Source: Scytalidium lignicola (taxonomy: Eukaryota; Ascomycota; Leotiomycetes). From it: 64,000 bases of DNA. The translations under genes were made by a program, and so were the position numbers. A model generated the notes under the pieces. It searched no databases, was not told where the DNA came from, and saw nothing but the letters and a program-made list of their open reading frames with translations. This document shows, one piece after another, positions 1 to 64,000 of the stretch. Numbering within the stretch: position 1 is the first letter of the stretch; the number at the start of each line of letters is the position of its first letter. Location: assembly GCA_002812745.2 (NCBI GenBank), contig NCSJ02000013.1, positions 62,001-126,000 on the forward strand. The letters run 5' to 3'.

Positions 1-2
1 AC

Positions 3-308
3 CTCCACACGCTCTACTTCGTCAGCGTCCTCATCATGATTCGCTCACTGCTCCACTTGATTGAATATATTAAAGGGAATGCTGGTTACCTCCTCAGCAA
101 GGAGGCGTTTCTTTATATCTTCGACGCGGTCCCCATGTTTATCGTCGTCTCTTGGTTGCATTGGAAACACCCGGGGGGGATCGGTGTCCTGCTCCGGAGT
201 CAGGAGCATGTAGAAATAGGTTCAACCTCATATCGTCCAGGTCTCGGCTTATCTAGGTTGTCGAAGACTCGTGAACCAAGTGGGGAGCCCCTTGGTTTCT
301 CTCATTAG
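3..308 (+). CDS. RTA1-like membrane protein, C-terminal fragment
   Basis: The gene enters from outside the window, and the frame is open from base 3. The visible part has two hydrophobic segments joined by a charged loop reading RSLLHLIEYIKGNAGYL, then KEAFLYIFDAVPMF. This is the pattern of the last two helices of RTA1/RTM1 lipid-translocating exporter-like proteins of the fungal plasma membrane (IR.xFR.xEY..G..GYL...E...Y.FD). A short hydrophilic tail follows. The family is linked to resistance to toxic compounds and to sphingoid-base export; the substrate here is unknown. The N-terminal helices are missing, so integrity cannot be judged. Confidence 0.62.
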   Translation, partial: LHTLYFVSVLIMIRSLLHLIEYIKGNAGYLLSKEAFLYIFDAVPMFIVVSWLHWKHPGGIGVLLRSQEHVEIGSTSYRPGLGLSRLSKTREPSGEPLGFSH

Positions 309-1260
309 GGGTTTTTGTTTGCCTGTCATCAGTTATCCTAAAGGATAACCCTGTTATACCAGTGGTAAGGGGGAATGAGGAGGCAGATATAGAAGATATG
401 CATAGTTTCTGTGTAGATTAATTGATTGCAACTAATTAGGGGGAATGATTCGAAATGCAAGCACGCGTAATCCCACTGTAGCGCAGCTTGTTTCAACCAA
501 AACTTATGTACTTTACCTCGAATTGTTAGACAGATTACGCTTCAAATATTTTGATGATATTAAGAAGAGTTTTATATCATTTTACTAGTATCAACTCGCT
601 TTCTAAAAATATATATATTACAATGAAAACAACCTCATTTATCATATAAGCAATCCATAACACCTCTTTCCCAGGAAGAAAGGTAGAGGCTATAACTAGA
701 AAGACTAGAACGGCAGGATGGCAGACAGAACGAATAGCACACGCGTATTAACAGTTGGGGATAGCAGTGTACTATCCTATTTTTCTACGGCCTAGGGAAA
801 TAAGGTTAGCTTACTTGGCAGCCATCGTATTTTGATTTTAGCTGGGAGTTCAATAAGAACATTTTCGGTTAGATGGAGTTGTGATGCAAAGATCTAAGCG
901 ATTGATGAGAGTAATGTAGCTGCAAGGGCAGTCAGTTGCTAGTGTAAGACAAGTATCTCCATTATCGAGAACTATTTCTGCTTTGATGAAATCAAAGCAA
1001 AAGAGAATTCTAAAGATTTTAGTTTAGTTTAAGATTAGCTAACACGAAAAGGTTGGAGAACATGCCCTGGAGCTAGCCCCACATGTTGTTCCCCCCCGCA
1101 TCTCTACCAGAACGGACATCTTCCGTCTCCAAGGGCCCAGACGGGAATCACCCACAAGGACATAAAAAGCTGAAGCTTTAAGCACTTCTCAAGAAGTAAT
1201 AATCATTGAATGAACAGAAACCAGATTCTTCTAATTCATCGATTTGTAAAATAGACAATC
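309..1260. other. Intergenic, no gene seen
   Basis: AT-rich stretch between the RTA1-like gene and the VAO-like oxidase. No ORF with family resemblance was found on either strand. The last 100 bases are presumably the promoter and 5' leader of the oxidase. Confidence 0.5.
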
Positions 1261-3355
<2,095 letters not shown>

Positions 3356-4383
3356 AATTTAAGTTCGTTAAAGTTCTACTAAGATACAATAATTCTTCAC
3401 AGAAATAACTAAATTAAATCCAGTTTCAAAACATAATCTACTTCTAATGCTCTTATTAATAATGTAACTTCAATATAATCGTTCTTATCTACCAACTTCA
3501 ATCGCACCGAAATTAAACATGTATGCATGTCACGGAGTGTACCGGTAACTAATGCCGGCAGTTCTCTCTCCACACTCCAGCCTCCGTTAGCTCAAGTACC
3601 TTCACTTTTCAGTGAGATGAGCGAGTGACTGTAAGAGGTATTACTAACTTCTTGTAGCATTACATATTTACAAGTTAACTCTAATGGTATATTTACGACC
3701 TTAACATTAAACCAATGGGTAAATATTTCATTCTTCAACAATTTTGAACTTTTACAATTGACTTGAAGAGCGATTTAAAGGTTCTCACAATAGTGAGAAG
3801 GAAGGGTCACTTAAATACCAACGCATACGAAAAGAAATTATACCCACTCCTAAAAATATTTCGTAAAACTACATACTAAGCCTGTTCGGCTGTATCGATG
3901 TTGAATGTTTTTGTTTTAATGCAATCAGTTAGTATAATGTATATAATAATACTTCATTAAAACTGAGTAAATACTTCTAGATCGTCTGTCATAATGAAGA
4001 TCGCGTGATCATCAGGTCCATATTACCACATTTCACTATGTAAGCTTTGCTCATAACGTAAAACTCCCAAGACCTCCTCCCACCTCATATCGGATTCTTA
4101 ACATCCGATTCGGAATTTTATGCCAGCACAAAAAATAATGCCTAAATAATATGATATGTGCAAAAAACCAGTATTTCAGCGTTTGGATGCGGTAATTTTT
4201 GGTTCGGCAATGGTGTACAGTTTTCACCGAGACGTTATTCTTGAGAGGTTCTACGCCGAGACGTAACATGGGGTAGAGATTATGCATTTATATAAGAACA
4301 CTTAAAGGTGAGGCGCGAAATAATAATAGTTAGAAAAATCCTAGTATTATCCTTTATGTTTTTTCCTTGTTATTATAATATTA
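3356..4383. other. Intergenic, no gene seen
   Basis: AT-rich spacer. It should contain the terminator of the oxidase and the promoter of the MFS gene; nothing more specific was recognised. Confidence 0.5.
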
Positions 4384-4395
4384 GTGCTCTCGAAA

Positions 4396-6292
4396 ATGTC
4401 CGACAGCGAGAATATCTCTTACGCACCAACCCTTACTGAAAAGGGTTTGGTTGAAAAGACCTCCGACAATGAAAATGGCAGCAACAGCCAGGAGAAAATA
4501 GAAACCGGTGAGGATCTCGACTCAAATGATATAGATTGGTCTCAATATACTCCAAAACGGCTACCCTGGAGATTAAACAATACCGACGTTGCAGCTCTAA
4601 TAGCTCAGGATTATCGTGGAAGTGGGACAGAAGATGACCCATACCGTGTTAGTTGGCTTAAGGAGGATCCAGAGGATCCAAAACAGTATACACCGCTGTA
4701 TAGATGGAGTATTACCCTGCTAGCAGCATCTATGACTCTAGCTGTCTCACTATCTTCATCAGCATACTCAGGTGCGATAGAACATTTTATCATTGACTTC
4801 GGCTGCAGCGAGGAGGTAGCTATTCTGGGCCTGTCACTTATGGTATTGGGGTATGCAATGGGTCCTCTATTGTGGGGACCACTCTCCGAACTCTATGGTC
4901 GTCGCTATCCATTCATCGGGTCGTTTGCTATTTACACACTGTGGATGGCCGTCACATGCGCTGCTAAGAATATAGGCACTGTCGTCGTATTCCGTTTCCT
5001 CGCAGGTGTCTTCGGGTCGAGCTCACTTGTTATTCCAGGCGGAGAGATTGCCGATATGTTTCCAGCAGAGATCCGTGGACTAGGAATTGCATTTTTCTGT
5101 GCAGCGCCCTTCCTAGGTCCTTCACTCGGCCCATTAATTGGTGGGTTCTTGGGTGATGCTGGTGGTTGGAAATGGGTCATTGGCCTTCTTGCGATATATG
5201 CAGCTATTCTTACTGCCTTAGGAGCCGTCTTGTTACCAGAAACATACCCTCCAGTCCTTTTACGTCGACGGGCAGCCATGCTTACAAAGATAACCGGGAA
5301 GAGATATCTCTCTGTGATCGATGCAGATCACCCGCAGTCTGTCAGGGAACTAGTCCAAACAGCTCTCATCAGGCCCTGGGTGTTGCTAATCTTCGAACCA
5401 ATTGTCCTCATCACCACCGTAGGCATCATACACTCACTTGTTATTGCTGTTGACGATGCTAATATAATATGGGGTCATTAGATATACATGTCCTGTATTT
5501 ACGGAACCTTATACCTTTGTTTTGCTGCATTTCCTATTGTGTTCCAAGAGGGGCGTAAGTGGAATGCAGGAGTTGGCGGCTTAGCCTTTATGGGAATTTT
5601 TGTTGGATTGATGATAGGCGTAACTGTTGCGGCATTTGACAATGGCCGTTATGTACGGTTGCTACGGAAGAACAATGGCTTTCCACCACCAGAATGCAGA
5701 CTTCCTCCAGCCATATTTGGTGGCGGAGCTGTTGTTATTGGTCTTGTATGGCTAGCAGCCGCAGATTCTCCTAGCATTCACTGGATCGTTCCTATTTTAG
5801 CAACCGTACCCTTTGCATTCGGTCTTGTGTTGGTCTTCCTGTGTCTTGGGAACTATCTGTAAGTCATCCTGTGGTCATATCTGATCTGTTACTAACATAC
5901 GGCAGTGTGGATTCCTATGTTGTTTACGCCGCCTCCGTCTTCGCTGGAAATGGTGTGGTAAGATCGACATTTGGAGCTGTCTTTCCTCTTTTCACAACGT
6001 ATATGTTTAATGTAATTTAACATTCAATCATACTCTCATAGACTTGAGCTGACTAAAAATCTAGAATATTGGCATCCATTGGGGAGTAGCGGTACCGGCA
6101 TTTATAGCAGCTGGCTGTTTTCCCTTCCCAATATTATTCTACATCTATGGGTCAAAAATACGCAAGAGCTGCAAATACGCAGCAGAAGCGGCCCGTATAC
6201 TACATCAGATGAGTTCAGGAGGAAAAGTAGAGCAGCCTAGCGAAAATGAGGAGGTTAAAGAGGAGAAAACTCAGGATGCTGAAGCTGTTTAA
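4396..6292 (+). CDS. MFS transporter, DHA1 (drug:H+ antiporter-1) type
   Basis: Exons 4396-5418, 5482-5858, 5906-6011 and 6065-6292 give about 577 residues. Another in-frame ATG lies 12 bases upstream; MSDSEN is preferred as the more usual start. A charged cytosolic N-terminus of about 100 residues leads into YTPLYRWSIT and the first helix. Diagnostic motifs are WGPLSELYGRRYPF (motif A, loop 2-3) and GPSLGPLIGG (antiporter motif C region), with IYGTLYLCFAAFPIVF after intron 1, typical of polyamine/drug DHA1 exporters. The C-terminus is a long acidic-basic tail. It may export an aromatic product or toxic substrate related to the upstream phenol oxidase, but that link rests only on adjacency. 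Confidence 0.9.
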
Positions 6293-8870
6293 AAGATTTG
6301 TATAGATGACCGTTCTTTACAAGAATATTATAGTGGTATGTAGATACTTTAAATTAAACCCTCATATTTTAACTTCTTAAATGAATCTATGCCTCTTCAA
6401 TAGTTAACGTACCATTTTAGACTATTATAAAGATATGCTTTAAAGGTGGGAAAATCAAATTCGTCTCAAAGATTTAAATATATAGATCTTGTTAGATGGC
6501 GGCTTACAGCTACTTACGGGGCCTACGTAAACCCGTAATACAGCCCATAATATGATGTAGTATAAGAGCTGATCGACTTCTATTTATATGGCTATACTTG
6601 CTCATTGTATAGTAGTTATTCAGTAGTTCGTTATTTCAATCAATTCTATGGCAACCTACGATCGGTGTATGTAACTTGTCTTAAGACCGTGTCAGGTACA
6701 CGCTGATAGCTTTGGAGATTATACTGATAGAGAGCTTATTGACGAGGTTGAAGAGGGGGAAGAAGAAATATAAATGGTCTTACACGGTTCTTAATCTAAA
6801 ATATAATCTAAAATTATGACTACGGCGAATATGTAGGCCTAGTTTGAGATTGTCATAACATGACATGGAGAGGGCTTATGCAATTAATCAGAGTTTCTAT
6901 GATTGTTTAGATAGTAATAGAATATTGTTACACAGGTCCATTACACTTATCGAAATAAGTTCCCATAGAATATATTGAAATAACTACCGAATTAACTACA
7001 GTACTGTATAGAGGGCAAGTATGGCCATATTTATAGACTCTTTACGGATAAATGGAACCGTTCTTGGATCCCACATTTACGGCTCCGTAAAACCGATCTC
7101 ACCATATTACATATATCGGTCCGAAGAGTCGAACTATATTCAATAAATATCATAGTCTAAAATATTCGTGTACTGTACTATACTATGGTATGCTAAACTC
7201 ATTTTAATTTGCAATTACGACCTTGAAGTAATATTTCAAAAAAAGCTCCTGAGCCTCATCTGAGAGATTAGACAGAATGTTAGTGATATGAACGGAGCTT
7301 TCACAGCTTTGCAGTTCTTTGTACAGAACTACTTGAAACTTATGACATTTGTAAGTAAGTGCTTGTGTACTCGAGGGATTTCGGTTTTACTGCTCATGTT
7401 ACCTTAGTTAAATAGACTGTTCTAAAAATAGCCCTCTTATGTATCATATGTAAAACTCAGCCCTCGAGACTTAACGTCCGTATGCGGTGAGGGCTACGAA
7501 CCTACAGTATTCTGAGTGTAGAGTCAAGACTAGGTCATCTGACGATTTACGACTACCCGAAGATAGATCTCACGAACGCAACCTTTGAGGGAGTTAATTA
7601 TGTGTGCACGTACAGTACTATCTTGTAACATAGAACAGACACTTCAACTTGGCCATTTATACCTTACTTAGACTTTACGATACTGCCGACTGACGATTGA
7701 CGATATACTTGAGAGTAAGGTTGTTGCTTGGTCAGGTCAGAGAAATTTGGTGCTGAGCTTAAGGAAAAGGTTAAAACAAAAACTCTCAACTGATCGTAAA
7801 AGACCATAATTGAAATAACAACATTTGCAAAAAAAGCTTTTTGAGGTATTTAAAGGAATTGAAACACTACAGGACTAGAGACTTAAGTCTATTTATAAAA
7901 GAGATCATTTTGCCTTGTGTAGTTTTTATCTTCTTTATAAATAATACTTCGTATATATATCTCAAGATTAGCAAAATCCCATGCCCTTCATGAGGCGGAC
8001 AACCAGATCATTTCTGGCCGCAAATAAATATCATCATCATTATCACACCATCAGGTACATCGGTATCCCACATAGCTAGTACTAGGGTTAGGGAATTAGT
8101 ATGTACAGTAGTATTACTGTATCGCTATATGGTGGAGATCTTTCAAGTACCTGTATTAGTGACGCGGAAAGGAAGGGGAGCAGAAAGAAGTTAGTTTATG
8201 GACTCATTGGCTCCATATCAATACTTCAGTTATGGAATTGTTTCTTTCCACAACTTGACGTTGAAATACTTTTCGATGTTGTCTATAGTGTCCGTGATTA
8301 CTTATTAAACAGAAAAATGATAGGACGTACTGTATCATTGGAAGGCATTACCAATTTTAGCAGCTACAGACACAGTATTAGGCCGGACCGGGTGTTCGGT
8401 CCGGGAATTAAGTTCGTGATCTCCTTATCATACTCCCATCGCTACAGTATTAGTTTTGCTAAGTTCTTGACGATTAGTTATTTGTGGTGCTTAATAATGC
8501 AGCAAATTGCTGCTTTTCAGCCTACTTTAATACCCAACTTAAAAGAAGTTTATTAACCTTATTAAATTGGGCATAAAGTTATGAATATGCATATGGTGCA
8601 TAATATCCACTTTATGTATGTGCCACCCCGGTGCCACCGAAGGAGTTATTTGTGTTGATTGGGTCACAATAGTTAACTCCTTGTCACCTCATGCACAACT
8701 CGTTGTTCGGCATTGTGGTTTTGCCGAAAGCTTGGCTGAATCCATTAAACTAGATGGCTCTTTGAATATTTAGACACCGGACTCCGAGATTGAGCTTCAT
8801 AGCCACCTTCCCATAGACCTCTCTTCCTCGTAATCGTTTTAGAGTTCCTGGATGACCGGGCTTAACCTCT
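6293..8870. other. Long AT-rich intergenic region with palindromes
   Basis: 2.6 kb without a recognisable gene. It contains two related palindromes, TTACGGG...CCCGTAA (6514-6538) and TTTACGG-CT-CCGTAAA (7076-7091), and a GC hairpin CCGGACCG/CGGTCCGG with a 6-nt loop (8383-8404). A 151-codon ORF at 8101-8556 has no family resemblance and a composition like the flanks. An ancient transposon remnant is possible but not shown. Confidence 0.45.
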
Positions 8871-10975
8871 ATGGCTTCCCGTTCTTCCTCCGAGGTCAGT
8901 CCTCCCGCAGACTCCATACATCGAGAACCGCGTGTGCGGACACATGCATGCTTGGAATGCCGTTCAAGGAAAGTAAAATGTGTGCAGAGCGAAGATTCGA
9001 TGGGAAGATGTCGCGGGTATGATATAAGATTATGCGGCCTTTGCTTTTATTTCCCCTATATTTAACGTTGGACAGGTGTGCCCGATACGATAAAGAGTGT
9101 ATATTTCGAGAACGCCGACGTTCTCGAAGAACAAACCTGTGTTAGTGCCAAGTAATAAGCTCTCTAAACATATTACCTGCTGATCTATTAGAAAGTGCGT
9201 ACTCGTGTAGAGCAGCTTGAGCAGGGCTTTGAAGGCATTGTCTCTCTGTTTTCGACAAATCAGCAACATGTTGCCTCGGAGCAGAACGGCTATACAGTTC
9301 ATACGCCCCCCTCGAGTACTGCTCCCCCAAGAAAATCATTTAGTGGCCCAAGTTCAAGTAGAAATGAAAGTCTCGCAGGTGATGTGTTTGATCGCGGTCT
9401 GATCATACTCGAGGAAGCCATCCCGCTTTGTGCTTCATATCGACACATGTCGCAACGACATTTCCCATACGTCTTGCTTCCCGATGACGTCGAAATCAAT
9501 CAACTGAGAATAGATAAGCCCTTCTGTCTTCAGGCAATTTTGATAGTAGCTTCATGGCAGAATCCATCACTCCAGATTCTATTAGAGGAACAATTTTTAT
9601 TGGATTTCAGCACCCGATTTTTCTTTAGACCGGAGCAGACAGTTGATATGGTACAAGCATTATTGGTGTATCTTGGATGGTAACCGTGAATCATTTTTTC
9701 CAACGCTCTTGACAAAAGATTGATCGGTGTTTAGGTATCACTTCGTCATTAAAACCTCTCAAAGTCACCAGGCTTATCGATTGGCGTCAGTGGCAGCAAC
9801 GATACTGATGCAACTTAATCTACACAAAAGACCACGGGATGTTAAAGTTAATATATTTTGGTCTCAAGCTGCTGTACAAGTAGAACAGCCGGATTCGCCT
9901 GAATTTTGGAGCATCGATGCTAGAAGAGCATTGCTAGGATGCTATTGTATATGTGCAGTGTGAGATTTCTATCCAGAATTGTTAATTACTCATGACGCTA
10001 ATTCGACTCAAATAGCACGTCTACTGCTGTTCGCAGACCAAATCCCCTGCCATATAATGAGTACATGGAAGAATGCGCATTATCATTACAGAAAGAGCAA
10101 CTAGCTCCCTCAGATGTATCCCTTAGCCATTATCTTCGCCTTCATCATCTATCCGAGGAGATCGCCGATGCCTTCAACTTTGGGGACTCACAGACAGGAG
10201 TACTATCTGAAACCAAGATCAAGATCTGTGTATCGGAGTTTGACCGTCAGATTACCAAAGTGAGAAATGAATTATCTTGCGAACCAACACAACTTGGTTG
10301 GTTATTTCCCTTCCCTCATTTCATCATCTTTGATTCTAGATATACTAATATGGTGTCATAGCTGAGCTAAATATCAAGTGTGTTGTTCTCAGGGCATATG
10401 CACATCAGATCGCAATATTTAACAATCCTGATAGCAATCTCCTGGTTTCCCAAATCAAGATGTTGTATGATTGTGCTTCCGCAGCTAAAAGCTATTTAGA
10501 CGAGATCATGCTTCTTTCACAAGAAGATATGGAGGAATGGAGCTACATGGAATGGATACAACTCAACCACATCGTCCAATTAATAATCCGAGTAGCACAG
10601 ATGGTTGGCACTTCAGATTGGAGTGACGTAGTCTCACGGTTGATGGTCCTTGACTCATATCTTGAATGGCTCTGCGAACGACTAAGGGGGATAAACAATC
10701 TTAGAAATTATCCAGAAACAGAAGAAAACAGATCGGGATTGCAATATCTCTTCTCGGTATGGGAGGCAATGAAGAATAAAAACAGGAGCTCTCTATCTGC
10801 ACTACAGTCTAGGCAATCTGCTGTCCTGGAAATGGGCCAAACTAATATAATCAGTTCGCAACCGGCCGCTGTGCCCAATGTTTCCATATCAGTCGATTAT
10901 GCAGATCTGATGAGTTTTGGGCCTTTAAACCTGGGGACCAATGCATTTTGGATTCCTTCTAACTTTCCAAGTTAA
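8871..10975 (+). CDS. Zn(II)2Cys6 transcription factor with fungal-specific middle domain
   Basis: Exons 8871-9016, 9076-9140, 9196-9679, 9735-9959, 10016-10296 and 10362-10975 give about 604 residues. Intron 1 splits the zinc cluster; after splicing it reads CLEC-RSRKVKC-x9-C-RGC-ARYDKEC (six Cys, CX2CX6CX9CX2CX6C), followed by a basic stretch and a short heptad-like linker RTRVEQLEQGF. The middle part (HFPYVLLPDD, FCLQAILIVAS, GWYHFVIK, ASVAATILMQL) has the fungal transcription factor domain pattern. It should bind CGG-type sites in the nucleus. It lies between the oxidase/MFS pair and the BBE-type oxidase and could regulate either. No lesion was found. Confidence 0.9.
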
Positions 10976-11769
10976 ATCTCTAGTCAAAATTCGTTCGTTA
11001 GATAGGAAACAAACGTGTAAAATAATAACATAGTGAGTAGACAAAAGTTAAAATGAATGGCCATTTTACACTTACTTTAGTTTAGATTTAATATTTATTA
11101 ATACTTCAAAATCTGTTTCATTTTTTATTATTTTAATTGATAAACTTTAGTAACGTATTTAACATATTTCAAGCTTAAAAATCCAGAGGTATTGTCTAGC
11201 AACTCCTCTCTTGTATAAAAGGGGATTATAGTATTAAACGGGAGGAGAGGGATAAGATTCATTGAGCCCGTTTCGGACCACGCAACCTCTCTAAGGTTGG
11301 AATTGCAATGCTCCATGGTTTGCAATACAACATCCCTTAGCCCTTCAAGGGTCTTAAGAAGTTAGAAGTTAGCAAGAGGGGGGATCATACCGTGATATAA
11401 TATGAAGTCATCCGACTGGGAGGCATTAACAGAGGGAGTTGAATCAACTAAAGACGTGATATAAATGAATAGAAAGGGGGTTTTATAGTTTTATTGTGGT
11501 TGAATATAAACGATACTACACAATTCCTTTGACCAGCTTGCTCAGAACAAATTTTCGAACAGTAAAAGATTAGCCATTGATGCTAATAGTTACAACTGAT
11601 TAACGCAATGTATCTGGCAACCATCGTGCAGTCCGCCGGCATTTCGAGTCGTTCAGTCACACTGACAACGTCAGTCTTTATTAAACATAACAGTTAAAAA
11701 AGACGTACCAGAGCAAATCCGATAGAATTAGGAGTCCATGAACACGTGGTAACACATGACTAAAATACA
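10976..11769. other. Intergenic, no gene seen
   Basis: AT-rich spacer between the 3' end of the regulator and the 3' end of the small secreted protein gene (convergent). Short ORFs here have no recognisable features. Confidence 0.45.
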
Positions 11770-11958
11770 TCAGCATATATGCCCACTTCTTTCTCCACAC
11801 TCACGTACCGAGCCTGGTACACAACGTTCATTTCCACTGGAAACTACGCAAATCCGAGGGTCCTGGTGGTCACACTGGCCTTGCTCGGTTGGACCGCTTC
11901 CGATAAGTGCCATGGTGGTGGTGCACAGTGCAAGGATGGCTGCAATAGCGAACTTCAT
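11770..11958 (-). CDS. Small cysteine-rich secreted protein (effector-like)
   Basis: A 62-residue ORF starting MKFAIAAILALCTTTMA, a good signal peptide with likely cleavage near residue 17. The mature part of about 45 residues contains five Cys, spaced through QC, RIC, ERC, REC and HIC. The frame extends 25 codons further upstream, but that part lacks secretory character, so this ATG was chosen. An odd number of cysteines suggests either one free Cys or an unrecognised 3' exon: a GTACGTGAGT-like donor lies inside the last codons. No known family was recognised. Its upstream region carries a 35-bp tandem duplication. Confidence 0.5.
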   Translation of the reverse strand: MKFAIAAILALCTTTMALIGSGPTEQGQCDHQDPRICVVSSGNERCVPGSVRECGERSGHIC

Positions 11959-12000
11959 GGTGAAAGTTGGAAGGTGTTTGGAGAGTGTAGCGAGGTAATG

Positions 12001-12070
12001 TGGCAAGATAGTGAAAATCGCAATTCGAGGCAATGTGGCAAGATAGTGAAAATCGCAATTCGAGGCAATG
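12001..12070. repeat. Perfect 35-bp tandem duplication
   Basis: Two identical 35-bp copies abut: 12001-12035 and 12036-12070, each beginning TGGCAAGATAGTGAAAATCG. They lie 43 bases upstream of the start codon of the small secreted protein gene on the minus strand, so they fall in its promoter or 5' UTR. Perfect identity implies a recent duplication. Confidence 0.95.
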
Positions 12071-12199
12071 ATTCAAGAAACACGGAGGCAACGAAAGCAA
12101 CTTATATAATAATCACGCTGTGACTGGGGTATATTCATTATGGGCTACTATGGACGATTCGATTTATTATCGACTTCAACTTACCATACCGTCCGCGTT

Positions 12200-12256
12200 T
12201 CGACCTACCATGCACGGCTCGACTTGCCATCAGCGATTCGACATACCATTTACGAT
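12200..12256. repeat. Three degenerate 19-bp tandem units
   Basis: Three consecutive 19-bp units share TCGAC-N-T/A-R-CCAT, then a variable end resembling CGAT: 12200-12218, 12219-12237 and 12238-12256. A further diverged unit may precede them. The array sits in the intergenic region between the divergent small secreted protein gene and the BBE-type oxidase, so it could be a regulatory array or a decayed minisatellite. Confidence 0.65.
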
Positions 12257-12428
12257 ACACTTGGCCTTCATATTAATTTACTTCACGACCTAGTTCGGGA
12301 TATTTCCACTTGCTATTTCCAAGGATGATTCGTCTGAAGGAAGTAACTGCGCAAATACTAGATAATTCGCCCGAGGTAAGAACTACAGAATGAAGCACTG
12401 GAGACAAGGTCCATTTATTTTCTAAATC

Positions 12429-14114
12429 ATGGTGTTCTCAGCCTTCAAAATGAAATTTCTTCCAGCACTTTGTTTATTAACACCCCTTTTACAGGTCGAT
12501 GCTCTCCTTACATCTGATGATCTAAAAGCGCTCTCTAGGGAGCTATCTACCAAAACAAAGGTTTACCACCAAGCTTCACCAAACTTCACCACCATCACTT
12601 CATATTGCAATCCTAGGATACAGCCCCATATTGATATTGCAGTCGAAGCTGAAACAATTTATGATGTCCGGACTACTGTATGTCACATCTTACTCCCGGG
12701 ACTACCAAAATGGAGAGATCATTGAAAAGTTTGCTAGATCTCGTTTGCTCGTTCTCAGAAACGACCACTGGTTATCCGAACCACAGGTAATGGGAAGTCG
12801 CAGAAGCTATCTAAGGTCCAGAATGGCGTACAGCTATCTCTGCGAAAGTTTAAATCAATTAAAATTGATGCAGATTTAAACAGGGCCACACTCGGTGCGG
12901 GAGTGATTAACCATGAGCTCGTTCCCGCATTGTGGAAAGCCAGGAAAAGAACCGGTAATTATGTTATAATAACAGATAGTTAGACCTGGGATAGATCCAA
13001 AGCTGATATTCTATTTAGCTACACTAGGGTGTGACTGTGTTTCAATCGTTGGCGCTGCACTCGGAGGAGGCCACGGTCGCCACCAGGGCGTCTACGGACT
13101 CCTGTCAGATCAAGTTACCTCTATGAAATTGCTCACAGCCAATGGAAATCTGGTTGAAGCCTCAGTAACTGAAAACCAAGATCTATTCTGGGCTATGAGA
13201 GGGGCGGGTCACAATTTTGGGGTCGTCGTTGAAATAACTCTTCGGCTCCACGATATAGACCCGGGATGGGGAGAAAGCTATTTCATGAGCGACTACTTTT
13301 TCGAACGAGAACAGCTCAATAGGATTGTAGAAGCGCTTAACCTAACTATAATGCGCCCGCAAGATCCAGAGCTAAATATATTCGTTTGGTTCAGACGGCG
13401 ATATATCAAAGTCAGCGTACAGTATAGCGGGAAACTGCCCATTCAAGAGCTGATTCCGCATATACTTGCGTTAAAGCCGAATTATACTTCGGAAAAAACT
13501 GTCTCCTGGCCAGATATCCCAGTTTCAATGGGTCTTGGTGTAAAAAATCGGAGTTGTGAAATCGGATCTAACGAATATTCTTCGTCGGCTAGTGTTATGT
13601 TGGATTCACTTGAAAGTACAACTATTCTAGAGATTTTGGCCTTGGCCGATACTATTTCTGCCGAGGATAAAGTGTCTGGGATTGGGCAACGGAGCTTTCT
13701 ATTTGTAGAATTATACGGGAGAGGGAAGTTTGAAGACATTGAAATGACTGAAGGTAGCATTTACGGACACCGTGACATGAGAGTAATAGCGTATGTGAAA
13801 ACTAGAAGCTGCTTTAGAAAGTATATGCTAACAATTTAGAACATTTGAAACATCTTATTACAAAAAANGATTATATAGTAACAGCAGACAGCTTTGTGGA
13901 CACCGCGAAGGGTTTACTTTTAAAGTATCAGCACGAAGAAAGAGTTTACATAAATTATGCAAATGGGGATGAGGGGGCACTTGCTTGGTATGGAACTGAA
14001 GCCAATCTTAAAAGGCTGCAAAAGTTAAAGCAAAGATATGATCCAGATGGTGTGTTTTCTATCTTCAGTCAAATTAGTGATAGAGCGCCCTTGGCCATGA
14101 AGGATGAATTGTGA
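12429..14114 (+). CDS. Secreted BBE-like FAD-linked oxidase (frame interrupted only by an N)
   Basis: Exons 12429-12677, 12738-12954, 13019-13790 and 13840-14114. The second ATG (12450, MKFLPALCLLTPLLQVDA) gives a good signal peptide and about 496 residues. The FAD domain continues with FARSQKRPLVIRTTGNG, TLGCDCVSIVG, LGGGHGRHQGVYGLLSD and AMRGAGHNFGVV, and ends with the BBE tail (YINYANGDEGALAWYG, then KQRYDPDGVFS). In bicovalent BBE/GOOX enzymes the first motif carries the FAD-linking His (GGHG/TGHG); here it is Asn (AAT at 12789-12791), while the Cys of the second motif is kept. The N at 13868 adds one base after six A's; without it the last exon reads through. A secreted oxidase of sugars or alcohols, or a secondary-metabolite oxidase, is likely. 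Confidence 0.82.
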
Positions 14115-16666
14115 TATTTATGGATGTCACATATTTCGGCGCAAAGCTACAGCAGCATGTGCATGCATTTAAGAACTCTCACGCAGGATATTATGAACCT
14201 AATCAAAAGCTAGTTTTAAACGACAACATTTTCATACTAACAGCACTTCGACTGCGACTGTACTTCGGGTGTTGCTTCGTGTCAGATCCACCATTCTTTA
14301 GGATGATTGCAGTTGAAGTAGACTGCCTTTCTTAGTAACTATACTGAGCTGCAAACCTCGGTTTTTCGAAGTTCTATATTCTAATATGACTGTATTTCGA
14401 ATTATCCATAAAATCCCTTCAATCAGCATTCTTTACTACACTTCGTACACCAAAATGTCTTTAACAGTGACCCTTCTTTGCATCTTCTAAACTGGGATAT
14501 ATGATTATAAATTGTTGAAGATAGCCAGGCAAATACCGACTTGGACGGCTATTCCACGTACTTAACACCAATATCTAGTATAGAGGGCTACTTGCTCTCC
14601 AATAACTGCACCCCACTTGTGAAACCTCCACTCTCTATCGAACTTGTCCTCATATAATATACAGGCAAGCTGAATGTGGGCAAGCGTACAGATGTCCATG
14701 ATCCATCTCATCTACAGTTATTGCTCGCTCCATTTTTATCCGAAGTATTAATAAATACAAGCGTGGTCTCAGATTGGCCGACGTTTTTACTGTTAATGTT
14801 TTAGATCATTCAGACTTGTTGTATCCTATGCATGTCAGCTTACCCTGACTACGGATGTTACTCGCCGTGCGCTCGTAATATTATCCCGCCAGAGATGGAG
14901 TCATTGCACATGCATAAGCTTAAGCGAAGCAATCTGATTGGTATATACACTTGTAATTTTGCTGTAAATCATATTCAAATTTCGCTAATTAAAGTTTTAT
15001 GCTCAACGGCATGTTGCATAATTAACCGAGCTATTAAAATATAATTAATCTGTCATAAAAGTTAAATTTGCATAAATTTGCATAAGTGACTCCATCTCGG
15101 GTGGTCGAGGGGATACGATTAAGATGAAACAGTTACGGTTGACCGAACAGGATGAGCGCAACCAACTATTATTCAGTTACTGTAGGAATTGCTCCCTGAC
15201 GCCACATTTTACTTACAGTACTGTACCTTATGGCCTGTACTACATATGTGTTATGCATAATATATATAATTTGTAATATATTATACTAATAAGCCAACAA
15301 TTTCCGGCCGTCAGCTAGAAATTAGCTGTGGTATTGGTGTAACGTGCACGGCCGGTGGGTTCCCTTCCCATTCTATGTTTAATATTTACTGTAATGCGTC
15401 GTTGCTACGAAGTGAGTATCACTTTGGTCGGCCGTAGCCGGCCCTAAAGTTGCCTACAAACATGGTTTAATGTGGCATCAATACTGTAGATCATTTATCC
15501 GCCGCCGCCTTAGGCTAAAAATGTGAAATGCCCTGTAAGACGTTATAATTATGGCAATACACTCACTGTAAAAACTGTGTAACGTCTTATCTGACAGGCT
15601 TTATTATCAAAGGCGATAGGGCTGCAGGGGATACTTGTTTTACTGTACTGTACAATTAACAGTAGCTAATCTTTACCGTGGAAAATAATTTTAACTACCC
15701 GTCTAAGGAAGGAAGTATCCGCTAGTTTTCCAAGCAATTTGTCTTAGAGACCTATGATCTACATTTTTAATTTGGATTTATTATCATCTTTCCTGTTAGG
15801 ACAATGCTGGCTGACGTGTAGGAGAGCAGTGGGTAAGCTAGGGTTACAATTACCCCCCAAATACATGCCATTTCTCCATAAAAATCCCTGTTCTGATTCG
15901 TTTTGACCCTTGCGAGTGACATTTATTTAGGGGGAATACGTAAGTACTGTATTACAGCAAACACTTAATTGTTAGTTAAACACTAGGTTGTCTACGCTAG
16001 AAGTTTCTTCTTTCCATATACGGTTTGCATCTAATTATAGCAGCTAATAGGTTAATGCACCCATTAACATACTCGTATTCAACTGATACGATAATAATAT
16101 TACAGAACTTATGAAACGGATCTCTTAGTCTTAACAAGGACATTAGTTAAGTTTTTTTAAATTAAATGTTCCATCTAAGCAAGATTTATGCACGATGTAT
16201 GGGCAATGTATATTAAGATGATAAAAGGTAGCTGAATATAGTTCTAGTATTAATTACTCCGAAAAATAACCTCAAAGTTTTACAACTAATACTACTCTCT
16301 TGGCCTAGTTTACTTCCAAAAAGGTCCATGTAAGTAACATACGTCCGTACCACTACTTGCTTTGGTTTAGGGCAACATGGGCAGCTCATCATTGCATGGC
16401 CCTAGACACAATATATAAGGTATATTAGATAATTCAGATTCCGCTACTATTCTCATGGTAGCATTATTCAACTATGGCAATCTAAAACTACCAACACTCT
16501 AGTTGTTAGTTCGCATTCTTGTGCATTTAACACCTTCCTCAACCAAAGCACCATAACTGAGCGGACAGATTGCAAAATAAGGACACTTAAGTAAAGCATT
16601 TAAATTTGCAGAATAAAACTTTCTTCATTCATATCCTCCTATATTTTTCACTCTGCCTCTTTTACA
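14115..16666. other. AT-rich intergenic region containing one MITE
   Basis: 2.5 kb with no supported gene. It contains MITE copy 1 (separate entry). Further right, near 15530-15600, an imperfect inverted repeat with arms TAAGACGTTA/TAACGTCTTA could be a small foldback element. Several TACAGTACTGTA-like short palindromes are scattered through it. The last 100 bases serve the second regulator. Confidence 0.5.
14882..15115 (+). mobile_element. MITE copy 1 (TA-flanked, Tc1/mariner-like)
   Basis: A non-coding element of about 230 bp flanked by TA on both sides. Its termini begin TCCC and end GGGA. An inner terminal repeat is perfect: GAGATGGAGTCA at 14892-14903 against TGACTCCATCTC at 15087-15098. 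The inner sequence (TGCATAAGCTTAAGCG..., then ATGTTGCATAATTAA) matches, in reverse complement, the element at 24621-24839. A TA duplication plus short size and no ORF suit a non-autonomous Tc1/mariner derivative. The left terminus looks shortened relative to the right. Confidence 0.82.
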
Positions 16667-18782
16667 ATGACAGTTGAAAGCCGAAGCCATACCGGATGCT
16701 GGACATGCCGCCTAAGAAAGCGAAAATGTGACGAAAAGAAACCTACTTGCTCAGAATGTGTATTCCTAGGGCTTAATTGTCATGGATACGCAGAGAGGCC
16801 AACCTGGATGGATCGTGGTCCAAAACAAAAGGCACAATTGACAATAATTAAGCAAAAGGTTGCTGAAGCGACAAGACAAAGACGCATGAGCCGGATCCAC
16901 GACAAATATGAGTCCTCCCTTAAAAGATCGTCGAGCAACCCAACTAGCGGCGACTCAAGCATCAACCTGGCTACAACTGCAACTACAATACCGCTTAGCC
17001 AGCTCACTGTTAGCCATGAGACATCTGTTTCCTATCTACCTAACGACCTCTTCCAGACTGAAAGAAATCAAATTCCTTTCACTTCCACAAATAGTATCGC
17101 CGTCCCTGATTTCGATAGTGCCATTGATACCTCTAAGTTCCATGCGCCTCTAAACGCAGCGACGTATCTTCTTCCTAACTGCTATGCTGCCGAGGATGAT
17201 TTGATGTTCCAACATGAAGTTAGTTTACCAAAATATGATTTTACGCTGCATCAATATGCGAATTCTGCAGATGATAACAGATCTATCGAAGAGAAACCTC
17301 TAGATTCCTGCATTACCGGCAACAAGCCCACGCTAGCTATCAACGATATTGAAGATGCAATATTGTTAGTGTCGGTTCACCTGTAGCACGAAGTACGGTA
17401 CGCAATTATACGTAATATACTCGTTGTGCTATTCCATGGTTGTTGTACGATTAGGGGTGGGAGAGCGAAGCTGTAGGAGCTTCGTAACCGCTATTCTACC
17501 AACAGTTAGCCTATTACATTAACAGAGTATTTCCCTGGCAATTTCAATTCTGTGCCTTCCACCGCTCGACTTTTAATCAAGGACATATGTTGTGGTTAAT
17601 GTCCAAGTCACAATCCCTGTATCATGCAACCCTCGCGCTGAGTAGCACGCACAGAAGTCTCCAAAACAATTCGAGCCATCCATCAGTAGACATGAGTAAT
17701 TGCGATCTTGGAGCTCGATATGACTTGGCGATCAGAAGTCTTCAACATGACTTACAAAACTCCAAATCCTGTGATGATATTTGGATCTTGAGCTGCATAG
17801 TGATGTTTTTGAGTTTGACTGTAGGTCAATTGATTTTTCTACTAGTTTCAAGTTGCTGATAAACAATTACCAGTTTCTGTACAGCTGCAATAAGATCGAC
17901 TGGCTTGTGCATTTACAGGCAGGCACCTCTATAGTCGATGCTTGGATGGATCAGAACTCGGGATGCTTCAGTTGTCAGCCTGCTGGTGAACAGGAAGATC
18001 CCGAAAGTGTGAAAGAGTGCCCAAAGGTCTTCCTAATTGGTTTAATAATTAGATTTGACATTCTGTCAAGTTTAACAAGGGATTCAGCACCGGCACTGAG
18101 TGACAAATACCGGTATGTTTTAAAGCCTGTTGGCCACGGGATCCGCTTGGAAACAATTTTAGGATGCTGTGATTGGGTTTTCAGTATACTTTTAGACGTG
18201 TATGCTCTGCGCGATTGGAAGAAGACAGCTAAAGCTGCAGGATTATTGAGCTTGTGGGAACTAACATCTAAAGCCAGCACGATCAAGAGCAATTTAGAAC
18301 GAAACATTGCACTTAACTTTCAACGAATGAGCAAACTTAAGCAAGACTTGAAGAATAGTAAGGATGAGAACGCTCAACATCAAGATTCGGAGTATAGTAT
18401 ATCTACAATGACACACATCTTTGCATGCTCTGTGTCAGTACTCCTAGAAGTAATTGTCTCGGGTGCTCACCCACAGCTTCCAGAAATCAAGAAGGAAGTG
18501 GGTCGTGCACTCGAATCATACGCTTATATCGACGACCTCAAATTATTGCATGCACTTTGCTGGCCTTTATTCGTAGTTGGGTGTGTGGCGGAACCAGAGA
18601 ATTATGATATTTTTAGGACTTTATTATCATCGCCGAATATCACGAGGATCGAGACGTTCTGTGAGTTGCTCCAGCTTCTTGAGAAGTGTTGGGAGACTAG
18701 TGCAGATATAGGAACTGTTGAAGACGACTTTGATTTCACTCAAGCTCGCAAATATATGCCATGGGATCTACTCATTGCTTAG
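16667..18782 (+). CDS. Zn(II)2Cys6 transcription factor (PF11951-like C-terminal domain)
   Basis: Exons 16667-17382, 17526-17820 and 17874-18782 give about 639 residues. The N-terminus has a clean zinc cluster, CWTC-RLRKRKC-DEKKPTC-SEC-VFLGLNC, then GYAERPTWMDRG, a layout shared by many fungal regulators. The later part (VFPWQFQFC, MSKSQSLYHATLALSS, FLYSCNKIDWLVHLQAG, LHALCWPLFVVGC) fits the fungal-specific transcription factor domain 2. Intron 1 is unusually long (about 143 nt) and its donor is uncertain; a donor at 17365 or a missed mini-exon is possible, because the usual LMHYLDHVF segment looks shortened. It is the regulator nearest to the HxxHC gene and the RiPP-like locus, so it is a candidate pathway regulator by position only. 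Confidence 0.85.
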
Positions 18783-19668
18783 GCTATTAATTACACATTA
18801 TCTCTTCATACATGGATATTTGATTCGTTTTGGTAAATGATCTTTCGAGGTAACATCAAACATACCACCAAATATTGATGTGTATTTGAAGTAGCAGACC
18901 ACTGATATTCTATGTGGGACGTGTGGAGACAGCCCAAGATAAAAATCTGCCTGAGAATCTGTATTTCATGCCCATTGCAGCACCATACCGTGAGTCTCAA
19001 GAAGTGCCGTGCCATTCGACTTGCCTCGTATTACAGCTACTATCCCCCCTAAATATTTCACGCATACAAGGGTCAAAACTGGGATTATGACCAGGATTCG
19101 ACTAAGATCATGAGATTATGAACAATGACTGCAAGAACCTTATGAGCTCATTTGGATAATATTCATAAAATAGAATCCCCACTTTACAAGGGTTATGCAA
19201 GGGTTTGAGCAAATGAGATCACGCAGATCACATTTTTACCCTTTTATGTGTGAAGTATAAAGGGGGGGGNATAGTATTTAACTTGTCTATCAAATCGATT
19301 CGAGCTACCATTTGTTTATACTTGTACCTCCCTACATATGTCCTTTTGCGAAATTACTTTGCACATCTAGTCAGCACTAACCTAGTATGTAAGGTACCAC
19401 TGAAAATTATGCACAGTATTATAGATGAATCGGAGGAACCTATATTTCTTTACTTAAGACGATTAAATAAGCCCCTTATCTTGCGTGACCATCCGTGGGA
19501 TATGCAGTAATTCGCGTCAGGTATCTGGCCACTTTTCAAAGAGCTATTACGGGCAGAATCTATGTTAGTTGGCATAATTATAAACAGATAAACTGAAGGT
19601 TTATATTTACTATCTTTGTGTCTCCTCTTTTGCTCTGCTTCTAACGTAGATTAACTGAATTTTTCACG
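18783..19668. other. Intergenic, no gene seen
   Basis: AT-rich spacer, including a run of eight G followed by N at 19270. No gene was recognised. Confidence 0.5.
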
Positions 19669-20477
19669 ATGGATCAGGTAAGAAACCGGCTCCTTTCCTC
19701 TTGTATTTGGAAGCTCTATGAAAGAGTGTAAGGCTGACTTGGGAATAGATAGACCGTAATTCTCGAAAACCATTAGTTCAAGATTTTGAATCAGCCTATG
19801 ATCCACCTCAAGACCTCGAATTAGAATTGGAGGAGGAGGGCAACACTCCATCTTTTAAGTCTTATGAGAATCTTTTTGTTCGCGAGTCTAAATCACCTCG
19901 TTTAAGACGTCTTGTTCTCATAGTCATTACTATTACTCTAGCATCCTGGGGCCTAGTGGACCTATTACACCGTTGCTATGATGCCGTATCTTTTTCAACG
20001 AAGATGATATCGTCGTCCTCTTTATCCAGTAAAAAGCAACCTTGCTGGTGCGGAAACTCAGACAAAGAGGCAATCGCTATGGGGTGCCGGTACGATCATA
20101 TAGCGGTAGACTGGCTACCAGATCATTGCATTGATGACGAATTGTCAGCTGAGTTTGACCGCGCTGGCCCAGGCCCTAATGGATCGTGGGCGTATTTTAC
20201 TAAGGGACACGGCAATGAGACAATCAGCAACAACGATATTGACAGCTACGCAAGGGCTGGAACTGATTACTTTGCGACGCGTGAGTGGCATATTGCACAT
20301 TGTTTCTTTACATTTCGAAAACAGTTTCGAAGCCGGTCAACAGGCAAGGCTGTAGAGCCATGGAATGATAACGAGGAGCACATTACACATTGTGAAAAGT
20401 ATATATTAAAGACAATCAAACAGAAGCGGGAGTTGGGTGAGATCGAAACTCGTATCCTTGGAAAAGCTAGACATTAA
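19669..20477 (+). CDS. Type II membrane protein with two HxxHC motifs (UstYa-like relative?)
   Basis: A 9-base first exon (19669-19677, Met-Asp-Gln) spliced to 19749-20477 gives 245 residues; this start is inferred from the splice signals and an open frame. One membrane segment lies near residues 58-76 (RRLVLIVITITLASWGLVDLL). Then come CWCGNSDKEAIAMGCRYDH, WLPDHCIDDELSAEFDRAGP and the motifs WHIAHC (184-188) and EEHITHC (214-218). It belongs to a fungal family of unknown function that I recognise by the CWCG, HC...EFD and EWHIAHC pattern. UstYa/DUF3328 oxidases share a single N-terminal helix and two HxxHC motifs, so a distant relation is possible. It stands alone 4.7 kb from the RiPP-like precursor. 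Confidence 0.78.
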
Positions 20478-21294
20478 CCAAAGATACTCCCTTGATCTTC
20501 TTTGTATACTAAATCTTATATTTGTGGTATCTAAATACCCAATTTGCCTTTAGTAAAGTCCCCTTAGACTGTATTATTAAATACTTTACGTATAAATTTG
20601 TTAGCTATTGTAATAGTAATAATAACTCCCATATATAGTATTGCTGGCATTCAAATTCCGTTTTGTTGCATTTCTATATTTAATTAGATACTTATATGGC
20701 TGAACCTAGTAGTCCTAATAATAGGTAGGTAAAGCAAGTCACTGTACCAGAAAGCTCATTTTTCATATAAAGTAGCCATTTCATTATTTGGAATTGCGAA
20801 ATAGTTCACACTGGTGAGTTCCGGTTATAATTAGCTATGAGGTTATAGTTACGAATTAATAAGATGGATGGCTGTTTTTTGTTTTAAAGCAGGCCGATTT
20901 CGCATGACAGTATTTAACACTTACGTCAACGCATAATTATACGGGTGCACGCAAGCTACAATCACTCTATAGCACTGTATCCCTGTTTATAGTTGAACAA
21001 ATCTATCCGCTTTTAATTAGTGCTGACATTTATTGAACCGGAGACAAGTGCAATCAATTTGATAATGCAAACCGCATGCCTCCTCGTTCCCAATCTGAAC
21101 CTAACAAACGACAAACTGTAACACGGAGAACCAGAAATTTCAACAACAGGGGGGAAATACCAGTAATAACTAAACTAGATCAATTTCATTCTAATCCTGC
21201 TTGGCTGAGAACAATGTACGCTCTACAATAATTGATGATAGTTTAAATGACATGCTTTCCGATGCTGAGCAGAGACAGATACATTGCCTCCTAA
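20478..21294. other. Intergenic between convergent genes
   Basis: AT-rich, presumably holding the two terminators. No gene was seen. Confidence 0.5.
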
Positions 21295-21885
21295 TTAGAA
21301 AAATATGTCTAGTGCGTTCACGAAGATATCAACCAAATCCCCAATCAAAGCAGTAGAAGAGGTAATGAACTCGCCATCGTCAATGAAGTCGATAATGATA
21401 GATGACGAGTCGGATATAACATCCCAGCCGATTTCTGTCAAATCTGGCTGGGCGAAAACCGACTCAACAGATTCAAGCACTCCACCTGCGCCAACTGCTA
21501 GATCTTGGGTCGGTGCAATTGGACCAACATTTCCGTTGAAGACCATCCAAGCAATATCCTCTTCAAACTGTCTCTTAGTATTCTTTTGAGATGTGAAATT
21601 TTCTCGAAGACCAGGCAAGTACTCCCATGATGCTCCGTTCGCACTGGTTAGGAACCAGTCTCTCTGATAGAAGTGATGGCCATCAGTGAGAGCGTGGACA
21701 GTTCCAGCCGTTGCTGTCTCGCCAAGAGCGTTGACACCAATTTCGACTCCGTTGAAAACGATCGGAGTTGAATAATTCCATCGTCGAAGCTCCTTTGTGG
21801 TGTTCACGCTATGGACATAGTGGAATTCAGATACAACTGGAGCGCCTAAAGCAACGCTAACAATTGCAGCAAGTGGAAGAAGCAT
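21295..21885 (-). CDS. Secreted protein of unknown function
   Basis: An intronless ORF of 196 residues starting MLLPLAAIVSVALGAPVVS, a clear signal peptide. The mature part has two likely N-glycosylation sites (NTT, NYS), no cysteine-rich pattern, one dibasic KR site (NTKR-QFEEDIAW) and an acidic, hydrophobic C-terminal third. No family was recognised. It lies 3.3 kb from the RiPP-like precursor on the same strand, and the KR followed by an acidic-aromatic segment vaguely recalls that precursor, but there is no repeat. A secreted effector-like or wall protein is possible. Confidence 0.6.
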   Translation of the reverse strand: MLLPLAAIVSVALGAPVVSEFHYVHSVNTTKELRRWNYSTPIVFNGVEIGVNALGETATAGTVHALTDGHHFYQRDWFLTSANGASWEYLPGLRENFTSQKNTKRQFEEDIAWMVFNGNVGPIAPTQDLAVGAGGVLESVESVFAQPDLTEIGWDVISDSSSIIIDFIDDGEFITSSTALIGDLVDIFVNALDIFF

Positions 21886-24800
21886 CTTGAGAGACTGAAA
21901 GAAGTTAACAAAAACTTCTAATATGGAAGAATATTTGCCGGATAATTACCTACAGATTTTAGAGCTAGCCTGAGGTGAATATTTGTCTGATGTCTGCGAC
22001 GGTGAATGCTTTGCCGATAATAGAGCAGAATACCATAACGAGCGGGATGCCCTCATTTTATACATGTCCTATGAGTACTCTATTGGAAATTTTGTAACAC
22101 TACAAATTTCCAAATGAAAAGTCAAATTACGAGCGAAATTCCCAATTGAATTAGTTGTGGAGAATAGAAGGTGGCACGAGTAAAAAGAAAATGATGAAAC
22201 AAGGGAAGTCGAATCGGCACAGAAACACGCGGGTCAGCAGGCAGCTCGAATCGAGGTACTTGTCATCCTAACGTGTTGGCCACATCATTGTTGCAACCAC
22301 TTTTAAACACCTCAACATATAATTTTAAATTACAATATCTTGACAACTATGAATCTGTTTAAGTAAACATTTATAGATTATAATGTGGGAGAACTGTCGG
22401 GTTGTACGGTTGGCTACGTACAGTAGCGATATGGTACGTGGTCGAGTTGTATGGCCAGTGCTGAGTGCAACCGACCAATCAGAAGGGAGGGTTCAATAGA
22501 ATAGGAGAGGAGGCCAGTATATTCTAGCTACTACGGCTACTAATAAAAGTTGTATAATATTATATGAGTAGGATGTTTTATCAATTCAATGAATTAGCTT
22601 TTGCTCTTACTATATCTAAATCTAATTAAAAATATATAAAGGATTCTCAAGCAATTATTACAAAATAAAAANTTTACATGATAAGTGGAATTTGAAGGGT
22701 TGAAAGAAAATCATGGTTGATATGAGAGAATGAGATTTCGATTGAAGATTATATAAACTACTTTATTAATAATCTGCTTGGAAGGATTTGGAAGGCTATA
22801 TAGAAAAAGGGAAATCCCTTAAGCTGGTAATCAATTAATTAAGCAATTAATCATTTCATGAAACGACGTTGTACAACTTCCTTATCTGGCTAGCAGAATG
22901 AGTAGTAAAACAATGGTGGACTGATCATTACTGTAACCCCCTTTCGTAACATTACTCCGATCAACGCTCTCTTATCAAATTTATCAACTTTTGACAATAA
23001 TACTGGCCGAAATCCTTTTTCAGACTTCCTGCTCATTGAACTATGGTTATGATTCTAGTGATCTAGTTACATAACCTTGCAAGCTGTCTCTTCTTACTTT
23101 GTCTTCAGCCTAAACTCTTCCACTTTCTTCGATCTGTCTAGACAGACCCTAACTTCAAACACTTGCTAATCTCACTAAAATAACTAAACTAGCAGTCCTA
23201 TTAGCATATCTCACCACTCTGTACCTTACACACAATAGACTGAAACTTCACACTACTGCTTGGCCCGTCAAAAGTTCTGACATCGAGATGTGCATGTAAT
23301 GTAAACGCTTTGGCAGGTTGTAGGGTGACCTTGTTTTAAGGAACATTGGACTTCAAGGAGATCACTGTCTCACCTTTAAAAACTAAGAAATGGACGATAG
23401 GTTTTGCGAATGCACCTAGCTGGGATATAATGCAAGAAAACACCTTCATCAGCAGTATTGTCAAGGGCCTGTGCCAGGATCTCAATGTCAAGATTTTCCA
23501 TAAGTTTAAGAACTTTCCGAAATTGAACTTTGCTCCTCATTCCACGTGTGATAATTATCTTATAGATCGCCACATCCTGGTAACATGCACCTACTCGACA
23601 TCTAGCTTCATTAATAGCACAATCCTTGTCTGTGAAGGTTGAGATAAAAGGGCTGTTTCTACGAGACTATCTGTTTGGGTGACATGATACAAGTTTGTGT
23701 AACTTGCTTCTTTCTCCAAACGTTTCTGGCCAAAAGCTGACCTCCACTCCCGATCTTGCATAAACACCGTTGTATCTCCAGTACGTTTTTGAGTTGGCCT
23801 CTTCAACACGGTAAAAAAAGCATGGTTTAAATGGCATGACAACAAATAGTCAATTACGAACTCAAAAGCCAGCACAATGAAGAAATAATAACGGAATAAA
23901 TAGATAAAACTAGGTTTGGAATAGGAAAAAGGAAGGGAAGGGAGTAGTTTCGACGAAACGTAATACTAAAATTATAGTTAACGTTATAACCAGAGACTTA
24001 CATAATCGCCATCGTAGCGCCAGCACCTTGAAAGGAAACTGCAGATCCTATTTCAAAAGGATTTAGTCAAACGAGTTATCTAGCTGGAAAAGAGATAGCT
24101 TCTTGCGCCGAGATTGGGCAAGAAAAGCCCATCCTGGCACGTTTTGCATACTTTGGAAGCTGCTGGAATTTCAACAGCGGTTTGAACGTCCGGAACTCAT
24201 GAATTCTTGAGAAGGCAGCAGCAAAAAGCTAGGAACTTGGATATCACACAGAACATTATTGGTCTACGTTTCTTTATATGAGAAGTTGGAGGTTGCATCC
24301 TGTGACTGTTATTACACGAAGACGCGTCTGAGATACTCACACCAACTCAACGTGAAAGCACATGAGGGTGCTAACTAATGGAGAAAGAGTCCTTGGTTAT
24401 GGATGTGACTAAATCCACACGGCAAAATCCATGTACGATTAAACCCTCACCACCTAAATTACAGTGAGTATAGTTGTTGATTGGAAGCACTATGACTATA
24501 AGGAGCACAGTGCTTGCACTCACCATTAACTGATTCTAGCGACCCTTAAACCAATTCTTACTACACATTTAACCAACCATAACGGTTACAGTTAGCTGCT
24601 GTGACCGTACTAAAATTTTCTATCCTCTCGACCACTGGAAATGGAGTCACTTATACACATATATGCAAATTATACTTTTGACGGATTTTCTTCGATTTTA
24701 ATGGCTTGGTTAATTATGCAACATGCCGCTTAGCATAAAACTCTAATTAACGAACTTTGATATGATTTATTAATCAGATTGCTCCGCTTAAGCTTATGCA

Positions 24801-25200
24801 TGTGCATAACTGACTCTATTTCCACTGGTCAAGGGGATAGATCTTGGTGCTAAATAATCGTGCCTTACTGGTGACGCTTCATAGTACGTATACCAAAATG
24901 CTTTCAACCCTACCTCTTTTAACTCTAATAGTCACTAAACAATTTCGAATTTCAAAGACGGAAGGGAATCGGGGTTTAATGTATTTCATTGTCAAGGCTA
25001 GACCTATCAATTAAATAATGATCGAGGCTCAATACAACTAACTCTATGATACAGTCCCCCCGAATAAAGGTAAATGGCTTGTGCAGTGGCAACGCAGAAA
25101 TCGTCACTTTTTATGTTGCCACCGCAAAGACCATTTCGCTTTATTCAGGGGGAGGGACTGTATAGTGGTGATCCCATAATGATACCTCACCTAATACCAT
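21886..25200. other. 3.3-kb intergenic region with MITE and ORF debris
   Basis: Holds MITE copy 2 and an N after five A's at 22672. On the minus strand at 23376-23875 two overlapping short ORFs might be fragments of a decayed gene (a piece reading CAINEARCRVGACYQDVAIYK spans the two when the frame is followed), but no family was recognised. The rest is AT-rich with no supported gene. Confidence 0.4.
24621..24839 (-). mobile_element. MITE copy 2 (TA-flanked, inverted relative to copy 1)
   Basis: About 215 bp between TA dinucleotides. The terminal inverted repeats are about 27 bp and match at 23 of 27 positions; they begin TCCTCTCGACCA on the left and TCCCCTTGACCA on the right when both are read inward. 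The body reads as the reverse complement of the element at 14882-15115, including TGCATAAGCTTAAGCG and ATGCAACATGCC/GGCATGTTGCAT. There is no coding capacity. It lies 361 bp downstream of the stop of the RiPP-like precursor gene. Confidence 0.85.
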
Positions 25201-26018
25201 CTAATTCCCCTTATTTTTCGTTGCAGCGGCGGCTTCCTTCGCTTTTATTTGAGCCTCAGTGTGATGAGCCTCTCTCTTGCCACCGGCATTCTTCTTTGCA
25301 GCTGCTTCCTTCGCCTTTACTTGAGCCTCAGTATGATGAGGTTCCCTCTTACCACTGGCCTTTTTCTTTGTAGCTGCTTCCTTCGCCTTTATTTGAGCCT
25401 CAGTGTGGTGAGCCTCGCGCTTGTCGACCCATGAACCGAACTCATCTTCCTCAGCATCCCAAGGACCAAACTCATCCGCTGGGGGAGTTTGAGGCCCACG
25501 CTTACCACCAGCCTTCTTAGCTGCTGCTGCTTCCTTCGCCTTTATTTGAGCCTCAGTGTGATGAGCCTCGCGCTTGCCACCGGCCTTCTTCTTTGTAGCT
25601 GCCTCCTTCGCCTTTATTTGAGCTTCAGTGTGGTGAGCCTCGCGCTTGTCGACCCACGACCCGAACTCATCTTCTTCGGCATCCCAAGGACCAAACTCAT
25701 CCGCTGGGGGGGTTTGAGGCTCACGCTTGCCACCAGCCTTCTTAGCTGCTGCCGCTTCCTTTGCCTTTATTTGAGCCTCGGTGTGATGGCGAGCCTCGAT
25801 GTCAGGAAGTATGACGTGAACTTCCTCAGTGGCTACAGCTGACCTAGAATCCTGAAAAAGATGAGTTAGAATGGTGTTAAAAAGCACGAATAATGGAGAC
25901 AGCTTACAATATGTCGCCGCTCAACGTCCTGAGTTCCTGCAATTGGGAAACCAGCGGAAAAAGGAACCGAAGTAAGGAGGCCAAGAAACAAGGCCTGAAC
26001 GATAGACTTTGAATGCAT
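25201..26018 (-). CDS. Repeat-containing secreted RiPP-type precursor (UstA-like, kexin-processed)
   Basis: Exon 1 is 25908-26018 and exon 2 is 25201-25851, giving 253 residues. The signal peptide is MHSKSIVQALFLGLLTSVPFSAG; a leader ending DIEAR follows. Then come eight units separated by Lys-Arg: six basic A units of 22-24 residues (HHTEAQIKAKEAA..., residues 59-80, 108-131, 132-155, 183-206, 207-230, 231-253) and two acidic B units of 27 residues (81-107 and 156-182) containing ADEFGPWDAEEDEFGSW. Each KR inside the array is followed by EA, EP or GP, which suit a Ste13-like dipeptidyl peptidase after Kex2 cleavage. This is the architecture of dikaritin precursors (ustiloxin, phomopsin, asperipin types). 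Two UstYa-type genes lie divergently next door. There is no Tyr in the repeats. A non-RiPP kexin-processed secreted protein is the alternative. Confidence 0.85.
25345..25788 (-). repeat. Higher-order tandem duplication inside the precursor
   Basis: The order A-B-A occurs twice in direct succession: residues 57-131 and 132-206, each 75 residues (225 bp). The two B units differ only in the first residue (Glu or Gly), and the A units correspond pairwise (AAAAKKAGG with AAAAKKAGG, AATKKKAGG with AATKKKASG). So the array grew by duplicating a 225-bp block rather than single units. Confidence 0.85.
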
Positions 26019-26705
26019 ATTTGAAATTTTGTAAAAAAGAGTGCTTATACCAGAGCGAACGAAGTAAAACAAGGACTGGCCGGCAGTCGACTAGAGAAAA
26101 TAGTTGAGAGAAGGAGAGAAGGAGATATGGAAAGATGGGATGGGATGAGATGAGATGAGATGAGATGAAAAGCGAAAGCATGTTCCTCTTATGTACTGCT
26201 TCGATACACTGACTACGAGCTACCATTAACGAGACAAAACGAATAGTAGTCGAACTCAATTACCTAGCAGTTTTGGCATTTCACTAGTTTCAAACTGCTA
26301 CATGTAATGGTGAGACAGCTCGATACGTAATAGAATGCATTTGTCTCTATTCAATTCTATTTCGTTCGCGTACGCTTGCCAGTAGAATACAGATCGATAT
26401 GTATATCGAGAAACCCTGCGAAACTTAGCTTGTAACGACCCTCCCTGGCGGTTCTACGAAACGCTTGGAGCTCTAGGGGAGACAGGGTTTAACTAATACT
26501 ATAACGGAAAGGATCAATAATTCTTGAGCGTTTACAGATTGATCAGTCTTTTCTAGCCATCCTGGCATGGCGAGCGCCAGGAGATCTCTTTCATTTTCTC
26601 TTTACCACCACGAACCGCTTTACTACACCCTCTTTAACTCTACATTTTTGAATTCTCTTTACTCAAGCATCTGTGGAAATAATATTCATTTCACCTAAAG
26701 TTATC
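26019..26705. promoter_or_regulatory. Shared divergent promoter of precursor and UstYa-1
   Basis: 687 bp separate two divergent start codons. It contains a 5-bp microsatellite (GATGA units, about 26136-26168) close to the precursor gene and an inverted repeat CCTGGC-N9-GCCAGG near 26562-26582. Co-regulation of the two genes from this region is likely by layout; the binding protein is unknown. Confidence 0.6.
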
Positions 26706-27720
26706 ATGGCTTTCGAATATCGATCTATGAAGTTGGCAGCTCCTGACGAGAAGCCAGGTCGCTCATCGACGGATTCTTCCACAACCGTTGACAACCTCAC
26801 TTACATATCACAAGACTCAGAATTGGGTTTATACAAAACATCTCTTAGTCAAAAAACATCCGTTTGGTTAAGATCAAAGTGGATATGGGTTATCCACGCT
26901 ACATTACTCCTTTCTTCTTGTGGAATACTTGTGTTCTCGCTCTGGGTTCGGTCATCAGCGCTGTATCATGCTCAGAAATTTTCAGCATGGTGTGAGTTTT
27001 TTCAGATAGAAGTATTTTTTATAAGAGATTTTTTACTGACATCGCACAGCACCGGCTGATGTGTCAGTGCGATATGAACATGTTCGATACAATATAACTA
27101 CCAAAGGAAATCCCTTCGTCGGCGCCAGCCCGGAAGTTGATAGAGCGTGGAGAGAAATTTCGTACGACAGTGAGTATTACACTTTCTACCTACCTAGAGT
27201 TGAATGCAGTGTATTGATATTGGACATGTACTAGTGGGTGACCAATGGATCTCAAAGGCAGATCTCTCAAAGCTTGATATGCCGGAAACCTCCTTGATGG
27301 TTGATCATCCCACTTCGGGGGAAGAAGGATATAGAGTTGGAATAGAAGTTTTCCATCATCTTCACTGCCTGAATCTCCTGCGAAGAGTCACCTATAAGGA
27401 ATACTACGAACCACTTGGTGGTGAATTTGAACACGGCCCCGAAGCTCTCCAACAACACACTGGTAAGCACGCATGGCCACTTTCTCGAAGGATGAGGATA
27501 GAACTGACCGGCGGGCCTAGATCACTGTATCGAAGTGCTTCGCCAAAACATTCAATGTAATGCTGATATAGGCTTGTTCACCTTCTACATGATCCCCGGC
27601 GACCCGCTCGCTTGGCCAGAGCTCAATTCGAAACACGTATGTCGCAACTTTAAAGCAGTGCGCGAGTGGGCGGTAGCACATTCGGTAGGAAACATGGAGA
27701 TCCTTGAAGATGACGTTTAA
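26706..27720 (+). CDS. UstYa family (DUF3328) oxidative cyclase-like protein 1
   Basis: Exons 26706-26991, 27050-27169, 27235-27462 and 27521-27720 give 277 residues. One membrane segment (WIWVIHATLLLSSCGILVFSL) places the rest in the ER/Golgi lumen. Then come the family signatures: WSPADVSVRYEHV, PEVDRAW, SYDMGDQW, and the two HxxHC motifs HHLHC (176-180, in EVFHHLHCLNLLRR) and HTDHC (210-214, in HTDHCIEVLRQNIQC), ending with FKAVREWA. UstYa proteins oxidise the side chains of RiPP core peptides, making macrocyclic ether or C-C bonds, probably as metal-dependent enzymes using the HxxHC residues. It is divergent from the repeat precursor. All motifs are present and no lesion was seen. Confidence 0.93.
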
Positions 27721-28871
27721 ATTAAGTGTATAATACCGGTACAGTATATTAAATCATAGTAGATAGCAAAAAAAAAGCACCATTATTAAAGATTCTTAAT
27801 CCATACATTTTTTTTTTTTGGCGAAGTTGTCGTATTAGGTCAAATAAATTCCCGTCTACGTTTAGTATAGCTCCGTGATTGATACGTAAACAAATGATGT
27901 TGAGTACTGTGGTCTCGTAGTCAATATCTTTAAATAGCTACCAATAAATGCTCTTAGAATTTTAGCCCAGGTTATCGAAGCGACTCGGAGAGGATGGCGT
28001 AGAAGTTAATACTTTCCGCAAGGCGCGCGCCGTAACGAGCTCCGACCCGGCGCTGTCAATAGGTCCAAGTCAAGTCAAGTCTAAACCTTCCCCGAAGTCA
28101 AGTCACAGGTTTGACAGATCCAGTTTCACTAAAAGATCTTAGATCAAGCTCAGTTAGGGGCGTTGGCTTGTCTCGGCGGGTAGAATTGCGGAGAGCCCTA
28201 GTGTGTTACTCGCTAACGGGCGCCAATTAATGCCTCATTCTTAGCCAAGATCGATAGGGGCTAGTCTAGGTCCTTATTCTTTCACACAGGGGAGACGAAA
28301 CAGGATAGAGAGTCTACAAATAAGGGGTGGAGAATAACCAGTCCCCCACCCGCTTACTAAGCGGTCCGTAGTTACCCTCCTGTTTCAAGTCGCTTGAGGT
28401 TGGAAATGTCTGTACTCCGTCGTGAAAGTATCCCCCAGGCCCCGCATCGTTTCAGTAATTGAGGCTGGAATTGAATGGTAGCTAAAGATATTGGCTACTA
28501 GACTACCAAACATTCTTCGTTTATCATGAAACCACACTAAACTTTGACACAGGCGATCTACGGTGCACTCGGGGACAGAACTTGGCATTACAAAGGCAAA
28601 ACCTGCCTTTGCCAATGAGGCATTAAAGGTAGCGCTGATAGAAAGGAGTGCCTCACATTTGATTCCATTCCAGACTCATGTTATGGTATCTGAAACTACT
28701 GTTTTATCGATGCCCCGAAGCACATCTTCGAGTAAAGCCATCTACAGAAGCTTCTTTCATTCTCCTGATTGACAAAATATTTCCATTTTTTTATTCAATT
28801 CTGAAGATTGTTCACTTGGAACAGCATATTGATCTGCTTTTGTCCTTTATTGCGAGAGATACAGTATAAAG
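27721..28871. other. Intergenic between the two UstYa genes
   Basis: 1.15 kb. It starts AT-rich (runs of A and T at 27768-27820), then has a GC-richer middle (about 27970-28350) with no recognisable gene or RNA. Short ORFs on both strands have no features. The right end holds the promoter of UstYa-2. Confidence 0.4.
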
Positions 28872-29949
28872 ATGACACCAAGGGACAAATACTTGCACCT
28901 CAGAGAAGATATCCTTGAGCATAAGTTCGAGGAGGAAGATCTCGAAGAACTTGGCTCCGACACAACAAAAGCTGCTTCTGATGAGGCCATCGACAAATCC
29001 CACCTTCTTCCGCTCAGACATTTCTCGGATCCATCGAACACATTGTTGGCTCAGAATCGAGCAATAAGAAGAGTAGAGAAATCCAGGACAATCTGGGCGT
29101 GGCTCAGATGGGGGACAGTCATTGGACTGCAGATAATTGTGATAGTACTTCTGTTGGTGAGGCCGAGAGAGAATGCGATATCAAAAGATTCACCAATTAC
29201 ATTAAGTGCTGGTGATAAGTCGGTCGAGACCGGTGGGGATATTAATGGATTGTATAATACATGTAAGTACCGTGTCACCTGGTTAATTTCATCACTTTTG
29301 TTTCATATCTGATAGAATGCAGTATCCCATTCATATACGTTTCTCAAACCCGAGCAGGAGAAATATGTCCCTAATATGACTACAAACGATAATCGAATGG
29401 AAGTACGGAGGAATTGGGATTTATTGATGCCACGTAAGAGACTCCAAAATTGATATTTTCTGAGCGCATTTATTCACAGCCTTCACAGTGGGCAGCGGAA
29501 GCGTATCTATTCCAAATTATCGCGATTATCCTCTCCTTGGACAACCAATTATCGATGATCCCATTCGTTCCGGACCATTGTTCGAAGCATCATGGACGCA
29601 TTCACTACACTGTGTAAGTTAGCCTACCTGTTTCCCTACAAATTATCCCACCACTGTTCAGCATGCTAACCCTATTTCATTCATACAGCTGTACTATGCC
29701 GTTGACAGCTACCACCAGCTCGTACTCAACGGCCCAAGTGAGAACGACAACCCTTACCATGCCGCTCACTGTTTTGAATACCTGCGTAACAGTATCCTAT
29801 GTAACCTTGACATGACACTTGAAGGATCAATGTCTACGTCAGATGATAAGGATAAAGGCCAACCACATATCTGTAGAAATAGAGAGGAGGCAATTGCTTG
29901 GATTGAAGCCAGGAGGGTGGATGATGCACAGGATATTGTTGGCCCATAG
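28872..29949 (+). CDS. UstYa family (DUF3328) oxidative cyclase-like protein 2
   Basis: Exons 28872-29262, 29323-29433, 29480-29613 and 29689-29949 give 298 residues. An acidic cytosolic region of about 75 residues precedes one membrane helix (WGTVIGLQIIVIVLLLV). The lumenal part contains FLKPEQEKYVPNM, NRMEVRRNWDLLMP, GSGSVSIPNYRDYPLLG, SGPLFEASWTHSLHC (HSLHC at 208-212) and YHAAHC (HAAHC at 236-240). It belongs to the DUF3328 subgroup with a long mid-region, like the second UstY protein (Yb) of dikaritin clusters, and differs from UstYa-1. Two different UstY proteins next to one precursor is the usual dikaritin arrangement. It is intact by motif and frame. Confidence 0.92.
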
Positions 29950-31367
29950 AAATTCTATTTATTTGACTTTTGTCGAAGAACTGCCAGAACCCAATCCACG
30001 CCAATACGGGGTACTGGGAAGTTAAGGAGAGGAGCTCTAGAGTTAGGAAAACGATCTCTATCGATGAAAATGCGGTATGTTGTCGAACACGGTCCACAAT
30101 TAGAAGAATACTTATAAGGTGATTCGAAATGATGGCAAAATGCGTAGAACAAGGCTATATCTACTCTAGCACAATGATCCTTAGGGGTTGTGGCATAGAT
30201 GCCGATTCCCATTATTAAAGTTAAAGAGGCGGAATAAACACATGGTTCATAGGTATGATTACATTCGCGATAGAGTAATAAGCTTATCACAATAATCCCG
30301 TTGTTGGATACTGAAAAATTTGTAAGGTAAAAAAACCTGAACATATCTCATAGTTACATTTGCAGTTTATTATACGGCTGTTACAAGTATATTAACTGAT
30401 GGCTATATGAAATTTTTTTAGCTTTAAAAAAAAAATATAATAGTAAAATATAAACAAAAAGTGGAAATAGTATTGTCCCGAGCAGACTTTCAGAATAATA
30501 TGGAGATTTCCGTACATTACAAGTATTTATCCTTTACTTAGTAAGAATCTGTCATCTTGTTAAATTAGCTACTTAATGAGTCGTAATGATTTCCAACAGC
30601 CTGTTAGAAATGTTACTAATAGTCGATGAAGATGGTCACACGATCGCATAATGTAAATAGATCTAGCTAGATACTTATCGCCATTGCAGCTCGTATTGCT
30701 TATGCTAACCTATTGGGCTTCACAAAGGTAGTGTCAGCTGTCATTCAACCTTTTTGACGTAGAAATACATTGTTGCCTTTAGTAAGAGATTATGGTACTG
30801 GATATGAAAGCTTCCGAGGATCGGAGCGCAGAGTCGATGATCCTGGATAGCTCTTTCTATATTATTATGTTATATAATTTTAACGCTAAAAGCTTTAGTC
30901 CAAGGTGTTGTACATTTTTACCGTTGAAAAGCAGGATCGCAAAAATAACATTGTGCTTGATCTGTATGGATGGTTCAGAAACAGTACTTAGGATTAGTTT
31001 TATACTACTATTTAAAGAACGACAGGTGTTAGCGCCATATTCATATAATTAACATGACTAATTTTAAGATATGATCTCTATAAAACTAATCTTCATGCTC
31101 TTAATACCTAGTTTCCTAGGCAACCAGGCAACCGAATCACCCAAGTCACAAACGCCCCGGAAGATAACTATTCCCTTATCGCGGATCTATGCGTTCCTTT
31201 AATTATCTTATTGTTACGAAGAACATCTTTAGACGCTTGCTGCTTGCATACTTCTCCTAGTCACTTCTTATCTCCAAAAGCACTATTTCAGCTAATTAAT
31301 TCTCTCATTTCTCTAATCTTTCATCTTCTATACCAATTGCTCGAGGGATTGCTTCCCAAAGTCAACA
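29950..31367. other. Intergenic, no gene seen
   Basis: 1.4 kb AT-rich spacer after the second UstYa gene. No supported ORF and no other RiPP-cluster enzyme were found here. Confidence 0.5.
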
Positions 31368-32353
31368 ATGGAAATATCGATTTCAGCAGAACAGTTTACT
31401 CTCTTTCCACAACTGCCACTAGAATTACGACGTGCTATCTGGAAGGCATGCCTTCCACGCCGGATTATGGATGTTGACATGCCAAATTTTCACGAGGGCA
31501 GTTACTGCGAGCTATGGCACACCTCTAACATCAATGCACGAGTTCCAATTATTACTCGAGTGTGTTGCGAATCAAAAGAGGTGGCATTCGAGAATGGCCA
31601 CATCATGCAATACGATCCTAGAGCTCCATATTCTTCAACTGTGGTGGAGGTTTTCAAATATCACTGGTTTTGTCCTGCCACTGATATTATCCATTTAAAT
31701 GGATCATCGTCTCTTCCTTACTTGGTATGGCAAGCAGCCAGACTGAAGACTACACCTTCGATCTAGGCCAATATTCTGCAGGGGTATGGCCCTTTCATTC
31801 CTTATTTACAGGAATCTGAATCATTCAACTTGCTTGAAAAGGGGAAGAGCTATCTAGCTACTATAATGATGATATGCCTTCACATTGACCTCGAACAAGC
31901 AGCGAAATCGGGCTTATTTGGGAGGCTGGTAGAAGAGCGTATCAAACTAATAGATGCTATGGATAAAGACACCATCCAGAAATACCATCGGCTTTGGTCT
32001 TCAGGGCCACAACAAGACAAGGAGCCCTCAGACGTTTTGAAGTAGCCTTATCGACAGATTTTCCGACTCAGATTGAGAATTGGAACAGTGATGTTGACAG
32101 AGCATGGTTAGGCAATAAGTGTGCCCAGGCTCAAACAACTAATTATGCCGGCATCGAAACCCCTAAAGATGTTTGGACAGTGAACAATGATGAGCCTCGT
32201 TGGAAAGATCTTGTAACCGTTAGCATACCAGCTAGAGTGCCAAACAAGAATCACCCTTGGACTAGAAAAGTGTTGGAAGAGCGGCCTCGATTCACTCCAG
32301 TTATTATGGTCAGATTTTGTGAAGAAAAGTGTTATCTAAGAACACATAATTAG
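31368..32353 (+). pseudogene. 2EXR domain protein, frame disrupted
   Basis: It opens with FTLFPQLPLELRRAIWKACLPRRI, the classic N-terminus of fungal 2EXR (F-box-like) proteins, followed by VPIITRVCCESKEVAFENG and a C-terminal WTRKVLEERPRFTPVIMVRFCEEKCYL. One stop in the same frame (31764-31766) can be avoided by a 42-nt intron with donor GTATGG after PYL and acceptor just before GCCAAT. A further one-base frame change near 32028-32034 (between DKEP and LRRFE) cannot be a normal intron and is needed to reach the conserved C-terminus. It sits at a CCC run, so a sequencing undercall is an alternative to true decay. 2EXR function is unknown. Confidence 0.7.
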
Positions 32354-33054
32354 CAGCGTAAGCAGTGTATGTATGTTTATCCGTAACGATTAATAGAACT
32401 AAGCTTGCGTTCAAAAGATTGAATCGCTGCTGCTATACTTTACGTGTCAACTTATATGTCCTTTTCCAGTGGGATGGTCAGGAGGATATATTTCAAACTT
32501 GAAATCTTATTTATACATCTTGTTTAATGAAAATCGGTAGTATATCTCCATAGACTAGCACAAAGCTCTCTTACTGAGGCTATTCGTATCGATTTGGTTG
32601 GTAACAAACATATATCTGAGTTGAACCATTGAACTAATTTCGGTACAGTAGATTCGTATGGCTATATATATAAGTCTCTACATCTGAATCGTATTCAACG
32701 ACCACTTCCTCTTGTGCCTCAGTCCTCCCAAACAATATTATCTATGGTACCAGTTCCCAAATAATCACCTTGCCTATTGATACCAAATCTCCTAATCTTG
32801 GAAGACAGAGGGGTTACATTAAATACAAAATTTCAGTTCTATCTTATGACAAGGGATTGAGGGGATAAATAACAATAGTTTCGGTATGATAGTTAAAAGT
32901 CACCACCATCTACTGGGTGAATTATGGAATTGGCTAAGCATTTGAGATAAACATTGGTGTTATCTTATTTCTCTAGTTCTAGTAAAAGTAAATTTTCATT
33001 TGGTTAACCAAATACGACTCCCCTAGCCGTGTTTTTGAAGACTTTGACTAAAAA
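32354..33054. other. Intergenic between convergent genes
   Basis: AT-rich, no gene recognised. Confidence 0.5.
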
Positions 33055-35227
33055 CTAAGTATAATACCTCCTAATGTTCTTTTCGGAGTTTTCACCAAAA
33101 CCAATTTCTCCCCTATTTTTTGCATCAATTCGCTTATTAGAAATCCAATACTGGATAATGTTAAATGATACGAATATGATAGCGGTGGATATCAAACAGA
33201 CGATCACTGTCCATCCTGTATGGTACTTTGGGGCGTCCTTTGCTTGGAACAGTTGACTCCCAACGATTCCAGAGCAATTTGCAGACATGATGAACATTGC
33301 CATGCGGATGGAGCGTTCACCGGGTGAACGTGCGTTGAGAGCGAGCCAAGAGCCATTTACTGCGTCTGTGAAAAGTGTTAGATGACTTGAAGTAGAACAT
33401 AAGGGGGTTCTTACGCCATGGGCTGCCAAATCCAATAGCAAGGGTGAGGAGAGCATATCTTCCAGTCTTATTCGTAGAATTCGTGACAGCTAGAATAAGA
33501 TTGCCGAGCTAGAAGGGGAATTATTAGAATGTGAAGCTCACTAACAAGGTGGGATCTACACTTACTGCAAATGCCCACCAGATAATCACGAATCCCAAGA
33601 CAACGGGGCCACGTCTCTTTACTCGATCACTAAGGAGGCCCATTTAGTATTAGACAAAGATATCGGGTGAAGTGGCATACGCAATCCAACCAGCAGACAC
33701 ATTAGTTACAAGCAGTACCCAGCCACCGACGGATACGAGGGCATTAGACTTCAACGCGGGATATCCAAATGAATGCACGAGTGTTGGTGCGTATGACCAA
33801 AACACACCGCTCGGCGCTAAAGCACAGATGGTCATTAGAAGATGAGGATAAATTCTCCAATCGCTCAACTATGAAGATATTAGCATTTGGAATTGTACTG
33901 AGAGGGGTGACTCACAGTAGAGGTAAGTTCCTTGCGAGTAATGTTAGATCGGCCGGTTGCTTTTGTCGGATCATCAAGGAGGACTCGCTGCCGAATAATA
34001 TGCAGTTCCCGGTCTGAGAAATATTGTACTCCTAATAACGATTTTGCCTTACTTGGAACACCTGGGAACAGTGCCGCAAGGATAAATGATACCAAGATGG
34101 TGAATAAACCCTCAAGCTACTTAAAATTAGCTATATTGTTTGTTGGTCAATCTGGAGAACACCAGATTCACTTACAATGAAAAGCCATTGCCATCCAGTA
34201 AGCCCAGCTACGCCTCTCATATGAAGACTATATTAACAGTCAGCAATAATAAAACAAGTTTCCGGAAACTAAAACTCACATCCCATAGGCGATAAGACCA
34301 GTAGCCGCTTGGGCTCCCATGTTTCCAATGAAAAACCACGCAAATCGTTTACTTGTTTCATCTCTTTTGTACCACATGGTTATAGTGAAGAGGCCTGCCG
34401 GAATGAATCCGGATTCGCAGAGTCTTGATGTCTCTCGTCAACACTTGATATAGGGGAAATTACACACTTATTATCGAGGGAGACTCACCCAAGGAACAAT
34501 CTCGTGACGTAGTAAGGACTGAGGCCTTTTTGAAATGATTGGAAAGTTGCAACGAGACCCCTGTGACGGTAAGTAATGGTTGCATATATACACTATTAGA
34601 TTATGAATTCACTGACCAGGCAAATATTTGACTGCTTATCCAAATTGAGGGACCAAGACGGTAAAGGATGAGATTACTAGGAATCTATACGAGATTAGTT
34701 GAATGTTTAAGAAAGGTTCGAACATGGAAGCATGGTTTTGAATTCTTACTTCTAAAAGAACAATACCAAGTGACATGAGCTGTTGGCCAACATTGAATTG
34801 GTCCTGTGTAATCCCAACATCCTTTAAAAAGTTATCCGTGAGAGTGTTTCCACTATGGCCATTATTAGCAAAAGTACATTATAAATTACTCGATGGCAAT
34901 AGGTCAGTTGTGAACTTACATGTTGCCACGATCAAGTTGGAGAGCAACGAAGCCAAGCATCAAAAGGGGCATGACAATACAGTCAAGCCTATGAAAGAAA
35001 AAAAACATTTAATTTAGTCTATTTTTCGATGCCACGAGTAAATGAAATAGCAGTTTGCTGGAGAGGCCCTCTCACTTCCTAACTATCTTTCTCTCCTCCT
35101 CCTCTGTCCAGTCCACAATGGAGCTTGCCGAGCTGTCATTCTGCGAATCTTCAAAAATGTGGCCTTCGATGGTCGCGGAATTCTTTTCATCGCCCTGATA
35201 CAGATTTTGCTGGACTGTAGCCGCCAT
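33055..35227 (-). CDS. MFS transporter, ACS (Dal5/Seo1/Soa1-like) family
   Basis: Twelve exons keep frame throughout: 35076-35227, 34920-34988, 34750-34852, 34617-34684, 34489-34560, 34280-34423, 34176-34227, 33916-34116, 33681-33868, 33566-33629, 33415-33508 and 33055-33365, about 505 residues. Features are KLDCIVMPLLMLGFVALQLDRGN-IGNT (helix 1 and the DRGNIGNA-type motif), IPSNLILYRLGPSIWI, GLFTITMWYKRDETSKRFAWF, GWIADRVKRRGP and PWHAVNGSWLALNARSPGER, all standard for anion:cation symporters. The family takes up allantoate, vitamins, organic anions and sulfonates at the plasma membrane. The gene is divergent from the TauD-like dioxygenase, which favours a sulfonate or similar anion. Confidence 0.9.
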
Positions 35228-36063
35228 TGTAGTAGACCAAGTCTCGTGGCGATTGGTGGTGTGAGATCGAGAGCACGCCTTGAAGCAATTGAAGGAACAG
35301 AGAGGAAGTTACTTTGCAAGGGTATCATCTACATATACATGTGAAGAGAACACGGACCACACAGGTTAGCAACAAAAAAATGTTTATTTACGGCAGATTC
35401 TTGTAGACTGACACCCAGTTTGGGGTTTAGTCCAAAACTTGATATTCTCTATGCGGCCACGGGAGGATTCGCCATATCTCTGGGATATTTGCATCATTGC
35501 CCACCTTCCAATGATGACTCCTGATGCCAATCAAGAGTGGGCTCAAGAGCGGGAGGAAGTCAGTGCAACGTGCTATGGTCGTAGGAAAATGATTCGAGTG
35601 GCTGACTTCCTCTTGCAATAGTAGGTGATGGGAGGATCTGGAGGACTGATTAATGGCTGATTGATACAAGCGTTTGTCCGCCAGTTGGCGATAATGTCAT
35701 CATCTGGTTGGGGAATTGAGCAATTGCAGCTCTCTCAAGCGTCGAAGTCTCAATGAGGCTGATGCCACATTTGCTGTGATTGTTGTTGTTGCACTTGGGA
35801 CATTGCCGGTAGCCGTGCATTTGCGGTGTTGTGGTGAAGATGATACCATTTCCCCTAGCGATTACAACATTCAACACAGTTCCTAGGCAGAACACATTGC
35901 ACCCCACAGCAACTGACTGCAGGTATATAGAAAGCAGGCATGGGCATAGATTATCAAGTATTATTATTATACGGTTGTAATTTCTAGAGCATAATTAGAA
36001 GTATCAAAGGAAGAACAAAATCAAATAAGTTTTGATACGTCTGGAAGAAGGCAATAAGACAAG
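35228..36063. promoter_or_regulatory. Divergent promoter region of MFS and TauD genes
   Basis: 836 bp between two divergent start codons. Short ORFs near 35427-35907 lack features and are treated as chance. No specific site is claimed. Confidence 0.45.
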
Positions 36064-37358
36064 ATGCCGAGCCCTAAGGTTGAAGCTTACAACCACATCT
36101 CCCCCGACTCTGGTTTCCCCATCACCCTGCATCCTAAGTTCAACCCCAGAATCCGTGACCATCTGCCCCAGGATCCTCCACATCCACCAAAGGAAGTAGC
36201 AAAAGACCGTTCTTCCTTCGCGGATCCAGAGAAGAAGGCATTGTTTAGCGTTGCAAAACCCGTCGATTTGACCGAATCTATTGGAACCGTGCTTGAGGGT
36301 GTCCAGTTATCCCAACTGAATGAAAAGCAGCTTGATGAGTTGGCCCTCCTGGTCAATGAGCGAGGCGTTGTCTTCTTCAGGGACCAGGATCTCACCACCG
36401 AGCAACAAGTGAAGCTGTTTGAGCACTATGGCGAATTAGACAAGCATCCAGCTCAAAAAAACCAGCGACATGTGACTATCAAAGGTAGCACTGAGGACAC
36501 ACGACAACTCAATGTATACACGCCGTGGACTCTAGGAGATTTCCATGCCGATACTTCTTTTGAAATAAATCCCCCAACTTACTCAATGCTAAGAATGGAA
36601 GAACATCCCCCCGTTGGAGGTGACACTGCGTGGGTATCTCAATACGGACTATACGATGCTCTAAGTGATGCTATGAAGAAGTTTGTGGATGGTCTCCATG
36701 CAGTGCACACATCTCGTCATCAATGTAAGAGAATCCATTCTATTTTCTTTTCTAGTTAGAGTGTCTGTAATAACTTCCACTATCAGACGACACAATCCTT
36801 GACCTTTGGGGCGTCTCACCAAACCGAGCTCCTGTCGATTCCCACCATCCAGCCGTCCGCACCCATCCGGTTACAGGTCTTAAAGCGCTCAACGTAAACA
36901 ACGGTTTCGTCACCGGGTTCGCAGAGTTGAAGAAAGAAGAATCTGACAGATTAGTCGACTTCTTCCGCTACCACATCCACTCTGCAGATGATCATTACGT
37001 ACGATGGAAGTGGCAGGTTGGCTCTGTTGCCATGTGGGACAATAGATGTACATTGCACCGAGTCATTCCTGGTACATACAAAGAAACGAGACGAGGTGTA
37101 CGAACGACAGTTTTCGGAGAGAAACGTAAGTATTTCTGCTAATTACTATTAAGAATATGCTAAGCTCACCATGCTGCAGCATACTTTGACCCTAAGAGTG
37201 AGAGTCGAAATGAACGAGCCCAAAGACTAGAGAAAGAAAAGGAGAATGGTAATTCCACAAATGGAAAGGCTACCAATGGCCATGCTACCAATGGACATAC
37301 TAATAGAAATCACGCTAATGGTAACGGGGTAAATGGACACACTAACGGTCAAAGCTAG
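36064..37358 (+). CDS. TauD/TfdA-family Fe(II)/2-oxoglutarate dioxygenase
   Basis: Exons 36064-36724, 36787-37125 and 37180-37358 give 392 residues. The facial triad is visible: FHADTSFE (His-x-Asp) and the distal CTLHRVIPG (His), then ETRRGVRTTVFGE with the 2-oxoglutarate-binding Arg. NERGVVFFRDQDLTTEQQ and GGDTAWVSQYGLYDAL are further TauD hallmarks. Fungal members such as yeast Jlp1 release sulfite from sulfonates; others cleave aryloxyalkanoates. The C-terminus is an unusual Asn/Gly/His-rich low-complexity tail (TNGHATNGHTN...). The gene is divergent from an ACS-family transporter and convergent with a broken flavin monooxygenase. Sulfonate use is plausible but not proven. Confidence 0.9.
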
Positions 37359-37508
37359 GGCCGTTCATGATTCGTAAACTTAAGAATAGTTAATCAGAAT
37401 CATGTTGTATAAATTCTTTCTAATACCTCAAAGAAAATCCGGTTAAAATGAATTAAAATCGATCAAGAAATGAATCCCTGAAACCAAACCAAAAGTCAAA
37501 GAGTGTGT

Positions 37509-39242
37509 CTAGAGTTTAGCCTTAACAATCTCCCCCAGCACTCTTCCCGTCCCCCCAATACTCTCCCAATATTTATCCTTCAATTCCAAAATCTTAAACC
37601 CCAACACACCCCATTCATCCTGCCACTTCGGCAACTCATACGCCTCCGTACCTTCCGCAGGAGGCCCAGCGAAATCCCTCAACCAGTTGAAATACTCTGC
37701 GAGATCAGGTTTGATCTCATGGAACTTATTTGTGGGACCTTTGTATTCCAGTCTCTTTCCTTCCCAATCGTGTTGTTCGTGAATACCAGGCAATGGTCGC
37801 GAGCGGCCGGCGAAGAAGCGGGCTACGGCTATGGCCTGGTATTCGTAGACGCGGAAGGAGATTGCTGCTTTTATCTATTGATTTTTTCTGCATCAGTTTC
37901 TATAGAAAGAGAGATAGACAAGTATCTTTTATGTTTTGTAGTATGCTTGCCGGGAGTGGTAGTCACATACCTGTCCAACTACCGCCAGAGTAGGATCCCC
38001 AATTTTGAAAATATGCTGATAAAATCCATCTAGCCTATTCTGTTCCGTCACGGGATTCCCAGGTAAGAAAGCATACGAGAGCTTGTACCCCGTCGCAAAG
38101 ATAACTTTGTCAAAGTCCCTGGTTATGCTTCCGTCCGCAAATTCGATTAATCCACCACCGAAAGGCGAAACCCGCTTGATTTGTGGTTTTCGAATAACAT
38201 TTGGCAGGTTCCAGACTTTCTCAAGTATTTCGTTGAATCCCCGTTGCGAGAGGATGAGTGGTCCCTGAACGATCGAATGGAGGTCATCGACCAGGTCTGA
38301 TGCGGATACACTACCTCCCACAACAATGACTTTCTGTTAAATATACATGTCCGTTAGCTATTTCCTCGAGTCGCTAGGAAAATAAAAAGGGGAAAATAAC
38401 CAGAAAGGAGAAAAACAGAAAAAAGTTATTCAATCACCTTATTCACATAGTCACCCACCGACCTAAACGCCTTCGAATGCTCAAACTTATGCGGTAACTC
38501 CCTAGCTGTCTCAGCGAGTCCCTCAATGGGTGGTATATTTGCAAGCGTATAATGACCCGACGCAGCAATCACCGCATCGAACCTCTCCTGCCACCAATAA
38601 TCCTGATCTCGCCGCCATGAAGCACGCCTGAGCGACGCAAAGTAAGAATCCATTCATCGCCAATCTTATCAGTCTTCTCGACGGTCGTGTTTAGTGATAA
38701 TAGATGGAGGTATGGTGTAAATAGGTCCTCTAGGTACCGTGCTACAGTCTGCCATGGTCGTGTTGGGTTGTCCCTCCCGTAGCGCGTAACTGAGTGGGCT
38801 GTGTTTTCTACTGGGAAGGGGGCGTAGGTGAAGGCCATTGCTAATGCACCTACATTGCTATCTAGAGAGTTGTATAGACCAGTTCGAGTGGATGGATCTT
38901 CTGGTTCAGAGGGGTTCACTGAAGGGAGTTTCTCTGGAATTGGAGCCTGTCTTACTTTGTTCAGGGTTGAGAAAGTGTCTGGCTCTTAATCGTATATCCT
39001 ATCGACTCCTTTTAGTTTAGGCTTATTTTAACTTTTATTATAATTAATATGATCAATTGGATGGATTGATATTTATTATTTTTCAAGGAAATCTTTTGTT
39101 CATACCATGTTCCTCCCACTTTATCTCTCCGTTCAAAAACTCGGATAGTATCAAAAGTCCCTTCCTGTGATAGGGCACGAACTGCTGAAAGGCCTGAGGG
39201 GCCGGCACCAATAACCGCAACACGTTTAAGTGGGAAAGGCAT
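37509..39242 (-). pseudogene. Flavin-containing monooxygenase, one stop and one frameshift
   Basis: Exons 39106-39242, 38438-38998, 37967-38333 and 37509-37864 recover an FMO of about 473 residues: VAVIGAGPSGLSAVRAL (FAD), FERRDKVGGTW, LYNSLDSNVG, VIAASGHY, VIVVGGSVSASDLV (NADPH region), FATGYKLSYAF and a normal C-terminus. Two lesions remain in exon 2. A TAA (38986-38988, minus strand) stands after WIYD, where the family has D-x-E-P-D. A one-base loss near 38605-38615 separates GVLHGG from DQDYWWQERF. Introns are about 100 nt, longer than those of neighbouring genes. The stop argues for real decay, although the sequence quality concern remains. If functional elsewhere, it would oxygenate a soft nucleophile or aldehyde/ketone substrate. 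Confidence 0.8.
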
Positions 39243-40683
39243 CTTTAAATTCCTTAATCAATTCGCCAAGTTATACATATAATCAGAGTAAGAACAAATA
39301 CTTGGGTTAAACTCCCCAAGATACCCCGCCAATTTGAGATTTAGAAGAAGCAACAATTCTAGGTCTTATATAACAATGTCAATGAACATCGTGGGTTAGG
39401 CTACGATATATATAGCTGTACTACATTCATGATATAAAGGGTGGGGCCCGAAGACGAAGACGTGAGTATAGGTCCCGAAGGTGACATTTTTTGGCCCTTT
39501 TCCCTGAATAATTCCTATTCCGTCCAAAAAAGGCCACGTATCATAGATATAGATAAGGTATCTATGCAGTATCATTTCGGCAGCTACGGAATTTAGACCA
39601 ACATTTGTTCACTGTTGGGATGTAGTTATCAGGGTATTAGATCACGTCAAATGTTGCATGGATATCGTGTTTAAGGGTGTTTGTTCTCGAATGGACCAAT
39701 CGGCAAGCAGCCAACCACGAGTGGCTCTCCTTCTAGAATAAAAATATTTCATTAATATCCTCAGATTAGATATATAATTACATACGTAGAGCTGAGTCTT
39801 TGCTTTTTATTCAGACCTTGCGATCAAGTCTCCCAATAATTAAGCTACTTTTGCCCAGGCTTGAATCAACCAAGCTGTTTCTCTGTGTGCCACCTCAATT
39901 TCTCATTCTGATTGGTTCAGATTTAGATTCTTGTATTTTCATTGGTGGAGAGCTATGCGGGCGCAGATAGGAAAGTATGGATTTACACTGAAAAGCAATG
40001 TCCAAAGGCAAAGGACTCCTGAATTCAGTAGTCTTAGTCGCTGTTTTATATGGCGATTGTCCTAAACAAGGTATCAAGTTCAGTTTCTGCCGAAAGTGTT
40101 CCGTTGAAATCTACCTCGCGGAGATGAGATGATGTGTCCATTGTAAGATCGGTCGAACCAATTATGTGTTGTTCGAGGTTGTTGATGTGCCCGCGAAATC
40201 TCACGAACACGCGCGAAGAATATAAAGAATCTAAACCTCATTTTAATCTTGTAAATGGGCTCTGACTCTTGTTAAAATCGCCTTAACTCTTAACCTCGAG
40301 ATGCCTTATACTCAAGTTGCTTCAGGGTGTCACCTACATACATCCATTTAAAATTCCCCCGTTATATCTAATTTAGGTTCTAGTCCTTATTGCTACCAGT
40401 ATTCCGAAGTTCTATTAGTCCTTATCTTGTTGTACTGTACAGCTATTCATGGATTGGTCACTCGGGTTGCTGAACGTCCTAATAGTAAAATAACAAGCCG
40501 AATTCATGAACTACCTCAAGATACGCCCTGCTATCATACCATATCCGATCTAATTGTCTTTAAACCCCCCCTAAACTCCATATCTTATAACTTTAATTAA
40601 TAGACATCAAAATATCCGTTGCTTCCATCGACATTTGATATATCCTACTCTGTACATCATATTGCTCCATCTATATTAGACGT
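39243..40683. other. Intergenic, no gene seen
   Basis: 1.4 kb between the start of the broken FMO and the 3' end of the BVMO-like gene. AT-rich, no supported gene. Confidence 0.5.
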
Positions 40684-42632
40684 CTATTGATAATTCCAAT
40701 GCGACATCATTGGGAATCTTGTTGTAAGCCAAAATCTCACAGAATTAAACGGGTAAGAAAAGAAATTCCACCCAGTTTTGGGATCGGAAAAATGCTAGGA
40801 TTCACGGTTAATGATGTTGTGACACGCTTTTTCGCGGGATATTTTGCCTTACATTGAAACAGCTCTTTGTTAGTACTGTTCGCCGCAGAGCCCCTTGCAT
40901 TAGACTGCACCAGTCCTTTTCTGCTTCCTCTCTTACTTCTACAAAAGTTGCGAGTTTTTGAAGTATTGGACGCGTAATTTTAATGATGAGATCTGCCGAG
41001 CTGAGAGGAGATAGTCAGCAAATTTCATCTAGACGAAAATGTTGGGTACCATATGTTACCATTCTATTGAATACAGAACTGAAGTGTGTCCCCGGCCCGA
41101 ATTCGGGCCTAATAAATAAAATAGATTTGGGAACTCATTCATAGCTACCGTGCTGTAGGCTTCGATTCCCCCAAACTTGTCCCAGTGCTGCTTCATGGAT
41201 ATCCCGTTACACCCGAATACAGATTCAGCCTGCCACTGTGTAAACTCGAATCCAGTTGCAAAGATCTGTGCATTTCATCTATTAGTAAACCACATTCTTA
41301 AAAATTTGAAGGAATTTGGAATATTTGAATCTTACAATAGCATCAGCAGAATACTCCTTCCCTGATGCACTTAAAACACTCCTTGACTGTATTGATGTTA
41401 TTGTGTCCTTTACTAAGAGCATCTTTGGGTTATGTAGAGTCTTTAGATATTCATTGTCGAGAATCCTTCGCTATCCTCGAGTTAGTCAATCACACATATA
41501 TCTAAGGGATCACGGTCCTTACTCTGCAACCGAGCTCATATTGAGGAGTTAGAAGATGCCAATAACGCTCTGTTAAACATTAGATAAACATGCTTGAAAC
41601 ATAAAAGAACACGACAGACTTGGGGCGGATTTCCTAACATAGTTTCGGCTTCTTGAAACAGCATCTTCTCGAAAGCGCTGACCAATTTTGTGGTCATAAA
41701 ATTGCGGAAGTGCCGTTTCAAGAATCCAAAAGACAAGCCAGCGAATCAGCAATAAAGCTAACGGTACATAACGAAACATAATTTGCCACGGCCGGGTGAT
41801 CTTAAAGTTAGGCATAGGGACATAGTATTGAGGACTCTGCATGTTTTGAAATCAGTAAGATTAGCTTCCAAGAATCTATTTCCTTCACTGACTCTAATAA
41901 ACTGGGTGACGCTCTCTGCTTCATCAATAATAGCTGGAATAAGTTGAGAGGCAGAACCTATATGATAAATTAGAGAATTGAAAAACTAGTTGTTAGAGAG
42001 CAAGATAGAGCGTTGCACATACAACCATTCCCAACGACGATGACATTCTGACCTTTGAGATCATAGTTTTTATCCCATCTGGCCGTGTGAATCACAGGTC
42101 CTTCAAAAGACTCTATTCCAGGTATAGTTGGGTATTTAGGATTTGTATAGCCACCTACGGCTGATACAAGAATTTTTGCTTCATGAATAAAGCTCTTTCC
42201 ACTCTCAAGGTCCTTCAAAAACACACGCCAAGTCGAGGTCTTCTCCGACCATTGAGCACCCGTCCACTCCGTTCGTAATTTTATATGTTTTGTGATATTA
42301 TATCGAAAAGCAACACGGCGGAGGTATTGAAGAATCTCAGTCTGAGAAGGGAAAACATTGGTGAAGTCTGGATTAGGAAACCAAGAGAGTGAGTAAAACA
42401 CGGCAGGTATATCTACGCCACAGCCAGGATCTATATATGATCTAAGTAAATTTCTAGTAGCTTTAGTATTCTACTACTTACATTTGTTGGCAGACCACGC
42501 TCCTCCTAGATCAGGAGCTCGGTCGTATATAACATAGTCCGTAAAACCCAACTTCCGTTGAAGCTGGCAGGCTAAGTTGATGCCGGAAAACCCCGCACCG
42601 ATTATGACAACGTCGTTGTATAATGTTTCCAT
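40684..42632 (-). CDS. Baeyer-Villiger-type flavin monooxygenase
   Basis: Nine exons keep frame: 42482-42632, 42023-42430, 41893-41957, 41620-41836, 41523-41569, 41336-41470, 41060-41265, 40853-41000 and 40684-40794, about 495 residues. It shows VVIIGAGFSGINLACQL (FAD), LGGAWSANKYPGCGVDIPA, the BVMO fingerprint F-E-G-P-V-I-H-T-A-R-W-D (FxGxxxHxxxWD), VIVVGNGCSASQLIP (NADPH), then IFATGFEFTQWQAESVFG and GPNSGRGHTSVLYSIE. It should insert oxygen into a ketone or hydroxylate using NADPH and O2. The start is 414 bp from the divergent DUF1365 gene. No lesion was found, unlike the FMO 1.4 kb away. Confidence 0.9.
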
Positions 42633-43046
42633 ATTTTGTAGTATGGTTTTTATTGTTACACAATTATTGATTTGGTTGCTCTTATATGTGGTATATTATA
42701 TGTTATGTGTATGACGGGTCCCTCAAGAGTGACCCGCTTCCTAACCAAACGGGGAGCCCGACAACATGGAAGCTGAAAACTAAATTATCCCCTGCCTGAT
42801 TGCAGCCAACGCACTAAAATCCACCCCTAGATCGTCTGTTCTACTACATTGCCGTTCTCATTCGCCCACATACGTGGCTGTGTACAAGTCAACTACCCAT
42901 GTCCGAAAGTATCCAAACAGCTCTGCTCACTAGTTCCTTACTCCTATCTGTAGTAGCTCTTTATTTTAATTCTCATATATATGTTTCTTAGCGAGTATCT
43001 TACAAACCCCAGAATCAGTTTTTTAGTTCATATGGTGCATTAATGG
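42633..43046. promoter_or_regulatory. Divergent promoter, BVMO and DUF1365 genes
   Basis: 414 bp between divergent start codons; no specific operator recognised. Confidence 0.4.
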
Positions 43047-45414
43047 TTGATATTATTTGCAATTATCATCATGACTATCTTTACGCTAAGCTCTCCTCTA
43101 TTACTCTCGTGCACCCTTCGGATTGTGCTTGATGGTAACAACAATGTACTTCTCATAGAAAACTTACTAACGGTGGCTCTTGTTCTATGGCTGCCCTCTT
43201 TCTGGGTCACACTTATAATCGCATTTATAGTGTCTATTGGACTAGCTTTCTATGAGACACGGGAAGAATATATGAAACCTAAGGGCAATGTCCGAGAGAT
43301 CAACCCAAAGGAAACAACAAAGACAGAAGATATCTCATCAATTACACATAAGCTACAACCAATTCACAGCTCTCTATCCATATCTAACTTGGAAACCGGC
43401 ATGTGTCCTATCAAGTCTCCTGGCTTCCTCGGACTCACGCCAAACATGTCGCAATCGCTGACGCCTCCCATACGCAACAACGCCGGAGAGGTGGAGACTG
43501 GAGTGGGCGGACTGTATAGAGAAACAACTGAGATGAACGAGCTCCATGGAAGGCCTATCCTCTTCCCTTGCCACTTGAGGCACAGACGCGTCGCACCATT
43601 TAAGGACAAGTTTCAACACTCATATCTTTACGTCGGTATGCCTGTGGGATTACATGCTTGTTACAGTCCGATTCTGTGTGTCGATAAGCCACAGGATCCG
43701 AAGAGCAGGTGGCCATTTCGAAGGGCATGGTTCAACATTAGAGCCCAAGATTATGCTATCAGAGGAGGGTCTCATATGACGATGGCTCAGAAGTTGAGAG
43801 AGTTTTTGGTATCTGAGGTGAGCAAATAACCGTTAAATTATAGACACATCTTCTCTAGATTATACCGTTTGGTTTCTCTTACTGACTCGTTTTCAAATAA
43901 TGATGCAGGGCGCTGATCCGAAAGAGTGGACTTATGCCTATATGCTTACAGTGCCTTGTGTTAACGGACAGGTGGACAACCCGTTGGGATTTTGGTATCT
44001 CTATACTGCGGATCGAGAATTGACGGCCATAATCGCTGAGCTAAATACCTCTTATGGAGAACGGCGGATGTGGCTTGTCCGTCAATCCCTCTCATTGAAT
44101 TCGGACTCTACGAGACAAAGAAATAGCCTATATACGTTTCGGGGGTGTTTTGGGAAAGATATCCATGTTTCCCCTTTCATGCCTTGTTCTGGAGGTTATA
44201 CTATCGACACTTGTGATCCATGTGCTGCCCCGTTAGGCAAGTTAAACATTCTGGTTACACTCACAAAGCCAGAAGGCGGACCTCTTCTGGTTACACGGGT
44301 TACCTCAAGTGAACCAGGACTAGATGCATCACAAGCATCATTTTGGGAAAAGATAACCTTCCTTACGCGTTGGTTCTATGTACCAATGTGCACCGTGATG
44401 ACATACAGAATTCTCGCTGAAGCTGCGCGAATCTACCTAAAAGCCCCTCGGACTTGGACGAGGCCAGAACCTATAAAGACTGCATTAGGAAAACCTGCTA
44501 GAGCTGTTGAAAGGTATAAGATTACTACTATTTTTTAAACCACACATTACTAAGATTTTGCTAGGACCTTGGAATGGAGCTTTCGCCTTATTCTCAAAGC
44601 GACAGTTGAAAACCATATTTCACTGCTGTCTGTCACATATATCACTCCAGGAGAACACAGCCATAAATCGGAAACCTTCCATTCTCAAGGAACACTGCAT
44701 CAAAGCAGCAAGGTTGCTCCCGGGCCTTCTGGCACTATAACTCCACCAAATTGTCCCCCGGATATCTCAGATAACCCTCTTAATGTCACACTACAGGTGA
44801 TAAGCCCCATATTTTACTCCCGATTCTTTCACTACAAGACACCACACGCTGCATTCACTAGCGAGCTCCTCGACGATGTTCGTACACGCACACTGTGGTC
44901 ATCGGACCCTGCTCTTTTCGTCTCTGTTTTCGACCAAACCGCTACAACCGACCTGACACCAAAAGAAAATATCACACCATGTCGTAGCAGCCGATGGCAT
45001 TGGGGGTTGATATCTCTCCTTCGTGCCGCTCCTCCAGCCACGAATTATCCCCAAGCCAACCGATACCAGTCTTTTAAAGGACTATCAGCGATGGATTACT
45101 GGGTTCTGCAAAACTGTTCTCGGGAAGCGGTGAAAGACTATCGACGGGCACTGTTACGAGTTTATCTAGGAAATTGGATTGGTGGATCCGTCTGGCCACT
45201 AACCCAATTTTCTAGTGACTTGGAGCCGTTTGGTCTAAGCAGAGATGCAGTGCTAAGGATTTATGATGCAATAATTAAGGCTATAATTTTCACAGTCACT
45301 GTGCAGGCAATGAAGGGTACCATTGGAGTAGAGAGTGATTCTCAATCCATGGGTATTGCAGGATGGATAATATCGGGAGTCAATCTTTGGGGCTGCCTAA
45401 AGGATGTCATGTAA
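43047..45414 (+). CDS. DUF1365 (PF07103) membrane protein
   Basis: Exons 43047-43817, 43909-44513 and 44565-45414 give about 741 residues; an ATG 21 bases further in (43068) is an equally good start. An N-terminal hydrophobic pair (residues about 5-70) precedes a polar linker, then RPILFPCHLRHRRVAPFKDKF-HSYLYVGMPV, the DUF1365 signature, followed by AWFNIRAQDYAIRGG, TVPCVNGQVDNPLGFWYLYT and CFGKDIHVSPFMPCSGGY. The C-terminal third (DYWVLQNCSREAVKDYRRALLRVYLGNW) is the fungal extension. The biochemical role is unknown; bacterial DUF1365 proteins often sit next to desaturase, cyclopropane-synthase or amine-oxidase genes, so lipid metabolism is a guess. It shares a promoter region with the BVMO. 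Confidence 0.85.
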
Positions 45415-45658
45415 TTTCATTTTAGTATGCCAATAAAAATTTGCGGCTCATCATCCATGTCTAAACCGTTCTTGTCCTAACATTATGACTTTGACAGTTA
45501 AGAATTTTCCACGCATGTACGCCGCATGTTCGCCCCCAATTGCTCTGGATTCCAGTGGCTGCTGCCCAGACGGTAGCATTACCGTTTATGTTCAGGATGC
45601 AACGATAACTGAAAGAATGAACGCTGAGCCCCAAAGTTCTTGTAGCCCAACCAGTGTT

Positions 45659-45694
<36 letters not shown>

Positions 45695-48026
45695 TGTGTT
45701 GTCTGTTATCGGTCAACTGCGCGCCTCAGCCAGCCACCGTTGTAGATCAGGTCCACGCTCCACTGACAGCTCATCTCAGCCAGCCACTACAGCAATCACA
45801 GTTCATCAATCAGATGAACTGTTGTTCATATATTTTGTACTCAGACAGCCACATTCTCTTCGTCGGTTTAGCACCGGAACCACCGGTGTTCGCGTCGCCG
45901 CTTCATTTGGTAAAGGCATGGCAACTTTTGAGAGGCCACTGACTTTGTGAGCGCAGTTTTATATAATCTTGGCGTATTTAGAGGTTCGGAACTTCCCAAG
46001 TCTAGCTAATAAGAACCTAATGCGTCGTTGAATAGCCAAATATTGTACCAAACTCGACAGAGTGGATGGCCTATATGCGGGACCCTCCCCGTGAGTCCCA
46101 TCACCTGCAACACTCGTTATAGGACGTAGCCACCAATTGAACGTAAACTGGACTTATAGAGTAGTGAACGAATGGTTATTGTTGATACCATCATTCCTGA
46201 ACTGAACCTTGAAATGATTCTCGAATAATGTTGATTTTAGAAAACCCAATTTAGAACTGAATGATTGACTTGGAATAATGCTTAATATACAAACCAGTCG
46301 TCCGTGGTAAACTAGGCAATAACCGTTCAGTGGAACCTATATGGATGGCAATAGTAGAATGGAGGCATACCAATTGAATACACGTGTAATTCAACAAGTA
46401 ATGATTCTATCATGTTCGGCGATATTTCACACTATAGGCATCATTATCCTTGAAAGCCCTAGCTTCCTTGAAATGACAAGGTTTTACGATATCTTTCTCC
46501 ATCTTTGCAACCTATATTCGAGAGGTGCATACACATAGGTTTTCTAATTACAACTACTTCCCAATGAACTTAGTTCGGGTTTATTCTTTAAGTTGATGCT
46601 TTGAGTGATATTCTATAGATAAATACGTGCAGGAAGCGTTTGACATCTGTCCGATTAGCATCATGATAACAAGTATTTAGAGCTGATGGTCTCTAAGCTG
46701 GATACTACCCCGTTATTTAATTGGGAACTCGTTGTTATTCATGGCTAGGCTCTCATAGTATATACTCGCACTAATTCTTAATTACCACTCTGATTCAAGA
46801 TCACCGACGAAAGATTTTATGTATGGAGAAATATTAAGTTTCTAATAAACTGTGTAAGTCAGTTTTGTATGCTTGAGTAATAACTGCATAGGATCTATGA
46901 CTACAAATATTCCTTCTCGGCAATATCAAGATATGGTAGTAGATATTTATTTATTTATTTTGGTTTTTATAGTTAAGTCGAAGATTTATATTTCAATGAC
47001 CGGCTAGAGATGTGGCATAATGCCTACTACCTGTGAACAACGTATATTCAGTCAAGGTCGCAGAAGTCTTCCACTATTATCTCATATATACAAAAATCAT
47101 CGTAAACCACTATTGTGAATCTTCTTACAGTAATATTCATCTCTTTAAATTCCCTATCATGACCTGTACTTCCTTCAAACCTACCTAAGGAGTTAGACTG
47201 CAGAGGTGTTCCGCCATGAGTAAGAATAAATATTGTTAAGCAAAGGCTTCATGGATTATTGACAATAAAACATATCAATGGAAGAGGTAAAATAGACCGA
47301 GCTTTTCACTAGGGAAGAGCTCCACCTGAATTTTCGAAAATTTGTTACATCATGATAACTGAGAGAATTCGCAGAAATTAGGACTTTGCCACTCCAATAA
47401 ATTTTGAAACTTCAATATGGACTTAGCGGCATTTATGGCGCATAAGTCAATCTTCTCACTTAATTATTCTCAAGCCTCTAAGTTGAAACCGTCGATTATT
47501 TCGTAAATTATCTCGTTTCGATTGATAATCATTTATTCGACTTACCCAATTCTGCTAAACCCTCGCGAGGTTTTATTCTCTGTGAGCGGTTGATATACTT
47601 AAGGTCTCGCCGCTAGCCCCTTTTAGCAATACACCGCGAGACTCGGTTGATGCCACTACCCAATTTCACAAGCAGAATCTCAATAATTACTAACTTCAAA
47701 CCTATGATCTGCTCGAAAAGAGACCTAGTAATCGGATTTTAAGTATGCTTATCTCCATGTCCAACCACTATTTTTCAACTAGTGTTGGTAGAGACATCGT
47801 CCGCGCGTCTACCTCTCTTATTGTATTAACTGGCAAATTGTGAACTTAAATCCGGGGTTCTTCAAGGGTAAAAAAGACTATAAAAGACACTGTTATCTAG
47901 TGTTCGCAGTGCTTGATTTTTCTATCCATTCAAACATCCATCAAAGATACCAGACTAGTAGAGATCACATTAGCCCAGTCTCTCTTCTTTAAACCTCTAC
48001 TTGTTCAATTGTTTATTAAAAGCAGA
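45415..48026. other. Long intergenic region with GT microsatellite
   Basis: 2.6 kb. 45661-45692 is (GT)16. Around 45725-45800 the phrase CTCAGCCAGCCAC occurs twice. ORFs overlapping the microsatellite are artefacts of its periodicity. The remaining 2 kb is AT-rich, no gene seen. Confidence 0.5.
45661..45692. repeat. (GT)16 dinucleotide microsatellite
   Basis: Sixteen uninterrupted GT units followed by GGTGTGTT. Useful as a polymorphic marker; no function implied. Confidence 0.97.
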
Positions 48027-49160
48027 ATGGAACTTCCCGCATCCCTCCAAAGGAGCCTTGATGACACTAAAGTAGAATATGTCAATATTGGCCGTTCTGG
48101 TCTTCGGGTTTCAGTCCCTGTTCTTGGTGGAATGTCTTTCGGTTCAAAGCAGTGGGCTCCTTGGGTATTAGAAGAAGATGACTCTCTCAAGATCCTAAAA
48201 GCCGCCTTTGACCGAGGTATTAACACATGGGATACCGCAAATATGTATTCAAACGGCATCAGCGAAGAGATCTTTGGCAAAGCAATCCAGAAGTTTAATA
48301 TTCCGCGTGAAAAGCTAGTACTTATGACCAAGTGCAGCATATACATTGGAGAAGAGCCTGGTATTCATGGACCGATGTTAGCACAGCAAATGAGCCAAAG
48401 CAAAGACTATGTTAATCAAGGTGGTGAGTAAAATCTTGCTTCTAATCAACAATGACACACAATATTACTAGAGAGACTAAAATCACTCTTAGGACTCTCC
48501 CGAGCTGCTATCTTTAATGCTGTGGAGGCCTCCCTTGCCCGACTGAATACTCCGTATATTGACCTACTACAAATCCATCGCTATGACCCGACAACGCCTC
48601 CTGAAGAGGTAATGAGAGCATTGCATGACCTCGTGCAAACGGGTAAAGTTCGATACATTGGCGCAAGCTCTATGTGGGCCACACAATTTGCCAACTTGCA
48701 ATTTGTAGCTGAAAAGAATGGTTGGACTAAGTTTATTAGTATGCAAAATCTTTACAACTTGTGCTATAGAGAGGAGGAACGCGAGATGATACGATTCTGC
48801 AATGAGACTGGTGTAGGAATCCTTCCCTTTTCGCCACTTTATGGTGGGATACTTGCAAGGCCACTTGGTATTAATGATTCGATTCGTTCAACAACTCCAT
48901 CTCCAATGGTTCCAGTGTTGACACGGGCAGACGAGGAGATTATTAAGAGAGTAGAGCACCTAGCAGGCCAAAAGGGCTGGAGCATGAGCCACGTGGCTTT
49001 GGCATGGCTCAGAAGCAAAGGGGCTGTGCCGGTAGTAGGCTGTAACACTATTAGTAGGACCGATGATGCCTGCAACATGCGAGGGAAGAAATTGGATGAG
49101 GAGGAAGTGAAGTATCTTGAGGATCCGTATGTTTCTAGAAGTGTTGTGGGACATATGTAA
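48027..49160 (+). CDS. Aldo-keto reductase (NADPH-dependent)
   Basis: Exons 48027-48423 and 48493-49160 give 354 residues. An in-frame extension upstream of the ATG lacks AKR character. Catalytic tetrad: FDRGINTWDTANMYSNG (Asp and Tyr), LMTKC (Lys) and LLQIHRYD (His). Further signatures are GRSGLRVSVPVLGGMSFG, VRYIGASSMWA, SPLYGGILARP, and the cofactor loop VPVVGCNTISRTDD. It matches the fungal AKR group related to versiconal hemiacetal acetate reductase-like and YakC-like enzymes. It reduces an aldehyde or ketone in the cytosol. It is convergent with an ochratoxinase-like amidohydrolase 257 bp away. Confidence 0.92.
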
Positions 49161-49416
49161 ATTACAAGTTCAAGAGCTCGAATTTAGCTTGTTTGTTATA
49201 ACAGTAGCATACACTCATACCTCACAGAACTTAGATTCTTAAGAAAATATGAGAATACCTTTTTTGCAGACTGCCTAGTTTTAAAATCCTAATTTGCAAA
49301 AAGAAGTGAGTTTGTTGAACCGCTGTTGGTTCGAAGTAGACTTATTGATAGCAACAGCCCATCCATAGCCGTTACAAAACATGTAATTGAACTCTAAAGT
49401 TCACAGACAAGTATCA

Positions 49417-50832
49417 TTATTGGGGTGATTTGAAAAGCTTTCCTCCTTTCCATACATGCGTAACATTATCCACATCTGACAGAACATCTATATCATCCAA
49501 AGGGTTTTTTGACAAGGCAATGATATCAGCATCATATCCTTCCTTTATCTGGCCAGATTTAGGCCCCATGTGAGGCCCTAGTGTCTCCGGACCAATTGCC
49601 GTACCAGCTTCGATAGCTTGCAATGGGGTAAGACCAGCTTTGACTGCATAAAAGAATTCTTTACCGTTTTTACCGTGTGTGTTATATGATCCGTCCATAC
49701 TGGTAGATTGATCTGTACCAAGAGCAATTTTAACACCACTTTTTATAGCCAAAGCATACGCTCTTCTATGGATACCAGCAATCTCAAGCATCTTTTTCCT
49801 CGCTGTTGGCGGCAGGTCATCAATCTCTCGAAGTCCGCCTTCTAGCACTAAGGCCGTTGCAACGAGTATTACGTCTTTTTCTCTCATCAGAGCAATGCAT
49901 TCATCATCAAGGTAACTCCCATGCTCGATGGTCTTTACACCAGCGTTAATGGCGTTGATGATGCCTTCTTTGCCAATGCAGTGTGCTGCGACAACTCTCC
50001 TTGCCCTAGCTGCTTCTTCGACAATGGCACGCAACTCCTCAGGTGAAAATTGAGCATCCTGGGGATCATCGATAATGCTAAAGACCCCGCCAGATGCGCA
50101 AACTTTGATGACTTTTGCACCACGACGGATCATCAGTCTTACTGTTTTTATGCACTCAGGCACTCCGTCGCAAATTGCCATGCAAATACCATGAGCACAA
50201 GCATGAACCACCATTTCGATTGGCAAGTTGTGCATATCTCCATGCCCAGCGGTCATACTCAAGGGAGCAATACTAGAATATATGTTTGGTCCGATAACAG
50301 TTCCGTCCTGGACTGCTGGATAGATCTCTCCTCCATATCCTGCAAGTTCTCGGACGGAAGTGAAGCCGGCAAAAAGTGTGCGTTGCAGATCCCGAACGAT
50401 CCGTGCTCCAGCTTGAACTTGTGAAGGACTCAGAAGCTGGGCGTATCCAGTTCCATCATCATGACCGAGTCCCATGAAATGGACGTGGCAGTCCCATAGT
50501 CCAGGCATAAGTACAGGTACTTTGGTTGTTGGAAGATTGCCATATATGTCTGGAACGGATGATTGAGCTCCAACCCAAGCTATTTGATTCTCATTGACAA
50601 TGACCGAGGCGTCTGTAATCGGCTCACCGCGGCCCGGAATAAGGACAGAGGCATCAATGCGATATAGTTTATTAGCCTGTCCTCCGTTGTAAGGTGGCGG
50701 TGGCACAGGACAACCGATATGTAAGGATACACTGTGTTTGATAACGCGCATTTCGCTTTCTTGTAGTTTCAATTTTAGATCGACAAAGGGAATGATCCAA
50801 CTTCTCTCAGAGGGGAGTCTGAATGAGCACAC
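49417..50832 (-). CDS. Ochratoxinase-like amidohydrolase (amidase 2 type)
   Basis: A single exon of 471 residues; a second Met at codon 28 (MRVIKH, 50751) is a possible start. Metal-site motifs: MPGLWDCHVHFMG (HxH), RRGAKVIKVCASGG (Lys that would be carboxylated), AAHCIGKEG (His), IEHGSYLDDE (His) and IALGTDQSTSMD (Asp). TAGHGDMHNLP and the C-terminal THVWKGGKLFKSP are strikingly like Aspergillus ochratoxinase and relatives annotated imidazolonepropionase-like or Xaa-Pro dipeptidase. It therefore probably hydrolyses an amide or dipeptide bond in an aromatic or heterocyclic substrate. No signal peptide is evident. Being intronless in this intron-rich window is notable. Confidence 0.92.
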   Translation of the reverse strand: MCSFRLPSERSWIIPFVDLKLKLQESEMRVIKHSVSLHIGCPVPPPPYNGGQANKLYRIDASVLIPGRGEPITDASVIVNENQIAWVGAQSSVPDIYGNLPTTKVPVLMPGLWDCHVHFMGLGHDDGTGYAQLLSPSQVQAGARIVRDLQRTLFAGFTSVRELAGYGGEIYPAVQDGTVIGPNIYSSIAPLSMTAGHGDMHNLPIEMVVHACAHGICMAICDGVPECIKTVRLMIRRGAKVIKVCASGGVFSIIDDPQDAQFSPEELRAIVEEAARARRVVAAHCIGKEGIINAINAGVKTIEHGSYLDDECIALMREKDVILVATALVLEGGLREIDDLPPTARKKMLEIAGIHRRAYALAIKSGVKIALGTDQSTSMDGSYNTHGKNGKEFFYAVKAGLTPLQAIEAGTAIGPETLGPHMGPKSGQIKEGYDADIIALSKNPLDDIDVLSDVDNVTHVWKGGKLFKSPQ

Positions 50833-51746
50833 GTAAGCAGCTATCAGGACCTCTCGTTGATGTTACGGGTATGCTTACGTTAATATTATTCTGGGAGATT
50901 ATTACATGTGTACGACCTTCCTAATTAGATTATGAAAACGCATGAATGGGCCGCCGTCGCTCCAGACCCAATTAACTACAGCAGAACTAACGTTTATGGA
51001 TTTACATCCTGATATAACCTTTATTTAGTTTAAGATAAATGTATACCTCTAAAAGTACATTATTTATGGATCACACTTACAGGTTTTNGCACGCAAAACA
51101 AGATAATCGTCCTTATGTTTCTCAACTAGTTCATTAAAAGGAGCTCTTTTCTCTTCGGACATATTGTTCTATTGTTCTCTCATCATCTCTCAATTTCAAA
51201 TATACTCAAGTCTGGGTATTTCTCTACGAGCTTTGGTCGTATTTCAAAATAATAAAACCTTCTAACACTTTATAAACTTTAAAGCTAAGAGTATAAACTG
51301 CAGAAAAGGTATTTCGTTTAAAAGTTTTAAATGTTATAAACGCAATTGTTAGATATCCTGAACTATCACTTATATTTAACATTTTAAGAATGTAATAGAT
51401 AAGTTAAATGATAAGTTGAATAAATTTTAAATTTTTATTATATTATAATTGTTTTTGACAATTTTACTCTTCCTTGTCTATATTCATTCATAGTTTTAAC
51501 TAGTTAATCTTCTCTTAAAGAGCATCCTTTTCTTACTCTATCTTTTCAAAGGCTACTCTTTCTTTATCATCTTCTTCATAACAATGTTCTTTATCTTCAA
51601 AACCTACTACTTAGTTAGCGATAATTTCTTACTTTGAGCGCAACTAACTATTACAGTATATTAAAATTGGAAAATTTTACTTTTCCAACTAAATATAAAA
51701 AAANTTAATTAGTTACCTAATAACCACACACAGAACGAGTTGAAGC
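50833..51746. other. AT-rich intergenic, two Ns
   Basis: Very AT-rich, with Ns after homopolymers at 51088 and 51704. No gene recognised. Confidence 0.5.
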
Positions 51747-52328
51747 ATGATTTGGCAGGCCTAGCAATCCAGACTTGGCTGGATGCGCCTTAGAATTTAG
51801 TAGCATCCCGATTGGTCCTTGTGCATACTCAGAAATCCCGATCAAAATTTCAATTAGCACTGGTCCAAGTTCTACTCGCGCCAACATCTTTAATGCTACT
51901 TGCTCAACGGGCAGCATTCCCTGCCTCGATGGCACTATTGGCGAGCTACACTAGGTTGAAATGCATTTCTTTCCTGTATGGCAACCCCCAATATTATTGA
52001 GCTCCAGGAGTTCAGTGTTGGCTGCTCAAGTTCACTTGATAAGGATGCTGCGCTGGATATCATCGAACAAGAAAACAATTTCACACCTCTCACTGGTCCC
52101 AACATTACAAGTTTGAACATATTTGTTCCATCAGACATTGCCTCGACCTGTACACTTAGTCTTTATGGAGATTCTGAGTGCGGGGAAACCCAAGACGCAT
52201 CCTCAGAAGATGGTCCAATTCAAATCGGTCTGCTTATGCCTTCTGGTACAGATCTCACTGGTTGTTTTGTACTCCAAGATCCATCAAGGCCAGATTTCAC
52301 TACACAAAGTGCTCAACTCAGGTGTTAG
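51747..52328 (+). pseudogene. Possible decayed or unresolved cysteine-containing protein gene
   Basis: Two open stretches in different frames look related to one product. The first runs from about 51747 to 51950 and contains FSSIPIGPCAYSEIP, ANIFNATCSTGSIPCLDG. The second is 51978-52328 and contains EFSVGCSSSLDKDAAL, STCTLSLYGDSECGE, LTGCFVLQDP, ending LRC. Together they give a Cys-spaced, low-complexity-free, secreted-protein-like sequence without a visible signal peptide or start. A small intron around 51951-52005 could join them. The family is not recognised. It may be a degenerate secreted protein or a gene whose first exon was missed. Confidence 0.35.
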
Positions 52329-53451
52329 ATAAGCCGGATTTAGAGTGGTAGTATCATTAAATAGTAGACTATCAGCTGTTTGAGTTTTACCTCCCACGTA
52401 CCTTTAGAGATCTTTGTCATTCATTGTTAAAGACCTATTTTCGTACTCTTAGTCTTTTGCGTTTGTATTAGTTGCGCTTTTAAGTATTAACATTGAATAT
52501 AAATATCTAATTTCACTCTAAACTTTCAACGTATGTGGTTAAGATTCAATTTCCAGGGGAAATCTTTATAGTATTAAGCACTTAATCACAGGAAATCTAA
52601 CGCTTTTTATTACGAATAAAGTCTTATGCTTTCTAAATTACCCATAGTACACTGAACAATGAGAATGAAGAAAAGCTTACCGTTTGAGAATTCTAGAGGC
52701 ATGATTAAGAAAGCTTTATAAAAATCTACTTGCTACAGCAACATATTGGCAATGGCCTAGCATGCTTAGCACGGTTAATACAACTGCCGCAGATGCAACT
52801 TCAAGTAGAGATCTGGGAAAATTTTAACTCATAAAGGAAGTTTTAACATACGTATGGTGTTTAAAATTATATCAACATTAATCTAAGTTAAAATTATAAT
52901 CATTGAAAAGATATAAATTACTAAAAATATATCTTAAGAATGAAATCTTATATTATTTATAATTGTTATTATTTCGATTATAATACATATTACCTTGTAC
53001 ATGATAGATTATTTTGTGGGATTTGAATTAGAGGAGTTAATGTTGAAGCTCGTTTGATCAGTTTGGTGAGTCTTTGCAGTTTTAAAGCGACTACTGCGAT
53101 AATACCCTGCAGCCTGGAATTGCCTGGGGTTGTTAGCAGCCTTAGGAAGCTTAAAACCAACAACGGCACAGTCTTTCACGTTTGTTTCTTTTCTAATAGA
53201 ACTCTTTTAAAACACGTTGTGCCATCACAAGAACTACGGAATGTCGTCTGGGATGCTAGATACCGATGGCTTCATACTTGTCGAAAAAAATGGTAAGTAA
53301 ACAATGTCCATGCTCGTCTCTAAATAGCCGCTATAACTACTATCAATAAGCTGATCATAACGTAAAAGACGGTGAGGAAGGGCAAGGTGACGATATTATT
53401 CTTAGTACGAACTCTACCTAACCTACAAGAAATAAAAACTGATTTTCATAG
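52329..53451. other. AT-rich region upstream of the NLR remnant
   Basis: The last 400 bases (53054-53296) contain a short open stretch ending ELRNVVWDARYRWLHTCRKKW that may be an eroded N-terminal exon of the NLR gene; no N-terminal effector domain could be recognised. The rest shows no gene. Confidence 0.4.
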
Positions 53452-56400
53452 TTACTCCTGAAGAACTTGAAAAGATTTGATTATGGCTTTCACCAACTGA
53501 GTTCGACTCTGAAGGGAGCGAATATCGAAAGCATCTGAATGCGCATGCCCCAAATACCGGAGACTGGTTGTTCCAAACGGAACAATACAAAAACTGGCAT
53601 GATTCTGAAATTAGCAGCTTATGGATTCAAGGAATTCCAGGCAGCGGCAAATCCGTAGTGGCTGCTAATTTGATTCGAACTCTGAAAAAAGAAAATGCCC
53701 CTGTTTTATTCTTCTTTTCTCGACGTATCATAAAGTCAAATAGCAAGCCTCGGCGTCTTGTTCAAAACTGCTTGTATCAACTTTTAGATTACAGTATTCC
53801 CTTGCAAGCGAGTCTGAGGGAGGTCAATGAGCAACATCCTGTCATAGAGAACATTCCATTCCACAAACTATGGGAAATATTGCTTTACGAAATCTCGATA
53901 TTTCCTAGGGTTTATTTTCTTTTCGATGCCCTGGATGAACTTGATGTGGAAGAGGACAATTTTCTTCAGCACTTACTGGAACTCGGACAAAAGAGCACAA
54001 ACTTGATCAAGCTCCTAATGACTAGTCGCCCACTATCTCAACCGTGTAAAAGGCCCATTCCTGGCCAATATTCGGCTTGGAGGAAGAATGGTTGAGAAGG
54101 ATATTGTTACATATATCACTTATCGCATGGCTAATCAACCACAGACAACTTTGGCAACAGGGGATCAGTCGACAACTGAGGATATGCTTTCTCAAAAGTC
54201 CTAAGGCTTATTTCTCTACGCTCGACTTATGCTAGATGAGATTCTTCAACAATCGACTCTAGTGCATGCACATCTTGAACAGCTTCCAAGCTCTTTAGAA
54301 GACATGTATGTCGAGATTCTGCATGAGCACGCCCTCCGTTCTGGAGTCAACATGCACTTTCAATCCTTACTGCTTTCGTAGATCACGCATGCATGTCGGC
54401 CACTTCGAGTCACCGAACTTGCAGCTTTGGTTAATTCTCATAGCAATCGTGGTGGACTAAGCGACTTACAAGATGCAAAGCTCATGGTTCGCACATCGTG
54501 CGGTCCGCTACTTGAGATTTTGGACAATGAAACTGTGCAGGTTATACATCACTCCTTTACAGAATTTCTCTTTGACCAAAGCCGGAATAATACTTCCAAA
54601 GAGACTGATCGTTACGAGAAGTGCTTTCCAGGCTTTACCCCCGGTTTAATTCATCGATCTTTAACTCTTTCTTGTATTGATTATCTTCAATCTGGCTGCT
54701 TTGACTCATGGTCACGTCAGAAGTTGGAATATCACAAATTTGAGGAGCAGAGGCAACTGATGATTCAATTTCACTTTCTTCGCTACGCTTCGGAAAATCT
54801 ACTCTATCACGCAGCAAAATGTGAAACTTTTGATACAAACCTTTTGTCGAAATTCGACAGGTTCTTTCAATACGGGAGCCACAATTTTGAAAGCTGGAAA
54901 GATTTTTTATTTTTAAAAGACGAGATCACACACAATGAATTTTATCCACTTCACATTGCTGCTAAATCTGGGTTGACATACTATACCATGCATCTGGTGG
55001 GAATGGAAGCAACTCCTGATCTTGTCGATTCTTGTGGGCGGACAGCAATGGCCTACGCTGCCATGCATGGGCATGCTGAAACCCTTACTGCTCTTCTGAA
55101 TCAAAAGGCCTCGTTTGCAATTAATGACTCTGATGGCCTAGCACCAATACACCATGCATCTAAAGGCAATCATGCCAAAGCGCTGCGATGTTTGCTTGAT
55201 GCTGGTGCAGATCCGATATCCCCAAAATCTAAGGAGGACATGAACTTCTATTCGTGGATGCCTTCTACGTTAGATAAAACACCTTTGCAATATGCTTGTG
55301 AACTGGGCAATGGTGATGCTGTCACTGAGTTACTACAGCACTTGAGGTCTGATTCAAAAAGTTCTGTGCTTCCACATTGGGCATCTGCGACAGGCCAAGC
55401 AAATGTTCTCACACTCATGCTGAAGCATCCTGAAATTTTGGCAAATATTAACAAAAAGGATGCCTGCGGGAACACAGCTCTATATCTAGCTGCATGTGCC
55501 GCAGACTCTGCGACTATACGTGTTCTGCTGTACCATGGCGCAGATATTCATTCAACTTCATACGACTTGGATAATGTTAGAGTTAAACTAGCGGATATAC
55601 AAGCCATGAACTCCAAGCGAGGAATTAATCCACTCGAAGGTTGGGCAAACCCTAGGCGTCGAAGAGCTGGCAACAGGTGGCAGAGCAGTGTTGAGGAATG
55701 GGAGAAAACTGCTACATTATTAATCGAAGCTGGATGCGATGTTGAGCCGAGGGACGAGACAGGCCGAACGGTATTGTTCGCTTGGACAAAGCAACTTGGT
55801 TACGGTGATGACCATTCAGATCGAACAGAACGATTTGTGTCCCTCCTCCTTAAACACGGTGCTAATCCCTGTACAACTGATAATGCAGGTAATACTGTGC
55901 TTCACCATAATCAAAAGCGGCGAATGAACCCTAGAATAATCGAACTCTTTGCGAAGGCAGGAACTAATATAAATCATGCTCGAGAAGGCGATCTTATGAC
56001 ACCTCTCATCGCCGCTGCAATGGGCCAGTGTGTCAATGTTAAGGCCTACATCGACAATGGTGCAGATCCTAACATGCAAGACTCAGATGGAAACACGGCG
56101 CTACATCACATATGCCGTTCGTGGTTATTTGACTTATCGAACATCCGAGAATGGTTAGCATTTGCAGATCCTACAATCAAGAACAAAGAAGGCAATACCT
56201 GCCTGTATAATCTGCGCTTCGGAAGCCGTCATCATGGGGGAGTAGAGGCTATTCCGTTATTCGTTGAGAAAGGTTTAGACCTCGAGTCCAGAAATTATCT
56301 TGGAAGGACAGCTCTACTTGCCGCTTGCCAGAACGGAGAACCTCATTTCATTATTGGATTGGAGCTGATTCAAATTCTAAGGATTTCCAGAACAAGTCAT

Positions 56401-59400
56401 GTGAGCAAATCTTGTATGACTTATTTTTGATATACTAATTGTTAGACAGGTCTTCATTTAATTGCTCGTGTTGCAATGTCTAACGATGACTACATACCTA
56501 ATGATATTCTAAAAACTTCAGATGTCATAAAGACCCTCATCGAAGTAGGATCTAATATTAACGCCATCGATTTTGACGGTAACACTCCGTTCCACGATGC
56601 AGTTGAATCGAACGGCGACTTTGCCTCCAAAAAAATTAGGTTAGAATCGTTTCTAAAATTCAGGGCAGTGGCAAACATATCCAACCATCATGGACAAACA
56701 GCCTTGCACAAGGCTGCCAGTTTGAGGAATACGGAACCTGATAGCAACTCGCATAGAGGAGTTCCTGATCTGATAAAGTTTTTATTGCAACCAAGTTTAG
56801 AATTTAACCTGCATGCACGGGATAACGAAGGCATTATGGCAATCCATTACGCTGCGTCAGCATCGGAGGTAAACACATGGCAATTCGTCCAGGCTGGAGC
56901 CGATATCCAAGCTCGAACTAATGACGGTCGTAATCCTCTACATTTTGCTGCTGAAGCGGCGCAGAGTAATATTGTTGGACTCCTCTGCAAACTGTACAAT
57001 GAGAAATCCTTTGGGGTGGATCAAAAGGATCAAACTGGTCGTACTGCTTTGCATTACGCTGTAGGCTTAGGAAATTCTGAATCTGTCTATTATCTACTGC
57101 AGTCTGGTGCAAATCCTAACATTAGAGATAATCAAGGTCGAACCCAATTACATACAGCTGCAGAACATCGAGTGGATATCGCCAAGCTTAGGAAGGAGCG
57201 CAAATACAAAAGAATTAGGCTCTGGAGACACAAGTTTTTCGATATGGAAAGATTATTTCCATTCATGGATAAGAGAAAAGCAAATGAGTTCTATAAAGTT
57301 CAGTGGGAGTTGCAACTACCCATTGCCCAGGAAGAAGAAGCATGTATGATCCAGGATGTTGTTCGTTTACTTTTGTCAGCCGGTGCAGACCCTGATATAG
57401 GTGATAAGTCCGGGCAGACTGCTTGTGATATAGCTATACTCCTAGACAACGAAGAAATGGCTAATATGCTACTCTCTATGAGGATGACTAATGGCAAGCA
57501 AAACTCTTTGACGGAACAGTGGTATTCAATCAGAAGTTCGAGCGCTGAGAATAGTGTTCGAAGCATCACAATTGATGACGGTAATGATTATACCCTTCTT
57601 CAAACTGCCATTTCCCTGAGAAACGAAGCTATGCTGGATTCTCTCTTAAAGATTGGGGTAGATCCCAGAGCCCTTGGTCCACATGGACTAACACCTGTTC
57701 ACCTCATTGCATACTGGGGTCTTACATCAATGATGGGAATTGTAGCATCTTACCTCGATGACTTAAATTGCTTCTCACCCCCGTTACTTCACGTTGCGGC
57801 AAGCAGAGAGCAGTCAAACATTCAGATGATTCACTTATTGATCAAGCTAGGCGTCAATATCAGCGCTCCGTATCAGGAAATCGATGATTCAAAGGACAGA
57901 TCCACAGGAGTTCAAATTCCATCATACGCAGCTGCCCATATCCTCGCAACGGGTGAGCAATGGTGGAACATTTTAGCACTCGAGACTCTATGTAAAGCAG
58001 GAGTAGATCTTAAAATGACATACGGAAATGGAAATACGGTTCTGCAATGTGCTCTCAACGGAAAGAAGAGCGGATCTTGGGGGCCATGTTTCTGGCAAGA
58101 TGAAACATTGGAAGTGTTGCTAAAGCAGGGCATAAACATAAACACCTTGTCTCCAGATAATGGGTTGACTCCTCTTCTCGCAGCTTTGCAATCCAAGCGG
58201 GGTCCCAAATTGATACGGCGGCTTCTGGATCATGGTGCAGATATTACTCTTGGCAAAGTACCTGCCATATCCATGGCTATCGAGAGTAGTGACCTTGAAG
58301 CTACGGTAGCAGTCCTAGATGCTGGTGCAGATGCCAACGCTCTATACGTTCCAGATAAACCCGAGTGGAATAGAGGCCCCAAAATAGAAACCCCCCTTTT
58401 GTCTGCTTCCTTAAGTTGTGACGATACAATACGCCACACGAAACAAAGATCTGCTAGAGAGGAAATTATGGCCACCCTCCTCCAGCGGGGATCGAACCCT
58501 CTTATGGAGCTTCCGGGTAGGGACTCTATTGTCTTACATGAAATTTCATACTTCCATGGTATCATTGCACCAATTCTGAGATCTGGGGCCAATCTTGAAA
58601 TCAGAAACTTTCAAGGGCGTACTCCTTTGCTTTTAGCATGTTCTCGTACCGGTGCCTCAGAAGAGTCCACAACATGTGAATTGATTCTAGCCGGCGCAGA
58701 TATTCATAAAATAGACAATGATGGCTCAACAGCTCTTCATCTTGCGATCCAGTCCGGCATGATTGAAACCACCGCTTTACTACTACAAAGAGGCGCTTCT
58801 ACTTCCGCCAACGACAATGCAGGACTCTCCCCGCTATATTACGCCTTAAACTATTCTAATTCTGTGGAAAAGCTGAAGTTAACTAAAATTTTACTATCTG
58901 CTGGCGCAAATCCTCTCATTAGAGGTCCAAATGCCGAAACAGCACTACATCTTCTCTCCCCTTCGTTAATACAACTCAGCCCTGGCAATGGATCTGAAGC
59001 GAGAGCACTCAAATACCGTAGCCGTGAGAAGACAGATTATCTCGGGGAATACAAGAACCTGTACCAATGTTTCGTTGACAATGGTTGTGGACGTAATAGT
59101 CGTGACAATCTAGGAAATACCCCATTGTTTCCATATGTCAAAGAAACTAAGCCCCGAGATGACTATTGTATAACTGACCCACCGGCGGAGGAAGATATTC
59201 GACAAATGTTTGAGGACCATGATATATTTGTAATAAATAATGATGGGGACTCATTGCTCCATGCAGTTGCTGGGAGAGGGGAGGGAAATGATACAGAGGA
59301 TGATGGGGTGTGGCTGTTCGAGGAGTTGATGAGGCAAGGGTTGGATCCAAAGAAAGAAAACATTATGGGGCTCAGTGCACTAGATGTTGCAGCTGCCTGT

Positions 59401-59445
59401 GGGAAAGAAGCAATTTTGAAGCTTTTTATGAAAGAGGAACAGTGA
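53452..59445 (+). pseudogene. NACHT-ankyrin NLR-type gene with several disabling lesions
   Basis: A STAND protein of almost 2,000 residues can be followed: SEYRKHLNAHAPNTGDWLFQTEQYKNWH, Walker A GIPGSGKS, Walker B VYFLFDALDELD, LMTSRPLS, a winged-helix-like part (RPLRVTELAALV, VIHHSFTEFLFD), then ankyrin repeats (TALHYAV.LG, LLL.AGADP) to the end. The intron is 56401-56449. Lesions: TGA at 53478-53480 (usually Arg in EKI-R-LWLSP), a frame change near 54035-54045, TAA 54202-54204 (before GLFLYARLM), TAG 54379-54381 (Trp in LLLS-W-ITHA) and a frame change near 56355-56361. By contrast the 2.97-kb distal ankyrin ORF (56476-59445) is fully open. NLRs act in fungal nonself recognition; this allele looks dead. 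Confidence 0.85.
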
Positions 59446-60332
59446 GATGTCTAGAAACATGCTGCACTACAATTGAAATTAATCAAAGACTCCTTATTTC
59501 TTATTTTCTCCCTCATATCTTCTGGTATCTACTTGTATCTGCGCTGGCGTTCCAGAGGCTATTCGAGCGCAACATTCAAGAACTGACAATCATAATTACT
59601 CCAATCTTTTAAAATTAGACCCATAAACCTTTCCACGAGAACAACATGAATAAATTAATAACATATATAGTAATATAAAATCGTAGTTTGTCATAATTTA
59701 GCCCCGACTATTAAATGACAGTACATCACAGCATCTGTTACTCGCCTATGCGCGTGGATTAGAATGCATATTTTGTACAGTCATATCTTATACTAGGCTC
59801 TGTTTTTCAAAAGGTTATCAGAGGTTGAGAGAAGAAGTGTACCGGGACTGACAGGTCCTAGCACTCGACTATGCATGTTTTAAAATTACAGAACCATAAG
59901 CTTGCGTGTGCCTCAGCTGGGCAGCGGTCAACGAACATCTTAAGAGGATTGGTCGTCTACGATTATTATACCAATAAATCAATTAAGTCCGTACTTGTAG
60001 TCTACAGTCCGTTTCTAACAGACGCCTTCCCTCCATTAGTTTTGCTCAATGATAATAGATGAGAAGTTTTGAACAATGAGTGGTATAAGTCAAGAGTAGA
60101 TTCGCTCGAGGAACTTATAGTAAACGGTTTCGCCTACGATACGCGGATTACTTGCTCTGTGGCTGGGGATGTTTCATAAATACAACGACCAACTCATCAT
60201 TGCATAGCTATGGCGGTCAAAGTCATGCATATAAGTGATGCATGGGTCGTATGGTTTCCCACCATCAAACCTTGACGTTATATACGCCTAAATGTACTGT
60301 TTCTGCTACATCGTTCTTTCGCACGCCTCAGG
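59446..60332. other. Intergenic, no gene seen
   Basis: AT-rich spacer; a 63-codon ORF near 59871 has no features. The final 100 bases should hold the multicopper oxidase promoter. Confidence 0.45.
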
Positions 60333-62949
60333 ATGCGTGTCATCCATCTGTGTTCTCTCATAATAGGATTATGTATGCTAGTTACCCAAGTCCTGGCTCA
60401 GTCCTATGCTGAAGGTGTTGTATAAACCTCTTAGCTCTAAACCCTGCTTTCTAATTATCTTGTGTAGGAAACGAGTATATTCCGCAGTATTTAACAGACA
60501 GTGTAAGTGAAATATTTCGTTTTCCCTTGTTGCAACTAATTGGGTGCTGAGAAGTGATCTTTACTTCAAAGAGAATTAGTTCTCTCTATCTATTACTTAT
60601 TGCGAAGGGCGAAAATAGTTGGAGCTTTCATTAACGAGATCTACAGCCTCTTCCACAAGGTCATCCCTGGGGAGGGAGAACTGCTAATAATACCGACGTG
60701 TGTAAGTTCTCACTCTTTAAAATTCTTTAAACCAGAGCATTAATATCGTTGTAGATAGTAAGTAATAGGGTCTCTATGGTTAGCTAACTTGTTTCTAAAC
60801 TTATCTTCAAACTAGATGGTATGTAGACTCTTTCCATATTTAAAAACTAAGTTACTCACTCCAAACAGACCCACCATACACAGGGTATGAGTACACAATA
60901 AAATCATGAAAACATAACTACTGCTAACTATTACACAGTGTTATACGTGCCTATGATTTCACAATCAAAAGAGAAGTGAAAGCACCTGATGGATACCAAA
61001 GAAGGCTCATATTAATAAATGGACAATTTCCTGGTCCACTCATTGAAGCAAATTGGTAACAATTTTATATGAAGTCATAGTTGTGAAATTATGTTTATTC
61101 TTAATAGGGGAGATACTATTCAAGTCAGAGTTCGTAACGAGATTGACGACCCTCCTGAAGGTGTAGCACTCCATTGGCATGGACTACTCCAAAAGTCATC
61201 TCAGTAAGGGCTTGATCACATTACTATTTTAGTGGTTGACTAACAATAAGCAGATGGATGGATGGCGTTCCTGGAATTCAGCAATGTCCAATCCCCCCCG
61301 GAAAAACTTTTACATATACATTTCGGGCCGACTTGTATGGTACTAGCTGGTATCATTCACACTATTCAGCACAATATGCTGATGGGATATATGGCCCAAT
61401 GATAATACACGGGCCAGACACTGTGCCCTACGATATCGGTATGCCAAATGTTTTATTATATTATTTCAATAATTCTAACGTAGAGCAGATAAAGGACCAA
61501 TACTGCTAACCGACTATTTCCATACACAATACTGGGATCTTGTGGCCGATGCTGTAGGAACTGACATCCATTCAGCTGTAAGTCGTTACACCTAATGCAA
61601 CCAGACATGATTAATTAAACCAAGACAGGTGCCATACTCTGATAATAATCTCATCAACGGGAAGAACAACTTCAATTGTGCTTCGGTTTCCCCAGGAGAT
61701 AGAACGCCTTGCAAAAATAACTCTGGCATACCGAATTTCAGATTTTCTCCAGGAAAAGTTCATAGACTTCGGCTTATCAATGCCGGTACTGAGGCGATCC
61801 AAAAGTTTAGCATCGATGGACACAACATGACTGTGATTGCAAATGACTTTGTACCTATTCAACCATATGAAACCCAAGGTCAGTGCTAGACTTTTTTGTC
61901 AGAGAAGTTAGTAGGTAGTAACTAACATTATGGTGCTAGTGGTTACTCTAGGAGTTGGCCAGCGAACTGATGTACTTGTGACTGGACTCTCTCATGAAAG
62001 CGGAGCATACATGATGAGGTCTTCCGTTGCGACTTGTTCCTCCTGTAAGAGCCCCAATGCAACTGCCATTATTTATTATCATCACGACGATTTATCTCGA
62101 CCTGTGACTACTACCCCTTGGCCTTCGTGGGTTGAGTCAGTGGCGCATAACTGTGCGAATGTAAGTCTTCAGTCCTCGTTACTATAATATTTTAAAGCTT
62201 TAACTGAGGAATGTAGGATTATCTTAACAAAACTGTTCCTTGGTATCCCATGCAGCCAGATCTCACACCGTCAGTAACAGAAACTATTAACATCGCGTAT
62301 GGTCAAAATGAAACGGGTCACTGGCTTGTAAGTCCATCTAAACATCATCACAGCTTTCAAAAGTACTAATATTATACAGTGGACAATGAATAATTCATCT
62401 TTTCGTGCAGATTATAACGCACCAATCTTGCTTCTCTCCAATCTTGGTAACAACTCATATCCTGATAACCCGGAGTGGAATGTCTACAACTTTGGCTCCA
62501 ACTCATCTATTCGTATTATCCTAAATAATCCTATTCCTGTAGCACATCCAATCCATTTACATGGTGTAAGCATATGTTTATTCTGCTATGCGTGAGGAGA
62601 CAAATGAGCTAAATCAAAACTTAGCACAACTTTTTNCGTCCTAGATGTTGGACAAGGGACCTGGACCAACTCAACTATTATCAACCCTACAAATCCTCAA
62701 CGTCGTGATGTTCAGATTATGCCCGGTGCTGGGTACTTAGTTCTTCAAATTACAGCTGATAATCCAGGGGTCTGGCCACTACATTGTCATATTGCCTGGC
62801 ACGTTTCTGGTGGACTGTATATATCGGTGATGGAGCGGCCGGATGACATCGCGAAGTTGCAGATACCATCTATCATGGCCCAGACTTGTAGAGATTGGGC
62901 AGCCTTCTCAGGTCACACAGTAATTGATCAGATTGATTCTGGTCTGTGA
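60333..62949 (+). CDS. Secreted multicopper oxidase (ascomycete laccase-like)
   Basis: The signal peptide [22 protein letters not shown] is at 60333. Exons between 60413 and 60938 are not resolved. Then come well-supported exons 60939-61055, 61108-61203, 61254-61438, 61495-61577, 61629-61878, 61940-62160, 62217-62327, 62380-62565 and 62625-62949. All four copper signatures are present: [35 protein letters not shown] and [44 protein letters not shown] marks the ascomycete MCO group close to pigment-type laccases. The N at 62636 adds one base after five T's; removing it restores FFVLDVGQG. It oxidises phenols or pigment precursors outside the cell or in the wall. Confidence 0.88.
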
Positions 62950-63270
62950 ATAGTGTGTATCCGCTAATTTGAGTAGCGAACAAGAGAGCAGGTCCTTAGG
63001 TTCCGATTAGTATTAGATAGATTTCACTTCTACATCCTCAGGCTTGGAAGGAAGATAGCTTACATTATTTAATTCGCTGGAAATTTATTAGAATAATCTC
63101 CTCTTAAAGTAAAAGTTAGAAATTTGAAGCTCTAACTAAAATTTACATTTGCTTGACTCAATATAGTTACCATCAAGAACTTCATTCGACGGTTTATTCC
63201 CTCGAGCTTCACTTGCAGAGATATCAAGTCCAGCAGGATGATATAATTTCAAGTTAACCTCCTATTTTGT
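62950..63270. other. Short intergenic between convergent genes
   Basis: 321 bp, AT-rich, presumably two terminators. Confidence 0.5.
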
Positions 63271-64000
63271 CTAAAATTTCATCCTGAAAAGCAGTTTGTC
63301 CTCATTGACAATCTCATCTTTCTTCAATAACAGCTCGTCCATATCCCAAGTGCAACTTAGATACCTACCTGCCAGCCAGTCAATTCTCTTCGATGTCAAG
63401 AAAGTCATAGTGTCCCCAGCTAGCTCTGGTGTATCTATCAACACTATATATTGTCAGCACCCGCGACTAATGTTCTAGGCGATGTAAATTACCATGGTGA
63501 ATTTGCTCAGGCATCCTAACCGCCAATTCAGTTGGAATACCACCGGGATGAACGCAATACGTCAACAAGCCCTTCTGTCCATAATCTACCATCAGATGCT
63601 CAGTAAAGCGCAGAAGCGCAAACTTTGATGTCTGGTATCCGCTCGCTCCGTATGCAATAACATGTGCCCCGACACTTGTTAAGTTGATTATGGTCTTTTC
63701 TCCGCTCTTTAATAGTAACGGAATAAATTCCTTCGTCATCCAGTACACACCTCTGATATTGATTTCATAATTCAACCAATATTCATGAGGATCACTCTCC
63801 TCAAGTACGACGAACCTATCCAGCCAGCCAGCATTATTAATGAGGATATCTACCATTCCAAACTCCTTTTCCGTAACTTTTGCAGCATTCTTCACGTCTT
63901 CGAATTTAAGAACATCAAGTTTTAGCTTGAGAACTTTTGGTGGTGTCTTCCCTGCAGCTTTTGCGGCAGCAACAATCTCTTTCTCTACCTCGTCAAGACC
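63271..64000 (-). CDS. Short-chain dehydrogenase/reductase, C-terminal part
   Basis: The gene continues beyond the window edge, so the N-terminal TGxxxGIG cofactor motif is missing. Visible exons are 63493-64000 and 63271-63443, joined by a 49-nt intron. The active-site and fold motifs are clear: LKLDVLKFEDV, VDILINNAGW, IINLTSVGAHV (Ser), SGYQTSKFALLRFTEHL (YxxxK) and YCVHPGGIPTEL. The last exon adds PELAGDTMTFLTSKRIDWLAGRY, typical of fungal classical SDRs of about 290 residues. The substrate is unknown. It is convergent with the multicopper oxidase. Confidence 0.9.

Follow-up and report, generated by a model that had tools for sequence, protein, structure and literature searches.

The described UstYa-linked RiPPs compared here (ustiloxin, phomopsin, asperipin and epichloecyclin) are all closed at Tyr, and the victorin pathway also has DUF3328. 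Epichloecyclin clusters contain DUF3328, which has been taken as the class-defining enzyme in a looser definition of dikaritins (PMC12048977). Victorin contains a non-Tyr Phe-Leu link, for which the available part of the source does not state the enzyme (PMC9233826). Among the Kex2 repeat proteins (KEPs) catalogued by Umemura (2020), type G-3 (#6) has a di-histidine motif and comprises 64 KEPs from 20 genera, including Scytalidium, Talaromyces, Fonsecaea, Capronia, Trichoderma, Verruconis and Botrytis, with 57 of the 64 found near DUF3328 genes (PMC7329392). It was already remarked there that types G-3, G-8 and P-3 bear HH or W in place of Y; HH content in KEPs with DUF3328 (5.7%) barely exceeded that in KEPs lacking it (3.9%), and some KEP products were proposed to be hormones and not toxins (PMC7329392).

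The locus described here was found in a window of 64,000 bp (the whole stretch of DNA analysed) on contig C44 (Table 1). Its source, Scytalidium lignicola, is a wood-dwelling fungus. An earlier note on this DNA had placed a repeat precursor divergently from one DUF3328 gene, with a second DUF3328 gene in tandem, and the gene models reproduce this arrangement with the same end points. The precursor model agrees over all 253 aa (100% identity) with B7463_g1282, a protein already deposited for S. lignicola. The splice models of U1 and U2 were built from sequence in the present analysis, and neither was present as a deposited S. lignicola entry in the homologue lists (120 of 218 rows listed for U1, 72 for U2). 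The region between the precursor and U1 is a possible shared promoter, through which the two genes would be co-regulated.

Table 1. Features of the S. lignicola locus (positions within the window).
Feature	Position	Strand	Details
Candidate extra member, divergent UstYa-like	19749..20477	+	intronless 242-aa frame; HIAHC and HITHC
Repeat precursor (KEP) gene	25201..26018	-	exons 26018-25908, 25851-25201; 253 aa; signal peptide-like N-terminus, pro-region, 8 units
Eight units	25204..25788	-	six HHTEAQ[IV]KAK and two acidic ending ...QTPPADEFGPWDAEEDEFGSWVDKR; from unit table
Divergent intergenic region, precursor-U1	26019..26705	.	687 bp; from gene models
U1, UstYa/DUF3328	26706..27720	+	exons 26706-26991, 27050-27169, 27235-27462, 27521-27720; 277 aa; 4 exons
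U2, UstYa/DUF3328	28872..29949	+	exons 28872-29262, 29323-29433, 29480-29613, 29689-29949; 298 aa; 4 exons

The N-terminus of the precursor has a hydrophobic stretch (maximum 1.68 in a 19-residue hydropathy window). Its tandem-repeat score is 837, with a repeat count of 5 versus at most 1 across 1000 residue shuffles. With eight units and seven KR sites, it has the minimum of at least three near-identical units parted by Kex2 sites expected of a KEP. Eight KR-delimited units had been claimed; the number stands, although a lone Arg (EAR), not KR, precedes the first unit. The units fall into two kinds, namely six HH units (protein residues 59-80, 108-131, 132-155, 183-206, 207-230 and 231-253) and two acidic units containing DEFGPW..DEFGSW (residues 81-107 and 156-182), and none contains Tyr. 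The codon pattern for HHTEAQ occurs six times on contig C44, always within the precursor gene; a seventh match, on C472, was taken as chance, being in a short frame overlapping an apparent lipase/NACHT-type gene. No family for the precursor was found in Pfam or NCBIfam, and a PF28547 label on homologue P0030 was not reproduced by profile library search. The unit peptide strings gave no relevant match in open-access papers (figures and most subscription papers being outside the scope). With full trimming, the predicted unmodified masses are 2016.086 for HHTEAQIKAKEAAAAKKAGG, 2103.155 for HHTEAQIKAKEAATKKKAGG, 2045.077 for HHTEAQVKAKEAAAKKNAGG and 2623.066 for QTPPADEFGPWDAEEDEFGSWVD (2606.040 in the pyroglutamate form).

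The repeats are under constraint. Across 46 precursor homologues, the HH decapeptide is conserved at 95–100% at each position, a figure that partly reflects selection of homologues by similarity to the S. lignicola precursor, and comparisons between repeat units are not independent owing to concerted evolution. Units were located allowing up to 4 mismatches, which takes in four variants (three in P0025, one in P0035). All but two of the 222 HH units are preceded by Arg or by Arg plus X-Ala/X-Pro dipeptides, that is, by the Kex2 and STE13-type sites of alpha-type pheromones, which points to His-1 as the probable mature N-terminus. In 43 of the 46 homologues no Tyr occurs beyond the first HH unit; the three exceptions (P0025, P0035 and P0043) look degraded or mis-predicted. 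Nine of the 46 keep the HH units and lack both the acidic unit and any Trp.

Both U1 and U2 scored above the cut-off of 25 bits against PF11807 (179.4 bits, 1.2e-52, and 53.2 bits, 4.8e-14, respectively). As had been read earlier, each carries two HxxHC motifs (HHLHC at 176 and HTDHC at 210 in U1; HSLHC at 208 and HAAHC at 236 in U2) and one hydrophobic stretch in the 19-residue hydropathy window, corresponding to a membrane helix at about 59-81 in U1 and 74-100 in U2. Among homologues of at least 250 aa, a single HxxHC motif was found in 14 of 65 for U1 versus 1 of 49 for U2. Confidence in the predicted structures was moderate (mean pLDDT 67.6 and 69.8), and no convincing PDB relative was found by sequence (best E 0.068) or by fold (best E 0.41). 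By analogy with CctR, a binuclear copper, O2-dependent oxidase (PMC12435403), both would be expected to be binuclear copper oxidases; a copper-dependent DUF3328 cyclase is also the subject of a paper cited in PMC12186524. The divergent UstYa-like frame at 19749..20477 fell short of the PF11807 cut-off (E 0.0051); of 13 further matches in the genome, 9 have a PF11807 match no more than 10 kb away, and the frame is a possible extra member of the cassette.

The earlier note saw no tyrosinase, P450, methyltransferase or peptidase within 5 kb, and for tyrosinase and P450 this holds. All 11 exon-level tyrosinase matches in the genome are on other contigs, and the closest P450 match is ~48 kb away (C44:140007; 92 of 271 candidates scored). 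No match to peptidase or methyltransferase families was obtained in 13 of the 31 ORFs of at least 90 aa at 18.8–36.1 kb, nor in the three spliced models.

Relatives of the precursor, U1 and U2 were found on common contigs or at neighbouring locus tags in several classes, linkage being judged from these in place of direct synteny. The pathway of a precursor and two UstYa genes proposed in the earlier note is well supported as RiPP-type, the linkage of relatives of all three genes in other fungi adding to this. The check it had suggested, for homologues next to DUF3328, was borne out in part: with S. lignicola's own excluded, 8 of 21 named homologues are joined to U1/U2 by contig and 13 are not, and the lists (90% clusters, with 120 of 218 U1 rows) cannot settle these 13. 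For the nine precursors free of acidic units, the link to DUF3328 is taken from Umemura's 57/64, with no same-species U1/U2 pairing found in the lists. The U1 and U2 trees each join Scytalidium/Xylogone with Trichoderma (the tested clade was selected after tree inspection, and class labels were looked up for some of its members), suggesting that the three genes may have moved horizontally as a cassette. This grouping could also come from ancient duplication and losses. A second S. lignicola U1 paralogue (P0098, on C266) falls within a Helotiales-rich clade (support 86/95, not starred), a placement which both accounts allow; no second native precursor was detected in the 9.9 kb searched near it.

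On balance, we favour a three-gene KEP-type RiPP cassette in which processed HH and acidic peptides are modified by the two UstYa proteins at non-Tyr positions. The precursor would enter the secretory pathway, where Kex2 would cleave after KR/Arg, a Kex1-type carboxypeptidase would strip basic residues and a STE13-type dipeptidyl peptidase would trim X-Ala/X-Pro pairs. This would release peptides beginning His-His (HHTEAQIKAK...) and acidic peptides with DEFGPW..DEFGSW, which membrane-anchored, lumen-facing U1 and U2 may then oxidise at positions other than Tyr. Since every homologue has the HH decapeptide but some lack the acidic unit, the core substrate is more likely to be the HH peptide than the acidic one; in some lineages the acidic Trp/Phe peptide may serve as an additional product or substrate. 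As a guess, the product would be a conserved secreted signal or a metal-binding peptide. More tentatively, the two oxidases, co-inherited with the precursor, might act on His/aliphatic positions of HHTEAQIAAK, a decapeptide almost constant across several ascomycete classes, giving a conserved signal or copper-binding peptide from a three-gene cassette mobile between fungal classes.

Alternatively, the HH peptide could remain unmodified as a linear, pheromone-like signal, with UstYa acting only on the acidic Trp/Phe peptide. The Kex2 and STE13-type sites are those of alpha-type pheromones (STE13 signature, PMC6339444), and the strong conservation of the decapeptide resembles that of a signal more than a toxin. 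No Sclerotiniaceae name occurs among the 120 listed of 218 U1 homologues, while U2 occurs in Botrytis and the five Sclerotiniaceae precursors seen lack the acidic unit; together these would be consistent with the acidic peptide as the substrate of U1. The absence from the U1 list is weak, however, as it covers 120 of 218 rows and many of these are unnamed. U1 is also present in several Leotiomycetes (Hymenoscyphus, Venustampulla, Cadophora), a counterpoint tempered by named Helotiales precursors without the acidic unit. Three exceptions aside, alpha-factor/pheromone KEPs are not near DUF3328, in contrast to 57 of 64 in G-3 (PMC7329392), and a linear signal is considered unlikely, if still the foremost of these alternatives.

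Less probable again is a recognition model, in which the UstYa pair docks on the HH decapeptide and the true core is the acidic peptide. In its favour, the HH unit varies less than the acidic one, and cross-links could plausibly form at Trp/Phe side chains (cf. the victorin Phe-Leu link, PMC9233826), but nine homologues have HH units and no acidic unit, and Kex2 sites part the two kinds. A Tyr-ether macrocycle of the ustiloxin/phomopsin/asperipin kind, with its missing enzymes encoded elsewhere, seems very improbable. The precursor architecture and UstYa genes are shared, tyrosinase matches do exist elsewhere in the genome and P0025 has Tyr for His-1 in three units; against this, the S. lignicola units are Tyr-free, the few Tyr-bearing homologues appear degraded or mis-predicted and the contig has no tyrosinase match. 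The description of the locus as dikaritin-like thus fails in the Tyr-ether sense, as the units contain no Tyr, and holds only in the looser, DUF3328-defined sense (PMC12048977).

A Tyr-free, near-invariant peptide with two oxidases offers a clean test of UstYa action without Tyr, and the conserved cassette a test of Umemura's hormone proposal. With an N-terminus and masses predicted, mass spectrometry can address it directly. If true, the His/aliphatic reading would take UstYa chemistry off Tyr and towards a conserved product instead of a strain-specific toxin.

Compared with known systems, the precursor family very likely belongs to G-3, as judged from the genera and the HH motif; the locus has that motif and a DUF3328 gene within 15 genes. 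The core is consequently not undescribed, as had been supposed, its type being already listed (PMC7329392). In the available part of that description neither a unit sequence nor a product is given, nor is there mention of two separate UstYa lineages or of past transfer; what is new here is the unit conservation, predicted N-terminus, Tyr scarcity, three-gene linkage and tree pattern. Trichoderma RiPP cluster 55 was rejected as a relative, its precursor being different in the available part of the source (PMC7099791). CctR, the cyclochlorotine hydroxylase, resembles U1 and U2 in its one membrane helix, HxxHC on paired helices and further conserved cysteines (C255 in the U1 alignment, C246 and C270 in that of U2), but its substrate is a nonribosomal cyclic peptide. 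Alpha-type pheromone precursors share the Kex2 and STE13-type sites between repeats; their peptide is different and their KEPs almost always lack DUF3328 neighbours, whereas U1 and U2 adjoin the precursor. Victorin and epichloecyclin also come from multi-core, probably Kex2-processed precursors (PMC9233826). Epichloecyclins are linked Tyr-Ile, and both products are reported from particular pathogens or endophytes, whereas the HH-unit family spans several classes. The core sequences of both differ from the S. lignicola units. Ustiloxin, phomopsin and asperipin share the signal peptide, multi-core Kex2 precursor and nearby UstYa oxidases, but their cores contain Tyr and are closed by Tyr ethers; the S. 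lignicola-type cassette instead keeps a Tyr-free, near-invariant peptide with two dedicated oxidases across great evolutionary distance.

The locus consists of a repeat precursor and two genes of the UstYa/DUF3328 family (PF11807), designated U1 and U2, an observation of the earlier note which is confirmed by gene models, PF11807 and HxxHC motifs. The precursor model is identical to the deposited protein B7463_g1282, and 687 bp separate the gene from the divergently oriented U1. The S. lignicola genome has 54 exon-level PF11807 matches. The precursor was found as a single copy by a similarity search (5 candidates scored) and a codon-pattern search, with one further HHTEAQ codon-pattern match elsewhere in the genome being taken as chance.

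Features of the window and of two loci (L036, L038) on other contigs of the same genome
Feature	Location	Strand	Length	Remarks
Divergent UstYa-like frame	window 19749-20477	+		intronless, HxxHC..HxxHC, membrane-type; scores below PF11807 cut-off
Small secreted-looking protein	window 21295-21945	-		between divergent UstYa-like frame and precursor; Pfam search gave no family
Repeat precursor	window 25201-26018	-	253 aa	gene model from sequence
U1	window 26706-27720	+	277 aa	PF11807 member, two HxxHC motifs, one hydrophobic stretch
U2	window 28872-29949	+	298 aa	PF11807 member, two HxxHC motifs, one hydrophobic stretch
NACHT-like and ankyrin-repeat frames	window 53481-59445	+		open stretches of 204, 682 and 999 aa (read from translation); likely a fungal NLR-type gene
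Repeat frame PPYHPNIDVVDKR	L036 3283-3486	-		contig C188, ~1.2 kb from the genome's best UstYa match
Seven-copy repeat precursor QTPDNGNYVYFDKEK	L038 6905-7384	-		contig C521, with seven exon-level UstYa matches

Seven KR sites set off 8 units in the precursor, namely six HH units (HHTEAQ[IV]KAK...) and two acidic units, the latter reading QTPPADEFGPWDAEEDEFGSWVD once trimmed; its repeat count of 5 compares with at most 1 in 1000 shuffles. A protein search, in which scoring was limited to the 7989 candidates sharing most words and candidate length to 0.55-1.75 of the precursor, gave 46 homologues including the S. lignicola gene itself. These contain 222 HH units, at least one in each, as identified with a decapeptide search allowing up to 4 mismatches. 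Agreement with HHTEAQIAAK is 95.5-100% at positions 1-10, a conservation partly due to selection of the set since homologues were picked by similarity to the S. lignicola precursor, and beyond the decapeptide it is lower at position 11 (65%), at positions 12-17 (39-89%) and at positions 18-20 (21%). Lys at position 8 is confined among the homologues to S. lignicola, and its presence in 6/6 copies suggests homogenisation of the repeats. Comparison of the six HH units gave pS 0.38 and pN 0.014 for codons 1-10 and pS 0.63 and pN 0.18 for codons 11-15, unit pairs being non-independent and copies possibly homogenised. Between the two acidic units there are five codon differences, every one of them synonymous. 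Judged from these codons, the constrained level in the precursor repeats is the protein sequence.

Arg, or Arg plus X-Ala/X-Pro dipeptides, directly precedes 220 of the 222 HH units, the exceptions being a variant unit of homologue P0025 and a unit of P0029 after the signal-peptide region. This pattern suggests that the mature HH peptide begins at His-1 after Kex2 cleavage and STE13-type trimming. In a narrower set of 218 units, 57 directly follow Arg and 160 have dipeptides; as a control, 477 of 7647 other positions in the same proteins satisfy the rule. STE13 signatures have been described in a section of text which does not name the HH motif (Le Marquer 2019, PMC6339444).

The earlier note had proposed a dikaritin-like RiPP pathway with an undescribed core. 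Its RiPP reading is partly supported by the association of the precursor with two UstYa genes, while both qualifiers need correction. The precursor very likely belongs to the catalogued type G-3 of Kex2-processed repeat proteins (KEPs), matched by genera and HH motif. This uncharacterised type comprises 64 KEPs from 59 strains and 20 genera including Scytalidium, with a di-histidine motif and DUF3328 accompanying 57/64 (Umemura 2020, PMC7329392). The same source already notes HH or W replacing Y in three DUF3328-linked types (G-3, G-8 and P-3), and reports similar HH content in KEPs with (5.7%) and without (3.9%) DUF3328. Text searches of open-access papers for the peptide strings found nothing relevant.

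With regard to the dikaritin label, the S. lignicola peptide is Tyr-free, and Tyr occurs past the first HH unit in only 3 of 46 homologues (P0025, P0035 and P0043), which look degraded or mis-predicted; in P0025 it replaces His-1 in three units. The acidic unit is absent in nine homologues (seven named: Ciborinia, four Botrytis/Botryotinia, Acephala and Stipitochalara), which beyond the first unit lack Trp, Tyr and Cys and, in four cases, have a single Phe. In contrast, two other repeat precursors near UstYa genes, on C188 and C521, found in a scan of selected loci of the genome, contain Tyr. The Tyr-rich C521 precursor makes a stronger candidate for a dikaritin than the precursor locus described here.

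The divergent UstYa-like frame has 13 further matches in the genome (on C340, C643, C221, C635, C365, C157, C166, C628 and C421). Nine of them have a PF11807 match no more than 10 kb away, although such intervals cover 1.3% of the genome (binomial P 7e-15, same-contig matches treated as independent). HxxHC motifs were inspected in three loci, of which C635:29971 has one HxxHC in its matched part. Together these look like a divergent UstYa-like family clustering with UstYa genes.

S. lignicola is placed in Leotiomycetes incertae sedis. In the U1 and U2 trees alike (chosen subsets of 30 of the 120 listed homologues and 29 of 72, respectively), it and Xylogone join Trichoderma (starred grouping), within a clade containing Eurotiomycetes and Verruconis and apart from a Helotiales-rich clade which also contains Dothideomycetes. 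Keeping Leotiomycetes rows together was rejected for U1 (p-AU 5.85e-4, 9 rows vs 15; 23 rows once seven had been removed, six for being distant or long and one being the paralogue of S. lignicola) and U2 (p-AU 2.49e-48, 14 rows vs 16), the tested clade having been picked after the first tree. The simplest reading of these trees is joint horizontal transfer of U1 and U2, though ancient duplication with loss may explain them instead. S. lignicola also has a U1 paralogue (C266, locus L035; B7463_g2726, P0098) which the tree places among the Helotiales-rich rows (86/95, not starred), a position compatible with both accounts, and a search of the surrounding 9.9 kb gave no repeat precursor.

What remains surprising is that a Tyr-free, nearly invariant, His-led peptide is retained with two UstYa lineages across classes. 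Dehydroamino-acid formation is reportedly among the reactions of the DUF3328 family, going by the title of a cited paper. Others include hydroxylation, halogenation and macrocyclisation (PMC12435403), and victorin has a Phe-Leu link, its enzyme not being stated in that source (PMC9233826). U1 and U2 have further conserved cysteines besides the HxxHC motifs. The DUF3328 enzyme CctR is a membrane-associated, oxygen-dependent homodimer, with a binuclear copper site built by HxxHC motifs on paired helices (PMC12435403). A similar arrangement, with both HxxHC motifs on two long helices, is seen in structure models of the Xylogone proteins orthologous to U1 (mean pLDDT 69.8) and U2 (mean pLDDT 67.6). 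By this likeness, both enzymes are probably copper oxidases oriented towards the lumen of the secretory pathway.
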